Source: Bryobacterales bacterium
GTDB lineage: Bacteria; Acidobacteriota; Terriglobia; Bryobacterales; Bryobacteraceae
Direction: 5' to 3'
DNA length: 64,000 nucleotides
NCBI GenBank assembly: GCA_003136575.1
Contig: PLEX01000100.1
Span: forward strand, 2,001-66,000
A program made the position numbers and the translations under genes. Of this stretch, positions 1-64,000 are shown in pieces (the stretch's first letter is position 1; every line of letters begins with the position of its first letter). Below the pieces are notes generated by a model. The model searched no databases, had not been told where the DNA came from, and saw only the letters and a list, made by a program, of their open reading frames with translations.

Positions 1-701
1 AGGAGTTCGTCGAAGCCGCCCAGCTCCAGAAACTTGCGGCGGTCGAAGGCACAAGAGCCGCCGCCGCCGTAGAAACACGGGAACAGACAATTCACGGCGC
101 TGTCTTCGCGATGGCCGACGCGCAGCGCGCCATCCTGCCACCAGCCTTCGGTCAAGCCGGTTTCCTCGCGGCGTTTCGTCTTGTCGCCGAGAAAGATCTG
201 GCAGGAGACAGCGAATACCTTCTCATCGGTAAACCCCGCCAGCAACGGCGCGAGGAAATCGGGTTCGACGCGCATATCGGAATTGAGCAGAGCCACAATA
301 TCGTTTTCGGCCGCACGGAAACCGGCATTCGAGCCGCCGCCGAAGCCCAGATTTTTCGGCAGAGCCAGAACGCGGACCTGCGGGTAATACAAACGAACCC
401 ATTCGGCGCTTCCATCGGACGATCCGTTATCCACGACGACAATTTCGCTCCCCGGATGGTTTTCGATTGCCGCGACCCACGACGGAAGAAAACGCTCCAG
501 CAACTCCCTGCCATTCCAGTTGGGGATGACAAGCGAGGCGGCGTCTGTCCGAGGCTGTGTGTCGCGAGAAAGCCTGCGCCGGCCAACGAGCAGCCAAAGA
601 AGATCCGTGAATCCGACCGCTATGGCGCAGAGGGAGGCGACCACGGGTAATACGATCAGCAACGGCAGCGCTCGCAGAAAGCGCAGGACGGAAGTCTTCA
701 T
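1..701 (-). CDS. Glycosyltransferase family 2 (partial, runs off the left edge)
   Basis: Not in ORF track because it is open at the window edge. Reading minus from ATG at 701: MKTSVLRFLRALPLLIV...SLVIPNWNGRELLERFLPSWVAAIENHPGSEIVVVDNGSSDGSAEWVR...LPKNLGFGGGSNAGFRAAENDIVALLNSDMRVEPDFL, typical GT2 motifs. Confidence 0.9.
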   Translation of the reverse strand, partial: MKTSVLRFLRALPLLIVLPVVASLCAIAVGFTDLLWLLVGRRRLSRDTQPRTDAASLVIPNWNGRELLERFLPSWVAAIENHPGSEIVVVDNGSSDGSAEWVRLYYPQVRVLALPKNLGFGGGSNAGFRAAENDIVALLNSDMRVEPDFLAPLLAGFTDEKVFAVSCQIFLGDKTKRREETGLTEGWWQDGALRVGHREDSAVNCLFPCFYGGGGSCAFDRRKFLELGGFDEL

Positions 702-1954
702 TGGCCATCACGTAGCCGGGGACCCAGGCCCAGCTTTTCACCCGCGCGGAGCCATTTCGAAGACCCAATGCGGCGAAGTTCCTCGCGATATTCCGCGATC
801 TCGGCGTCCAGTCGCCGCGCCCATTCGGTGCGCTCGACTAAGGTAGCCTCAAGCCGGTCAATGCGGCTTTGCGCCTGGCTCCGCAGTTCGGCATTCTCCG
901 CCTCCAACCGGTTTATCTCGGTTTGCGCCTGTTCTCGCAGCTCCTGGGTTTCCGACGCCAACCGCGCGATCTCGGCTGCCGCCCGTCCAAGCTGCGATTC
1001 CAGATCGGCAATCCAGGCGAGCCGGGTGGCGTGTTCCTCCTGAAGTTCGCGGATGCGATTGTCACGCCGGGCGATCTCGCGGTCGAGTTCGGCGGCCCAT
1101 TCATTCCGTCGTTGCAGTTCCGCGGTCAGTTCCCGATGCCTGAGCTGAAGTTCGCCGTGAGCTTCGATGTTCTCGCGAAGCCAGGCGTCTTTCTTCTCCA
1201 GTTCGCCCTTCAGCTTGGCAATATGGCGTTCGCGCTCGCGCAACAGGTTGGCGCTGGAGGGAAGCCATGCGAAAACGTCGTCAAAAGCGATGGGCGACCG
1301 GCTGCACGCCGCGAGGTAGAAATGCGCGCCCGGCGGATCGCCCGAACCCGATGCTTCAAGCACCGAGCCCCGAGGATTCCGAGGAGAAAAAACAATCGCT
1401 TCCGCGTGGTTCTGCGTCCAGATGCGAACGTGAGGAAAGATCGCGTCGAGAGCCTGCCGGAATTCCTCGTAATCGAACTCATGGAGATGAAAAGGGTTAG
1501 GCCCCGCGTCGCCGCGCGATTCCGCATAGTAGTCGCGGTTGGGAGTCGAGACCAAAAGGATTCCCGAAGGCTTCAGCACGCGGTTCGCGTCGGCCAGCAG
1601 TTCCCGCCAGCGATACAGGTGCTCGATCACCTCAAACGCCGCAACCAGATCGAACGCCTCGGGTGCGAAAGGCAGCGCTTCGCAGGCAGCCTGGAAAAAG
1701 TGCACTCCCGCACGCTGGTAATGCGCTCGCGCATGGGCGACGGCCTCACGGGAAATATCGAACGCCGTTACCAAAGCCGCCGCGGACAACTCCGCCGTTC
1801 CGTATCCCGATCCGCAGCCGGCGTCGAGAACGCGGACCGGTTTTTCCAGAGCCGCCGCCACACGGTTCGCGAATCGGTAGCGCGCGAGATGTTCATTGAG
1901 GAGGTCGGCGTCGACGAGTTCCGGAATGACTCGCTCTCCGGTAAACTCAGACAA
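698..1954 (-). CDS. Class I SAM-dependent methyltransferase with long C-terminal coiled coil
   Basis: VLDAGCGSGYGTAELS motif, EVIEHLYRW; C-terminal heptad-rich Glu/Arg/Leu region. 4-bp ATGA overlap with GT2. Confidence 0.88.
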   Translation of the reverse strand: MSEFTGERVIPELVDADLLNEHLARYRFANRVAAALEKPVRVLDAGCGSGYGTAELSAAALVTAFDISREAVAHARAHYQRAGVHFFQAACEALPFAPEAFDLVAAFEVIEHLYRWRELLADANRVLKPSGILLVSTPNRDYYAESRGDAGPNPFHLHEFDYEEFRQALDAIFPHVRIWTQNHAEAIVFSPRNPRGSVLEASGSGDPPGAHFYLAACSRSPIAFDDVFAWLPSSANLLRERERHIAKLKGELEKKDAWLRENIEAHGELQLRHRELTAELQRRNEWAAELDREIARRDNRIRELQEEHATRLAWIADLESQLGRAAAEIARLASETQELREQAQTEINRLEAENAELRSQAQSRIDRLEATLVERTEWARRLDAEIAEYREELRRIGSSKWLRAGEKLGLGPRLRDGQ

Positions 1955-3248
1955 TTCGCAACTCCGTATGAGATGAGCAGGTAAGGTGCGGATTTACTTC
2001 GATCCGGCATGGCACCTGAACGTATCCGTACACCGGACCGTCTCCCTTGGCCATTTGTATGGTAATCGCGTTGTCGATCGCATCGCAGACGATGGCGTCC
2101 GAACCAGGCCCTTCCGCAACCCACGGCGAGAAGGAAAACGCGCCGGGATACAACTCCGGGATCTCCAAATCGAAATCGGCCGTGATGGTTTCGCCGGCGC
2201 GCAGCGGCCCCGGCTCATGGCCTTCCCGCGCCGCGCTGGTGGATGCGAAATCCAGCCCGAGATGATTCCGCAACCGCACGCCGATATCGGGCCGCGCGAG
2301 GTCGCGGTTGGCGCGCAGGCTGATCCGCACCAATATCCTGCTGTTCGGAATCATCAGATGCAACGGGTCGCCGAACTCGTCCAGGACCGCGACGCCCAGT
2401 ATCGTTGCGCCGCCCTCGCCCGAGCGATGATCGATATTCGGAATCGTAAGAACCGGCTCGACGGCAGAAACTGCGGCCGGCTCGGACTTCCGCAGCGACA
2501 GAACGCCCGCGCCGGATTCCTCCGGAGCAAAGGACGCGAGGTACTGAGCGACCACAGTCGAACTCTCGCCGATCGCGCGCGCGTGGCCGTGATCGAGCCA
2601 GAGCGCGCGGTCGCCGATGGCGCGAACGTCGGAGGCGGAATGCGACACAAAGATAATGGTGACGCCGCGATCCCGCATTTCGTTGATTCTGCGCATGCAG
2701 CGCTGGCGGAACCAGGCGTCGCCGACCGCGAGCGCTTCATCGACGACCAGGATCTCCGGATCGACGTGGATCGCGACGGAAAAAGCAAGGCGTACCGCCA
2801 TGCCGCTCGAATAGGTGCGCACGGGCTGATCGATGAAATCGCCGATCTCCGCGAAAGCTTCGATCGAACCGTAACGCTGGTCGAGCTCTTTCTTCGAAAG
2901 GCCGAGAATCGCGCCGTTCATGTACACGTTTTCGCGGCCCGTGAACTCGGGGTTGAAACCGGAACCCAGTTCCAGCAGCGCGGAGACGCGTCCGTTGACC
3001 GTAACCTTGCCCGAAGTCGGCTCGAAGATGCCGGCGATCAGTTGAAGCGCGGTGCTCTTACCCGATCCGTTCTCGCCTATGATGCAGAAGACCTCGCCAC
3101 GGGCAACCGAGAAAGTGACGTCGGTGAGGGCGTGAAAATCGCGATGGCGGTGGGCGGCTCCGAAGGTGGCCAGTTCCATCAGGCGGCCAACCGGAGTTTC
3201 ATAGACCGCGTAACTCTTGGAAACGCGCTCGAATTCGACGGCATTCAC
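1947..3248 (-). CDS. ABC transporter ATP-binding protein, polysaccharide export (Wzt-like) with C-terminal domain
   Basis: Walker A GENGSGKS, TYSSGM signature, VVDEALAVGD; Wzt-like C-terminal beta domain. Confidence 0.92.
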   Translation of the reverse strand: MNAVEFERVSKSYAVYETPVGRLMELATFGAAHRHRDFHALTDVTFSVARGEVFCIIGENGSGKSTALQLIAGIFEPTSGKVTVNGRVSALLELGSGFNPEFTGRENVYMNGAILGLSKKELDQRYGSIEAFAEIGDFIDQPVRTYSSGMAVRLAFSVAIHVDPEILVVDEALAVGDAWFRQRCMRRINEMRDRGVTIIFVSHSASDVRAIGDRALWLDHGHARAIGESSTVVAQYLASFAPEESGAGVLSLRKSEPAAVSAVEPVLTIPNIDHRSGEGGATILGVAVLDEFGDPLHLMIPNSRILVRISLRANRDLARPDIGVRLRNHLGLDFASTSAAREGHEPGPLRAGETITADFDLEIPELYPGAFSFSPWVAEGPGSDAIVCDAIDNAITIQMAKGDGPVYGYVQVPCRIEVNPHLTCSSHTELRIV

Positions 3249-3359
3249 GGGAAACTTCAGTTTAGTGCAGGCCGGACCACGTCGTCCGCTCCCGACGCAC
3301 CCGACGCACCCGATTAAGTCAAACCGCGTTTTTCAGGACCCTGCTAGACTGTAACTGAA

Positions 3360-4034
3360 ATGCAGTTTCGTTTTGCTTCAACCACTTTGATTGCCGCGCT
3401 CGCCTTGCTCGCGGGTCCGGCTGCCTTCGGACAAACCGCTCCGGCCCGCGTTGCCAAGGGCATTCCTCCCAGGGCGAATCCGAGGGAGTATCTGACGCAC
3501 GCCACGATAGGCAGCCTCACCATTGCGGCAGAGTTCGACCGCCACTCCGCGCCAACTCCCGAGTCGCTCCTTACGACGGAGGATTTTATCGTCGTCGAAG
3601 TGGGATTGTTCGGCGCCCCCGACGCACACCTCGCGATATCTTCGTCAGATTTTTCTCTTCGCGTCAACGGAAAAAAATCGGCGCTGCCCGTCGAGCAATT
3701 TACGGCCGTGTTCAAGAACCTGAGAGATCCGTCATATTCTCCACCGGAGATCGCGGCGGCCAAAGAGGCGAAGTCGGGTGGTAATGGCGTTAATACGGGT
3801 GGAAACAATCAAAGCGACCTCGGCAATACTCCGCCGGTTGTCCATATCCCGCCCGCAATGGAGCGCAAGATGGCCGAGCAGGTTCAGAACGCGGCCCTCC
3901 CGGAAGGCGACCGCGCGCTTCCGGTGGCCGGACTGATCTTCTTCCGTTATGGCGGCTCGGACAAGAGCATCCACTCCGTGGAACTGCTTTACTCGGGACC
4001 CGCCGGAAAAGCGACCATCGCGCTGCAGCCCTGA
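3360..4034 (+). CDS. Hypothetical exported protein
   Basis: Good signal peptide MQFRFASTTLIAALALLAGPAAFGQ; no family recognised. Confidence 0.7.
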   Translation: MQFRFASTTLIAALALLAGPAAFGQTAPARVAKGIPPRANPREYLTHATIGSLTIAAEFDRHSAPTPESLLTTEDFIVVEVGLFGAPDAHLAISSSDFSLRVNGKKSALPVEQFTAVFKNLRDPSYSPPEIAAAKEAKSGGNGVNTGGNNQSDLGNTPPVVHIPPAMERKMAEQVQNAALPEGDRALPVAGLIFFRYGGSDKSIHSVELLYSGPAGKATIALQP

Positions 4035-4102
4035 TCGACTCAGGCACCGCTATTTTTCCGAAGCGCCCCCGGATTTCCCCGCAGCGGAGGTATTATCGGC
4101 CC

Positions 4103-4647
4103 ATGTCGGTTACGCGTGTCCTGCCAAGCGTGGATGAGTTTGTTCGGCTGCCTCAGCCCGCCGGAGGAATCCGGCAGGAGTTGCACCATGGAGAGTTGGT
4201 CGAGTCGCCTCCGGTCGCGGCGCTGCACACGATGATTCAGAAACGGCTCTAGTAGACCTCCTTGAGGCGAATCTGAATCCGGACAAATTGGCGGCGGTCA
4301 AGGACTTCCCGTTTCGCCCGGCTCCGGAGTACGAGATTTGGGTGGCCGATGTAGCGCTGTTCCGTCTCGCGCTTTGGAAGCAGACTGCGGATGAGGACTA
4401 CTTCCGCGGCGTTCCTGCCATCGTCATCGAAGTCCTCTCACCCGCGAACACCGCGTCCGAGATGATCGACCGCGAAGCGACTTGCCTTCGCCACGGCGGT
4501 CAGGAGTTCTGGCTGGTCGATCCCCGGCGCGAGACCGCAAACGTCATTCGTGCCGGAGGATACTCGCGCGTTTACAATGCCGCGAGTGCTATCGAATCCG
4601 TGCTGCTGCGCGGACGGATCGCCGTGCGCGATATCTCCGCGCGTTAG
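4103..4647 (+). pseudogene. Uma2-family (DUF820) protein, frameshifted
   Basis: N-terminal part MSVTRVLPSVDEFVRLPQPAGGIRQELHHGELVESPPVAALHTMIQKRL* at 4103-4252, then a different frame continues VDLLEANLNPDKLAAVKDFPFRPAPEYEIWVADVALF...AIVIEVLSPANTASEMIDREATCL to 4647. Confidence 0.8.
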
Positions 4648-4724
4648 TCCTTGCCGCGCGACAAACCGCGCCGGCGGCGCGCCATGGCAATTCCCCATTC
4701 CCCCGGATATACAATGCTCTCAAA

Positions 4725-6893
4725 ATGAAATTCCGCGTCGTGCTTTCCAGCCTCTTCCTCGCCGGCGTCGCCGCTATCGCCGCCGCGCAACCGCCCGTGA
4801 TCCCCGTTGGCATGGACGCTTACCTGCAGTGGGAGCGATGGGCCTACCAGCGAATCGGCGTCCGCGCGTACATGCGCAGCACCTACGACCGCGCTGGCGG
4901 CAACGAGCGCGCCGACGCCTCCCACTTCCTCTATCAGGAGGCCGACGATTTCAACGTGACGCTCGACGTACAATCGCCCGGCGTCCTCTATTTCGTCCGT
5001 TACAACCACTGGCACGGCAGCCCGTGGCACTACGAAGTGGACCAGCAGGACCACATCGTGCGGGAAACCACGACGGCCGACCCGCTGGACCCGGCGCAGG
5101 GTTCGGTGTTTCTGCCGGAAGCCTCTTTCCCGAAGCCGCTCGCATGGACCTGGGCCGACACAAAGGGCGCAGATCTGAGCTGGGTCCCGATCGGCTTTTC
5201 GCAGTCCTTTCGCATGGCCTATTCGCGCACATTTTACGGAACCGGGTATTACATCTACCATCAGTTCGTGGATGGTGCGAAGCTGTCACGGCCGATCACG
5301 GCATGGAAGGGCGAGGCTCCGGACGCCCGCGTGCTCCAACTCATCGGCCGGGCGGGCTCCGACCTGGCTCCGGCGGGCGCGAGCGAAATCCGGGAGCAGT
5401 CCGGCAGGCTGGATCTGCCCGCTGGCCGAGTCATCCCGGTGTGGAACGATAAGCACGGCCCGGGCACGGTTCGGGCGCTTGAGTTCTCTGTGCCGCGCGA
5501 TCAGGCACTTGCGTTCTCGAATGCGCGTCTCCGCGTGACATGGGACGGTCGCGCTTCGGCGTCTGTCGACGCTCCCGTCGCTCTCTTCTTCGGCGCAGGC
5601 GTGCTCTACAATCGCGACAACCGGGAGTACCTGGTGAAATCGTTTCCGATGGTGGTCCGGTACGGCGCGGACCGCGTCTATCTGAGTTGCTACTTCCCCA
5701 TGCCATTCTTCCGATCCGCCCGCATGGAACTGATTGGCGCGGACAAAGACGTCCGCGATATCGAATGGAAAGTACGCACCAAGCCATACCGCGATGCGGC
5801 GAATCAGGCCGGCTACTTCCACGCAACTTTTCGCGACCACGCCACGCCGGAGCCCGGCAAGGACCTCGTGCTGCTCGATACCGCGAAGACCGAAGGCGGC
5901 GGCGACTGGTCGGGCCAGTTCGTTGGTACGTCTTTCATTTTTTTCCAGGCCGCGATACTCAACACGCTCGAAGGCGATCCGCGTTTTTTCTTCGACGACA
6001 GCCGGACCCCGCAGGCGCAAGGGACCGGCACCGAGGAGTGGGGTGGCGGAGGGGATTATTGGGGCGGGGAGGACATGACTCTTCCCTTCGCCGGCCACCC
6101 CACTGGCGCAAAGAACGCGCAGGCGGCCGTGAGCGAAGAGGACAAGATCGAATCGGCCTACCGTTTTCTGCTGGCGGACCTGATGCCGTTCGGGCGGAAT
6201 GCGCGGATTCAGCTGGAGCATGGCGGCGTGAACGAATCGACGCAGCATTATGAGACCGTCACTTACTGGTACGGTCTGCCTGCGGCGTCGCTGATTGAAA
6301 CCGACGAACTGATGGTCGGCGACGAGACCAGCGAACGGCAGCACCGCTACGCTTCGCCCGAAGCTTCGGCGCCGTATGATGTGACGTCGCGGTACGAGTG
6401 GGGTCCGGACACGTTCCAGGGCAAGGAGATCTATCCGGCGGAAACCGACCGCGGCCGCACGACGAAGACGGCGTCCGAGTTCACGCTGCGAATCGATCCG
6501 CATAACGTCGGCGTGATGCTGCGGCGGAAGCTCGACTACTCGTTCCCGAATCAGCGCGCGGAGGTTTTCGTCTCGGACGGCGGCTCCGCGCGGCCCGACT
6601 GGAAAGCGGCGGGGATCTGGTACACGGCGGCATCGAACACGTCGGTGTTTTCGAATCCGGCGGGAGAACTCGGGGCGACGCAGCACGTGGTGCAGACTTC
6701 AAACCGCAGATTCCGCGACGACGAGTTCCTGCTGCCGCTGGCGCTGACGCAGGGGCGCAAGGCGATTCGCGTGCGCGTGAAGTTCACGCCGGTTTCGAGG
6801 CCGCTGTTTCCCGGATACGCGTTGCCGGAGCTGGCCTGGAGTGAGATGCGCTACACCGCGTACAGCATGGTGATGCCGAAATTCAGGCCTTAG
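4725..6893 (+). CDS. DUF2961-domain protein (GH172-like), secreted
   Basis: Signal peptide MKFRVVLSSLFLAGVAAIAAAQ; DUF2961-like core (GVLYFVRYNHWHGSP; GTGTEEWGGGGDYWGG). Confidence 0.8.
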   Translation: MKFRVVLSSLFLAGVAAIAAAQPPVIPVGMDAYLQWERWAYQRIGVRAYMRSTYDRAGGNERADASHFLYQEADDFNVTLDVQSPGVLYFVRYNHWHGSPWHYEVDQQDHIVRETTTADPLDPAQGSVFLPEASFPKPLAWTWADTKGADLSWVPIGFSQSFRMAYSRTFYGTGYYIYHQFVDGAKLSRPITAWKGEAPDARVLQLIGRAGSDLAPAGASEIREQSGRLDLPAGRVIPVWNDKHGPGTVRALEFSVPRDQALAFSNARLRVTWDGRASASVDAPVALFFGAGVLYNRDNREYLVKSFPMVVRYGADRVYLSCYFPMPFFRSARMELIGADKDVRDIEWKVRTKPYRDAANQAGYFHATFRDHATPEPGKDLVLLDTAKTEGGGDWSGQFVGTSFIFFQAAILNTLEGDPRFFFDDSRTPQAQGTGTEEWGGGGDYWGGEDMTLPFAGHPTGAKNAQAAVSEEDKIESAYRFLLADLMPFGRNARIQLEHGGVNESTQHYETVTYWYGLPAASLIETDELMVGDETSERQHRYASPEASAPYDVTSRYEWGPDTFQGKEIYPAETDRGRTTKTASEFTLRIDPHNVGVMLRRKLDYSFPNQRAEVFVSDGGSARPDWKAAGIWYTAASNTSVFSNPAGELGATQHVVQTSNRRFRDDEFLLPLALTQGRKAIRVRVKFTPVSRPLFPGYALPELAWSEMRYTAYSMVMPKFRP

Positions 6894-7117
6894 TTCGTGG
6901 GTCGAATGGGGGTGCGGGTGGCTCGAGGCGTTGAGATAAGCCTGCAGTTGACTTCGGCTGCGCTTCCAGAACCGCTTTCGGGTCGTAGCCTCCCGGAAGA
7001 GGACTGCCTGTCACGCCAGTTTCCGAGTGGCGCGTGGTTCGCCCGGCGCGCGCCGACCGGCCCCGCGATCCTTCAGCAAACGATCTGCGGACGGGCTGCG
7101 GCACATTTCAGACGGCA

Positions 7118-7558
7118 TTACGACCGTCTATTTGGTGGGTTGTTTTCCAATACGGTATCCTTGACCGGAATGTTGAGCTGGTTAAAGAGCACGGTCAGTT
7201 CTTCCGCTTCGGCTTTACTTGAAGTGGAAACGTGGGATACCGCTCCAGATTTGTCGGTGTATTGGTAGCTGAGATACTTGAAGCCTCCTCTGGCGCCCGC
7301 ATATCTCACAACGGATGTCGCGCTCTTGAGCGCCTCCCTCTTCTCAGCATCTCGTCGTTTGGCCTCGGCCAAATATTGCTCGTCGATGATTTCCAGAGAC
7401 TCCCAAAGAACATCGATTGTCGTGCTTGGAAAACGAACGCCTACGAACCTGTCGCTGCCACTGCTCCACAGACCGGCCGCTCCAACAGTGGTGCCTTCAA
7501 CACCGGCAACCAACTCAGAGCGGTACCTGGTCAGATCAACTCTTAACCGTACCTTCAA
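7118..7558 (-). CDS. Hypothetical protein
   Basis: 146-aa ORF of normal composition (MKVRLRVDLTRYRSELVAGVEGTTVG...); no family recognised. Confidence 0.6.
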   Translation of the reverse strand: MKVRLRVDLTRYRSELVAGVEGTTVGAAGLWSSGSDRFVGVRFPSTTIDVLWESLEIIDEQYLAEAKRRDAEKREALKSATSVVRYAGARGGFKYLSYQYTDKSGAVSHVSTSSKAEAEELTVLFNQLNIPVKDTVLENNPPNRRS

Positions 7559-8076
7559 GCCCTAGCCTTTCGATCCGCAGTCGCCCTGTTCAAAAGCACG
7601 TAGGTGCGCAACAGTGTGCTTTTAAAACCCACGGTACCATAAATGCCAAAAGCCCGACTGTGCACCTCGCTCCGTCGCCGTGGTTTTGGTCGTGACAGGC
7701 CGCGCACGCCCTGGGGAGTATCCGGCCACACGCGGAAGGCCAGAACTGGATAGCACGTCGCCCGAGGACGTCATCGGGTTCATCTTAACCCATTTTGGGA
7801 GGTGGTCCGAGGCGCCGCTGAACTTTGCCGCCGAGTCGATACCGAATCGTCGAAGTGCTTGTGAATCGTCTAAAATCACTCCCGGGCGTCGCCGCAGCCT
7901 GGTTGGGCGGGCAGTTCACGTATATGAGCCAACGCCGCACGCGTTATACTCCGCGAAGCCTTGCACGGATTGTACACGCGACCGGCCCGAGCCGAGCTTC
8001 CACATGTCGCCGGCCGGACCGGGAAATGTACCCCGCGCTGGCCGGCTCGGCGTTGCCAGCCGATCTGCCGCTCGGT

Positions 8077-9018
8077 TCAGTTGACCGAAAGGCGGGCCGC
8101 AAGCGCCGCCGTAATCGGCTGGCCCGTCTGCTCCTCCACGTACAGGAACTGCCCGCCCGGGTTGATCTCCAGGAAAACGTAGCGCCCATCCCCGGTCAGC
8201 CGAAGGTCGATCGCGCCATAAACCAGGCCAAGCCGCCGCATCAACGTGCGAAGCTTTTCCGAAATATCGTCAGGCAAATCGCACGCAACGTGTTTGGCAT
8301 CGACGTTCATGCGAATGTCCACGTCATAGGAAAGCGTGCTCAAATCCACGGCGGCGGCGAACACGTCGTCGCCGACAATCGTCACCCTGAGCTCGCTGAC
8401 CGCGGCCACGTGCCCCTGAAAGATAACCGGCGCTAAACGGATCGATTCGTCGGTAAGCCTGGTTTCCGCCTCACCCAGCCTGCGGGTTTCGGACCATGCT
8501 CCCGGCAAGGCGATGAATTGCTTGTAGATCACATCCCCGTCGCACTCGCGCCAGAATGCCCGCGCTTCCTCGGGGTCGCTCGTCATCACTGTTTGTGGAA
8601 TCTCGATGCCGAGGCTCTGCGCGAGCGCCAGTTGGTACGGCTTGTGGCCGGCAACGGCGTCCAGCCCCGGCGGGTTGACCCAGTGCGTATCCATCGCCGC
8701 AAACAAACCCTGAAACGCCGTATTCGATTCCGAAAGAGCGAGTCGGCGGTGCGCGGGGTCTCGCAGCGTCTCGGGCAAGCCGAACTCGCCCGGGCGGCGC
8801 CACCATACCGTCCGCACCTCCTCCAGGTCAAGCTCACCTTCGCCCGGCCGCCGCAGCATGAACCGCCGATTGCCATCCCCGAACGCCAGCGTGAGCGCTA
8901 GCTTGCCGGGATACTCGGCAAGATCGAGCAACTCGACCCGCTCTCCGCGCGCGTCAAGCGCGGCGATGACGGCGCGGGCGTGCGGGTCGGCAAGACTGGA
9001 TACGATGAGGATCGCCAT
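8077..9018 (-). CDS. ATP-grasp peptide ligase, MvdC/MvdD-like (graspetide synthetase family)
   Basis: VRTVWWRRPGEF motif; VIYKQFI; GLVYGAIDLRLTGDGRYVFLEINPGGQFLYVEEQTGQPI ATP-grasp C-terminal signature. Confidence 0.82.
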   Translation of the reverse strand: MAILIVSSLADPHARAVIAALDARGERVELLDLAEYPGKLALTLAFGDGNRRFMLRRPGEGELDLEEVRTVWWRRPGEFGLPETLRDPAHRRLALSESNTAFQGLFAAMDTHWVNPPGLDAVAGHKPYQLALAQSLGIEIPQTVMTSDPEEARAFWRECDGDVIYKQFIALPGAWSETRRLGEAETRLTDESIRLAPVIFQGHVAAVSELRVTIVGDDVFAAAVDLSTLSYDVDIRMNVDAKHVACDLPDDISEKLRTLMRRLGLVYGAIDLRLTGDGRYVFLEINPGGQFLYVEEQTGQPITAALAARLSVN

Positions 9019-9033
9019 GGTCGGAGCGCCTGA

Positions 9034-9549
9034 CTAGATGGCGTTAGCTACTTCAACGGGGGCGTAAATGTGGTGGTCGCCTGTCCAGACGTAGGCCGTA
9101 AGGTAGGTACGATTTCCGCCGAAAGCAGCTAACTCCGCCCTGGCCTCGGGACCGACATGCTGGGGAGCTCCGGCGACGAACGGAGTGACGGTGGTGGTGA
9201 GTTCATAGACATCCTTGTGTGCGCGGGTGCCGATGCCTTCGATTGGTACGGCCGGGTTATAGAGCGACCCGCCGCTCGAAAGGATGTTGAGCGCATGCTC
9301 GGGAACCATCTTCCTTTCGAGGACCAGCTCCACCAGCGGCTGGCCGATTACGCCCGCAACTTTTCTGGCCGACTTCACGGCGGCGACTTCGAGCGCTTCC
9401 GAGCGCCCGTTGGGCAGAGTCAGCATGAACCGCGCAGGGTCGGCGGTTCGCGCCAGCACACCAAATACGGTCAGCGTATCGGCGTCCGGAGCCGCCGGCG
9501 CATCGCTGAGCAGCTTCTGAAATTCGTTTTCGTCTCTTGACATAAACAT
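9034..9549 (-). CDS. Unknown protein co-located with ATP-grasp ligase
   Basis: 171 aa, ATG at 9549 preceded by AAGGAG on the minus strand; 15 bp before the ligase gene. Confidence 0.75.
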   Translation of the reverse strand: MFMSRDENEFQKLLSDAPAAPDADTLTVFGVLARTADPARFMLTLPNGRSEALEVAAVKSARKVAGVIGQPLVELVLERKMVPEHALNILSSGGSLYNPAVPIEGIGTRAHKDVYELTTTVTPFVAGAPQHVGPEARAELAAFGGNRTYLTAYVWTGDHHIYAPVEVANAI

Positions 9550-9579
9550 GACTTACTCCTTATTACTGGTTGGAAATGG

Positions 9580-9783
9580 TTAGATCATGGGTTCATTCAC
9601 AAGCGCGCCGCGGCGCTTGGTCTGCAAGCCCGGAGAAATGTAACTACCTGGTTCGCCATCTATTACCCCAGTCCCGAGAATAGTCGCAAATTGATCGGCA
9701 CGTATTAGTGCGGGAGGATTCAAGACCGTTTCACGAATAAATGGGTCGCGCAGTCCACCGATCCGAAAGCAGCCTGCACACAC
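9580..9783 (-). CDS. Small ORF, possible RiPP precursor peptide
   Basis: MCAGCFRIGGLRDPFIRETVLNPPALIRADQFATILGTGVIDGEPGSYISPGLQTKRRGALVNEPMI; immediately upstream of and co-directional with the 171-aa gene and ligase. Start (GTG 9783) uncertain. Confidence 0.45.
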   Translation of the reverse strand: MCAGCFRIGGLRDPFIRETVLNPPALIRADQFATILGTGVIDGEPGSYISPGLQTKRRGALVNEPMI

Positions 9784-9827
9784 ACCCGCCTGCGCCTCAC
9801 TCCCGGGTGGAACGGGAATGGCATCAT

Positions 9828-11771
9828 ATGGCCATGCGCATCGGCATCGATTCCGGCGGCACGTTCACCGACTTCGCGATTCTCCGCGACGACGGCCGCC
9901 TCGAATCTTTTAAGTTGCGCTCGAACCCGGCGTCGCCCGCCGGCGTGATCCTCGAAGGTATTCGGCGGATCGACGCGGCGAAGAAAACCGAAGTCGTGCA
10001 CGGTTCCACGGTCGCCACCAACGCGCTCCTCGAGCGCAAGGGCGCCAAGACCGCCTTCGTCACCACCGCCGGTTTTGAAGACCTGATCGCGATCGGGCGG
10101 CAGAATCGGCCCGAACTTTACAACCTGACGCCCGAACCGGCAAGGCCAATTGTCCCGCGCCGCCTCTGCTTCGGCGTGGCTGAGCGGATGCTCTTCGATG
10201 GCTCGGTGGAAAAGCCACTGGGGGATGCGGAAATTGCGGCTCTGAAGAAACGCCTCGCGGCTTCGGGCGCAGAAGCGGTCGCCATCTGCCTCCTGCATTC
10301 CTGCCAAAACGACGCGCATGAGCGAATGCTTCTCGACGCGCTTCGCGATTCCGGCTACGTCTGCGCGTCCTGCGAGATTTCGCCTGAATTCCGCGAGTTT
10401 GAGCGCGCCAGCACCACCGTCATCAACGCCTACGTCGGTCCGCTGATGGACCGGTACCTGGGCGAACTGGAGCGCGGCTGCGCGCACAAGCTGTCCATCA
10501 TGCAGTCGAACGGCGGGCTTTTGACCGCTGCCGAAGCGCGGCGCCATGCGGTGCGCACCATTCTCTCCGGGCCGGCCGGCGGCGTGGCCGGCGCGGTGGA
10601 AGTGGGGCGCCTGGCTGGCTTCCGGCGCACTCTGACGTTCGATATGGGTGGCACTTCCACGGATGTCGCGCTGGCGGGGCGCAACGCGCACCTCAGTACC
10701 GAGACTCGCGTCGATGGCTTTCCCGTGCGCGTGCCGATGCTCGATATTCACACCGCGGGCGCCGGGGGCGGGTCGATCGCTTATGTGGATACCGGAGGCA
10801 GTCTGCGGGTGGGGCCTCGGAGCGCAGGCGCCTCGCCGGGGCCAGCCTGCTATGGCGTGGGAGAGCTTCCGACGGTGACGGACGCCCACGTGGTGCTGGG
10901 CCGGATCGCTCCCTATCAATTGGTGGGCGGCGAGGTGCATATCGATCCCGCCCGGTCGGAGCAGGCGCTGGAAAGGTTGGGCGAGCCGCTCGGACTGAAC
11001 CCGGTGGATGCGGCCGCCGCAGTGATCCGGATCGCAAATTCCAATATGGAACGGGCAATTCGGGCGGTATCGGTAGAACGGGGCGAAGATCCGCGCGATT
11101 ACCCGCTGGTCGCCTTCGGCGGTTGCGGCGGGTTGCACGCTTGCGAAATGGCGGAAGAACTCGGGATCGGGACGGTAATCGTGCCGCGCCTGGCCGGAGC
11201 GCTTTCCGCCCTGGGGATGCTGCTGGCCGACCGGAAACGCGATTACTCCGTTGGAGCGCTGGGTATCGGATTGAGCGCCTCCGCCGAGTTTGAAGCCCGC
11301 TTCCGGCGTCTGGAGAAGCTGGCCCGGCGGGACGTGCGCGGAGCTCGCCTCGAGCGATTCGCCGATATCCGCTATGCGGGCCAAAGCTATGAATTGACAG
11401 TCCCTTGGCACGCGGGAGACCCATCGGCGGCGTTCCACAAAGAACACCACCGAGTCTACGGCTATTCGGACCCGGAGCGCGCGACGCAGATAGTCACGCT
11501 GCGGGTCCAGGCCACCATCGCAACGGAGCGGCCGTCGCTGCGCGCCCGGTTTGCTCGGGCTGGTGGGGAAACGGCGAAGCGGCGGGTTTGGCGGCGTGTT
11601 TGGATGGACGGGCGCTGGCGGAAAGTGACGACTGGAGGGCGGGAAATGGTTGGCGGCGTGGCCGGACCCGGGCCGGCAGTCATTACGGACTACGGCTCGA
11701 CCGTGCTGGTGCCCCCCGGATGGAAGGCACGCCTCGATTCGGCTGGCAGCCTCATCCTCACAAATCGGTAA
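9828..11771 (+). CDS. Hydantoinase/oxoprolinase family protein (HyuA-like)
   Basis: MRIGIDSGGTFTDFAILRDDG, GSTVATNALLERKG, GPAGGVAGA, FDMGGTSTDVAL. Confidence 0.93.
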   Translation: MAMRIGIDSGGTFTDFAILRDDGRLESFKLRSNPASPAGVILEGIRRIDAAKKTEVVHGSTVATNALLERKGAKTAFVTTAGFEDLIAIGRQNRPELYNLTPEPARPIVPRRLCFGVAERMLFDGSVEKPLGDAEIAALKKRLAASGAEAVAICLLHSCQNDAHERMLLDALRDSGYVCASCEISPEFREFERASTTVINAYVGPLMDRYLGELERGCAHKLSIMQSNGGLLTAAEARRHAVRTILSGPAGGVAGAVEVGRLAGFRRTLTFDMGGTSTDVALAGRNAHLSTETRVDGFPVRVPMLDIHTAGAGGGSIAYVDTGGSLRVGPRSAGASPGPACYGVGELPTVTDAHVVLGRIAPYQLVGGEVHIDPARSEQALERLGEPLGLNPVDAAAAVIRIANSNMERAIRAVSVERGEDPRDYPLVAFGGCGGLHACEMAEELGIGTVIVPRLAGALSALGMLLADRKRDYSVGALGIGLSASAEFEARFRRLEKLARRDVRGARLERFADIRYAGQSYELTVPWHAGDPSAAFHKEHHRVYGYSDPERATQIVTLRVQATIATERPSLRARFARAGGETAKRRVWRRVWMDGRWRKVTTGGREMVGGVAGPGPAVITDYGSTVLVPPGWKARLDSAGSLILTNR

Positions 11772-12407
11772 CCCTCAAAGTCCACCCAACCTCCGTTCCC
11801 TGGCCAGAAGCGCGGGCAAGAATCTTCACCCAAGCCCCGCCTATCCGCATTTCGGACGGCAGGCCGAGCCATGCGAACGCGTCCGCGGGCTTTGTCACAC
11901 CCCGCCACATCGAGTTCAGACGGGGCGCGCGGCCGACGTTTGCTATCTTTACATGAAACAGGTCTTGGTTTTCGGCCACTAAGTCCATGTATGAATCCCG
12001 GCGGGAAGGCTTTACCGGGCCGGGAGAAGCGAATTTTCAACGCCGCTAAAAAGCGACTCGGCCAAACTATGCGTTCCCCTAAAGTTCCGAATTACGGTGC
12101 CGATCTGTTTAACACAGGTCATTTTCCGGGGTTTCCGTTCACGGACTCCCGCCGCGAAGATCCTTCAGGGGAGCCTGACCTAGCGGAACCGGATATGGCC
12201 AGTGCCTTTACGAATGGCCCACAGAGCGCGCATGGCGAACGAAAGATTGGAACAAGGAGAGCATTTCGACAAATTCTGTCGCGGAGAACGCGGCGCGAAG
12301 TTGCGGTGCCCAGGCCCTTTGGATTTCGCCGGGTGCCGGTCGCTTTTGGGGCGCGGTCGAAGCGCCGTGTGCTCCCCCGCGGCCGGGGAACTCGCGGAGG
12401 CCAGCGC

Positions 12408-13424
12408 ATGTATGTAGCCAATCCGACGGCCATCAAGGCACTGGCGGATGTTGTAGTGTCTTCGATGCAAAGGTTCCGCATTCCGCTCACTCCCGAGAAC
12501 TACAGCCTGTGGTATGAATACCACATCGGAAACAATCGGGAATTACAACGCACAATGGACGTTATTATTTCAAATTCCGCCGATTTCGACGAGACGGTAC
12601 TCCACGACCTGTACGTCACGTTTCTGTCTTCCGCCAAAGAGGCGGAAATCGTCCGCGAGACGTCGGTCAACGTGCAGGATGCGTTGCGCAATCTGATTTC
12701 CGTGGCGCTCCGCGTAGGGGTGGACGCCGACGAATTTGGTGCGGCTCTGACGGAGCTTGCGGCGATGGAGCACACGAAGAGCACAGATGGACTGCGGGAT
12801 TTGGTGGGACACCTGATCGGCGAGAGCCGGAAAATGGCGGAGAAAAGCCAGGTGGCCGGCGCCAGGATGCGTGAGTCGGCAAGCAAGATCGAGACGCTGG
12901 AGCGAAGACTGGAAAGCGCGCTGGTGGAAGCGCGGACCGACAGCCTGACCGGGCTGGCGAACCGGCGCTTTTTCGACTCCAGGCTTCGCGCTCTGGCCGG
13001 CGACGCAATGAACAGCGGGGACGAACTGTCTTTGCTGATGATCGATGTGGACCGTTTCAAGCGAGTGAACGATACGTGGGGTCACCGAGTGGGAGATGAG
13101 TTGCTCCGCCACCTTGCGTCAACGCTGCAACGGACGGTGCGGCGAGAGGATCTGGTGGCGCGCTACGGAGGTGAGGAGTTTGCGGTGATTCTGCCCCAGG
13201 CCGATGCGGCCGCGGCGATCGCAGTGGGAGAGAACATTCGCCGCGCCCTCGCCAGCGTGCCCGTTCCGCTGGACGTTACTCCCGTAATGCCTCCCGCCAC
13301 AGTCTCTATCGGCGTTTCCTGTTATCAGCCCGGCGATCCGCTTTCCGAGTGGGTCGGGAAGGCCGACGCCGCGTTGTACCGGGCAAAACAGGAAGGGCGC
13401 GACCAGGTTCGATACATCCAATAA
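12408..13424 (+). CDS. GGDEF-domain diguanylate cyclase
   Basis: TDSLTGLANRRFFDSRL...DVDRFKRVNDTWGHRVGD...RRED-LVARY-GGEEF; start chosen at MYVANPTAIKAL. Confidence 0.92.
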   Translation: MYVANPTAIKALADVVVSSMQRFRIPLTPENYSLWYEYHIGNNRELQRTMDVIISNSADFDETVLHDLYVTFLSSAKEAEIVRETSVNVQDALRNLISVALRVGVDADEFGAALTELAAMEHTKSTDGLRDLVGHLIGESRKMAEKSQVAGARMRESASKIETLERRLESALVEARTDSLTGLANRRFFDSRLRALAGDAMNSGDELSLLMIDVDRFKRVNDTWGHRVGDELLRHLASTLQRTVRREDLVARYGGEEFAVILPQADAAAAIAVGENIRRALASVPVPLDVTPVMPPATVSIGVSCYQPGDPLSEWVGKADAALYRAKQEGRDQVRYIQ

Positions 13425-13437
13425 TGGCGGAATCCAA

Positions 13438-13827
13438 ATGACAACTACAACCACGCGGCTATACTGCCTCGTAGTCGACGATTCACTGGTGGTCAGAAAA
13501 GTCGCACGACGAATTCTGAATAGCCTCAAGTTCAATGTCGACGAGGCGGAAAACGGCCAGGTGGCGCTCGACCTGTGCGGGACGTTGATGCCGGATTTGA
13601 TTCTGCTCGACTGGAATATGCCCGTCATGAGCGGCATCGAATTTGTGCGGGCCTTTCGGGAAAAGTATGGAGCGGTTTCGGCAAAGGTAATCTTCTGCAC
13701 CACCCAGGGCGACGTAGAGCATATTCGGGACGCCGCCGCGGCCGGTGCCAACGATTACATCATCAAGCCGTTCGATGCCGCGATGTTGCGCAGGAAGATC
13801 GAAGCGGTCCTTGGCATCGCTGCGTGA
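13438..13827 (+). CDS. Single-domain response regulator (CheY-like)
   Basis: LVVDDSLVVRKVARR...LILLDWNMPVMSG...ANDYIIKPFDA. Confidence 0.93.
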   Translation: MTTTTTRLYCLVVDDSLVVRKVARRILNSLKFNVDEAENGQVALDLCGTLMPDLILLDWNMPVMSGIEFVRAFREKYGAVSAKVIFCTTQGDVEHIRDAAAAGANDYIIKPFDAAMLRRKIEAVLGIAA

Positions 13828-14161
13828 GCCGTTGGCGGCGCTGGCCGTCTGAAACACCACAGACACGCAGCATTGTTACCCGCACCCGATATATCTCTGG
13901 TTTCGGCTGTGCGGGGCTGTCTCCCCGTAGCGATGCCGCCAGGACAAACTCCTCAGCCGAACAATCGTCGGCAGTCGCCGACGGTGCGTAGTCCAGCAAC
14001 TTACACAATACAGGCTAAACGTCCTACGTTGCTTAGCCGATCTGATCCATGAGGGTGCAGTTGACCGCATTGGTCGGAAGACGAGAGAGACGGAGGCCGA
14101 CTCCCGACAGTTGGGCTGCGTCTGCAAATCCACCCGCGCGGAGAGAATTGGAGCGAGGCAA

Positions 14162-14554
14162 ATGAAGCGCAGGCTCTGTCTGGTAGTCGACGACTCCCTG
14201 GTTGTCAGGAAGGTAGCGAGAAACCATCTTAAGGCACTCGGCTTCGATGTTGACGAAGCGGAAAACGGAAAGGTGGCGCTGGAGAAGTGCGCGGCGACGA
14301 TGCCGGACGTCATCCTGCTCGACTGGAATATGCCGGTCATGAACGGCGTCGAGTTTCTTCGTTCTCTCCGCAGTCAGGAGGGTGGCACGACACCCAGGGT
14401 CGTCTTCTGCACAGTGGAAGACGACGCAAAACACATTGAGGACGCGAGGGAAGCCGGGGCGAACGGTTACATCGTGAAGCCGTTCGATGCCATGGTCATC
14501 CGGGCCAAACTGGACCCGCGCGAGCAACCGGAGGCGTTTACTTCGAATAACTGA
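14162..14554 (+). CDS. Single-domain response regulator (CheY-like), paralog of preceding gene
   Basis: LVVDDSLVVRKVARN...VILLDWNMPVMNG...ANGYIVKPFDA. Confidence 0.92.
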   Translation: MKRRLCLVVDDSLVVRKVARNHLKALGFDVDEAENGKVALEKCAATMPDVILLDWNMPVMNGVEFLRSLRSQEGGTTPRVVFCTVEDDAKHIEDAREAGANGYIVKPFDAMVIRAKLDPREQPEAFTSNN

Positions 14555-15839
14555 CGCGCCATATCGATCCCGACGCATCGTCGGAAACCAGCAGCGATCC
14601 ATCCACCGCCGTGGCAACGCCGACGGGCCGGCCCCAGACGTCACCGCTCTCAGTCACAAATCCAGTGAGAAAATCCTCGTAAACGCCATTCGACTTGCCG
14701 TTCTTCAACGGCACGCGAATCACTTCATGGCCCGTGCGGACCGCGCGGTTCCAGGAGCCGTGCTCGGCGGCGAAAATGTCGCCCTTATATTCGGCGGGGA
14801 ACATCGTCCCTTCATAGAACATCAGCTGCAACGAGGCGTTGTGGGGCTGCAAGAGCACATCAGGCACAGTCACTTTGCTCTTCAGTTCGGGGTGCTTGCC
14901 GGCGTGGCGCGGATCCTGATTGCCTCCCATGTAGAACCACGGCCAACCGTAGAATCCGCCGCGCTCGACGTGCGTGATGTAGTCGGGCACCAGGTTGTCG
15001 CCCAGAGCGTCGCGCTCGTTAACCGAACACCAGAGTTCGCCAGTGGTCGGATTGACCGCGAGTCCCACCGGATTCCTGATTCCAGCCCCGTAAACGCCGA
15101 TCAACTTACCTTCCGGCGTGTATTCGAGGATATTGGCGCGGTTCTTCTCGCCGGGAGTGGTATCGGGATCGTCCACGTTTGAACCGGAACCCACGGCGAC
15201 GAACAGGCTCTTGCCGTCGGCCGAGAAGGCCAGATCGCGCGTGGAGTGGCCGCCGCTCGGAATGCCGGTGATGATTGTTTCGGGCTTGCCAGTAGCAGCA
15301 AGATCGTTGCGGTTGTACGCGAAGCGCACGACCGTGTTGACGTTCGAGACATAGAGCCACTTCGGGTCGTCTCCCGGAGGATAGAACGCCATGCCGAACA
15401 CGGCGCTCAGGCCGCTGGCAAAGATGTTTCCGCGACGCGGCTTGCCTTCGTCGCTCACGCCGCGGTACACACGCACGTTGCCGGCACCCGTTTCGGCCAC
15501 GAAAACGTCACCGTTGGGTGCTACCTTCACGGCGCGGGGGGTCGTCAGGCCGAAGACGTACAGATTGACGCTGAATCCGGGGAGAGCCTGCGGCAACACG
15601 CCGTCGGGGCGTGCGACGATGTGCGAATTATTGGACGCCGAGGGTGTCGCGTAGGGCTGCGGCAGATCGGCGGGCGTGAGTTTGCGGAAGATGCCGGGCT
15701 TTTCGGTGAGCGCGCTTGAGAACGCGGCGGCGCCGGTGAGAACTTTGGCGGGCGTGGCATCGCCCATCGCCATGTGAATGGCGCCTCCGGCCAGCGCGAG
15801 TGCGCCGACGGCTGCGATCGAAATGGAAATTCGTTTCAT
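14538..15839 (-). CDS. PQQ-dependent sugar dehydrogenase / sorbosone dehydrogenase family beta-propeller
   Basis: LPGFSVNLYVFGLTTPRAVKVAPNGDVFVAETGAGNVRVYR; GIRNPVGLAVNPTTGELWCSVNERDALGDNLVPDYIT; signal peptide. Confidence 0.87.
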   Translation of the reverse strand: MKRISISIAAVGALALAGGAIHMAMGDATPAKVLTGAAAFSSALTEKPGIFRKLTPADLPQPYATPSASNNSHIVARPDGVLPQALPGFSVNLYVFGLTTPRAVKVAPNGDVFVAETGAGNVRVYRGVSDEGKPRRGNIFASGLSAVFGMAFYPPGDDPKWLYVSNVNTVVRFAYNRNDLAATGKPETIITGIPSGGHSTRDLAFSADGKSLFVAVGSGSNVDDPDTTPGEKNRANILEYTPEGKLIGVYGAGIRNPVGLAVNPTTGELWCSVNERDALGDNLVPDYITHVERGGFYGWPWFYMGGNQDPRHAGKHPELKSKVTVPDVLLQPHNASLQLMFYEGTMFPAEYKGDIFAAEHGSWNRAVRTGHEVIRVPLKNGKSNGVYEDFLTGFVTESGDVWGRPVGVATAVDGSLLVSDDASGSIWRVSYSK

Positions 15840-15864
15840 GTGATTACTCCCCAGCTAGCTACGG

Positions 15865-18800
15865 CTAGCTACCCAGAATATCAACCATCCCGGGTCCGCA
15901 AATGCGTTCAATTTCGGTCTTGAACTCTTTGTCCGGGCGAACCTTCGTCGGCACGTCGAGGATTACCGAAAAGTCGCGGGCCGATTCTATGCGGAGACGG
16001 ACCTGCGTGTCGCCCGGTTTGCGCGTGAACAGGCTGTGTAACTCGCTTGCCCGGTCGATGCCGTTCCGACCTACAAGAACCTTGATGCTGATCAGCGAAG
16101 GGAGCGAAATGCGCGCGACATCGAGGGGAATCACTTCCTTCACCGAGACTTTGGTCGGGTTACCTTCCTCCGGCAATGCGGTCCCGCGAATGAAGACGGC
16201 CTGATCTTCCACAAGAAGCGGCGCAAGGGTCTCATACTGCGTGGTGAAAACGAGGCCTTCTATCGATCCGGCGCGGTCTTCGATGGACATCAGTGCCCAT
16301 GGCTTTCCCTCTTTATTGCGACGCCGCTGCACGCCGGTGAGTATGCCGCAGAGCGCGACGTCGTTGCCCTTTTCAAGACCATCGAGGTTAGTCGAATCGT
16401 GCGTCGCCAGTTCGGCGATCTTCTCTTCGTAGCTATCGAGCGGATGGCCTGTGACGTAAAAACCGAGCAACTCCTTTTCGCCCTGGAGTTTTTCGCGCAG
16501 GGTCCATTCTCCCGCCCTCGGCAGCGCCGGTTCCGGATGCGAATCCATCATGGCGCCGAACAGGCCGCCCTGACCGGAAGCCTTATCGCGCCACGCCCGG
16601 GTGCCCGCTTCGATCGCGCCGTCGAGCGCCAGCAGGAGCTGAGGACGCGTCCCCTTGAAATCGTCCATGGCGCCGGCTTTGATCAGACTTTCGATCACCC
16701 GGCGGTTGATCGCCCCCATGTCGGCGTGTTCGCAGAACTGATAAATCGAGGTGAAGCGGCCGACCTCATCGCGCGCGCGGATGATCGCCTCCACCGCGCC
16801 CTGGCCCACGTTTTTCACCGCTCCCAGGCCGAAGCGGACAGCGTCGCCCGCGCTGTCGCGCACGGGAGTGAACGTGTAATCGCTGGCGTTCACATCTGGC
16901 GGAAGCACGCGAATATTCATTTCGCGGCATTCGTTGATGTACTTCACGACCTTCGGGACGTTGCCGGTTTCCGACGTGAGCAGCGCGGCCATGAAGTCGA
17001 CCGGATAGTGCGCTTTCAGGTACGCGGTGACGTACGCGAGGAATGCGTACGCGGCGGAATGCGATTTGTTGAAGCCGTAGCCGGCGAACTGCTCCATGTA
17101 GTCGAAAACCTTTTCGACTTTCTTCTGGGGATGGCCGCGTTCGAGAGCGCCTTTGATGAAGGTTGCGCGCTGCTGCGCCATTTCCTCCATCTTTTTCTTG
17201 CCCATGGCGCGCCGGAGCATGTCCGCGCCGCCCAGTGAGTAACCGGCGATGCGGCTCGAAATCTGCATCACCTGCTCCTGGTAGAGGATGACACCGTAGG
17301 TCTCTTCCAGGCTTTCGCGCAGCTCGGGCAGATCGTACTGGATGGCCTTGCGGCCGTGCTTACGCTCGATGAAATCGTCGAGCATGCCGCCCTGAATCGG
17401 GCCGGGGCGATAGAGCGCGTTGAGCGCGGTGAGATCTTCGATGCGGCTCGGCTGGTAGCGGCGCAGAATGTCGCGCATGCCCGGCGATTCGAACTGGAAA
17501 ACGCCGCTTGTCAGACCTTTGCTGAAGATTTCGTACGCTTTGGCGTCGTTGATGGGCAGTTCTTCCAGCACGACCTTCACGCCGTGGCGCTTCTCGATCA
17601 TCTTCAGCGCTTCGTCGATGAGCGTGAGCGTGGTGAGGCCGAGGAAATCCATCTTGAGAAGCTGGAGCTTGTCAAGACCGTTCATGTCGTACTGGGTGAC
17701 GATTTCCTCTTTGGCCGTGCGCGAAAGCGGGACCAGAGTCTTCAGCGGCTCGGGCGAAATAACGACGCCCGCCGCATGAACCGATGAATTGCGCGCAAAG
17801 CCTTCAAGTCTCTGGGCGACGTCCAGAACTTCCTGCACCCGCGGATCTTTTCTGGCCAGTTCGCCGAAGCCGGGTTCCTGCTCGATGGCTTCTCTCAGGC
17901 CGATATTCAGAACGTTCGGCACCAGCTTGGTAATGCGGTCGACATCGGCAAAGCTCATGTCGAGCACGCGACCGACGTCTTTCAGCGCCGCGCGTGCGCC
18001 CAGCGTGTTGAACGTGATGATCTGCGCAACCTGTTCGCGGCCGTACTTTTCAGTCACGTACTGAATCACTTCGCCGCGCCGGTTCATGCAGAAATCGATA
18101 TCGATATCCGGCATGGAAATGCGCTCTGGATTCAGAAAACGCTCGAAGAGCAGGCCGTACTGGAGCGGATCGATATCGGTGATCGCCATCGCGTAGCTGA
18201 CCAGGCTACCGGCCGCCGAACCGCGGCCCGGACCCACGGGAATGCCCTTCGATTTGGCGTAGCGAATGAAATCCCAGACGATGAGGAAGTAGCCGGAGAA
18301 CTTCATCTGCTGGATCATCCCGATTTCGCGTTCCAGACGCTCCAAGTAGGCCGGAATATCGAAGCGGAGAAGACCTTCGGCGCGCATGGCTTCGAGACGC
18401 GGCCGGCGCTTATCGAAGCCTTCGCGCGCGACCTGGGCGAAATAAGAGTCCGTGGTGTGCGTCTGCGGGATGTCGAAGCGCGGAAACGGGTCTTTTACTT
18501 TTTCGAGTTTGATCTGGCAGCGCTGGGCGATTTCCCACGGGCGATTGACGGCGTCTTCGAGTTCGCCGAACTTCGCCATCATTTCTTCCCGCGATTTCAG
18601 GTAAAACTCGGGGTGGTCCCAGTGCATCCGGTTCGGGTCGGACATGGTCTTGCCCGTCTGGATGCACATCAGGATCTCGTGCGCGCGGGCGTCGTCTTTG
18701 CGCAGATAATGCGAATCGTTGGTGGCGACGAGCGGGATGCCGGTTTCGATCGAGAGGCGATTCACCTGCGGGGTGAGGCGCTTGTCCTGTTCGAGGCCGT

Positions 18801-19332
18801 GGTCCTGGATTTCGAGGAAGAAATTCTCTTTGCCGAAAAGGTCGCGATACTCGTAGGCGAGGCGGCGCGAATCGTCGTACTTGTCGTTGAGGATGGTCTC
18901 GTTGACGTCGCCGCGCAGGCAGGCGGAAAGGCAGATCAAGCCTTTCGAGTGGCGCGAGAGCAAATCTTTATCGATGCGCGGCTTGTAGTAGAAGCCTTCG
19001 AGGTACGCGGTGGAGACGAGGTTGATGAGGTTGCGGTAACCCTCCTGGTTTTCGCAGAGCAGGACGAGATGATGGTAACGATCCGTGTCCGAGCGCAGCT
19101 TCATGCCGTCGCGCGAAACGTAGACCTCGCAGCCGATCACCGGATGGACGCCGTTGGCCTTCGCCGCGTTGTAGAACTTCACGGCACCGAAGAGGTTGCC
19201 ATGGTCCGTCATCCCCACCGCGGGCATTTTCTGAGCGGAGACGACCTGCATCAGCTGATCGATTTCGCATGCGCCATCGAGGAGGGAATAGTCGGTGTGG
19301 TTGTGTAGATGAACGAACGGGGTCTCGGCCAT
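15865..19332 (-). CDS. dnaE: DNA polymerase III subunit alpha
   Basis: PHP domain MAETPFVHLHNHTDYSLLDGAC; PGRGSAAGSLVSYAM; PDIDIDFC; full-length. Start placed at ATG 19332. Confidence 0.96.
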   Translation of the reverse strand: MAETPFVHLHNHTDYSLLDGACEIDQLMQVVSAQKMPAVGMTDHGNLFGAVKFYNAAKANGVHPVIGCEVYVSRDGMKLRSDTDRYHHLVLLCENQEGYRNLINLVSTAYLEGFYYKPRIDKDLLSRHSKGLICLSACLRGDVNETILNDKYDDSRRLAYEYRDLFGKENFFLEIQDHGLEQDKRLTPQVNRLSIETGIPLVATNDSHYLRKDDARAHEILMCIQTGKTMSDPNRMHWDHPEFYLKSREEMMAKFGELEDAVNRPWEIAQRCQIKLEKVKDPFPRFDIPQTHTTDSYFAQVAREGFDKRRPRLEAMRAEGLLRFDIPAYLERLEREIGMIQQMKFSGYFLIVWDFIRYAKSKGIPVGPGRGSAAGSLVSYAMAITDIDPLQYGLLFERFLNPERISMPDIDIDFCMNRRGEVIQYVTEKYGREQVAQIITFNTLGARAALKDVGRVLDMSFADVDRITKLVPNVLNIGLREAIEQEPGFGELARKDPRVQEVLDVAQRLEGFARNSSVHAAGVVISPEPLKTLVPLSRTAKEEIVTQYDMNGLDKLQLLKMDFLGLTTLTLIDEALKMIEKRHGVKVVLEELPINDAKAYEIFSKGLTSGVFQFESPGMRDILRRYQPSRIEDLTALNALYRPGPIQGGMLDDFIERKHGRKAIQYDLPELRESLEETYGVILYQEQVMQISSRIAGYSLGGADMLRRAMGKKKMEEMAQQRATFIKGALERGHPQKKVEKVFDYMEQFAGYGFNKSHSAAYAFLAYVTAYLKAHYPVDFMAALLTSETGNVPKVVKYINECREMNIRVLPPDVNASDYTFTPVRDSAGDAVRFGLGAVKNVGQGAVEAIIRARDEVGRFTSIYQFCEHADMGAINRRVIESLIKAGAMDDFKGTRPQLLLALDGAIEAGTRAWRDKASGQGGLFGAMMDSHPEPALPRAGEWTLREKLQGEKELLGFYVTGHPLDSYEEKIAELATHDSTNLDGLEKGNDVALCGILTGVQRRRNKEGKPWALMSIEDRAGSIEGLVFTTQYETLAPLLVEDQAVFIRGTALPEEGNPTKVSVKEVIPLDVARISLPSLISIKVLVGRNGIDRASELHSLFTRKPGDTQVRLRIESARDFSVILDVPTKVRPDKEFKTEIERICGPGMVDILGS

Positions 19333-19754
19333 GGTAATCGTTAAGCGCTGACCGGGGGAGGCAATCATTATTCTACCGGGACGAATGGCTCGGAGCATGG
19401 CATGCTCGAGGCCATCGAGAGCGCGGGCGACGTGCTGGCGATCGAAGTGGCGGGATAACGGCTTTGGGGTCGAGGCGCCTCTTGTCGCCAGACGGCCTGC
19501 GTGGCGATACTTGCCGGGACTGGAGCTTTCTCCTCCGGCGGCGCGCCGGTCTGGCGGACGAACATCCTCTCGTGCCGCCGGTCCCGACGAAGGCGACCTT
19601 GCGATCACGCGTTCCGGGGCCGCGGAGGCAAGAGCCGTGGACCACGTTGAGATCGCGTACCGCTATCCGCGACCTGAAGCCATACCGTCGCGGAGTGCCC
19701 CCCTGCTTGCCATTTGTCTGTGATCGGCACCCCCCCTCTCCCTCCTACCCCTGT

Positions 19755-19975
19755 CGCATGGCTTGAATTTCGCTCCGGAACCTTGGTTGGGGCTGATCGA
19801 CTTGCCGGGTGAAATCCCCAAGGGGCGGAACCTGTGGGTTCCTGTGTCGAGTTGCGTCTCTTTTGGCGACACCACGAAGTGCCTGAGTCTGGGCGGTTGA
19901 TCCGAGCCAAGCGGGCAGCCGGGCACCCGGAGGATATGGAGGCTCTTGCCGAGCGGGGGCACTCCGGGAAAAAAT
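19755..19975 (+). ncRNA. Possible structured RNA resembling the 5' (domain I) part of a group II intron
   Basis: Noncoding gap with GCCGGGTGAAATCCCCAAGGGGCGGAACCTGTGGGTTCCTGTGTCGAG...GGGCAGCCGGGCACCCGGAGGATATGGAGG, rich in short complementary segments. No GTGYG 5' terminus seen. Confidence 0.35.
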
Positions 19976-20050
19976 TTTAAGCGGCTAATCCAGCAAGAAA
20001 CTGTCCGGCTGCTTGGCTAACCGTGGCCGCCGGTGGTAAGATCGTCGAAA

Positions 20051-20338
20051 ATGGGTCCGAGACCGACAATAACGCTGCACGTCGCGGGTCCGTTGCGGGC
20101 GTATTGCGCCGGCGCCGCGCAGCTTTCGCTTTCGGCGCAAACGATTCGCGAGGTGCTTGTCGAACTCGAAGGGAACCAACACGCTTTCTATCGCAATGTG
20201 TGCGACGAGACCGGCAAAGTGCGGCAACATTTGAACGTATTCGTTAACTCGGACAATGTGCGCGATCTTGACGGGGTAGATACAGCGCTTAGAGCGGGAG
20301 ACGTCGTCACGTTCCTGCCGGCGGTTTCAGGAGGCTGA
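20051..20338 (+). CDS. MoaD/ThiS family protein
   Basis: Ubiquitin-like sulfur-carrier fold pattern; RHLNVFVNSDNVRDLDGVDTALRAGDVVTFLPAVSGG with C-terminal GG. Confidence 0.85.
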   Translation: MGPRPTITLHVAGPLRAYCAGAAQLSLSAQTIREVLVELEGNQHAFYRNVCDETGKVRQHLNVFVNSDNVRDLDGVDTALRAGDVVTFLPAVSGG

Positions 20339-20344
20339 CAAAAG

Positions 20345-21457
20345 ATGGCTGACAGAATTATTCTCACGATTGGCACCAGGAAGGGGGTATTCGTCGCGGA
20401 GGCGGCCAAGACGCGGCGCAGTTTCACGCTGCGCGGACCCATGGGTCCCGGCGTCCCTGTGTACTCGACTCTTATCGACACGCGCGGGACGCCGCGCCTC
20501 TACGCATCGAGTTGCAATCCGTTCTTCGGCATGAAAGTGCTGCGCTCGACCGATATGGGGAAGAGTTTCAAGGAGACGAAGTCGGCGCCCGCGTTCCCAA
20601 AGGAGGATGGCCGGGCGCTCGCCAACATCTGGTCTCTCGAAGCGGGCGCCGGTAAGAAGGATCTGTGGTGCGGAGTGGAGCCGGCGTCTCTGTTCAGAAG
20701 CCGCGACGGCGGCGATTCGTGGGAAATGGTCCCCGGCATCAGCAATCACGATCACGCGCGTAAATGGAGCCCCGGCGCCGGCGGCATGTGCATGCACACC
20801 ATCGTTCGCGATGGCAATCGGATGCACGTTGGCATCTCGACCGGTGGACACTATCTGAGCGAGGATGGTGGCGAGACATTCCATGCGTCGAATCGGGGTG
20901 TCGGCGCAGGGTTCGCACCCGATCCTTATCCCGAGTTCGGGCAGTGTGTGCACAAGATCGTGAGGCACGACGCCGCGCCCGGACGGATGTATATGCAGAA
21001 CCACGGCGGTTGGGCGGATTGGACAGGACCGGGCGGGCCGCGTCCGGACATCGGGGTTCTGCGCAGCGACGATTACGGGCACACGTGGCGGTCAATCGCC
21101 AAAGGCCTGCCGTCGGACTTTGGATTTCCCATTGTGGTCCACCCCCACAATCCCGACGTTGTTTATGTGGTGCCGCTGGAAACGGCGACGCGTTCCTGCC
21201 CCGGTGGCGCGCCCGCGGTGTGGCGCAGTGAAAATGGCGGGGAGTCGTGGAACCGGCTCGCGAAGGGGCTTCCGAGGAAACAGAGCTACTTCACGGTTCT
21301 GCGGGACGCCATGGATATCGACCGGCTCAAGACACCGGCGCTGTACTTCGGAACGACGACGGGCCAACTGTGGATCGGCAGGGAGGGCGGCGACAAGTGG
21401 GACTGCCTGTTTGGCTCATTACCGCCGATTCACAACGTTAAAGTTGCGGTCGTGTGA
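20345..21457 (+). CDS. BNR/sialidase-like beta-propeller protein
   Basis: Repeated blades ST/DMGKSF, SRDGGDSWE, SEDGGETFH, SDDYGHTW, SENGGESWN. Confidence 0.85.
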   Translation: MADRIILTIGTRKGVFVAEAAKTRRSFTLRGPMGPGVPVYSTLIDTRGTPRLYASSCNPFFGMKVLRSTDMGKSFKETKSAPAFPKEDGRALANIWSLEAGAGKKDLWCGVEPASLFRSRDGGDSWEMVPGISNHDHARKWSPGAGGMCMHTIVRDGNRMHVGISTGGHYLSEDGGETFHASNRGVGAGFAPDPYPEFGQCVHKIVRHDAAPGRMYMQNHGGWADWTGPGGPRPDIGVLRSDDYGHTWRSIAKGLPSDFGFPIVVHPHNPDVVYVVPLETATRSCPGGAPAVWRSENGGESWNRLAKGLPRKQSYFTVLRDAMDIDRLKTPALYFGTTTGQLWIGREGGDKWDCLFGSLPPIHNVKVAVV

Positions 21458-21500
21458 GGGGGGCGCGCGGGCGAACTCGACCCGAGTGATGGCGAGCCGA

Positions 21501-21692
21501 CTAGTTCTTCCGGACTTTCTTAGCCCTCGACCCAGCCGCTTTGCGTACCTTGCCGTTCTTCCGCTTTTGCTGTCCGCGCTTCTTCACAGCGCTCTTCTGG
21601 GCGGCCTTCGCGCCGCCCGCGGACCCGGCCGCCTCGGCGACGCTGCCCATCAGGAAACCGCAAATCAGTAATGTGCTAAAGAATCGTTTCAT
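21501..21692 (-). CDS. Small secreted Lys/Arg/Ala-rich protein
   Basis: MKRFFSTLLICGFLMGSVAEAAGSAGGAKAAQKSAVKKRGQQKRKNGKVRKAAGSRAKKVRKN: signal peptide then highly basic tail. Confidence 0.5.
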   Translation of the reverse strand: MKRFFSTLLICGFLMGSVAEAAGSAGGAKAAQKSAVKKRGQQKRKNGKVRKAAGSRAKKVRKN

Positions 21693-21725
21693 GATCGTAT
21701 CTGTTGTCATACTAGCGCATTTCGC

Positions 21726-23258
21726 TCATCTTGTGCCAAATTCGTGCATCGCCGTCAGGATTTCCTTGCCAAACGACTGCGCCTTGCGCTCGCCGATTCC
21801 GGTCACCTCCAGCAGCTCCTCGAACGTCGCGGGCTCCCGGCGGCAGAGGTCGGCGAGGCTCGCATCGGTCAGGATCATGAACGCCGGCACGCCGCGCTGT
21901 TTCGCGAACTCGCGCCGCCATTCACGCATGAACTGTTGTAATGCCGATTCAGGGATGCTTGAAGTGGCGCGGCGCGGCCTCGGAGATTCATCTCGCGGCC
22001 ATCGAGGCATCGGCGACGCGGCGCGGGGCGATGCCGGCGTGAGCATCCAGTCCGGCTCCGTCGCGCACACGTCGCAGGCGTTGCATTTCTCCCATTTCGG
22101 CGTCTCGCCGAAGTGAAGGCAGATCTGCCGGTGGCGGCACTCGTCCGACTCGGCGAACCGGCGGACTGAATGGTACGATTCCCACGCGCGCTGCCGTTCC
22201 TGCCCGTCCGCGATCTTCTGGTTGAAGTACGCGAGCAAACCGGCGTCGCGGGTTTGCCACAAAAGCACGCAATCGGCGGGAGCGCCGTCGCGCCCCGCGC
22301 GGCCCGCTTCCTGGTAATACTGCTCGATCGATTTCGGCAGCGCCAGATGAATCACCGCGCGCACGCCGGGCTTGTTGATGCCAAGCCCGAAAGCGATGGT
22401 GCCAACGAGCACGCGCACTTCGTCCGACATCCAACGCTCCTGGTTCTGCTGCCTGTCGGCCGTCTCCATCTTGCCGTGATACGGTACAGCCGCAACGCCT
22501 TTCCTGCCGAAGAACTCGACCGTCTCTTCCACGCGGGCGATAGTCGGCGCATAGACGATCATCGTCGCGCCCGCATAAGCTTCCATCGCGCACAGCAGCA
22601 GATGTTCCTGCGACTTGCTGTCGCACGCGCGCACCAGATAATTCAGATTCGGCCTGTGGAAGCTGGCGATGTATTTATGCGGATCGCGCAGGCTGAGTTG
22701 CCGCAGAATGTCGTGCCGCACGCGCTGAGTCGCGCTCGCCGTGAATGCCGCGATCGGCTGATCCGGAAACAACTCCCGCAGCCGCCGCAGCTGCCGGTAT
22801 TCGGGGCGGAACTCATGGCCCCATTCGGAAATGCAGTGCGCTTCGTCGATGGCGAAAAAGGCCAGCGGAACACGGCCGAGGTAGTCGATGAACTCCTCTT
22901 TGAGCAAACGTTCGGGCGAAACATAGAGCAGGCGATATTCGCCCTTCGCCGCCCGCCGCATCACGTTCTGCTGTTCGGCCCAGGGGATCTGGCTGTTGAG
23001 CGCGGCGGCCGGAATACCCATCTGCTCCAGTTGCGCCGCCTGATCCTGCATGAGCGCGATCAGCGGCGACACGACGACGGCCGTCCGCCCCGAAACAACC
23101 GCAGGCAACTGGTAACAGAGCGATTTGCCGCCGCCTGTCGGCATCACGACGCAGGTATCGTGGCCGGCGATCAGGCTCTCGACGATGCGGCCCTGCAACG
23201 GCCGAAACTGGTCGTAGCCCCAATACTTGCGCAGGACGGCGTGCAGATCAGCCGTCAC
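21726..23258 (-). CDS. recQ: ATP-dependent DNA helicase RecQ
   Basis: FRPLQGRIVESLIAGHDTCVVMPTGGGKSLCYQLPA; DEAHCISEWGHEFRPEY; zinc Cys cluster; HRDC-like C-terminus. Confidence 0.94.
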   Translation of the reverse strand: MTADLHAVLRKYWGYDQFRPLQGRIVESLIAGHDTCVVMPTGGGKSLCYQLPAVVSGRTAVVVSPLIALMQDQAAQLEQMGIPAAALNSQIPWAEQQNVMRRAAKGEYRLLYVSPERLLKEEFIDYLGRVPLAFFAIDEAHCISEWGHEFRPEYRQLRRLRELFPDQPIAAFTASATQRVRHDILRQLSLRDPHKYIASFHRPNLNYLVRACDSKSQEHLLLCAMEAYAGATMIVYAPTIARVEETVEFFGRKGVAAVPYHGKMETADRQQNQERWMSDEVRVLVGTIAFGLGINKPGVRAVIHLALPKSIEQYYQEAGRAGRDGAPADCVLLWQTRDAGLLAYFNQKIADGQERQRAWESYHSVRRFAESDECRHRQICLHFGETPKWEKCNACDVCATEPDWMLTPASPRAASPMPRWPRDESPRPRRATSSIPESALQQFMREWRREFAKQRGVPAFMILTDASLADLCRREPATFEELLEVTGIGERKAQSFGKEILTAMHEFGTR

Positions 23259-23877
23259 GTCTAGCCGCCAGCCAGAGGCCCAACCCGACGAATACTCCGC
23301 CCATCAGCCGGCGGATCGCCGACGCGGCCGTTCCATCGGACCCGACGCGGCTCCGAATCGCGACGCCGACCGTACTGGCCGTCATCGCTACCCCCATATT
23401 GAACAGCGTGCCGGAGCCGTCGAGAATCAGGCCGAGTTTCACGGTCTGTGCAAATGCGCTTCCCCGCGGCGAAACGAACTGCGGGAGGAACGCGAGGAAG
23501 AAGAGCGCGACTTTTGGATTCAGAATATTCGTGACGGCACCCTGGGCGAAGACGCGCCACATTCCGGCAGGCGCGACGACCGTTTTCGCGTCGCCCGCGC
23601 CGCGGGAAAGCAGCGTGCGCCCGCCGAGGTAAACCAGATACGCCGCGCCCGCATAACGAATCAGCCGATAGGCGATCGGCGTAGCCCGCAGTAAACCGGC
23701 AAATCCGAACGCCACTGCGAAGATATGGAAGAAACAACCGATTCCGATGCCCAGCGCCGAAGCCAGTCCCGCCGCCCGCCCCTGGCCGATCGAGCGCGCA
23801 ATGACGTACAGCATATCGGGACCGGGCGTGATGAACAGTAGAAGCATCGCCCCATAAAAGGCGGGAAGGCCGGTCAT
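23248..23877 (-). CDS. LysE family translocator
   Basis: LLLFITPGPDMLYVIARSIGQGRAAGLASALGIGIG; NPKVALFFLAFLPQF. Confidence 0.93.
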   Translation of the reverse strand: MTGLPAFYGAMLLLFITPGPDMLYVIARSIGQGRAAGLASALGIGIGCFFHIFAVAFGFAGLLRATPIAYRLIRYAGAAYLVYLGGRTLLSRGAGDAKTVVAPAGMWRVFAQGAVTNILNPKVALFFLAFLPQFVSPRGSAFAQTVKLGLILDGSGTLFNMGVAMTASTVGVAIRSRVGSDGTAASAIRRLMGGVFVGLGLWLAARRDG

Positions 23878-24980
23878 TTCTGGATGAGCGGCAACAAACG
23901 CCGTTTCGGTTTGGCCGGCTCGTCCTGCGCAGCGATCGCGGCGCGCAGGCGTTCGATTCCGTCAAGGAGAATCGGCGACATGACGCGGTAGCCTTTGGAA
24001 TTCGGATTCACGCCATCGTCCGAGAGATCGGCTTTCATCATTCCGTTTTCGTCCGCCATCGCCGCGTAGTAGTCGATGTAGATAAACTTCTCCCGCGCGC
24101 AGTAGTCGCGAAGCCAGGCGTTTACTTTCCGGATTGCGTCCGGCGTAAGCGCGGCGGCCGCTTCTCCACCAGATGGCAACAGCGACGCGAAGACGGGACG
24201 CACCGAGTGAGCCTTCGCGACATCGGCCATCATCGTCAGGTTGTCGGTAATTGCCGAGGTGGGAATTCCCGCGGCAACGTCGCCCGATCCCGCGAGTACG
24301 ATCGCGGCGACCGGATGCAGCGCCAGAACATCGGCGGGGAAGCGCGCCAGCACCTGGGTCGTAGTTTGACCGGCGATGCCGCGGTTGACGAAATCCTGCG
24401 AAGTGAAATACTCATTCATGCGCCAGGCTTCGGTGGCAGAATCGCCGATAAAGACGTAGCGGGGCAGTGATGTCGCGGTGGGCGCGGGCAACCTCGAATC
24501 CAGGAGCGCGTAATGCTTCAGGTCGTTTGGGTCGGCCTCACGCGTGCGCGCGTCAGCTTGTTCCTTCGCGAGCAGAGCGTTGAAGTGCCGGTCGAAGCGC
24601 TGCAGGTCGTCGCGCAGTTCCAGGAATTGCTGCGAGGCCGCCGCAGGAAAGAAATCGGGGCGAGGCAGCGCGTCCGCAAGCGCCAGGTAGGCTTTGATTT
24701 CGTTCGTTAACCGCAGCGTCAAAGGGGGATCGCGGAAGGCCTTTTCGAGAGCGTCCACGGTCTCCTGAGTGTTCTTGCGAAGCTGTTCGCTGGCGGCTGT
24801 CAGGCCCGGGACCGCCACAGCGGTGGATTCCATTAATTGAACGGCGCGGGTGGCGGTGGAGCGGGTCTCGATCCGGCCGAGCAGTGCGTCGGGCGCGTCC
24901 TGGGCCAAGGCGTAACACGCGGCGAGAAGCAGAAGGATCGCGGGGACCGGCGCAACCGTTGTGAACGTGGCGCGGCGCAT
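23874..24980 (-). CDS. SGNH/GDSL-type esterase family protein
   Basis: PRYVFIGDSATEAWR; NRGIAGQTTTQVLARF; DGVNPNSKGYRVMSP. Confidence 0.88.
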   Translation of the reverse strand: MRRATFTTVAPVPAILLLLAACYALAQDAPDALLGRIETRSTATRAVQLMESTAVAVPGLTAASEQLRKNTQETVDALEKAFRDPPLTLRLTNEIKAYLALADALPRPDFFPAAASQQFLELRDDLQRFDRHFNALLAKEQADARTREADPNDLKHYALLDSRLPAPTATSLPRYVFIGDSATEAWRMNEYFTSQDFVNRGIAGQTTTQVLARFPADVLALHPVAAIVLAGSGDVAAGIPTSAITDNLTMMADVAKAHSVRPVFASLLPSGGEAAAALTPDAIRKVNAWLRDYCAREKFIYIDYYAAMADENGMMKADLSDDGVNPNSKGYRVMSPILLDGIERLRAAIAAQDEPAKPKRRLLPLIQK

Positions 24981-24986
24981 ATACTC

Positions 24987-25838
24987 CTATTTTCCACCGG
25001 AAACGGCGTCGGAGACGGGAGGCTTCTCCAAACGAAAAGTGATGGTGCCGATCGTGAACTGCAGGCGCACCTGTAGCTGGATCGGTATCCGCCGGTCGTC
25101 GTCGGTAAACCACACGTGCAGATGTCCGGAACGGCGGAAGAGCACGTTGTCGAAGAGATAGATCTCATACAGCACCGCGTTGAACGTGCCGAATTCCGTC
25201 TTCACCTGCTCGCGGCGCTGGGATTCCACCTTGGCCATCACGAACTTCTTGCCGTCGCTGACCGGAACCTGAGTAGTCTTGCCCGGATCGAGGCGGAGGA
25301 AGCGCAGAGCGATGAGCCCGCCGATCAGGTCGTGGACGCAGGATGGTATCGCCACTTCCTGGGTGACCGTGGAATTCTTCGTGAGGTCCTTCTCGACATA
25401 GCTGGCCTTGTGAGCCGCCGAATCGTAAGTGACGCGCGTTTCCTTATGCCTGCTCCCTTCCTGAGCCTGAAGCAGCGTGCTCTGCGCACAGAAGCCGGAA
25501 GTGACAACGGAAGAATACTCGTCGTTGACGAGGTAAAGGCGCGAAACAAGGCCGGCCGATTCCACATGGAGCCGCACATCGCCCGCGGTGGAACCGCCCG
25601 CGGAGGAATCGGCCGCGCCGGCGGGCGTGCCTGCGGCCGTCCATTCCAGATGCGCCTTGCCCGCGTTGATCAGACGCCATTCGATGGTGTAGTCGAACGT
25701 CTCATGCGGAGGTGGCCCGGGCGTGGGCGCGGCGTTAAAAGCCGCCTGCGGCGACGCTGCCGGCGTCAGGACGAATGCGATAGCCACCATGGACACTGCG
25801 CGACGTAAATAACCGCTCGGGGGCCATCTGGGCATCAA
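24987..25838 (-). CDS. DUF3108-domain protein
   Basis: FDYTIEWRLINAGKAHLEW...HLHVWFTDDDRRIPIQLQVRLQFTIGTITFRL. Confidence 0.8.
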   Translation of the reverse strand: MMPRWPPSGYLRRAVSMVAIAFVLTPAASPQAAFNAAPTPGPPPHETFDYTIEWRLINAGKAHLEWTAAGTPAGAADSSAGGSTAGDVRLHVESAGLVSRLYLVNDEYSSVVTSGFCAQSTLLQAQEGSRHKETRVTYDSAAHKASYVEKDLTKNSTVTQEVAIPSCVHDLIGGLIALRFLRLDPGKTTQVPVSDGKKFVMAKVESQRREQVKTEFGTFNAVLYEIYLFDNVLFRRSGHLHVWFTDDDRRIPIQLQVRLQFTIGTITFRLEKPPVSDAVSGGK

Positions 25839-25882
25839 TGTGTAAGTTTCTCACACGCGGGAGGGAGCGTTTGCGGCGTGCC

Positions 25883-26728
25883 TCAGGCCTGCATCACGAA
25901 AACGAACTCGTTACAGCCCAGATTGCCCGCCTGAGTCGTCATGCGAACCAGCTGGAATCCGCGGCTGCGGCAAAAATCGAAGATTTCTTCCGGCTTCGCC
26001 ACTTCAAACGGATAACCGCCCACCCAGTCGACCACGTCGTGCCACAACGACATCCCGCGGAGAGCCTTATATTCCCGGAATGAGCGCAGGGGCTTTCCCA
26101 CAAGCGCGTCCTTGAAGAGCCGCTTCCACCACAACTGAACGAAAGCGGGCCAGAGAACCAGAAATCGCAGTCCCGGCGGCAATCCGTTATAAGCCTTCTT
26201 CACCGCGAGCCACTGCCGGCTTTTCCTGCCCTGATCGTTATAGATCGCAATGAAGAATAAACCTCCGGGCTTTACGGTCAGAGCTGCATTGTGAATCGCC
26301 TGCCACATGGAACCCGTGTGGTGGAGAACGCCCCAGGAATAGACGACATCGAACTCGCCAAGACTCGCCATGTGACGGTCGTCCAATACCGACGCCTGCT
26401 CCACGGTCCACTCCGATGGATCCGAGTATCGGCGCCGAAGTTCCAGAGTGCACGCAACGGATTGCGGATCATAGTCGAGAGAATGCACCTTCGCGCCCAG
26501 ACGCCGGGCCGCAAGACTGAACAGGCCGCTCCCCGAACCGATATCGAGGAACGTTTTTCCGTCGAGAGAATCGCCCCCCAGCATCTCTCTCAGGGATTCT
26601 TCCGCGCGGTGGATTCCTTCGTTGGTGAGGTTTTCGAGAAAAAGACCCCAGTTTTTTCCGAATTCGAAGCGTTCGCCCGACTGGATTTCACTGGCGTGCT
26701 CGGCGGTCAGCCGCTCGTTCGGCGTCAT
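25883..26728 (-). CDS. Class I SAM-dependent methyltransferase
   Basis: TFLDIGSGSGLFSLAARRLGAKVHSLDYDPQSV; VVYSWGVLHHTGSMW. Confidence 0.9.
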   Translation of the reverse strand: MTPNERLTAEHASEIQSGERFEFGKNWGLFLENLTNEGIHRAEESLREMLGGDSLDGKTFLDIGSGSGLFSLAARRLGAKVHSLDYDPQSVACTLELRRRYSDPSEWTVEQASVLDDRHMASLGEFDVVYSWGVLHHTGSMWQAIHNAALTVKPGGLFFIAIYNDQGRKSRQWLAVKKAYNGLPPGLRFLVLWPAFVQLWWKRLFKDALVGKPLRSFREYKALRGMSLWHDVVDWVGGYPFEVAKPEEIFDFCRSRGFQLVRMTTQAGNLGCNEFVFVMQA

Positions 26729-26833
26729 AATTGGAATTATCGGCCTGTTGACCGCGGATCTTCAATTCTATAATCGCCCGATGCCCTTGCCGATCCACGC
26801 CCGGCGACGGTGGACGGCGTTCAGCTCAATCGG

Positions 26834-28015
26834 ATGAACCTAACTAAACCTATGAAGCGCATGATCGCGGCCATAACGACTTCGCGGGCCGATTACAACC
26901 ATCTTTACTGGCCGCTGCGCGCCATGACTGCGTGCGACGAGATCGATCTTCGAATCGTGGCCATGGGGCCGCATCTCTCGCCGGAGTTCGGCAATACCGC
27001 AAGCGAGATGGAGAAAGACGGGCTGCGAATCGACGCCCGCGTCGAATGCCTGCTGAGCTCCGATACCGATGTCGGCATGGCCAAGACGATCGGCGTCGCG
27101 ACGCTGGGCCTCGCCGATTGCCTTGGGCAAATGCGGCCGGACCTTATGCTGCTGATCGCGGACCGCTACGAGTTTCTCGCTCCCGCCGCGGTCGGCCTCG
27201 CACTACGGATTCCGATGGCGCATATCGAGGGTGGCGAAATCAGCGAGGGCGCGATCGACGATACCGTGCGCAACGCGCTGACCAAAATGTGTCACGTGCA
27301 CTTCACGTCCACCACCATGGCGCGGGACCGCGTCATCGCCATCGGCGAGGAAGCCTGGCGGGTGCATCACACGGGAGCGCCGTCGCTCGATCATCTCCGC
27401 AAGAGCCGGCTGCTGGATCGCGCGGAACTTGAGCGGCGAATGAACCTCGATTTCAGCCGGCCTTCCGCGCTGATTACCTGCCATCCCACCACTATGCTTC
27501 CCGACACCATCAGCGAGGCCGACTCGTTGTTCGCGGCGCTCGACCGGCTGCAGCTTCAGTGCCTGTTCTGTTATCCGAATGCGGACGCGGGAAGCCGGGC
27601 GCTGATCGCGAGGGCCGAGGCTTTCGTGAAAGCCCACGATGGCGCGCGTTTATTCGTCAATCTCCCGGCGGTCGAGTACTGGAGTCTGCTGCGGGAAACG
27701 ACGGTGCTGATCGGCAATTCTTCGAGCGGCATTATGGAAGCCGCATCGTTCGGCATTCCGGCGGTGAACATCGGCATCCGCCAGCGGGGGCGCGAGTATG
27801 GGCGCAACGTGCTGCACGCGAAGTCCGATGCGGATGCAATCGAAAAAGCGGTCCTCCGCGCGCTCGACCCGGCGTTTCGCGATTCGCTCCAGGGAATGCA
27901 GAATCCGTACGGCGACGGCTGCGCGTCCGAGAAGATCGTCGAAGTGCTGCGTTCCGTCGAACTGGGACAGAAGCTGCTGATCAAGAAAGCCCCGCCGCTC
28001 AGTCGCGTTTCATAA
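26834..28015 (+). CDS. UDP-N-acetylglucosamine 2-epimerase (hydrolysing), NeuC-like
   Basis: AAITTSRADYNHLYWPLRAM; ADRYEFLAPAAVGLALRIPMAHIEGGEISEGAIDDTVRNALTKMCHVHFTST; LIGNSSSGIMEAASFGIPAVNIG. Confidence 0.9.
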   Translation: MNLTKPMKRMIAAITTSRADYNHLYWPLRAMTACDEIDLRIVAMGPHLSPEFGNTASEMEKDGLRIDARVECLLSSDTDVGMAKTIGVATLGLADCLGQMRPDLMLLIADRYEFLAPAAVGLALRIPMAHIEGGEISEGAIDDTVRNALTKMCHVHFTSTTMARDRVIAIGEEAWRVHHTGAPSLDHLRKSRLLDRAELERRMNLDFSRPSALITCHPTTMLPDTISEADSLFAALDRLQLQCLFCYPNADAGSRALIARAEAFVKAHDGARLFVNLPAVEYWSLLRETTVLIGNSSSGIMEAASFGIPAVNIGIRQRGREYGRNVLHAKSDADAIEKAVLRALDPAFRDSLQGMQNPYGDGCASEKIVEVLRSVELGQKLLIKKAPPLSRVS

Positions 28016-28733
28016 CGTAGAGCGGATTTCCCTGAATAGCGAAGTCCCGTTCGGCGCCCGTTTCATAGTCGACGACGAAACGGCGTTCCACCGATAATCC
28101 CGCTGACGCCGCAAGATCCTCAAACTCAATCGCCGTGAAAACGTGGCCGCGCACACCGTATTCGCGGCCCCCCAGCCGCCACTTCGCCAGCACGTCCCCG
28201 TTTTTTTCGGAGGGACGGAGGACGTCGTGAATAAATCGCCCGGCGGTGCGGAAAACACCGTATCGGGCCGCGTTGTAGCGGTGATTTACATCGATAAACA
28301 ACCGGCCACGCGGGCTGAGTAATCGGCGGAATTGAGCCATGGCCGCGGCGCGCGCCGCAGCCGGAAAGACGTGTCCAAGCACATTCCAGAGACAAAGAAT
28401 AACGTCGAATTGGCCTTCCAGCCGATGAAGAGACTCCACGCGCAGATCCACGTAGCCATGGGACGGCGAACCCATTCGGCGCATACCGGCGCTCGGTTCC
28501 ACCAGCACCGTGTCCGAACAGCCGCCGGCTTGGGCTATCAGGTTCGACCGGCGGGCATCGCCCGCGCCCACATCCAACAGCGTTTTCGCGCCACGGGGAA
28601 GGTTCGAAATCACCAGACGGTCGATCGCATCGAGATAAGCGCGGCGCTCCGCGGTCAGCAAAGCAAATGACTCGGCGACCGCGTCGTACGCCTTTACCGG
28701 ATCGTCCTGCCAGAAGGATTCGTCCGGATTCAC
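27999..28733 (-). CDS. Class I SAM-dependent methyltransferase
   Basis: KTLLDVGAGDARRSNLIAQAGG; VILCLWNVLGHVFP. Confidence 0.87.
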   Translation of the reverse strand: MNPDESFWQDDPVKAYDAVAESFALLTAERRAYLDAIDRLVISNLPRGAKTLLDVGAGDARRSNLIAQAGGCSDTVLVEPSAGMRRMGSPSHGYVDLRVESLHRLEGQFDVILCLWNVLGHVFPAAARAAAMAQFRRLLSPRGRLFIDVNHRYNAARYGVFRTAGRFIHDVLRPSEKNGDVLAKWRLGGREYGVRGHVFTAIEFEDLAASAGLSVERRFVVDYETGAERDFAIQGNPLYVMKRD

Positions 28734-29641
28734 GCGGTTTTCGCTCCGCGTTTCTTAGCCGTACGGCGAGGCGCAACGTCAGGTACACCCACCGGAAGCG
28801 CCAGCCGCTTCAACGCGTCGATATCGCGCCGCGCATCTTCGTCGGACTCGACCGGCGTCTCCAGAATAAACGGCTTCGCGCGCAGCCCGGGGTGAGTCAG
28901 AATGCGGCCGAAACCAGCTTCGCCGATATGGCCTCGGCCGATGTTGTCGTGCCTGTCGAGGTGCGACCCCAGCGCGCCCTTGGAGTCGTTAGCGTGGATG
29001 ACTTTAACCAGATCGAGCCCCAGGATCCGGTCCGCTGCGGCGACCGTCTCCTCTAGGCCGCCTGCGTCCGCAATGTTGAATCCGGCGGCGAACAAATGGC
29101 ACGTGTCGAGGCAGTAGGCAAGGGGCAAAGCCGTTTCCCGTGCGGCAAGGTCCCGAATCATCCGCAGCTCTTCAAAGCGCCTGCCGAGTTGGTGTCCGCT
29201 GCCTACAGTGTTTTCGAGCAGGACGGTCAGCCCGGGTGCGCTGAATCCCTCCGCCGCTTCCGCCAGCCCGAGGGCGAACGCCGCGAGGCCCTGTTCGAGC
29301 GATTGTCCCTTATAGTTGCCGGGATGCAGCACGAGGTAGTCGGCGGCGATAGCTTTGGCCCTGTCCAGTTCGCCCCGAAACGACGCGACCGATTTCATCC
29401 GGACATCGGGATCGAGCGACGCCAGGTTCACCAGGTAGTTGGTGTGGATGACTAACGGCGTCAGATCGAGCCGTTCGCGCGCCGCCCGGAGCCGTTGAAT
29501 ATCGACGGGATCGGGCTTCGACGCCCGCCACATGCGGGGGCTGGCCGAGAAGATCTGGAAAGTGTTCGCGCCGAGGCGGTGGGCTTCGAGGCCGGCCTCT
29601 TCGAGGGATTTGGCGCGTGATGTATGGATGCCGATTCTCAG
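28730..29641 (-). CDS. nfo: Endonuclease IV-like (AP endonuclease family 2)
   Basis: LRIGIHTSRAKSLEEAGLEAHRLGANTFQIFSASPRMWRA...VIHTNYLVNLAS...CLDTCHLFAAGFNI...VIHANDSKGALGSHLDRHDNIGRGHIG. Start placed at CTG 29641 by homology to the MRIGIHTS N-terminus. Confidence 0.9.
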   Translation of the reverse strand: MRIGIHTSRAKSLEEAGLEAHRLGANTFQIFSASPRMWRASKPDPVDIQRLRAARERLDLTPLVIHTNYLVNLASLDPDVRMKSVASFRGELDRAKAIAADYLVLHPGNYKGQSLEQGLAAFALGLAEAAEGFSAPGLTVLLENTVGSGHQLGRRFEELRMIRDLAARETALPLAYCLDTCHLFAAGFNIADAGGLEETVAAADRILGLDLVKVIHANDSKGALGSHLDRHDNIGRGHIGEAGFGRILTHPGLRAKPFILETPVESDEDARRDIDALKRLALPVGVPDVAPRRTAKKRGAKTA

Positions 29642-29725
29642 AATCGCTATCGTAGCAGGAGACGGGTTCCAGGCCGGAAAAGCCGCTGTAACCGCAATGC
29701 CACACGGCCGTGGTAAGAATACCGT

Positions 29726-30133
29726 ATGCCTCTGCCCGACCGCACTAAAGACAATCCCTGGCAACTCAAGACGCCGCCCGGCACTTCGGACTACACGATG
29801 CATACCGACAAGAAGGACGGCAAGCGCGTGCTCGTCTGCACCGTCGGCAAGACCGTCCTCCTTTACGACGCGCGATGTGTCGACGATCTGCACAAGATGC
29901 TGAAGGCAAGGGGCGACTGGATGGAACTCGGCGGCGCAGATGAGCAGAAGCCGGCGAAGGAAGGCACTGTCGAAGCGTGGGGCCGTTCACCCGATAATCC
30001 CGTTGACGGCTGGTACGGCCTGAAGAAGGGTTTTCGCGGACGCTTCGGCGTCTATTTGCCGCCTCTGATGGAAGCCCTCGGACTCTGCGAACTCGAGCAC
30101 AATCCGAAGAACAATCGTATGCGCGCGAAGTGA
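29726..30133 (+). CDS. Hypothetical protein (possibly DUF6855-like)
   Basis: 135 aa, [48 protein letters not shown]; family name from memory only. Confidence 0.65.
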
Positions 30134-30236
30134 CTGCGCGGGTTTTGCCTGGCGCGGTTACGATTGCGCCGCGCAGTCGATTAAAAGTGAGAAATTCCCG
30201 TCGTCCCGCCCACCAATACCCCAGCGAGGCATTCAA

Positions 30237-31292
30237 ATGACGGATACGGAACGGCGTAAAGCGATTGATCTGGCTCTGGCAGCCATGGACAAGCAATTCG
30301 GCAAGGGCACTGTTCTCCGTCTCGGCGCCGATAACGCGGTCCCCGTTTCCGTCATTCCCTCCGGTTGCCTTTCTCTCGATGCCGCCCTCGGTGTGGGCGG
30401 CTTCCCGCGCGGCCGCGTCATCGAGGTATTCGGCCCCGAATCCTCCGGCAAAACCACCATGGCCCTTCAGGTCATCGCTCAGGCCCAGAAACAGGGCGGC
30501 GCCGCCGCATTTGTCGACGCCGAGCACGCGCTCGACCCCATCTACGCGCGCAGGCTCGGCGTCGATATCGATAACCTGCTCGTCTCGCAACCCGACACGG
30601 GCGAGCAGGCTCTCGAAATTACGGCCGCTCTCGTCCAGTGCGGGGCCATCGACGTGATCGTCATCGATTCGGTCGCGGCTCTGGTTCCCAAAGCCGAACT
30701 CGAAGGCGAGATGGGCGACAGCCACATGGGCCTGCACGCCCGTTTGATGTCGCAGGCTCTGCGCAAGCTGACTGGCTCGGTCTCGAAAACCAATACCTGC
30801 CTCATCTTCATCAATCAGATCCGCGAGAAGATCGGCGTGATGTTCGGCAGCCCCGAAACCACCACGGGTGGCCGTGCGCTCAAATTCTATTGCTCGGTTC
30901 GCGTCGACATTCGCCGCACGGGCGCCATCAAAGACGGCGAAACCATCGTGGGCAATCGAACGCGGGCGAAGATCGTCAAAAACAAGGTCGCATCGCCGTT
31001 CCGCGAGGCCGAGTTCGACATTCTCTACGGCGAGGGAGTGTCGCGCGAAGGGGATCTCGTCGACTTGGGCGTGGCCAACAATCTGGTGGAGAAATCGGGT
31101 TCCTGGTTCAGCTATAAGGGGGAGCGCATCGGGCAGGGCCGCGACAACGCCAAGGCGTTTCTGAAGGAACACCCGGATGCGGCGGATCGTCTGGATTCCG
31201 ATCTCCGGGAGGCGCTGGGGCTGACCATGAAGGCCCGGACGGCGCAGAGCGCACAGGCGAGTCCGCCTACGGCTCGGACGGCCGTGGCTTGA
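30237..31292 (+). CDS. recA: Recombinase RecA
   Basis: [83 protein letters not shown]. Confidence 0.98.
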
Positions 31293-31335
31293 CAGGGCGG
31301 TGGTGGTCAGATATAATGACTATGTGGAGATTGAG

Positions 31336-31542
31336 ATGCAGCTAGCGGCGGCAAAGGCCCGGTTTTCCGAGGTCGTCCAGACGGCGATGCTGGGCGATAC
31401 CGTCGTGGTCACGAAGGAGAATCAGCCCGTTGTCCGGATCACCGCGATCAAGCCCGCCAAACGGGTGCCCGGCACGGGTAAAGGCATCCGGATGTCCCCC
31501 GATTTCGACGCTCCGCTGCCCGATTTCTCCGACCACATGTAG
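31336..31542 (+). CDS. Antitoxin, prevent-host-death/YefM-like
   Basis: MQLAAAKARFSEVVQTAMLGDTVVVTKENQPVVRITAIKPAK; directly before a PIN toxin. Confidence 0.85.
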   Translation: MQLAAAKARFSEVVQTAMLGDTVVVTKENQPVVRITAIKPAKRVPGTGKGIRMSPDFDAPLPDFSDHM

Positions 31543-31560
31543 TAGCGATCCGATCTCCCC

Positions 31561-31941
31561 ATGTCCGTCCTGCTGGACACGCATGCGTTTCTCTGGTGGT
31601 GCGAGGATTCCCCTGAATTATCAGCAACGGCGCTAAAGGCAATTGAGAGCAACGATTGCCTGGTCAGCATGGCCAGCTTCTGGGAAATGTCGATCAAAGT
31701 GAGCCTTGGGAAGCTCCGGCTGCCAAAACCTGTTGAGCGATACCTGCCGGAACAGATGTCGATGAACGGTTTTGAAACGCTCGCCATTAAATTCAGGCAC
31801 GTCGCCGGCACTGCCGATTTGCCATGGCATCACCGCGACCCGTTCGATCGGCTGCTGGTCGCACAGGCGATGGAAGAGAAAGTCTCCATCGTCTCGCGCG
31901 ACGCTCAGTTCGACGCTTACGGACTTACGCGCATCTGGTAG
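31561..31941 (+). CDS. PIN-domain toxin (VapC-like)
   Basis: MSVLLDTHAFLWWCEDSPELSATA...SMASFWEMSIKVSLGKL...HHRDPFDRLLVAQAMEEKVSIVSRDAQFDAYG. Confidence 0.92.
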   Translation: MSVLLDTHAFLWWCEDSPELSATALKAIESNDCLVSMASFWEMSIKVSLGKLRLPKPVERYLPEQMSMNGFETLAIKFRHVAGTADLPWHHRDPFDRLLVAQAMEEKVSIVSRDAQFDAYGLTRIW

Positions 31942-31959
31942 AACGATCCGCGGCCTGGC

Positions 31960-33069
31960 CTACTTTTTCCTTGCCTTCGAGTCCTTGATATCCACGTTGA
32001 TTTTTGAACCCAACGCCGCGATCAGATCCTTCGCCGCGGGCGCGTTCGGCCCGTCCGGCTTGAGTTCCAGATACTTCTGGAGCGCGTCGATGGTTCCATC
32101 CGGCGGAATCATCTTTCCCGATGGATCGGTGGTGGATTTCCCCGCCAGAATTGAACCCAGATAGAAATACGACTCGGCATATTTGGGATCGGCGGCAATT
32201 CCCTTCCGGAGCTCGTCCAGAGCCGCGTCGCTCTGGCCGGCGTTCATGAGAAACGTCCCCAGATTGTAGTGGTACTTACCGGCGCCGGCGGGATCCAGCT
32301 CTATCGCCTTCTGGAGGTTCTGACGGGCGTCGTCCATCTTGTTGGTGGCGGCGAGAGCCAGGGCGAAGTTGTTATAGTTCCCCGCATTTCCCGGCGCCAG
32401 TTCGATGGCTTTGGCGAAAGTGTCATACGCTTTCTGAAGAACAGGCCCGGCATCGGCGCTCTTCAGCTTGCTGGCCTGACCGACGTAAGCGTCGGCCAGA
32501 GCGGCCCAGACGGCGGCTTGCTTTGAATCGACTTCCGAAGCCTTGGTGAGGCTCACAACCGCTTCGTCGTACTTCTTGGCCTCCAGTGCCTCCTGCCCGG
32601 CCGCGAAAGCGTCCATCAGCGCTTTCCGCGATTCTTCCGCGGCTTCCCGCGCCTTGGTGGCCTTTTCGTCGGTGCCTGTGCCGTTTTCCTTTGCCATTTC
32701 CTTTGCCACTACCTCAGGCGGCTTCAGATGAAATGTCAGACCGAGCGCGGAGTTCCCGACCGTTGCATCCTGGCGCCCCGGACTAATGTGGAAGAAATCG
32801 CGGTGGTCCCGAATTTGCCCGTCCACCGTCACGACCATGGAGTAGTCGCCGGTCGGCAGGTTCGGGATCTGATAATAGCCCGACTTGTCGGTCTTGGCTT
32901 CATAGTGAGCCTTCGCATCCAGTCGGTCGAACCCCACCACGGCGCCCAGTATCCCCTTGTTGTTGGGTCCCAAAACGTAGCCATCCACCTGGCCGTACTG
33001 CGCGGCCGCAGGCAGGCAGGATAGCAGCGCGGCGGCAAAAAGAACGTATCGTGAATTCGGCATCCTCAC
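31960..33069 (-). CDS. Carboxypeptidase-regulatory-like plus TPR repeat exported protein
   Basis: GQVDGYVLGPNNKGILGAVVGFDRLD; TPR repeats (YNNFALALAATNKMDDARQNLQKAIELDPAGAGKYHYNLG). Confidence 0.85.
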   Translation of the reverse strand: MRMPNSRYVLFAAALLSCLPAAAQYGQVDGYVLGPNNKGILGAVVGFDRLDAKAHYEAKTDKSGYYQIPNLPTGDYSMVVTVDGQIRDHRDFFHISPGRQDATVGNSALGLTFHLKPPEVVAKEMAKENGTGTDEKATKAREAAEESRKALMDAFAAGQEALEAKKYDEAVVSLTKASEVDSKQAAVWAALADAYVGQASKLKSADAGPVLQKAYDTFAKAIELAPGNAGNYNNFALALAATNKMDDARQNLQKAIELDPAGAGKYHYNLGTFLMNAGQSDAALDELRKGIAADPKYAESYFYLGSILAGKSTTDPSGKMIPPDGTIDALQKYLELKPDGPNAPAAKDLIAALGSKINVDIKDSKARKK

Positions 33070-33423
33070 CTCAACTCTTCAATTATAGAGCCATTTTCAT
33101 TTGACGGAGCTTTCGTTCCATCGTTAATGTATGCCACGCGTGTCGCTACACAAGTGGCCGCGTTGATCTCACGCCCCGCTGAGCGTACGGCCTCGAAGCG
33201 CGGCCCCATGGAAGCCGTACGGCGCGATCAGTTCGTGCGCCGTTTCCGGAGCGACTCACCGGAGTCCTCCCCCGCGGAATTACCGGCCTCGTACTCCCGT
33301 TGTGGGCTGAGGGATCGAGCCGCGCCCCGCGCGCCGAGTTTGCGCTCCGCGCGCATCCGGAGCTGTCTTGATCGCTACCGCCCGTACGGGCCAGGACCTT
33401 CCGGACAGCCGCCTGACAAATGA

Positions 33424-33460
33424 CAAAAAGGGAGGCTGACTCTTTGTGAGCCACCCTCCC
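33424..33460 (-). terminator. Rho-independent terminator downstream of the TonB receptor
   Basis: Minus strand GGGAGG-gt-GGCTC-acaaa-GAGTC-ag-CCTCCC followed by TTTTT. Confidence 0.75.
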
Positions 33461-33483
33461 TGTGTTTGGTCTTACCTCACTGT

Positions 33484-33527
33484 CCGCTTGCCGCCATCGC
33501 TCGTTATGAGCGGATGGCGGCAAGCGG
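33484..33527. repeat. Strong inverted repeat/hairpin immediately after the TonB receptor stop
   Basis: CCGCTTGCCGCCATC-GCTC-gttat-GAGC-g-GATGGCGGCAAGCGG; 15-bp perfect outer arms plus 4 inner pairs and one bulged base. Confidence 0.85.
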
Positions 33528-33535
33528 AATACCTG

Positions 33536-36500
33536 CTAAAACCGAATGCGCAGCGACAGCGCCATGTGGCGCGCGGTGTTCTGTGCGCCGGTGATCAGCC
33601 CGAAGTTGCCGTTCGTCTGAGCACCGGTCAGGTAGTTATACGTCAGACTCGTGCTCGGGTTACTGGGGTTGAAGTGGTTAAACGTGTTGAAAGTTTCGGC
33701 GCGGAACTGGAGTACGCGCGTTTCCTTGCCCAGCGTGATTTCCTTGAATGCGCTGAGATCCAGGTTTTCAAAACCGGGTCCGTAGCCATTCACCAGCGGA
33801 TTATTGCCGATGCCCAGCGTATTCGGTGCCGGCGTCTGGAAGCCGGCTACGGCCTCGTTGACGCCGGGACCGGCGTTCAGGGGATACCACAGCCGCGGGT
33901 CGCCGGTCGAACCGACCGACGACGGTGTCGAGCCGGCGGGCAGCCAGATGCTGCCTTTGATGTTGCAGCGCTCGCCAGGGCCATCCACCGGGGTACCGGT
34001 GAAGTAGCCGCTGGGGTTGGACGTAAGGCCGCAGGTGACATCGAACTCCGATCCCATATAGAGGGAAACGACTCCGTTGATGTTCCAGCCGTCCAGGATC
34101 AGCTTGGTCACATAGTTCTTGGCAGACGATGGCAGCAGATCGGTGCCGTTCTGCAGCTTGTAGCCGAAGTTGGCATTGGCGGCGTGGGGGCGGACGCCGT
34201 TGCTGGTATTGGCGGAGTACGTGAGAGGCATAGGAATATCCTGCGAATAGGTGTACTGGAGTTCCTTCGCCCACGTGTAGTTGACGCCATACTGGAGGCG
34301 GCGGCCGAATCGCTTGTTGAACTGCACCTGCAGAGCGTCGTATTTGACTTCGCCGTTGTTCACGCTGACGCCGATCGACTGCCAGCCCTCATAGCTGTAT
34401 ATGCCCCTTATCAGATTCGAGTTCAGGAATGTGCCACCGGAGCATGTGGCCGGGTTGACAGCGGCCGCGGTGGGATCGAGAAGCGCGGTGACCTGACCGC
34501 AGGAATTTGTACCCGGCCCCGCCGTGGGCTTCCAGTCGGTCAACAGCGGGACGGTATTGAGATCGTAGCCCGTTTCGTTGTAACCATGGTGAGTAATCCA
34601 GCCGAGATAGGATACGTCCAGAATCGTGCCCTTACCCAAGTCGCGTTGCACGCCAAAGCTCCACTGCAACGTCTGCGGATTCAGGATGTTCTGTGTGCCA
34701 CCGTATACCGTCTGCGGCGCGTAGGCCGCCGTCTGGCCAGCAAGTGAGTTGAACGTCGGGTAGACGTAAGCCGGCGCAAGGAAGTTAGGCGCCACCTCGA
34801 CCGGACCCGTTCCGCCGCTGCCGGCGGCAATCTGGTCGACGCTGCTCGCGCGGCCGTAGAAGATGCCGAAACCGCCACGGATGGCCATTTTGCCGTTACC
34901 CAAAACGTCATAGGCGAATCCGATGCGGGGACCGAGATCGGGCTTGCCGCGGTTCCAGAAGCTCGACGTGTAGAATTTGGCACCGGACCACGGATAGCCG
35001 TTGGCCGGGTAACTTGCAGGATCGAACGTATTGACCTGGGCGTACGGGTACCGGGCACCCGTCTTTGGGTTGACGGCATACTTGTCGGCCGCCGGACACG
35101 CGGCGCTTCCGTTGGCGATCGAGCAAGCCGGGAACAGGAGCTGCCCCACAGCTGTCGGGCTGTACGAAGCGGTATTGAAGAAGCCGAGGGATGCCCCCAA
35201 GTCTTCTTCCTGACCGATGCTCTGGACGCGTATACCGTAGTCGAGCGTAAGACGCCGGGTCAGCTTCCAGGTATCCTGGAGGAAAAACTCGTGCGTGGTG
35301 TAACGCGAGTGGTTGACCTGCCGCTTGTTGTCCGCGCCATAAGCGAACATACTGCCGAGAAGAGCGTTGGAGAACGGGTAACCGGAATCGTTGCCGTTCG
35401 CCAGATCGCTGCCGAAGTAAACGCTTCCATCCGTGTTGTAGAGGTTATAGACGCTGACGTTGCGGGAATCGTGCTCCAGATAGTAACCCCACTTCACGGT
35501 GTGCTTGCCCTTAATCCAGGTGGTATTGTCCGTGATCGTGGTGATCTGATCGGTTCCGCTGAAGGGCCAGCGGGTATCAAACCCAAAGCTGGGGGCGGTA
35601 CCGGTAACGCCGGGTCCCGCTGACTGTTGCGAGAAACCTCCGCCGGTACCAAAGCTGACATTGGGCAAGGTATTCAGAGTGTTGGCACCCGGGAAGAGAT
35701 TGGGCAAGGTGACGGCTTGGCCGGTCGGTCCCACAAGGTTCGGGTCGGTCAGCTGGCTGCATGTATAAGGCAGCGCCTGCCCGGTAGTGAGATTCGCCAC
35801 GGCGCCTTGCGGACATGCGGCAAGGTTTGTCGCGTGCACGATCTGGTGGGACCGGTTGATGCCGAAGGTGAGTTCGTTGATCAGGTTCGGCCGGAAAGTG
35901 TGAATCGCGTTCCCGACAATTCCGACATTGGGTACGCCGTAAGTGGAGAGGAACTGGCCCCATCCGGCTCCGGACGCCTGCAGCAGAGAACCGACGCCCT
36001 GAGTGGCGTAGTAATCCTGCAGGCCGCGCACATAGATGGAGGTCTTCTTGCCCAGCGGCGCGTCCACGCGCAGAATTCTATCCTGAAACGGGTTCGAGTT
36101 GGTGAAGTAGTTCGTAAAGTTGTAGCCGCGCGCGCCGGAGGGATCCAAGCCGTTGGCCGTGGTGCATGCCTGACCTCCGCAAGGAATCGGGAAGAGGTTC
36201 AGGAGGGCATAACCCTGAGGGCTGATCTGGCTGGCCGGGACGATGTTGCCAGCGAACGGGATCGTGCTGGCCGAGCCGGGCTGGTAGATGGGAATCAAAA
36301 CGCCCGCGCTGGTGAAAGTCTGGGAGAAATTGCCCGCACGTTCCAATGCCGTGGGCATGGTGTAGTGGTTCGGTCCGTTGGTCCCGGTGTGGGTCATATC
36401 GTCTTCGGAATAGAAGAAGAACAGTTTGTCGCGGTTCTTGTTGAATTTGCCGGGGATATACAGCGGGCCGCCGATGGTGCCGCCGGGATTCGACCAGCGA

Positions 36501-37384
36501 TAGATAGGCTTCGGGGTCGCCTGGCCGGGAATTCCGTTGATCGTCACAGTGTTCTTGTTGTTGAACCATTCGTTGGCGTCGAACATTTCGTGCCGTTTGT
36601 AGTAATACACCGTGCCATGGAACTGGTTCGTGCCGTTCTTGATGGTCACGTTCATCTGTCCGCCGTTGCGCGCGCCGTATTCCGACGTGTAGTTCGAAAT
36701 CATGAGCTGCACTTCACCGACTGCATCCATGCTGGGCGCCTGATAACCGCCGGTGCCGGGCGCGCCGCTATCCTGACTGACAATACCGTCGAGCGTTACC
36801 AGCAGCTGGCCAGCCGCGCCGTTCACCGCGGAATTGCCGCCGGTGCCGCCGCCCGCTGCGCCGGTACCGCCGCGACCGTCACTGGTCGTCGTCATCGCGC
36901 TGCCCGGCAGGGAGCGAAGAATGTTAAGAAAGTTGCGGCCCGCCGACGGGGTGTCTTCGATCTGCGTCTGGTTCACCGCGATCGTGCGGTCCGAACTGTC
37001 GGTCTGAACGTGGGCGATTGCAGCCGTGACTTCGACCGAGGTGGCGACGTCGCCGACCGTGAGCTTGATTTCGTGCATGTCGAAACGCTCGGTCTGGACG
37101 ACATTGACTTTCTGTTCATAAGCTTTGAACCCCGCCTGGGCCACGTGGAACGTGTAGTCGCCGGCGGTGACCTGGAATTCAAAACGGCCGCCCGAGTCGG
37201 TCGTGAACTCGTTGACCTGCTTCGAGAGGTCGTTTGTTAACTGAACCTTGGCCCCCACGATCGCGCCGCCTGTCGGATCGGTCAAGAGACCGGTGACCGT
37301 GGCGCTCGTTGTCTGAGCGTTTGCTATCGGCAGCACGGCCAACAGCGCAAACAAGGAAAGGATTAAAAGTCTGATCGATTTCAT
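33536..37384 (-). CDS. TonB-dependent receptor with N-terminal carboxypeptidase-regulatory-like domain (Oar-like)
   Basis: MKSIRLLILSLFALLAVLPIANAQTTSATVTGLLTDPTGGAIVGAKVQLTND; RNFLNILRSLPG plug; C-terminal ...ARHMALSLRIRF. Confidence 0.93.
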   Translation of the reverse strand: MKSIRLLILSLFALLAVLPIANAQTTSATVTGLLTDPTGGAIVGAKVQLTNDLSKQVNEFTTDSGGRFEFQVTAGDYTFHVAQAGFKAYEQKVNVVQTERFDMHEIKLTVGDVATSVEVTAAIAHVQTDSSDRTIAVNQTQIEDTPSAGRNFLNILRSLPGSAMTTTSDGRGGTGAAGGGTGGNSAVNGAAGQLLVTLDGIVSQDSGAPGTGGYQAPSMDAVGEVQLMISNYTSEYGARNGGQMNVTIKNGTNQFHGTVYYYKRHEMFDANEWFNNKNTVTINGIPGQATPKPIYRWSNPGGTIGGPLYIPGKFNKNRDKLFFFYSEDDMTHTGTNGPNHYTMPTALERAGNFSQTFTSAGVLIPIYQPGSASTIPFAGNIVPASQISPQGYALLNLFPIPCGGQACTTANGLDPSGARGYNFTNYFTNSNPFQDRILRVDAPLGKKTSIYVRGLQDYYATQGVGSLLQASGAGWGQFLSTYGVPNVGIVGNAIHTFRPNLINELTFGINRSHQIVHATNLAACPQGAVANLTTGQALPYTCSQLTDPNLVGPTGQAVTLPNLFPGANTLNTLPNVSFGTGGGFSQQSAGPGVTGTAPSFGFDTRWPFSGTDQITTITDNTTWIKGKHTVKWGYYLEHDSRNVSVYNLYNTDGSVYFGSDLANGNDSGYPFSNALLGSMFAYGADNKRQVNHSRYTTHEFFLQDTWKLTRRLTLDYGIRVQSIGQEEDLGASLGFFNTASYSPTAVGQLLFPACSIANGSAACPAADKYAVNPKTGARYPYAQVNTFDPASYPANGYPWSGAKFYTSSFWNRGKPDLGPRIGFAYDVLGNGKMAIRGGFGIFYGRASSVDQIAAGSGGTGPVEVAPNFLAPAYVYPTFNSLAGQTAAYAPQTVYGGTQNILNPQTLQWSFGVQRDLGKGTILDVSYLGWITHHGYNETGYDLNTVPLLTDWKPTAGPGTNSCGQVTALLDPTAAAVNPATCSGGTFLNSNLIRGIYSYEGWQSIGVSVNNGEVKYDALQVQFNKRFGRRLQYGVNYTWAKELQYTYSQDIPMPLTYSANTSNGVRPHAANANFGYKLQNGTDLLPSSAKNYVTKLILDGWNINGVVSLYMGSEFDVTCGLTSNPSGYFTGTPVDGPGERCNIKGSIWLPAGSTPSSVGSTGDPRLWYPLNAGPGVNEAVAGFQTPAPNTLGIGNNPLVNGYGPGFENLDLSAFKEITLGKETRVLQFRAETFNTFNHFNPSNPSTSLTYNYLTGAQTNGNFGLITGAQNTARHMALSLRIRF

Positions 37385-37800
37385 TCGGATGCCCCCCACT
37401 TCGGAATTTTTCGTAGAATGCTGCCGCGCAAGGGCGGCAGCAACCGTGCTACTCGGCTTCATTCTCAATTCGTGTCCCCAAAACTGGTTCATTACCGTAA
37501 CGCGCGAACATACCGGACGATTACAAACGCTTACGGCCCGTTTGTGACTATATTTCAAATTGACGATCCGTGTCAAGGCGTTTTCGCGCGTAAGTCCAAT
37601 TATATTTATCAGTTAGCCGGAATTGGTCCAACCACACCGATAACAGTAGGGCGATGTGATCCGACGGATATGGCTGCAAATACCGCAAGTTGTTAACAGG
37701 TAAGGATTAAGATCAAATTTACGCACTCGAAGAGTACGGCTTGATATATGGTTTTTGGAATTTGTTAAGTCGTCTCTTCCGATGGGGCTGGAAACGCAGA

Positions 37801-38298
37801 TTAGGAAAACAGGTGGTCGAACCCGATTTCGATCCCCAGTTCCGGCACCGCCAGAGTAGCGGTTTCGGCCAAGCCAGCGTCGCAGGTGTAAAACCGGCGT
37901 GAGCGGGGATCCACGAGCCAGACGTGGCGGACGCCCCATTTCCGATATTCTTCCAGCTTTTCACGCACTTCGCCCAATCGGTCGTCGGAGGAGAGGATCT
38001 CGATTGCTATCAATGGCGGGTTTACGGGGACTGATTCAGGCTCATCGGGATGAAAGACTGCGACGTCGGGGATCAGATAGCGGTTTGGATTGAGCTTCAT
38101 GCGCGTCCCTGAACACGGATAAAGAGATAGCCGCTTGCTCAGCGCCAGAAAGAAGGCACAGAGCAACGCCTGAGTTTTTCCATGTAAATAGTCGGGCAAG
38201 GCACGCTCCACAAGTTCGCCATCGCGGTACTCCCGATCCAAATCCGGAAAGCTGGTGTGCAGATATTCGTCGACCGGGATAGCCGTCGCTGTACCCAT
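37801..38298 (-). CDS. Uma2-family (DUF820) putative endonuclease
   Basis: AIPVDEYLHTSFPDLDREYRDGELVERALPDYLHGKTQ...LIPDVAVF...AIEILSSDDRLGEVREKLEEYRKWGVRHVWLVDP. Confidence 0.9.
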   Translation of the reverse strand: MGTATAIPVDEYLHTSFPDLDREYRDGELVERALPDYLHGKTQALLCAFFLALSKRLSLYPCSGTRMKLNPNRYLIPDVAVFHPDEPESVPVNPPLIAIEILSSDDRLGEVREKLEEYRKWGVRHVWLVDPRSRRFYTCDAGLAETATLAVPELGIEIGFDHLFS

Positions 38299-38379
38299 AG
38301 GAAAAGCATAACGCATTGAACGCCTGAGGACACCCGGAACCGAGTTCAAACCGCCGTCCCCAGGGCGTGGGGATCCGGG

Positions 38380-40032
38380 CTATCGGCCCGGTCTGAGCTG
38401 GTTGAGCGCCTCGCAAGACGGTGCGAATCCGCCGCTGCACGCTTTTTCAAAAAACGGTATCGCCGCTGCATCGTCCCGCGTCACGCCCTGCCCTCTGGCC
38501 TTCACCCAACCGGAGAGATAACAGGCGATCATGTCGCCGTTGCCGCATCCGTCTTCGAACACGCGCACGCCGTTCGCGCCCACAAAGTCAGTCAGCGCCT
38601 GGCATCCTTCCGCGAGGCCCAGAGCGCACGAGCGGCCGATGGCCTCCCCCCCACGTTGTTTCGCGACCGCCGCGCCGCCTTCACTCTTAGTCATCTCCTT
38701 CCCGTAAGCGAGACACGATGCGGCGTCATTGTTCTCACACTCCACCTGGAGGGTGGGGATGACTTCAACGCGGCCGAGGAAGCCGGTCGACACCATTACG
38801 TAGAAAAGACCAGCCCAGATTGCCATGTGCAGGAAGTTCAGTTTGATCGGGCCAAACCTTTGCAGCAGGTTGAGCGGATGGAAACGCGCCGCGAAGAACT
38901 GGTCTCGCCGATCCAGCGCGCGGACCATCAGATTCAGAAACGGGACGCAGAGGAGCTTGTCGTAGAACTGCGGCGCATGAAACTGCTGCAGAATCGCATA
39001 AGCCGCAATTACGGCCGCGCCGTAGAGGCCTCCGAAGACGAGCTTGCCCGTCATCCGGCGCGGAGACGTCACAGGATCCGTGACCAGAAGATGCATGCCG
39101 AGAAAGACCGCGGCATGGATATTGGAATCGATGAAGTAGTATTCGCCTGTGGCATGAGTGAAAGCCACGCCAAAGGCGTACAGGACGGCGCCGGACGATA
39201 ATGTGACCAGCGTCACCGCGAACAGCCCCTGCACGATCAGCCCGAGGCCGAACAGCAGGAAATAGATCTGTGGCGGCCGCTGCATAGTGCCGGCGATTTC
39301 CGCGCCCCAGGAGATGCCGGTCGAACCCGTGAAGAGCAGCCCGAGCGAGAACAGGAACAGGGCGATGGCGGAGGGATTAAAAATGTGAACGCGTCGATCC
39401 CCGCGATCCCACCGGATGAACTCTTTGCAGAGCACGATGACGGCGATCATGAGGAACTGCAGCCAGAACCAGTCGTCGCGGAACCAGAGGAACAGGTTAG
39501 TGCTGAAGACGATCGGAAACGGCCCGAAGCCGAGCGCCCACTTGTCACGGCGGGACCAGCAGACCATCATGTCGAAGGCGTAGAAGAACGCGACCTGCCC
39601 GAGGATCAGCGGGATATGCGTGTAGACTTCGTCCCAGTACAGGCCCCAATACGCGAAGATGCAGGAGTGCATAATGAGCTGCACATAATGCACGCGGACG
39701 GGGATGAACTGATAGCCGATCACGCGGCCGGAACGCCGGAGGGAGAGACGCAGAAGGACGAAAAACACCGCGAGCGCCGCGACCGCCCCACCGAACGACG
39801 CCAGCAACGCCGGGTGAGAATTTATACGCGGCAGCAGGCAGAATGCCGCGAACGCAACTAAAGCAATCAGCGGAAGAGCGAGCGGAGGAAGCGAGCCGGG
39901 ATTGTCGGGGCGTTCGGAGTCCGAAGAATACGACGGGGAAAGCGGAGGCTTCCCCGCTTGCCGGCCGATTGCACGGCGGTCCGGCCTCGAACGGCGCGCC
40001 GATGCGGGCTCTTTCACGCTAGGCCGGGCCAC
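38380..40032 (-). CDS. NqrB/RnfD-like membrane protein fused to C-terminal Cys-rich Sel1-like repeats
   Basis: Multiple TM segments, HIFNPSAIALFLFSLGLL and LLVTDPVTSPRRMTGKLVFGGLYGA; C-terminus AIGRSCALGLAEGCQAL...GCGNGDMIACYLSGWVKARGQGVTRDDAAAIPFFEKACSGGFAPSCEAL. Confidence 0.78.
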   Translation of the reverse strand: MARPSVKEPASARRSRPDRRAIGRQAGKPPLSPSYSSDSERPDNPGSLPPLALPLIALVAFAAFCLLPRINSHPALLASFGGAVAALAVFFVLLRLSLRRSGRVIGYQFIPVRVHYVQLIMHSCIFAYWGLYWDEVYTHIPLILGQVAFFYAFDMMVCWSRRDKWALGFGPFPIVFSTNLFLWFRDDWFWLQFLMIAVIVLCKEFIRWDRGDRRVHIFNPSAIALFLFSLGLLFTGSTGISWGAEIAGTMQRPPQIYFLLFGLGLIVQGLFAVTLVTLSSGAVLYAFGVAFTHATGEYYFIDSNIHAAVFLGMHLLVTDPVTSPRRMTGKLVFGGLYGAAVIAAYAILQQFHAPQFYDKLLCVPFLNLMVRALDRRDQFFAARFHPLNLLQRFGPIKLNFLHMAIWAGLFYVMVSTGFLGRVEVIPTLQVECENNDAASCLAYGKEMTKSEGGAAVAKQRGGEAIGRSCALGLAEGCQALTDFVGANGVRVFEDGCGNGDMIACYLSGWVKARGQGVTRDDAAAIPFFEKACSGGFAPSCEALNQLRPGR

Positions 40033-40144
40033 GGAGATTCAGGAACGCCCTTTCGTAACGGGACTGCATAGCAAATGGGGAGTATATCGCGGGGTGGCGC
40101 GCGGTAGCCGAAGCCGGGAAGATAGACCGGGGCCGTGGTTGAAG

Positions 40145-40564
40145 TCAGTTAGGAGTCGGTCGATCCGAGTGATCGATCACGAGAACGTCGTCAGGCCCTT
40201 GCGCGGCCACAAGTTTCAAGCCGACTCTTCCCAATGCATCCTCGAGAAGCTCGAGATCCTCGACTATAACGGGCGCTGTGTTCGGTTCAATCGGGACTCC
40301 GGAATCGGCGGAAAACTTCAGTTCGAAGTCGAACCGCCCGCCCGGTCCTGTCTTATCGATGAATAACCGGCGATCCACGCGGAGAGGCAAATTGGTAAGC
40401 GCACGGCAAAAGTCCGCCATTGTCGCAACGTGAACTTCGATCCCATCCCGCGAAAGACAGCCCCTGCCACACAGCGGCGGATAAGCCTGGCCGGGCTTCG
40501 GAGGCGGTGGGAACTGGTCCGGATTCTGTGTAAAGCAATCGACCTTTGCCGCGGGCAACTTCAC
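40145..40564 (-). pseudogene. C-terminal fragment of a TIGR03435-family protein
   Basis: VATMADFCRALTNLPLRVDRRLFIDKTGPGGRFDFELKFSADSG...GLKLVAAQGPDDVLVIDHSDRPTPN matches the C-terminal half; N-terminal half not found upstream. Confidence 0.7.
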
Positions 40565-40663
40565 CCCCGCCCTGGCGTTCGCGGTCGGCTGGCGAACCCA
40601 CCTGGAGCGTCATCGCAGCCAGTTCTCAGAGTCAAACCATGCGAAAGCCGCTGACGAGGGCTT

Positions 40664-40752
40664 TCAGGAGAGGCGGCGCTTGAAATCCGCACGTCCGGTT
40701 CGACAATGGGGCAGTGGGTCGCGGCCACCCGTCGCTCACTGTCCGACTCTAC
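40664..40752 (+). ncRNA. Possible 3' remnant (domains V-VI) of a group II intron
   Basis: CTTGAAATCCGCACGTCCGGTTCGA matches the 3' half of domain V; followed by CAGTG...CACTG hairpin and GTCCGACTCTACC. 5' half of domain V degenerate; no reverse transcriptase ORF. Confidence 0.42.
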
Positions 40753-40847
40753 CGGCCATCGCTGCCCTCATTGCGCTCGGACGCGCGTCGTTCCATCGTG
40801 GACGCCCCTCCAGGACGCGTTGCAGTACTGTTAATCTAGTCAGTTGC

Positions 40848-41300
40848 ATGACTAATGAAGAGATCCGGGAGTTGATCCTGCTCGCGACGGAAACCGGCGT
40901 CGCCGAGCTTGAAGTGCAACGCGGTGAAAATCGCGTCCGCATCCGCAAATCATTTGGTTCCGAAGCCAGCGTTCTGATTCCCCAACCGGTAGCTGCAGCC
41001 GCCGCCCCGCCTGCTCCTCCGGCAAAAGCCGAAGTCCCTGTCGCGAAGGAAACCGACTCGCTGGTCTACGTGAAATCGCCCATCGTCGGCACGTACTACG
41101 ATTCGTCGTCGCCCGGAGCGCCGCCGTTCGTGCGCATCGGCGAGCACGTCATGCCCGGCAAGGTTCTCTGCATCATCGAATCGATGAAGCTGATGAACGA
41201 AATCGAAGCCGACGCCGCGGGTGTGATCGAAAGCAAGCTCGTTCAGAACGGACAGCCGGTGGAATACGGAGAAGCCCTCTTTGGCATCCGTCCCTTTTAA
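40848..41300 (+). CDS. accB: Biotin carboxyl carrier protein of acetyl-CoA carboxylase
   Basis: Ala/Pro linker then [51 protein letters not shown]. Confidence 0.95.
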
Positions 41301-42630
41301 GAAAATCCTGGTAGCCAACCGCGGGGAGATCGCGCTGCGTATCATCTGCGCGTGCAAGGATCTCGGCATTCCGACCGTCGCGGTTTACTCCGAAGCCGAC
41401 CGCCACAGCCTTCCCGTCCGATTCGCCGACCAGGCCATCTGCATCGGACCCGCCAAGAGCGCGCGCAGCTACCTCGATATTCCGTCCATCATCAGCGCCG
41501 CGGAAATCACCAACGTGGATGCAATCCACCCCGGTTACGGCTTCCTCAGCGAGAACGCAGGTTTCGCGGAAGTCTGCCGTGTCTCTCGCATCAAGTTCAT
41601 CGGCCCCACGCCCGAAGTGATTTCGCAGATGGGCATCAAGGAACGCGCGCGGGCCATCATGAAGGAGCACGGTGTGCCTATCCTGCCCGGTTCGGAAGGC
41701 GTGCTTCCGAGCGCGGAAGAGGCAGTCGAAACCGCGAACCGGATCGGCTATCCCGTCATTCTGAAAGCCTCGGCTGGCGGTGGCGGCCGCGGCATGCGCA
41801 TTGTGAACAGCGCGGAAGAGCTGCCGGGATTGCTGGAACAGGCGCAACAGGAAGCGGGCGCGTCGTTCTCAAGCGCCGATGTATACCTCGAAAAATTCAT
41901 CGGCGCGCCGCGGCATATCGAATTCCAGCTGCTGGCGGATGAGCACGGCAATGTGGAGATTCTGGGCGAACGCGAATGCAGCATCCAGCGGCGGCACCAG
42001 AAGCTGCTCGAAGAATCGCCGTCCCCGGCTTTGAGCGACAAGGTCCGCAAGCGCGTGGTAGCAAAGCTGAAGGAAGCGATAAAGGCGATCGGCTACAGCA
42101 ACGCTGGTACGGTCGAATTCCTGATGGACGAAAAGGGCGACCTCTACTTCATCGAAGTGAACGCCCGCATTCAGGTGGAGCATCCGGTGACCGAAATGGT
42201 GACCGGCGTCGACCTCGTGAAGGCGCAGATCCGCATCGCCGCCGGCGAGAAGCTGGACGACATTCTCGGGGGACCTGTAACGTGCCGGGGACATGCCATC
42301 GAATGCCGGATCAACGCGGAGAACCCTGACACGTTCGCGCCATCGCCCGGAAGAATCACGGGCCTCAATCTGCCGGGCGGCATCGGCATTCGCGTGGATA
42401 CGCACGCGTATCAGGATGGCGTGATTCCGCCGTATTACGACTCGCTGGTGGCGAAACTGATTGCCCACGGCGCGGATCGCGCGGAAGCCATCGCGCGAAT
42501 GAAGCGCGCTCTCGATCTGTTTGTTGTAGAGGGCATCCATACGTCGATTCCTCTGCACAAGCGAATTCTGAACGAGCCCGATTTCGTCGCCGGCACGTTC
42601 GACACGAATTTCATCAAGCGCTGGATGTAG
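41281..42630 (+). CDS. accC: Acetyl-CoA carboxylase biotin carboxylase subunit
   Basis: [25 protein letters not shown]...[15 protein letters not shown]...[17 protein letters not shown] start overlapping accB by 20 bp. Confidence 0.96.
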
Positions 42631-42639
42631 GAGGATATC

Positions 42640-43608
42640 GTGGCAAGGAAAATCCGCTTCGGCGTGCTCAGCGTCGCCAAAATCGGCGTCGTCAAGGTAA
42701 TCCCGGCGATGCAGCAGTGCGCGCATTGCGAGGTGACGGCGATTGCATCGCGGGATCTCGGCCGCGCGCAGGAGGCCGCCGCGAAGCTGGGTATTGCCAA
42801 CGCTTACGGCTCCTACGAAGAGCTGCTGGCCGATCCGTCAATCGACGCCATCTATAACCCGTTGCCCAACCACATGCACGTGCCGTGGTCGATCCGCGCG
42901 GCCGAAGCCGGCAAGCACGTGCTCTGCGAAAAGCCGCTGGGCCTTGGCGTCGCGGAGGTAACGCAAATGATCGCCGCGCGCGACCGCGCCGGAGTGAAGA
43001 TGGCCGAAGCGTTCATGATCCACGTTCATCCGCAATGGCTGAGGACGCTGGAAATCGCGCGCTCGGGCGAGATCGGCGAACTCCGCACCCTGCACTGCGT
43101 GTTCAGCTTCTTCAATCGGGATGCGGCGAATATCCGGAACCGGCCCGAGTTCGGTGGCGGTGCCCTGATGGATATCGGATGCTACCCCATACACGCGTCG
43201 CGTTGGGTCTTCGGTACGGAGCCGCGGCGTGTGAGTTCTCGCGTCGAACGCGATCCCGACTTTGGCATCGACCACACCATATCGGGCCTGCTCGATTTTC
43301 CCGATGGCCAGGCGCTCTTCACCACGAGCATGCAGATGAACCCATACCAGCGGGTGCAGATTTTCGGCACAAAAGGACACGTCGAAATTGAGATTCCGTT
43401 CAACGCGCCGCCCGACCGCGAGACCCGGATATTCGTCCGCACAGGCACGGCGGACAGAACCGAAACTTTCCCGGTCTGCGATCAGTACACGCTGCAGGGC
43501 GATGCCTTCGCGCGCGCGATTCTCGAAAACGGCGAAGTGCCGGTGTCGCTCGAAAACGCGCTCGGCAACATGAAAGTGATGGAAGCGCTGCTGGAAGCGG
43601 GCACCTGA
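42640..43608 (+). CDS. Gfo/Idh/MocA family oxidoreductase
   Basis: DAIYNPLPNHMHVPWSIRAAEAGKHVLCEKPLGL; GGGALMDIGCYPIHASRWVFGTEP. Confidence 0.93.
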   Translation: MARKIRFGVLSVAKIGVVKVIPAMQQCAHCEVTAIASRDLGRAQEAAAKLGIANAYGSYEELLADPSIDAIYNPLPNHMHVPWSIRAAEAGKHVLCEKPLGLGVAEVTQMIAARDRAGVKMAEAFMIHVHPQWLRTLEIARSGEIGELRTLHCVFSFFNRDAANIRNRPEFGGGALMDIGCYPIHASRWVFGTEPRRVSSRVERDPDFGIDHTISGLLDFPDGQALFTTSMQMNPYQRVQIFGTKGHVEIEIPFNAPPDRETRIFVRTGTADRTETFPVCDQYTLQGDAFARAILENGEVPVSLENALGNMKVMEALLEAGT

Positions 43609-43770
43609 TTTCTTTCGCGAGCGTTCGTGCTCGAGCTAAACCTTTTCGCGCGTCATTGGAGTACGTCCAACGCGATCCCGTACCGGTACCGGGCTTCACC
43701 TGCCAGAGCGGGCGCTGGCTTAAACTGGCTTTAGTTGGCTGTAGAAAAACAGTGTCGCTGATTTTGTTTT

Positions 43771-46338
43771 TTGCTCCTTGATCCAATGCAATCCAACATT
43801 CATCCGATCAGAGAATTCGTAGTGCGTCCGGCGTTGCCCGTTCAACTATCGCGCCTTCAGGAGCTCGCCACTAATATCCTGTGGGCGTGGGAGCCTCCGA
43901 TTCGCGCAGTGTTCCGCCGCCTGGATCCGATACTGTGGAGGGAATCCGGATACAACCCCGTCGTGATGCTGGGCCGCGTCCCGCAGGCCACGCTTGAAAG
44001 GGTGGCGGCCGATCCACGGTATCTCTCGCAGTACCAGCTTGCCTGCCAGCGTTTCGATTCTCACATGAAGTATCCCTCCGGCGCCGTGGACGGCAAGCTG
44101 ATCGCCTACTTTTCGGCGGAATACGGGCTCACCGAATGCCTGCCGATCTACTCCGGCGGTCTCGGCATCCTTTCCGGCGATCATCTGAAGTCCGCAAGCG
44201 ATATGGATCTGCCGCTGGTGGGTGTCGGCCTCCTCTATCAGCTCGGCTACTTTCGCCAGCAGCTCAATGCCGACGGATGGCAGCAGGAACGGTATCTCGA
44301 AAACGATTTCTATTCCCTTCCGGTGCAGCCCGCGTTCGACGACGATGGAAAGCAACGTCTCGTTTACGTGGACTTGCCGACGGGGAGGGTGGCGATCCGT
44401 CTCTGGACGCTGGCGGTCGGCCGCGTCCGGATGATTCTTCTCGACACCAATACCACGGAGAACGCGCGCCTGGAGGATCGGGGGATCACCAGTCAGTTGT
44501 ACGGCGGCGACAACGACATGCGCATACGCCAGGAGATCGTGCTCGGCATCGGCGGCATGCGGGCTCTCGAAGCCATGGGCGTCAAACCCACCGTCTTCCA
44601 CATGAACGAAGGCCACTCCGCGTTTCTTGGTATCGAGCGGATCCGGCTGTTTATCGAACGCCAGGGCCTCAGTTTCGAGGAAGCGCTCGAAGCGACCCGC
44701 GTCAACAACGTTTTCACCACTCACACCCCTGTCCCTGCCGGTATCGATCTGTTCGATCCGGGCCTCGTCTACCACTACTTCTGCGATTTTTGCAGGACCG
44801 CCACGATCGATTTCGACAGCTTCATGGCCCTCGGACGCCGCAACGCCAAAGACTCGGGCGAACCGCTTTCCATGGCGATCCTCGCGCTCAACACTTCCGC
44901 GTACCGCAATGCCGTCAGCAAACTGCATGGCGAAGTTTCGCAGGAGATGTGGAACGGTCTCTGGCCCACGCTGCCGGTGTCGGAAACCCCGATCACATGG
45001 GTCACAAACGGGGTGCATACCCCCAGTTGGATCAACGGCGATCTGGCGGATCTCTACGATCAGTATCTGGAGCCGGACTGGCGCAGCCGCTGGAACGATG
45101 CCGCGATGTGGAAGTTGGTTCGCGACATTCCCGACGAGGAACTGCTCGAGATGCACCGGCGCCGCAAGCGCCGCCTGATCGCTTTCGTGCGGGATCGCCA
45201 AAGTGCGTCGGCTGCGCGCCGGAAGGCGGCGGCGGCCGAAGTCCGGTATTCGGCCGAAGTCCTGGATCCGCACGCCCTGACCATCGGATTCGCGCGCCGC
45301 TTCGCCACCTACAAGCGCGCCACTCTTCTTTTGCGCGACGTAAACCGGCTGAAGAAGATCCTTTGCAATCCCGATCGGCCGGTACAGATTGTGATCGCGG
45401 GCAAGGCGCACCCGAGGGACCAGCCGGGCAAGACTTTCATCCGCGAAATCGCGCAACTGTCGCGCGATCCGCAACTCTGGAAACACATCGTGTTCGTGGA
45501 AGACTACGACATGAAGGTAGCGCGCGAGCTCGTGCAGGGGGTCGACCTCTGGCTCAATACTCCGCGGCGCGGCGAAGAAGCCTGCGGCACCAGCGGAATG
45601 AAGGCGTCGATGAACGGCGTGCTCAACCTGTCGGTGCTCGATGGCTGGTTCGACGAGGCGTACGAAATTTCCGGTGGCTGGGCGATCGGCGACCGCGAGG
45701 CCTACTCGGAGGATCAGGACGAGATCCACGCGTCTAACATCTACTATCTGCTCGAAAACGAGATCGTCCCCCTGTACTACGCGCAATCGGAAGGCGGCCT
45801 CGGAACCGACTGGGTGCGCCGGATGAAAGAATGCATCATGAATCTGACGCCGCTTTTCGACGCCAGGCGCATGGTAAGCGAATACCAGCGAAAGCTGTAC
45901 GACCCCTCCCACGCCAACTGGATGTGGATGGAAGGCGGCAACTTCGAAGAGGCGCGCACCCGCGCCCGCTGGAATGCGCGTGTGCGCGAAGTCTGGCCAC
46001 AGGTGCGCTTCGTCGATATGGGTCCCGCGCCGGCTGCTCCCGTGATGAGCGGCAAGCCGATTCAGGTGCGAACGGCGCTCTATCTGGCCGGGTTAAAGCC
46101 CGAGGACGTTCGCGTTGAGTGTCTGATCGGGGCCGTGAGCGCTAGTGGCAATCTTGAGCACACGGAAGTAGTGCCTTTGCCCGGCACCCGTATGGAGGGC
46201 GAGGCCGCGGTCTTCGAGCGGGATATCATCCCGGAGCGGACGGGCCGGCTGGGCTACGCCATCCGCGTCAGCCCGAATCACGACGATAACCCGCTCACCA
46301 GACCGGTGACCAGCCTGCTGAAGTGGAGCGGGAGGTAG
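43771..46338 (+). CDS. Alpha-glucan (glycogen) phosphorylase family protein, GT35
   Basis: YFSAEYGLTECLPIYSGGLGILSGDHLKSASDMDLPLVGVGLLYQLGYF; FHMNEGHSAF; EEACGTSGMKASMNGVLNLSVLDGWFDEAYE. Confidence 0.93.
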   Translation: MLLDPMQSNIHPIREFVVRPALPVQLSRLQELATNILWAWEPPIRAVFRRLDPILWRESGYNPVVMLGRVPQATLERVAADPRYLSQYQLACQRFDSHMKYPSGAVDGKLIAYFSAEYGLTECLPIYSGGLGILSGDHLKSASDMDLPLVGVGLLYQLGYFRQQLNADGWQQERYLENDFYSLPVQPAFDDDGKQRLVYVDLPTGRVAIRLWTLAVGRVRMILLDTNTTENARLEDRGITSQLYGGDNDMRIRQEIVLGIGGMRALEAMGVKPTVFHMNEGHSAFLGIERIRLFIERQGLSFEEALEATRVNNVFTTHTPVPAGIDLFDPGLVYHYFCDFCRTATIDFDSFMALGRRNAKDSGEPLSMAILALNTSAYRNAVSKLHGEVSQEMWNGLWPTLPVSETPITWVTNGVHTPSWINGDLADLYDQYLEPDWRSRWNDAAMWKLVRDIPDEELLEMHRRRKRRLIAFVRDRQSASAARRKAAAAEVRYSAEVLDPHALTIGFARRFATYKRATLLLRDVNRLKKILCNPDRPVQIVIAGKAHPRDQPGKTFIREIAQLSRDPQLWKHIVFVEDYDMKVARELVQGVDLWLNTPRRGEEACGTSGMKASMNGVLNLSVLDGWFDEAYEISGGWAIGDREAYSEDQDEIHASNIYYLLENEIVPLYYAQSEGGLGTDWVRRMKECIMNLTPLFDARRMVSEYQRKLYDPSHANWMWMEGGNFEEARTRARWNARVREVWPQVRFVDMGPAPAAPVMSGKPIQVRTALYLAGLKPEDVRVECLIGAVSASGNLEHTEVVPLPGTRMEGEAAVFERDIIPERTGRLGYAIRVSPNHDDNPLTRPVTSLLKWSGR

Positions 46339-46375
46339 CGGGATTTCCGGGTTATGATTGCAATCGAGGAAACCG

Positions 46376-46696
46376 ATGACGTTGGCGGAATACGTTGAAG
46401 AAAGGAACGGCGCGTTTTATGTCGCCGGCAGCCGCGTTTCGCTGGCTTCCGTGATATTCGATTTTCGCGGCGGCGCATCGCCGGAGAGCATCCGGCAGGA
46501 TTTCCCGTCGCTTTCGTTGGCGCAAGTGTACGGTGCGGTCGCGTTTTATCTCAACCATCCTGACGCCTGTGAGGTGTACCTTCAGGGTCTCGACGCGAAG
46601 TGGAAAGACCTTGAGCGGCGGACGGACGACTTGCCGGAAGCTTTGCGAATTAAACTCGCCCAGGCGCGAGAACGCCTTCTCGCCTTCCGGCGATGA
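46376..46696 (+). CDS. DUF433-domain protein (putative antitoxin)
   Basis: RVSLASVIFDFRGGASPESIRQDFPSLSLAQVYGAVAFYLNHPDACEVYL. Confidence 0.85.
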   Translation: MTLAEYVEERNGAFYVAGSRVSLASVIFDFRGGASPESIRQDFPSLSLAQVYGAVAFYLNHPDACEVYLQGLDAKWKDLERRTDDLPEALRIKLAQARERLLAFRR

Positions 46697-47057
46697 TTCT
46701 GCGTTTGCTCGCCGATGGCGCTCTGAACGTCGCCATTGTTGCGGGAACAATCAGGCGAAACCCCACACTCGATTTCAGGCGGGCCGATGACGTGCCGCTC
46801 AGGGGTCTTGACGACGACTCAGTGCTGGATTTGGCGGCTTGGGAGGGCAGGGTGACGGTCAGTCACGACGTGAATACGATGCCCGAACACTTCCGCGAAT
46901 TCACAGGCCATCGCGGGAGTCCAGGGCTCATTCTGGTTCCACAGCGACGAGTAGTGAAGCGATCGAGTGCATCGTCACAATATGCGAGACCTGTGACCAT
47001 TCCGATATGCGTAATCGGATCTGCCTTGCCCCGAGCCTCGTGATCTTCGGAGTTTGA
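46693..47057 (+). pseudogene. DUF5615 PIN-like toxin, C-terminus frameshifted
   Basis: LLADGALNVAIVAGTIRR...VTVSHDVNTMPEHFREFTGHRGSPGLILVPQR, then the expected tail SEAIECIVTICETCDHSDMRNRICLAP is in another frame (to 47057). Confidence 0.72.
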
Positions 47058-47085
47058 AGCCCGGTCTACTGCTGTCGTAAGACAA

Positions 47086-47619
47086 TTAACTCTTTCGACC
47101 CGACAACACGGCCACAACCTTCTCGGCGATCTGATCCACCAGCCCCGTCATCGCCGAATCCAGCGCCACGGTTACCGCCGCGCGAACCTGCTCGGCGTCA
47201 ATAACCGCAACCGCGCGCGGCGTCATCGCGGCGGAACGCACGACTGGCGCGCCCCGCTTCACCCGGCCATCGCAGAAACGGCCGACCGATTCAAGCAACG
47301 CGCTAGCCTCAAACGGCTTTCGCAGCACCCCGTCCGCTCGAACGCGGCTGACTTCCGCTTCGTCCACAGCCTCCACAGCGCCCGCGGTCAGGATCACCGG
47401 CGGGCCACCGTTGCGCTTCACGTACTCGCACAGCTCGAAGCCCGATACTTCGGGCATCGAGATATCGGCGACGATCAGGTCGGGTTTGGCATCTTCAAGG
47501 CGCAGCATCGCGACTTTTCCGTCGCTCACCGTGATGACTTCGTGGCCTTCGTCGCGGAGAATCCGCTCACCCATCCGCTGGGCATGCGGGCTATCGTCGG
47601 CCAGCAGAATACGGCTCAT
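47086..47619 (-). CDS. Response regulator
   Basis: RILLADDSPHAQRMGERILRDEGHEVITVSDG...DLIVADISMPEVSGFELCEYVK...VLRKPFEA. Confidence 0.92.
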   Translation of the reverse strand: MSRILLADDSPHAQRMGERILRDEGHEVITVSDGKVAMLRLEDAKPDLIVADISMPEVSGFELCEYVKRNGGPPVILTAGAVEAVDEAEVSRVRADGVLRKPFEASALLESVGRFCDGRVKRGAPVVRSAAMTPRAVAVIDAEQVRAAVTVALDSAMTGLVDQIAEKVVAVLSGRKS

Positions 47620-49076
47620 CGCGGGGGCGCGGCGTACTGTGCGGCAGCGGGCGTGGCGGCCGGCGAAGCGGTTGCGGGAGTTGCAGGACTGGCCGGATTT
47701 GTCGCTCCAGGGGCCGCCGGCGCGGTCGGCGGCGTGTCCGGCGTTGCCAATCCCTTCTTCGCCGCGGCGGCCTCAGCCTTCTTCTGCGCCTTCATGGCCG
47801 CCGCCTGCTGTTTCTTCAGCGCATCGATCTGCTGCTTCGTGATCGGGTGATTCGTAGGTAGCGGCGCCTGTGGCTTCGCGGTCGGGTCCGTGGAGAGGCC
47901 CGTAGCGCCTACACTGGCCTTGTGTTCACCCTCGGCCTGGGCCGATAACCGCGCATCGGTCTTCTGTTCCAGCGCGGAGGCGTTGCCCACCACACCGATT
48001 CCGACATCGGAGACGCCCGTGCCGCCACTGGCGCCGGCCGCAACCGAACCCGCCGCTTCCTGCGGCACGCTGACCGGAGCGGTCGGGCGAACGGCAACCA
48101 TGATCGGAGCGCCCATTTTCGCGGCGGAACCCATATCGGGGCGGCCCGTCACAATCCCCATGGTTCGCGAGAAAAAGCCCTCGCGCGTCTGATGCTCGAG
48201 GTTGTACTTCATCCGTTTATAGGCCTCGGCATCGGGCTCCGGCACGGGCCGCTTCATAGAGGTCAGACGGCTCTTCGCAGCAGCTACATGGAGACTGACC
48301 GGATAGTCCCTAACGATACGGGTCAAAGCATCCGCTTCCTGATCCTCGAAACGGTCTCCCATTCTGCGGAAAGCCTCGGCTTCTTCCCAAAGCGCCTCAT
48401 CCGTTCCGCTGAAGAGAGGGTACTGCTGCGTCACAAACGAGAATCGCCCCTGAGCGGCGGGCAGACTGCCGCGCTTGAAGTAGTACTGCGCAGTGTCCAT
48501 TTCCTTCTGCGCGAGGATCTCCTGAATATTGCGTAACTTCTGCTCCGCCTGCTCCCTGAATTTTGAATTCGGGAACTGGACGATCAACTGGCGGCACTCG
48601 TCTTCGGCGCGCTGGCCTTCGGCGTTGTCGCGATCCGGCTTCGACATCTGCTTGATGTGGATTTCGCAAATTCTGGACTGGGACTCGGCAGCTTCTTCCA
48701 TATTCGGATAGAACAGAATGAAGTCCTTGTACTCGATCTCGGCCTGCGCCAGGCCGTGCGCGTCGCCTTCCCGGAACCAGCTGTCGGCAATGGCGAGCTT
48801 GGCCTTGGCGAGATACTCGCTGGTGTCGTAGGTGTTGATCAGCGTGTTGAGCGTGAGGCGCGCCGCCAGATAATTGCCGTGCTCGATGTTCTTGATCGCG
48901 CGGTCGAAGAGGATCTTGTCCGGCTGCTGCGTGTCCTTCGTGATCGCGGTTTCGTACTTCTTCTTGTGGAAAATGGAGAAGCCGCACAAAAGATTCACCG
49001 AGAGAACGGTCGCCGCGACTACGGCCAGGGAACGGGGAAATGACAAACGGCTGGATAAAGGATTTCTTCGCTGCAT
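47616..49076 (-). CDS. bamD: Outer membrane assembly factor BamD-like with long Ala/Pro/Lys-rich C-terminus
   Basis: LFDRAIKNIEHGNYLAARLTLNTLINTYDTSEYLAKAKLAIADSWFREG...QAEIEYKDFILFYPNMEEAAESQSRIC. Confidence 0.87.
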   Translation of the reverse strand: MQRRNPLSSRLSFPRSLAVVAATVLSVNLLCGFSIFHKKKYETAITKDTQQPDKILFDRAIKNIEHGNYLAARLTLNTLINTYDTSEYLAKAKLAIADSWFREGDAHGLAQAEIEYKDFILFYPNMEEAAESQSRICEIHIKQMSKPDRDNAEGQRAEDECRQLIVQFPNSKFREQAEQKLRNIQEILAQKEMDTAQYYFKRGSLPAAQGRFSFVTQQYPLFSGTDEALWEEAEAFRRMGDRFEDQEADALTRIVRDYPVSLHVAAAKSRLTSMKRPVPEPDAEAYKRMKYNLEHQTREGFFSRTMGIVTGRPDMGSAAKMGAPIMVAVRPTAPVSVPQEAAGSVAAGASGGTGVSDVGIGVVGNASALEQKTDARLSAQAEGEHKASVGATGLSTDPTAKPQAPLPTNHPITKQQIDALKKQQAAAMKAQKKAEAAAAKKGLATPDTPPTAPAAPGATNPASPATPATASPAATPAAAQYAAPPR

Positions 49077-49265
49077 CGGTAACTCTTTCTATTAGACCAT
49101 TTCGCGTGGCATTCCGGTTGCCAAAACATGCGCTCACGGAAACGGGCTGCCCGTTGCGTGGACCTTCCGGGCTGCGCGCGTCGGCAGGCGGTACCGCCGG
49201 GCCACGCTTTCCCCCAAGTACCCCGATCGGCAATCACCGCTATTTTCGCATCGGCGTCCCGCGGA

Positions 49266-49940
49266 TCAGACCCTCACCGCCAGCGCCCCGTCCGCAGCCC
49301 GCTGAAGATCCCGCACAGCTGACGCCGAATCGGCACTATGGAAAACCGACGACCCGGCCACGAGCCAGTCGCACCCCGCCCGAACAATTTCCCCGACGTT
49401 TTCGAGGTTCACGCCGCCGTCGATTTCTATGCGGAACGGCAAACTGCGCTCCTGCCGCATCTTATCGAGGCGGCGGATCTTTTTGAGCGAGTTCGGGATG
49501 AACTTCTGCCCGCCGAACCCCGGATTCACGCTCATCACCAGCACATAGTCCACCACGTCCAGCATATCTTCGAGAACACCGACCGGCGTGGCCGGATTCA
49601 GCACGACTCCTGCCCGCGCGCCCAGCGACTGAATATTGCGAACCGTGCGGTCCAGGTGCGTCGCGGCTTCGTAATGCACCGAAACCTGATCCGCGCCCGC
49701 CTCGACGAACAAAGGCGCATACCTATCGGGATCCGTAATCATCAGGTGAACGTCCAGAACGCTCCGGGTAACCTTGCGGATCGACTCCACCACGGGAGGC
49801 CCCAACGTCATATTGGGCACGAAATGTCCATCCATCACATCGACGTGAAGCATACCCGCGCCACCGCTCTCGACTTTGGCGATTTCGTCGCCGAGCCGCG
49901 CAAAATCGGCCGAAAGGATGGAGGGGAGGATCTGGGCCAT
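49266..49940 (-). CDS. rpe: Ribulose-phosphate 3-epimerase
   Basis: ILPSILSADFARLGDEI...LHVDVMDGHFVPNMTLGPPVVESIRK...VMSVNPGFGGQKFIP. Confidence 0.97.
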   Translation of the reverse strand: MAQILPSILSADFARLGDEIAKVESGGAGMLHVDVMDGHFVPNMTLGPPVVESIRKVTRSVLDVHLMITDPDRYAPLFVEAGADQVSVHYEAATHLDRTVRNIQSLGARAGVVLNPATPVGVLEDMLDVVDYVLVMSVNPGFGGQKFIPNSLKKIRRLDKMRQERSLPFRIEIDGGVNLENVGEIVRAGCDWLVAGSSVFHSADSASAVRDLQRAADGALAVRV

Positions 49941-49988
49941 CGGAACCTTACCAATTATCGCCTACGCCGTCTCAGGCCCCGGGATATC

Positions 49989-51125
49989 TTAACCGATCTT
50001 AAGCGCCGCCGCAAAAAAGCCGTCGCCCGCATCCTGGCCCGGAATCCTTTGCATAGTTTCGAGCACCTGAGCGCCGGAAGCGGCGACGACATCCTCATTT
50101 TCTTCGCGCTCGAGCGAACAGGTCGAATAAACCAGCAGACCATCGTCAGCCAGTTGGGCCAGCGCGTTCCGAAGGATTGCCATTTGACGCTGTTGAAGGT
50201 CGGCGAAGTCCTCCGGCTCCAGCTTCCACTTGATTTCCGGATTCCGCGCCAGCGTGCCGGTACCGGAACACGGCGCGTCCAGCAGTATCCGGTCGAACTT
50301 CCGGCTGAACGGCAATGGATTCCGGGCATCCAGCACAACCACGGGAATTCCCAGTTCACGCAGCATTCGCGCACGGCTCGGATGCAGATCGCAGGCGACG
50401 GCCCGAACCCGCGTTTCGAGCGCCTGGGCGGTTTTATTGCCGGGCGAAGCGCAAAGATCCAGAAAGGTCTGGTCCGGTTCCAGCCTCAGGAACGGAATCA
50501 CCGCCTGTGCGGAAATATCCTGGAAGCGAAATGGGCCCGCGTCACCGCTCGGCAGCCGATAACAGCCCCGAACGTCCGTTGGTTCCGATCCCGGGGGCGG
50601 AGTCGCGTTCCCCACCCGAATATAGCGTTCCGGTACTTTGAGGCTCGCGCGGGCGATTCCGAGAGCGGTCTCCTGGCCGTATTGGCGAGTCCAGCGATCC
50701 AGCAACCAGGCCGGCGTCGATAACGTTTCTGGAACCTCCACCGGTTTTCGCAGCGATTGCCGCAGCACGGCGTTCACAAAGGCCGCGGCCGAAGCCGTGC
50801 CGGCGCGCCGCGCCAGTTCCACTGCGTCGTTTACCGCCGCGTGCGAAGGGACGCGATCCAGAAACCGGATCTGGTAGAACGCCATTTCGAGCGCGATCCA
50901 TACTTCGGGATCCAGCCGGTCCAGCGGCACTTTCGAATAGCGACGGATTACGCCGTCCAGTTCGCCGCGACGCCGCAAAACGCCGAAGACGATGTCAGAA
51001 GCGAGTCCCGCATCGCGAGAGTCAAGTTGCGCCGATTTCGCCGCCAGCGCTTCGGCGGACCACGCTCCGCGATCCACCGCTAACAGTGCGGCAAATGCGG
51101 CCTTGCGTGCGGGGGCCAGATTCAT
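49989..51125 (-). CDS. rsmB: 16S rRNA (cytosine-967-C5)-methyltransferase RsmB family
   Basis: NusB-like N-terminus then FRFQDISAQAVIPFLRLEPDQTFLDLCASPGNKTAQALE...DAPCSGTGTLARNPEIKWKL...LVYSTCSLEREENEDVV. Confidence 0.93.
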   Translation of the reverse strand: MNLAPARKAAFAALLAVDRGAWSAEALAAKSAQLDSRDAGLASDIVFGVLRRRGELDGVIRRYSKVPLDRLDPEVWIALEMAFYQIRFLDRVPSHAAVNDAVELARRAGTASAAAFVNAVLRQSLRKPVEVPETLSTPAWLLDRWTRQYGQETALGIARASLKVPERYIRVGNATPPPGSEPTDVRGCYRLPSGDAGPFRFQDISAQAVIPFLRLEPDQTFLDLCASPGNKTAQALETRVRAVACDLHPSRARMLRELGIPVVVLDARNPLPFSRKFDRILLDAPCSGTGTLARNPEIKWKLEPEDFADLQQRQMAILRNALAQLADDGLLVYSTCSLEREENEDVVAASGAQVLETMQRIPGQDAGDGFFAAALKIG

Positions 51126-52072
51126 TGGCCAATGAATGTCGCGATCTCGGCGATTTCGCTTTCGCCGAGCCGGAACTCCGCCGCCCCAATCACGCCATCC
51201 ACCTGTTCCGGCGACCGCATTCCCACGATCGCGCCCGTCACTTCGGTCCGTCGCAACGTCCATGCAATCGCGACTTCGCCCGTCGTCCTTCCGTGCCGCG
51301 CGCCAATCCCGCGCAGAAGTTCCGCCAGATTCAGATTGCGCGTCAGCAAGGGCTCCTGATAATTCGGCGTCCGGCGGCGGAAGTCGTCCTGTGCCATCGC
51401 GGCTACGCGTTCGCGCGACATCGCGCCGGAAAGCAGGCCTGACTTCATCGGCGAATAAACGATGGTTCCGATATTGTTTTCGCCGCAATACTGCAGGATC
51501 CCGTCCTCGATCTCCGGCGAAATGATGCTGTAGGGTGGCTGCAGCGACGTAATCGGCGCAATCGCTTTCGCCCGTGCCATTTGCTGCACGTTGAAATTAC
51601 AGAAACCGATCCAGCGGACTTTGCCCGCCTTCTGCAACTCCGCGCAGGCCGCCCAGCCTTCTTCCACGTCTTCATCCGGCTCCGGCCAGTGAATCTGGTA
51701 GAGGTCGATCGTATCGATCCCCAGTCTTCCGAGGCTGTCTTCGCACTCGCGCAGAATCGATTCGCGCTTCAGGCTCTTGTAAATGACGCGGTCATCGCCC
51801 CACCTGCGCTCGCACTTCGTGAAGACATAGGGGCGGTTGGAGCGGCCCTTCAATGCGCGCCCCACCACTTCCTCGGAATGGCCCAGGCCATAGACCGCCG
51901 CGGTGTCGATCCAGTTGATGCCCTTGTCGAGAGCGGCGTGAATCGCGCCGATGGAGGCGTTATCGTCCTGCGCGCCCCAGGAGAACGCCCAGCCGCTGCC
52001 CCCCATGGCCCAGGCGCCGACGCCGAGCGGAGTGATGTGAAGATCGCTGTTTCCGAGTTGTCTGGTAGTCAT
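51122..52072 (-). CDS. Aldo/keto reductase
   Basis: RQLGNSDLHITPLGVGAWAMGG...GINWIDTAAVYGLGHSEEVVGRALKGR; 4-bp overlap with rsmB. Confidence 0.95.
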   Translation of the reverse strand: MTTRQLGNSDLHITPLGVGAWAMGGSGWAFSWGAQDDNASIGAIHAALDKGINWIDTAAVYGLGHSEEVVGRALKGRSNRPYVFTKCERRWGDDRVIYKSLKRESILRECEDSLGRLGIDTIDLYQIHWPEPDEDVEEGWAACAELQKAGKVRWIGFCNFNVQQMARAKAIAPITSLQPPYSIISPEIEDGILQYCGENNIGTIVYSPMKSGLLSGAMSRERVAAMAQDDFRRRTPNYQEPLLTRNLNLAELLRGIGARHGRTTGEVAIAWTLRRTEVTGAIVGMRSPEQVDGVIGAAEFRLGESEIAEIATFIGQ

Positions 52073-52146
52073 ATGGATACGTTATCGCGTGGCAGGAAGC
52101 GGCTCGAAAGGCACCGGACCGCCGACGCCGTAATACCCTGTTAGCA

Positions 52147-52926
52147 ATGAAAGTTCTGGCGGGCAAAACAGCCATTGTGACCGGCGCAAGCCGCGGTATC
52201 GGACGCGCCATCGCGATCCACCTCGCGCGGGAAGGCGCGAATGTTCTCCTGACGGCGCGCGACACCGCGTTGCTAGGATCGGCCGTGAAGGAAATCCTGG
52301 ACGCCGGCGGCCAGGCGACGACGTTTGCGGCCGACCTCCGCGAACCCGAGGCGGCGCCTGCTGTGGTACGGGCGGCAATCGAAGCCTATGCCGGCATCGA
52401 CATCCTGATCAACAGCGCGGGCGCAACCAAACGAGGTGAATTCGAGGAACTCGGCGAGAGCGACTGGCAGGATGGTTTTGCCCTGAAGTTTTTCGGCGCG
52501 GTCCGCCTGACTCGCGCCGCCTGGCCGCATCTCCGCGAGCGCGGAGGGTCGGTGATTCATATCGCCGGATCGGGTGGCCGGACGCCCGGCGCGCAATTCG
52601 CCATCGGCGGATCGGTGAATGCAGCGCTGCTGTCGTTCACCAAGTCGCTCGCGGAGACCGGACTTCGCGACGGCATTCAGGTGAACTGCGTGAACCCAGG
52701 CCCTGTCCGGACCGCGAGGCTCGAAACCCGGCTGGCGCGAATAGCGGCAGAGCAATCCGTTTCGCGGGAGCGCGCGCTGGAACTATTCCTCGCTCAGGAA
52801 AAAATCACTCGCGTCGCGGAGCCGGAAGAGATCGCCGCGCTCGTGGCGTTCATAGTTGGGCCGAACGGCAGATCGCTGCACGGATCGCTGATCGATATCG
52901 ACGGCGGCACGACAAAGACGATCTGA
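52147..52926 (+). CDS. SDR family oxidoreductase
   Basis: KTAIVTGASRGIGRAIAIHLAREGANVLLTAR...ILINSAGATKRGEF; DIDGGTTKTI. Confidence 0.94.
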   Translation: MKVLAGKTAIVTGASRGIGRAIAIHLAREGANVLLTARDTALLGSAVKEILDAGGQATTFAADLREPEAAPAVVRAAIEAYAGIDILINSAGATKRGEFEELGESDWQDGFALKFFGAVRLTRAAWPHLRERGGSVIHIAGSGGRTPGAQFAIGGSVNAALLSFTKSLAETGLRDGIQVNCVNPGPVRTARLETRLARIAAEQSVSRERALELFLAQEKITRVAEPEEIAALVAFIVGPNGRSLHGSLIDIDGGTTKTI

Positions 52927-53081
52927 CGGATTCGCTCAGCGCCATAGAACGAAGCCAGGAAGGCGCCGTGCAATAGTGCTCAAGGTAGTAGAGGGTTGTG
53001 GCTCGGGGCGGTATTCTGAGAGGAGGGAGCCGAGGCAAAAGGGGGTTGAATAATGGTGCGCCGCCCGCCGCCAATGAAAGC

Positions 53082-53297
53082 ATGGAAAACACACCGATCA
53101 CGGTACGCAGGTATACCGACTTCGCGGAGATGAAAGCGGACGAGTACCGCTACTGGCAAAGCCGGCCCGCGCATGAACGGCTGGATGCGATTGACGAAAT
53201 GATCGAAACAGCCTACGCGCTCAAAGGCTGGGAGATGGAACCGGATGTACCAAGATTACAAAGACCTTTTGTCCGCCTTCCATGCCCATGGCGTTAA
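53082..53297 (+). CDS. Small protein paired with nucleotidyltransferase (TA-like module)
   Basis: MENTPITVRRYTDFAEMKADEYRYWQSRPAHERLDAIDEMIETAYALKGWEMEPDVPRLQRPFVRLPCPWR; overlaps the next gene by 53 bp. Confidence 0.72.
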   Translation: MENTPITVRRYTDFAEMKADEYRYWQSRPAHERLDAIDEMIETAYALKGWEMEPDVPRLQRPFVRLPCPWR

Positions 53298-53721
53298 ATA
53301 CCTCGTTGTGGGGGGCTTCGCGGTGATCTATCACTCGCAGCCCCGCTTCACGAAGGACATGGACTTGTTCATACAAGCGAACGCTGCCAACGCAAAAACA
53401 ACCTACGCCGCGCTTGCCGCGTTCGGTGCGCCACTTCAAGGTATCCGCCCGGACGATTTCACGGACCGCAACAGCTTCTTTCGTTTTGGACGAGACCCGA
53501 AAGGCTTCGATATCCTTCCGGCCATTCCGGGCGTAGATTTTGACGCCGCATGGGAAAGGCGCGTTGAGATCGTGATTGATCCAGCCACCGGATTGAAAGC
53601 AAACTTCATTTCCGCCGACGACCTCATAGCTTCGAAACTGGCGTCGGGACGACCGCGCGACCTCGCGGACGTCGACGAACTGCGCAAAGCAGCGGAAAGC
53701 CAGGGTCCGCGGATCGGGTGA
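53245..53721 (+). CDS. Nucleotidyltransferase-fold protein (DUF6036-like / AbiEii-like)
   Basis: HGVKYLVVGGFAVIYHSQPRFTKDMDLFIQ...NFISADDLIASKLASGRPRDLADVDELR. Confidence 0.83.
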   Translation: MYQDYKDLLSAFHAHGVKYLVVGGFAVIYHSQPRFTKDMDLFIQANAANAKTTYAALAAFGAPLQGIRPDDFTDRNSFFRFGRDPKGFDILPAIPGVDFDAAWERRVEIVIDPATGLKANFISADDLIASKLASGRPRDLADVDELRKAAESQGPRIG

Positions 53722-53750
53722 AAAGAATCTCCGGAAACAGGGCCTTGTGG

Positions 53751-54077
53751 TCAACCCCACATCGAGCGAAGCCAGGCCGGTGCCGTATACCCGTGTTCGA
53801 GGTAGTAGAGCGCCCCGAACGCCAGAACCAACGCGACGGCCGGAATTGCCAGCGGCCGCGCACTCCGCAGCGGCTGCTTCCAATCGGCGGTCGCGCAGTA
53901 AAGCACGATTGCCGCAAAGAGCAGGACGATTGTTATCTGGAAAATATGGGCGGCGGCGCCTTCGTCCGTCTGAGGCGGTTGAGCGAACCCGCTTAGCACC
54001 GTCAGCAAAGCCACGCAGGACAGGAAGAGTGTGACTTTGCCGATTACGTAGTTGAGATTATGGGCTCGTTCGCTCAT
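53751..54077 (-). CDS. Hypothetical membrane protein
   Basis: Three predicted TM segments; MSERAHNLNYVIGKVTLFLSCVALLTVLSGF...GALYYLEHGYTAPAWLRSMWG. Confidence 0.75.
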   Translation of the reverse strand: MSERAHNLNYVIGKVTLFLSCVALLTVLSGFAQPPQTDEGAAAHIFQITIVLLFAAIVLYCATADWKQPLRSARPLAIPAVALVLAFGALYYLEHGYTAPAWLRSMWG

Positions 54078-54215
54078 GAGTTCACAATACGTCCGCGTTC
54101 TCCAAATGTAAAGTACTTTTTGAAAAAGAGCAACGATTCAGGCCAGACCCCGGGATTCCCGAAGACGGCGCGTTTCCGGGAATCGGAGTTTTTGAAACGG
54201 TGATAAACTCCGAAC

Positions 54216-55150
54216 GTGAGACGCTCGGCTCTGTATGGCATTCTGGTTCTGCTTTCCTCAGCGTCGGCATTCTCACAAGGCAACGTCCGTTACACGGAGA
54301 TCACGGCGAAGATCGTGCTCGAAGACGGCTCGACGCCCCATTCTTCTCCCCTTATAATGGCCGACTGCGCGACCCAGTCGTTTCTTAACGGCACCATCAC
54401 TTTGCGCGTGCCTTACTCGCTCACCGAACAGACGCAGCAACGGTGCTTGGTTTCCGTCCGGCTGACCGGATACCAGCCCTTCAAAGGATGGGTTGAAGAT
54501 GGGACTCTGATCACTCTGTACCGCGCAGGCCCCCACGAAGGCAACACGGTGTCCACAAATACCCTCCACGCTCCGGCGGCCGCCCGGAAGCGTTACGAAG
54601 CCGGTGAGGCCGCGGCTGCGAGGAAAAAGTGGCCGCTGGCTGAGGAACAGTTTCGCGCCGCACAATCTACCCGAATTACGCGATAGCCCTCAGCGAATTG
54701 GGCAGAGTGTTGCAGCAGCAGGACCGGTTGAACGAAGCGGTGGAAGCGCTCGCCAAGGCGCGGCAGGCCGACCCGCAGTACATCAAACCGGTGGTGCAAC
54801 TGGCGCAAGTCGCGGGCATTCAGCGACGCTGGCCCGACGAGTGGCGGCTCAGCGCGGAAGCTCTGGACATGCACCCGATCGGCTTTTCACCCGCCTATTT
54901 CTACCGCGCGGAAGCGGCGTTCCACATGGGAAAGACAGAGGAATCGGAGAAGGTGGCGCGCGAGGCGATCCGCCTCGATCAGGACGGACAATACCCCGAG
55001 TCGATGATCTTGCTGGGTGCCATCTTTGAGCAGCAAGGAAATACGGCCGACGCCGTAGTGGAATACAAGGCGTGCCTGAAACTGGCCCCTCATGCTTTTG
55101 AAGCGCAACACGTTAAAGAGGCCCTCGCGCGGCTGAAAAGCCCCGGTTAA
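54216..55150 (+). pseudogene. TPR repeat exported protein, frameshifted
   Basis: Signal peptide MRRSALYGILVLLSSASAFSQ...EEQFRAA then frame change to RTIYPNYAIALSELGRVLQQQDRLNEAVEALAKARQADPQ..., consistent with a single-base loss near 54660. Confidence 0.8.
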
Positions 55151-55519
55151 TAGCGCAGGAGCTGCCGGATGAAGCAAATGCAATCGTGAAACTGGTAGCG
55201 GCGGATGCGCTGCCGGCGTTGGTCGGGAACCGCACCACCAGACTCCGAGGGAGTCATGGCCACGGTCCGTTGTCCGACCGACCACACCTTGATGGCGAAC
55301 TTCCAGTATGGCTGAGTGCGGCATTTCCGGGGCAGTTCGACAACAAGGGCGTGCCCTTTTACGTCTCTGCGCATTTAAGAGAATGGGGTCCGGAGCAGGC
55401 GGCCGCCGCAACTTTCAGGCAGTGACAAAAAACACGATGGCGCTCACTTGTTGTAATATGAGTAGTTTACAGAAGCTGTTCGTATCCATTGTGCGAAATC
55501 CATAGAAAGGAGCGTCGGA

Positions 55520-56410
55520 TTGGCAGCCAGAGCGATCGGGGAAGAACTTCGGCTGGAGCGGATTCGCCAGGGGCTGACCCTGAACGATATCGCGCAGCGC
55601 ACCAGAATCTCGATGCGGTCGCTTGAGGCGATTGAAGCGAGCGCGTTCGACCGCCTTGCCGGCATCGTCTTCGTGCGCAACTTTGTCCGCCTTTATGCGA
55701 CGGATTTGAACATGAACGCCGACGCGCTGCTGTCCCGGCTGCCGCGCGTAAATATAGACGCCGCACCGCTGCCGGTTCCTCCGGCCGGATCGGGACGCGA
55801 GAAGCTGGACCCGCGCCTGGTTTCCGCGCTAAGCGCAGCCGCCTGGCTGGTGGCCCTGACTGGCGCAGGAACCGCGGCCTGGTATTATTTCGACCGCGTC
55901 GCGCACCACTCCGTAACGAAAGTGGCGTCTGCTCCAGCGCCCGCAAAGCGGGAAATGGCAACAACTCCGGCTCCGGCCGGGACTGATCCCCTTCAGGCCG
56001 GTGGCGGAAACAACGCCAACGCCGGGAACGCCGGAAACATGCTTCCGTCCGCGCCGCTTGAATCCGGGCTTACGGCAGGCAAACCGGACGCCGGCCAGCC
56101 TTCGGCCACCGAGTATGACCGAACGCGTCCGGTGCAGGTGATCCTCACCGCGCGGGAGGCGGCGTGGGTTCAGGTGAGCGTGGATGGCCGCACGGCATTC
56201 GTCGGCACGCTGCACGAACACGAAAGCCGCACCATCGCCGCGGATGCCCAGGTTAAGATACTGACCGGCAACGCCGGCGGACTGGACATTTCGCTGAACG
56301 GAAAGCCGCTCGATCCCATCGGGCCCAGCGGCCAGGTGCGCACGGTCAGGTTGACGGCGGAAGGTCCGCAGTTCGTGCCGCGAACTCCGCCCGCTTCTTC
56401 TCCGCTTTAG
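55520..56410 (+). CDS. rodZ: RodZ-like helix-turn-helix membrane protein with DUF4115-like C-terminus
   Basis: IGEELRLERIRQGLTLNDIAQRTRISMRSLEAIEASAFDRLAGIVFVRNFVRLYA; single TM; C-terminal VILTAREAAWVQVSVDGRTAFVGTLHEHESRTI. GTG/TTG start not fixed. Confidence 0.87.
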   Translation: MAARAIGEELRLERIRQGLTLNDIAQRTRISMRSLEAIEASAFDRLAGIVFVRNFVRLYATDLNMNADALLSRLPRVNIDAAPLPVPPAGSGREKLDPRLVSALSAAAWLVALTGAGTAAWYYFDRVAHHSVTKVASAPAPAKREMATTPAPAGTDPLQAGGGNNANAGNAGNMLPSAPLESGLTAGKPDAGQPSATEYDRTRPVQVILTAREAAWVQVSVDGRTAFVGTLHEHESRTIAADAQVKILTGNAGGLDISLNGKPLDPIGPSGQVRTVRLTAEGPQFVPRTPPASSPL

Positions 56411-57068
56411 CCTGTCGGCGGGACATCATGGCGCTTCTCTTTTCGGCGAACAGCGCTCGTCTTCGCAGCCGGTCTGCAATCAGCAGTTCGCGGCGCCGGC
56501 GGTGCTTGATGTTGTTATCCACCAACCGCCAGAATCTGCCGAAATAGGCGAATGCCGACCACAGCGAAAAGAAAACCACCACGTATAGCGAGATGTTGGC
56601 AAACGGGAGGAACCGCGGGTGACGAAGGCTGATCATCAGCAACGATACCGCCACCACCTGCGAGACCGTCTTGGTTTTACCGAGCTCGCTGGCGCTGATG
56701 GTCATTCCTTCGCTGGCGGCAATGCTGCGCAAACCCGAGACGGCGAACTCCCGCCCTATGAGCAGAACCACCAGCCATGCGGGAACCACTCGTTCCTGAA
56801 CCAGTGCGATCAACGCCGCCGAAACCAGCAATTTGTCCGCAATCGGATCCAGCAGCGTCCCGATGGTCGTGACCTGTTTCCAGCGCCGCGCGAGGTATCC
56901 GTCCAGCAGATCGGTAGCGGCGGCAACCCAGAAAACCATCAGGGCCAGCAGATCGTTGGTGATCGCCGCGCCGTTGAAATGCAGCTGGATGCGCTCCTTC
57001 ACCAGGAGTGCGACCAGAAACGGCACGAAGAAAATGCGCGCGATGGTGAGACTGTTGGGGATATTCAT
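56346..57068 (-). CDS. pgsA: CDP-diacylglycerol--glycerol-3-phosphate 3-phosphatidyltransferase
   Basis: MNIPNSLTIARIFFVPFLVALL...ATDLLDGYLARRWKQVTTIGTLLDPIADKLLVSAAL. Confidence 0.95.
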   Translation of the reverse strand: MNIPNSLTIARIFFVPFLVALLVKERIQLHFNGAAITNDLLALMVFWVAAATDLLDGYLARRWKQVTTIGTLLDPIADKLLVSAALIALVQERVVPAWLVVLLIGREFAVSGLRSIAASEGMTISASELGKTKTVSQVVAVSLLMISLRHPRFLPFANISLYVVVFFSLWSAFAYFGRFWRLVDNNIKHRRRRELLIADRLRRRALFAEKRSAMMSRRQAKAEKKRAEFAARTADLPPST

Positions 57069-57283
57069 CGCGTCATCTCCTCTCGGTTATAACACCCCAC
57101 GCTGTTGGTGTTACTGTGGAAATCCTATCCGATTTCGCGCCAAAGCACCAGTCCTCATTAAAATCGTTGCAATTGCGTGAAAGGGATGCTAAACCATTCA
57201 TGCCAACAGGCTTAAGGGAATTGCTGCATTCCGGTTCAAGCCGAAGAACCTCTTGAGGAATAAGCACTTGCATGCACCCCAAG

Positions 57284-58615
57284 TCACTTCTGCACAGAAT
57301 TTTCCACAGGGCCTGTGGAATCCTGCACCAGATATCGCGTCAAATCCCGGCGAAGCGAACCGGGAGCTTCGACGGAAATTCGGCATGCATCACCATCATA
57401 ATCCTCCGCGAGCACTTTTCCGCGCTGATGAAGTGACGCAATGGCCGCGCCGTCGCCGAGCGGTATCCGGAAAGTCACCGTCTCCACCAAATCGAAGTCC
57501 AGGCCGGCATCGACTTGAGCCAACAGGTCGACAACCCCGGCTCCCGTCCTCCCACTCACCAGGACCGATGGTAACGGTGTCCGGTGCCCGGCGTCGCTAA
57601 GCAATCGAGCCGCAATCGCACCGGCGTCGGCATCGGCTTCGAGAAGATCCGCCTTATTCAGAACCAGAATCTGCGGAGTTGCCGAAGCTCCGATCTCGGC
57701 GAGAATGCGAAATACCTCCGCGACATGCACCACCGAGTCGTTCGACGAAACATCCACCACGTGCAGAATCATGGCCGCCTCGGCGACCTCTTCGAGAGTT
57801 GCACGGAACGCCTGCACCAGGGTAGTGGGAAGGTTGCGAATGAAACCAACGGTATCGCTCAGCAGAATGCGCCGCCGCGAAGGCAGCGTAATGGAACGGA
57901 CCGTGGGGTCGAGCGTGGCGAACATTTTCGCATCGGCCAGGACGGCGGACGAAGTCAGGCGGTTGAAGAGCGTGGATTTCCCGGCATTCGTGTAGCCGGC
58001 GAGCGATACGGTGGGTACGGGAACCGAATCGCGCTTCCGCCTGTGCAAGGCCCGCCCGCGGCGCACGTGTTCCAGATCGTTTTCCAGCTTGGCGATTCGC
58101 ACTCCGATACGGCGCCGATCGGTTTCGAGCTTCGTTTCACCCGGGCCGCGCGTTCCGATACCGCCGCCCAGCCGGGATAGCGCGGCGCCATGCCCCGTCA
58201 GCCGGGGCAACATATATTTCAGCTGCGCGAGTTCCACCTGAAGACGGCCCTCCGCCGTTCGGGCCCGGCTGGCGAAAATATCCAGGATGATCTGCGTCCG
58301 GTCGATCACGCGCGCGCCAACCGCGTTCTCGATATTGCGTTGCTGGGTAGGCGAGAGATCGTTATCGACGATCACGACATCGGCTGCCAGAGCCTCGACG
58401 AGCTGTTGTAACTCCTGAACCTTCCCCTGGCCGAAGAGCGTAGCCGCTTCCGCATTCGGACGAACCTGAAAGGTCTCGCCGACGACGACCGCACCCGCGC
58501 TCAACGTAAGTTCCCTGAGTTCGGCGAAGGACTCCCCGGCTGCGGCGGAAGCGGAACCCCTGCGCCGCTCAAAACCCGCGAGAATGGCCCTCTCGGAAGA
58601 TTGCTCCAGTGAGAT
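57284..58615 (-). CDS. hflX: GTPase HflX
   Basis: GTRGPGETKLETDRRRIGVRI; GYTNAGKSTLFNRLT; DTVGFIRNLPTTLVQAFRATLEEV. Extended upstream of the track start (58504) because ERAILAGFERRRGSASAAAGESFAELRELT is in frame; start codon uncertain (possibly ATC 58615). Confidence 0.93.
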   Translation of the reverse strand: MSLEQSSERAILAGFERRRGSASAAAGESFAELRELTLSAGAVVVGETFQVRPNAEAATLFGQGKVQELQQLVEALAADVVIVDNDLSPTQQRNIENAVGARVIDRTQIILDIFASRARTAEGRLQVELAQLKYMLPRLTGHGAALSRLGGGIGTRGPGETKLETDRRRIGVRIAKLENDLEHVRRGRALHRRKRDSVPVPTVSLAGYTNAGKSTLFNRLTSSAVLADAKMFATLDPTVRSITLPSRRRILLSDTVGFIRNLPTTLVQAFRATLEEVAEAAMILHVVDVSSNDSVVHVAEVFRILAEIGASATPQILVLNKADLLEADADAGAIAARLLSDAGHRTPLPSVLVSGRTGAGVVDLLAQVDAGLDFDLVETVTFRIPLGDGAAIASLHQRGKVLAEDYDGDACRISVEAPGSLRRDLTRYLVQDSTGPVENSVQK

Positions 58616-58700
58616 CGTCGGTGTTATTCCTTTTGTCGCCGGTTACCCTTGTGGCGCAGGCGGTTTCGCCTGCCAACTGGCCCGTGTTCCGTGCCGGATC

Positions 58701-58985
58701 CTAGCCCTCGGATCCTCCCCCGGCAGCCAGGGCGACCTGCTGAGGCGCGGACGCGGACGGTGCCGCGCCATGATGCACGCTCTTGACTATCACTACCGTT
58801 GAAATAGCGTGTTTGAAAATCAGTTGCTCCTGATTATTGGTTTCAAGCACAAGAGAGTATTTATCAAAGCTCTTAATGCGGCCAGTGAGTTTTACTCCGC
58901 TCAAAAGGTAGATCGTAACGACCCCTTTTTCCTTCCGCGCATTATTTAGGAAACTGTCTTGTATATTTTGCGCTGGTTTATCCAT
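58701..58985 (-). CDS. hfq: RNA chaperone Hfq
   Basis: [68 protein letters not shown]. Confidence 0.95.
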
Positions 58986-59517
58986 GTTTCAGAACCCTCG
59001 CCCGTCACGTAAAGTGCTGCTGAAAGTGGTGCATCACGGGCTTTCATCGCATTGTATCAGGAAACCATACGCCGGAAATGACGGACGGTTGCGTTGTCTT
59101 TCCATGGGTTCGGACGATGAGGTTGTTGCCGGACTGCGGCGGCGGGATCGAAGACGGACCGACGCACGGCGTTTAACAGTTTTGGGGAATTGTTCCGCGC
59201 GATCCACAGGCGGTTAGGGTAGTGACCCTTGCCCCGTACCCTGTGGACCCGTACTGACGCTGCTAAGAGAGGGGGCGTTCGCAACCTGGCCAGGGCGCTT
59301 TTCGTCCTCCGACGTTCCTCGCTTTCGTCGAGCACGAAGCGGTAGAACCGGCGAAGTCGCCGTGGTCAAGCTGTTGACCGTAACCTCGATCCGCTCACAC
59401 CGCACAGGTCAGCCTGTGCCTTCTCTGCGGGAAAACTGCGGGCCTCTTGAACCGTTACTTGAAGTTTCTATGCAAGGATGGGTCTGCGGCTCAGCGGAGC
59501 CGGCCGTCCCACAGGCC

Positions 59518-62007
59518 TTACCTCGGCAGCGCGAAGCTGAATACCGCATTCGTCCCGGAAACGGCGACGTACTGCCGGCCGTCCACCGCGTAACTGATGG
59601 GCGAGGACGCCAGCGGCGCGCCGGTTTCGTATCGCCACAGGAGCTTGCCCGACGTGGCATCCAGCGCGATGAAATAGCCTTCGGTGGTTGCGCAGAAGAC
59701 GACGCCTCCGCCCGTGGCGATCAGGCCCGGAGGCAGCGCCATCTGCGAAATTTCGTACTTCCATTGCACCTTGCCGGTTTCGGGATCTATGGCCATCACA
59801 CCGGCCGTGTTGGGCGTCGAACTGGCCTGCTGCGGTCCGCCGAATCCTCCACCGTTACCGCGACCCTGATACTGCCGTCCCGCTTCGTACGTCTGCGGAC
59901 CCGCGGAAAAATTACCCGGCGAATCGTGATAGACCAGGTAATACCAGCCGGTCTTCGGACTATATGATGGCGCCTGGAAATTCGTCCCGCCGCCGAGAGA
60001 CGGGTACACCGTGACGCCTTCGGGCGTCGCGCGCCAGCCATCGAGAAATACGGGCCGGCCGTTGTCGTCCCAGTCCTTCACCCAGGTTGTGCGCACGAAA
60101 GGAGTTGCCGAGAGCAGTTTGCCCGTGACGCGATCCAGCACATAGAAAACGCCGTTACGGTCCGCGTGGAGCATCAGCTTGCGCTGCTGGCCGTGCCACA
60201 TGCGGTCGACCAGTATCGTGTCTTCGTTCGCGTCCCAGTCGTGCGTGTCGTTCGGCGTGAACTGGTAGTGCCATTTACGGGCGCCGGTATCCGGATCGAG
60301 AGCGACCACGGAACAGGTGAACAGGTTGTCGCCCTTGCGCATGTCGCCGTTGGAGTTGGGGCCGGGATTGCCGACGGTCCAGTACACGGTGTTGAGTTCG
60401 GGGTCGTAGGTGCCGGGCATCCATGTGCCGCCGGAGCCGTGCTGCCAGCTATCGCCTTCCCAGGTATCGTTGCCGAATTCGCCGGGGCCGGGGATGGCGT
60501 TAAAGCGCCAGAGTTTCTTGCCCGTCGCGGGGTCGTAGGCTTCGATGAAGCCGCGGATGCCGAACTCGCCGCCCGAAATACCAGTGATGATTTTGTCCCT
60601 CACGACGAGCGGCGGTGCGGTGAGTTCGTAGCCGGATTTGGTATCGGCCAGTTGCACTTCCCAAAGCGGCTTACCCGTGTGGGCGTCGAGCGCGAGCAGA
60701 GCGGCGTCGAGCGTGCCGACAAAAAGACGATTGTCGAGAATCGAGACGCCGCGGCTCACGCGGTTATTTTCGTATTGATTGCGGACCTTCTGAGGGCGGT
60801 CGAATCGCCACAACTGTTTGCCGGTTTTGGCGTCGAGCGCATAGACAGTCGTGGTTGCAGCGGTCGCCGCGCCGATCGGGCCCGTCGTGTACATGATGCC
60901 GTCCACAACGAGTGGCGTGGCCTGAATCTGGCTATCGCCCACCATGGGAGCCAGCCACTGCGCCTGCAGATTTTTGGCGTTGGCGCCGTTGATTTCCGAA
61001 AGCGCGGAGTAGTGCATGCCCCCGAGATCCCCCCAGTAAGTAAGCCAGTTGGCCGGGTCTTTCGGAGCGTTGACAATGCGGTTCCAGGAAAGGACACTGT
61101 GCGCGGGGTCGGCAGGCGCGGCGGGGTTGCCAGAGGCTTTCACGTATGCCGCGACGTCGCGGATTTCGATTGCCGTGAGGCGCGTGGCGTAGTCGGCGGG
61201 CATCAGAGAAGTGGTTTCGATTTTGAGGTCCTTCAGTTCGGCGCGGTCGAAGGAGCGGAATGCGCCGGTGGTGTCGATTATCTGGATTGTGAAGGAATCC
61301 TGCGATTTGCGCGTGCCCTTGTAGACTTTGCCATCGGTCATCGTTGCGGTGACTGTGGCTCGGCCCGCGTTGGCACCGCCTCGGCCGCCACGTCCACCGC
61401 CGCGTCCGCCACCACCGACCGCGGGCGCGGCTTGCGCGTTCGGGTTCGTGACGAAGGCTTGTATCTGGTCGGTGGTAAGGGTGGACGAAGTCAGGTCGGG
61501 GCCGACGGCGATGCCTTGGCCGTTGAACTGATGGCAGGTGAGGCATGCGCCCTTGCCTTCAAATAGAAGCTTGCCGTTGGCGGGGTCGCCCGACGCCGTT
61601 GCCACGCCGGGAGCGGACATCGTTGCGGGTCCCGCGGCCACCGCCACGGTCGGCGCGGCAAGAGTGCGGATGTAGGCCACGACCTGCCACGTCTGGTCTG
61701 TGGTCAGTTGCGGGTACCCCGGCATGAGTGTGTTCCGAATGCCGTTGCGGATGTTGAGAAAGATTTCGCCATCCGCGCCGCCGCGTTGAAACGTTCCGCT
61801 AGTGAATGCCGAGGCGCTGCCGCCGAGGGCGTGGCAGTTCTGGCAGGATATAGCGTAAATCGCTTTGCCCGCGGCGGTGGCCGCAGCCTGGCCAGTGAAC
61901 GGATTCTGCTGGGCTTCGGCGCGATCGGACTGTGCGGACAGCCACGACGCGCAAATGGACACCGTCAGACCGAAGGCGGTGAGAAATAGACCGGGGCGCA
62001 AACGCAT
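59518..62007 (-). CDS. PQQ-dependent dehydrogenase beta-propeller with N-terminal c-type cytochromes
   Basis: Signal peptide MRLRPGLFLTAFGLTVSICASWLSAQ; CQNCH and CLTCH heme motifs; propeller repeats (YALDAKTGKQLWRF, AIDPETGKVQWKYE, ALDATSGKLLWRYETG). Confidence 0.92.
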   Translation of the reverse strand: MRLRPGLFLTAFGLTVSICASWLSAQSDRAEAQQNPFTGQAAATAAGKAIYAISCQNCHALGGSASAFTSGTFQRGGADGEIFLNIRNGIRNTLMPGYPQLTTDQTWQVVAYIRTLAAPTVAVAAGPATMSAPGVATASGDPANGKLLFEGKGACLTCHQFNGQGIAVGPDLTSSTLTTDQIQAFVTNPNAQAAPAVGGGGRGGGRGGRGGANAGRATVTATMTDGKVYKGTRKSQDSFTIQIIDTTGAFRSFDRAELKDLKIETTSLMPADYATRLTAIEIRDVAAYVKASGNPAAPADPAHSVLSWNRIVNAPKDPANWLTYWGDLGGMHYSALSEINGANAKNLQAQWLAPMVGDSQIQATPLVVDGIMYTTGPIGAATAATTTVYALDAKTGKQLWRFDRPQKVRNQYENNRVSRGVSILDNRLFVGTLDAALLALDAHTGKPLWEVQLADTKSGYELTAPPLVVRDKIITGISGGEFGIRGFIEAYDPATGKKLWRFNAIPGPGEFGNDTWEGDSWQHGSGGTWMPGTYDPELNTVYWTVGNPGPNSNGDMRKGDNLFTCSVVALDPDTGARKWHYQFTPNDTHDWDANEDTILVDRMWHGQQRKLMLHADRNGVFYVLDRVTGKLLSATPFVRTTWVKDWDDNGRPVFLDGWRATPEGVTVYPSLGGGTNFQAPSYSPKTGWYYLVYHDSPGNFSAGPQTYEAGRQYQGRGNGGGFGGPQQASSTPNTAGVMAIDPETGKVQWKYEISQMALPPGLIATGGGVVFCATTEGYFIALDATSGKLLWRYETGAPLASSPISYAVDGRQYVAVSGTNAVFSFALPR

Positions 62008-62238
62008 TTGAAGTGAATTCTCCTCATGGGGACGCGAACTCGATTGCGGCGGGGCACGTCCATGGATCATTGTATTGGAAAAGGATCGGCAAGGGTAGCA
62101 ATATTGCGAGTTTCGCCCAAGTCACCGTTGCCTCTCCGAATCCTCTCGTCGCCACCATTCCCAAAGGCGGCGTCGTCGCCCTTCAGGCGGCCTTCAAAAG
62201 CGATATCATGGAGCCGTCGGAACGGGAGGCTCGGTCTA

Positions 62239-62493
62239 ATGCAAGTCGCTAGCGATCATGACGAGGGCGAACTGGTGACGATTCGCCAGTTTGGGGAGAT
62301 GTCGGAGGCTCTGGCGGCGCAGGGTCGCCTCGAGTCCGCGGGCATCGAAAGCTTTCTTGCCGACACGAACATGGCCCGGGTCGACTGGCCCCTGACGCGG
62401 GGAATGAGATTACAAGTGGAAGCCGACGACGTCGAGACAGCGATCACGCTGTTGCAGGATCCGGACTCCGAAGGTTCATCCGGGGAGCCGTAG
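62239..62493 (+). CDS. DUF2007-like putative signal-transducing protein
   Basis: LVTIRQFGEMSEALAAQGRLESAGIESFLADTNMARVDWPLTRGMRLQVEADDVETAITLLQD. Confidence 0.8.
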   Translation: MQVASDHDEGELVTIRQFGEMSEALAAQGRLESAGIESFLADTNMARVDWPLTRGMRLQVEADDVETAITLLQDPDSEGSSGEP

Positions 62494-62844
62494 CCGAATG
62501 GTGCAGGCAGAACCTGACATCACCGCGGATCGAAGTTATGAATCGCGGCGATCCGCTGGTCAGGGCGTTGAATTCCATCGGGCTGTCGCAACATCGGTTT
62601 CCCATACGGAATGCCGGTAACAGACTGATCAGGGGTTCGGACAGCGGCTGGCGCCAACTTTGCTCTCTCAAGTTACCGAATGGCCTTGCGCTATCCGGCA
62701 CCTCAGTCAAATTCACAAATAACATTAGCCAAATAGAAACAATCGATTTCGTTATCCCGCGCCGGACATCTAAACTGGCTACTTGAGGTTCGGACGCGGC
62801 GCCATACGGCGTGTCCGTCTCATGTCAACCAAAAGGAGAATCAC

Positions 62845-64000
62845 ATGAGAGTTCCGATTTGCGTACTGGCCGTGTTGTCATTTACCGGTCTTGTTTATGC
62901 GAACGATCCCGATCAGGCCCCGGCCGCGGGTACAACGGCGCAGGCGCCTGCCGCCGGCACGACCGCTCCGGCAGCCGCACCGGCCACACCCCCCGCGCCG
63001 CCGCCAAAGTACGATGGCTGGGCTTTCAGCGGTCTCGTGGATGGTTATATTACGGACAACACCAACCACCCCCCGGGAGGCGCCGACGCGCTCCAGAATT
63101 TCGACATCATGAACGGCCAGCCGGAATTGAGCATGGCCAAGTTTACTGTCGATAAGTCCGACGGGGTTTTCGGAATTCACGTCGATGCCGGTTTCGGGGA
63201 GACGATGCGGCTGATCCACGCTGGCGACCCCGCCGCGCAAGACCATAAGGCCCTGCGCTACATCGAACAGGCGTATCTGATCGCCAAGCCGAAGAACTGG
63301 CACGGCACGGAAATTGATTTCGGGACCTTCGTCACCTCGGCCGGCGCCGAAGTCATCGAGAGTCCGTCGAACTGGAATTATTCCCGGTCGCTGCTTTTTG
63401 CGTGGGCAATCCCGTACTACCATTTTGGCCTCAAGACGACGACCCCGATAAATAAAGTGGTGACCATCGGCTTCCAACTCGTTAACCCCTGGAACACGAC
63501 GGCCGGGCCGCACACATTCACCAACTACGGCATCACTCTGGGCGTTACAAAAGGCATTTACACCTGGAACACCAACTACTACGGCGGCGAGAATAATCCG
63601 GTTATCGGGAGTCTTCCCTCCGGTGGCCAGCGCAGCCTTATCGACACGACTTTTCAGGTCGCGCCGAATGACAAGACCACCTTCTACATTAACGGCGACT
63701 ACGGGCGGAACAACAATCCCGTGGGTAGCGGACACGCCAGCTGGGAAGGTATCGCGGTCGCCGCGCGTTATCAGTTGACCAAGATGGGCGCTATTGCCGG
63801 ACGAACAGAATACTTCAAGGACGGCCAGGGGTTCGAAACTGGTACGGCGCAGAATCTGGGCGAATTCACATTGACTGGTGAATACAAACTGAACAGCATC
63901 GTCATGGCTCGTTTAGAAGCGCGCCATGATATCTCCTCGGCACCATTTTTTCCGCAAAAGAACTCTCTTAACGGAAGCGAGAGTATGACAACGTTGACAC
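62845..64000 (+). CDS. Outer membrane beta-barrel porin (partial, runs off the right edge)
   Basis: RBS AAGGAG then MRVPICVLAVLSFTGLVYANDPDQ...WAFSGLVDGYITDNTNHP...QPELSMAKFTVDKSDGVFGIHVDAGFGE; open at the window end so absent from the ORF track. Confidence 0.85.
   Translation, partial: MRVPICVLAVLSFTGLVYANDPDQAPAAGTTAQAPAAGTTAPAAAPATPPAPPPKYDGWAFSGLVDGYITDNTNHPPGGADALQNFDIMNGQPELSMAKFTVDKSDGVFGIHVDAGFGETMRLIHAGDPAAQDHKALRYIEQAYLIAKPKNWHGTEIDFGTFVTSAGAEVIESPSNWNYSRSLLFAWAIPYYHFGLKTTTPINKVVTIGFQLVNPWNTTAGPHTFTNYGITLGVTKGIYTWNTNYYGGENNPVIGSLPSGGQRSLIDTTFQVAPNDKTTFYINGDYGRNNNPVGSGHASWEGIAVAARYQLTKMGAIAGRTEYFKDGQGFETGTAQNLGEFTLTGEYKLNSIVMARLEARHDISSAPFFPQKNSLNGSESMTTLT

Follow-up and report, generated by a model that had tools for sequence, protein, structure and literature searches.

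Introduction

Large graspetide precursors as such are already known. Corallotide (CorA/CorB, graspetide group 15) has a proven Lys-Asp lactam at K-x-x-x-D spacing and a synthetase, CorB, that matches TIGR04187 (PMC13097080). Graspetide precursors carry a 'Phhx(1,2)h' leader motif, and two ligase branches are accompanied by peptidases of unrelated families with no precursor (PMC8939145). In groups with neighbouring proteases, these have been interpreted as maturation or resistance enzymes (PMC13097080). In fuscimiditide (ThfA/ThfB), an engineered C-terminal leader still directs cross-linking (PMC13003496), and the order of core followed by recognition element is published so far only in engineered form. 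No description of proteases as graspetide substrates was found in the open-access literature, most subscription papers being outside the search.

A stretch of 64,000 nt (the window) from Bryobacterales bacterium contig PLEX01000100.1 (GCA_003136575.1, positions 2,001-66,000) encodes a graspetide-type ATP-grasp ligase beside a 171-aa protein. From sequence comparison, we consider it probable (about 0.7) that the 171-aa protein is the precursor or substrate of this ligase, in a two-gene graspetide-type system belonging to a clade whose substrates would mostly be proteases.

The locus resembles corallotide in its TIGR04187-matching synthetase and in a large putative precursor with a folded N-terminal domain, and the K-x-x-x-D ring sites of corallotide recall the K-x-x-D-D repeats of the clade relatives; however, the CorA N-domain is alpha-helical and its locus also encodes an oxygenase and a beta-lactamase, whereas the window has neither gene and no such repeat. 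With the microviridins (MdnB/MdnC, MvdC/MvdD) it shares an MvdD-type pre-ATP-grasp domain, the ATP-grasp fold and a PF-type leader motif, and the TLKFRDD of the relatives resembles TxKxPSD; microviridins, in contrast, have a short precursor, an N-terminal PFFARFL leader and two ligases, where the window has one ligase, a 171-aa protein and a separate tree branch. TgmA/TgmB (TIGR04186/TIGR04187, e.g. Streptomyces) are close in that TIGR04187 is the best NCBIfam model of the window ligase, but the score is under the curated cut-off, the precursor is unrelated and the tree branch is again a separate one. Ligase branches 7 and 8 of PMC8939145 are similar by their description: the ligase is flanked by peptidases from unrelated families, and the precursor is unrecognised. 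Fuscimiditide is alike in a recognition element C-terminal to the core, which is engineered there and, we infer, natural in the clade.

Gene content of the locus

The locus is real and comprises two genes rather than three. The original prediction had placed three close minus-strand ORFs at 8077-9783, in the order precursor, unknown, ligase; the ligase and 171-aa ORFs are present there, the former with the VWWRRP and FLEINPGGQFLYVEEQTGQPI motifs ascribed to it, and the third, a 67-aa ORF, is unsupported. The order has to be revised accordingly: the likely precursor is the 'unknown' 171-aa protein, and the short ORF is spurious.

8077 to 9018, minus strand: graspetide-type ATP-grasp ligase, 313 aa (TIGR04187, 257 bits; PF21068 over cut-off; 77% identity to L004; tree clade)
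9034 to 9549, minus strand: 171-aa protein, likely precursor or substrate of the ligase (adjoins the ligase in L004 too; N-half kept, C-half diverged)
9556 to 9561, minus strand: Shine-Dalgarno sequence AAGGAG of the 171-aa gene, 6 nt upstream of its start (from the sequence)
9580 to 9783, minus strand: 67-aa ORF with a GTG start, on present evidence not a gene (no similarity in L004, no family, overlap with a divergent gene)

The two minus-strand genes are 15 nt apart. The pair is kept in L004 (PMQB01000289.1), a metagenome-assembled genome from the Bryobacterales, where the genes directly abut and where the 171-aa protein is 53% identical, compared with 77% for the ligase. Between the two genomes, dN and dS are 0.16 and 2.4 for the ligase, 0.28 and 1.7 for the N-half of the 171-aa protein, and 0.60 and 1.8 for its C-half, dS being about equal in the two halves. 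Because dS is far above dN in both genes, both are real and under purifying selection.

The 67-aa ORF was not kept in L004 when conservation of the neighbouring short ORFs was checked there, whereas the 171-aa ORF was; no similar sequence is found in L004, which has a ferredoxin-like ORF upstream instead. NCBIfam and Pfam profile searches with the 67-aa ORF gave no family match, and it overlaps the start of a divergent hydantoinase-type gene (9741-11771, plus strand). On these grounds it was ruled out as a precursor peptide. The identified neighbours (the hydantoinase-type gene, a DUF2961 gene and a GGDEF gene) do not suggest export, and a promoter and terminator scan gave nothing above chance.

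The ligase and its relatives

The assignment as a graspetide-type ligase was borne out by profile matches, PDB relatives and phylogeny. When graspetide ligase subfamilies were searched, TIGR04187 (GRASP_SAV_5884) was best (1.7e-76), followed by MvdD (2.5e-56) and MvdC (1.7e-51), with the RimK family at only 6e-10; in Pfam, the MvdD-type pre-ATP-grasp domain PF21068 was above its cut-off (1.5e-14) and RimK below its own. The TIGR04187 score of 257 bits does not reach the curated cut-off of 350 bits, and the protein is therefore a subfamily relative rather than a curated member, a point that weighs against the main reading. Its best PDB matches include microviridin-type ATP-grasp ligases and CdnC, and its FLEINPGGQF segment aligns with solved graspetide ligases. 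Invariant across an alignment of seven ligases are D271, E284, the N286 region, K126, K166 and R211, the putative Mg/ATP-site residues of an ATP-grasp enzyme.

By an HMM built from the ligases of the window and L004, the closest of the other ligases compared at that stage were L008, L012, L037, L016 and L040, with scores of 306 to 226 bits; the remainder scored below 200 bits. IQ-TREE placed the window, L004, L008, L012, L037 and L016 in one clade (support 97/95), apart from MvdC/MvdD (L085, L086), TgmB-type ligases (L056, L084, L088) and the short-leader systems of acidobacteria, as well as from E. coli RimK. The ligase does not group with RimK, itself a long branch, and a RimK-like amino-acid ligase with no relation to the cross-linking of peptides is a highly improbable identity for it: similarity to the RimK fold is common to all ATP-grasp ligases, and the family scores, PDB matches and tree contradict this assignment.

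L040, with DPK repeats and a C-terminal PFILTT, was considered as a clade member and set aside, its ligase falling outside the clade in the tree (weak support); with L040 outside, the label of a C-terminal motif needs two changes on the tree. The viral contigs searched contained one distant relative of the ligase.

The 171-aa protein

Searches of NCBIfam, Pfam, PHROGs and the PDB sequences gave no family for the 171-aa protein, which is single copy in its own genome. A sequence search of 150 relatives and 399 genomes of the class (a sample, not a census) returned, beyond itself, only matches judged chance or spurious (L003, L005-L007); the L004 protein is its one close homologue, which counts against reading it as a precursor. 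Identity to the L004 protein is 66% over residues 1-88 but only 42%, with indels, over residues 89-171.

9274 to 9549, minus strand: folded N-terminal domain, residues 1-92, predicted as a helix and a five-stranded small barrel (AlphaFold2 pLDDT 77.7, from two sequences only)
9037 to 9273, minus strand: disordered, diverged half, residues 93-171, expected to hold the modified core (pLDDT mostly below 35; divergence from L004)
9211 to 9228, minus strand: TRAHKD, residues 108-113, preceding the motif, a candidate acceptor/donor site (T, H, K and D kept in L004; putative role)
9154 to 9183, minus strand: PFVAGAPQHV, residues 123-132, candidate ligase recognition motif (matrix from the relatives' partners)
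9073 to 9108, minus strand: TYLTAYVWTGDH, residues 148-159, candidate core after the motif (T148, T151, W155 and D158 kept in L004; putative role)

Fold searches with the whole protein and with the N-domain gave nothing significant, IF-1/OB-like matches having E values of 0.13 or worse. Homology of the N-domain to that of a DPK-repeat protein from another locus (L057) was also tried and is unsupported (BLAST E 0.015, hhalign probability 1%).

Three blocks of the C-half are shared with L004, GTxxHKD (107-113), PFVAxAPxHV (123-132) and NRTYxT...W..D (146-158). TxKxPSD and PFFARFL are both absent from the 171-aa protein, so the earlier statement that no microviridin-type core is present stands for the window protein; it does not extend to the clade relatives, whose TLKFRDD repeats resemble one. 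K-x-x-D-D repeats are absent from the window protein, and candidate Thr/Ser/Lys and Asp/Glu residues flank the motif on both sides. The candidate sites of the two proteins misalign (KDVYE vs KAYAD), and this too weighs against a precursor.

The 171-aa protein is nevertheless the likely precursor because the pair is kept in L004, the N-half is conserved, the C-half has diverged and the tail is predicted to be disordered. In the one homologue available, the gene again adjoins the ligase, and the presumed recognition part is conserved and the presumed core part variable, a precursor-like pattern. The protein could instead be a chaperone-like partner of the ligase, with the true precursor encoded elsewhere; partner-dependent graspetides exist (rosaritide, PMC13097080) and the N-domain is predicted to be folded, but half of the protein is disordered, fast-evolving and bears a leader-like motif, and the locus has no other small conserved ORF, which leaves a partner role quite improbable.

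Protease partners of the clade ligases

The genes directly upstream of the clade ligases encode large proteins: a subtilase in L008/L059 (PF00082, 7.5e-27), M43 metalloproteases in L012/L060 (from the window's own genus) and in L037 (Burkholderia stagnalis plasmid), and an astacin in L016/L058 (PF01400, 2e-47). HExxH zinc motifs are visible in the M43 and astacin proteins and a GTSAATP serine region in the subtilase, so these partner proteases may be active. A profile of seven ligases (the six clade ligases and L040) was searched against 237 genomes of the window's family and found one further clade-level ligase, L116 (424 bits; absent from the tree), whose upstream gene likewise encodes an M43 protease, organised like the other clade partners. 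Since L116 was found by ligase score alone, it provides an independent check.

Downstream of the catalytic domain, most clade proteases have (T/S)LKFRDD-like repeats (e.g. TLKFRDD, SLKFRDD, TLKAADD), then PF[VI]LSTPHHSMAW (PFAVTTVHQ in the astacin), and then a tail of 70-85 residues; in these relatives the repeats are N-terminal to the PF motif. K..DD units number 7 in L116, 13 in L059 and 7 in L060, where 2000 shuffles reached no more than 2 to 4, and the spacing of the corallotide lactam, K-x-x-x-D, is present within K-x-x-D-D. L037 has a single K..DD unit and the repeats of L058 are of the DTRKE/KD type, both of which count against the proposed reading.

M43 homologues that end right after the catalytic domain (50-59% identity over that domain) served as controls: two from Rhizobium, one each from Priestia, Azospirillum and Nonomuraea, and two from the window's bacterial family (G052, G071). 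No ligase was found beside these tail-less proteins (0/7, flanks of about 1.5-2.5 kb examined), whereas the tailed M43 proteases have a clade-level ligase directly downstream in 3/3; the chance probability is 1/120 by our own arithmetic, with records that are partly non-independent.

The adjacent proteases might merely process or resist the product, their tails not being substrates, as has been proposed for protease-flanked graspetide loci (PMC13097080, PMC8939145). This we regard as unlikely, since one tail motif is common to three unrelated protease families and, among the M43 homologues, the tail is seen solely with an adjacent ligase. Given the shared tails and motif and the tail-less M43 proteins without a neighbouring ligase, the substrate in the clade is probably a whole protein with its recognition element C-terminal to the core.

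If the proteases are substrates, the missing precursors have been found and a natural C-terminal recognition element exists; lactam/lactone stapling would then offer a means of cross-linking or regulating entire enzymes, and graspetide loci with peptidases but an unrecognised precursor would be explained. Such systems could be overlooked by finders of short-peptide precursors. The findings suggest that the missing substrates of such ligases include whole proteins besides small peptides.

Small proteins of about 100-110 aa with a WI/NWVH start, alike by eye, lie beside M43 proteases both tailed and tail-less (upstream in L116, G892; 3460-3795 in L096, Azospirillum); they are possibly an inhibitor or partner.

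A recognition motif shared with the window

The likeness of the motifs was spotted by eye before a 10-column scoring matrix was built solely from the partners in L008, L012/L037, L016 and L040. The best matrix site in the L004 protein is APFVAAAPHH, equalled by 0/20000 shuffles, and that in the window protein is TPFVAGAPQH, aligned with the L004 site and equalled by 105/20000 shuffles. Taken alone, the window motif is thus reached by 0.5% of shuffles, which counts against it; among 42,417 positions in the ORFs of the window, just one other site equals its score. Both PFVAGA (window) and PFVAAA (L004) conform to the leader pattern Phhx(1,2)h of PMC8939145. Elsewhere in its own genome the motif, searched as a DNA pattern, is not enriched (7 matches vs 5 for a reversed control). 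The window pair and the protease systems thus have the ligase clade and the matrix-found motif in common.

In the proposed mechanism, the folded N-terminal domain would carry the disordered C-terminal half, the ligase would dock on PFVAxAPxHV and, with ATP, activate Asp/Glu side chains, and attack by Lys or Thr would form the cross-link. In the protease systems the core would precede the motif, with the recognition element C-terminal, and the product would probably be a cross-linked ('stapled') protein tail. Cross-linking may turn the tail into an inhibitor tethered to the protease, may stabilise it, or may yield a peptide that is released.

For the window protein, core positions before and after the motif are nearly equal in standing. 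An ordinary leader-then-core arrangement with a very long leader (residues 1-132) and the last ~40 residues (NRTYLTAYVWTGDHH...) as core is a tentative alternative. Graspetides characterised so far usually have this order, and the L004 protein retains T148, T151 and D158 and has KAYADP near its C-terminus, with K-x-x-x-D as in corallotide; however, the ring-like repeats of the clade relatives precede the motif. We hold evenly balanced the broader proposal that the substrates of this synthetase clade are whole proteins, for the most part proteases predicted to be active, in core-then-'leader' order, giving a stapled enzyme instead of a released peptide, the window protein being a small member in which a beta-barrel replaces the protease.

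Other graspetide-type loci

Several further loci were observed. L119 (G011), L120 (G361), L121 (G040) and L122 (G692) have an N-terminal ATP-grasp half before the full ligase, separate except in L121, where it is fused; branch 8 of PMC8939145 has the same split or extra half, with no precursors known. The upstream protein of this group (DUF6519 in L121, Kelch in L122) has a conserved FI[RKQ]P[EQ]ERP motif in its C-terminal part, preceded by a K/E/D-rich stretch; that of L119 has only a looser version, HFIPAHMRP. These upstream proteins are likely substrates of that extra-half ligase branch.

L057 (G638) encodes, at 2974-4101 on the minus strand, a 375-aa protein with about 40 DPK units and GPFILTTNWPY at its extreme C-terminus, and the gene ends 20 nt before a graspetide-type ligase; with the motif in that position, a core can only lie on its N-terminal side. 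In L087 (Phyllobacterium zundukense plasmid), an unannotated ORF of 165 aa (1982-2479) directly before an MvdC/MvdD-family ligase has VPFSML mid-protein and an S/T/D-rich C-terminus (SGGSYDDSGIDDW), and is a candidate precursor with a layout similar to that of the window protein. L010, L011, L117 and L118 are acidobacterial short-precursor graspetide loci with a PF[IL]LRF-like leader and a T(R)xT..TTDD core, often as a tandem precursor pair, in the ordinary leader-then-core layout.
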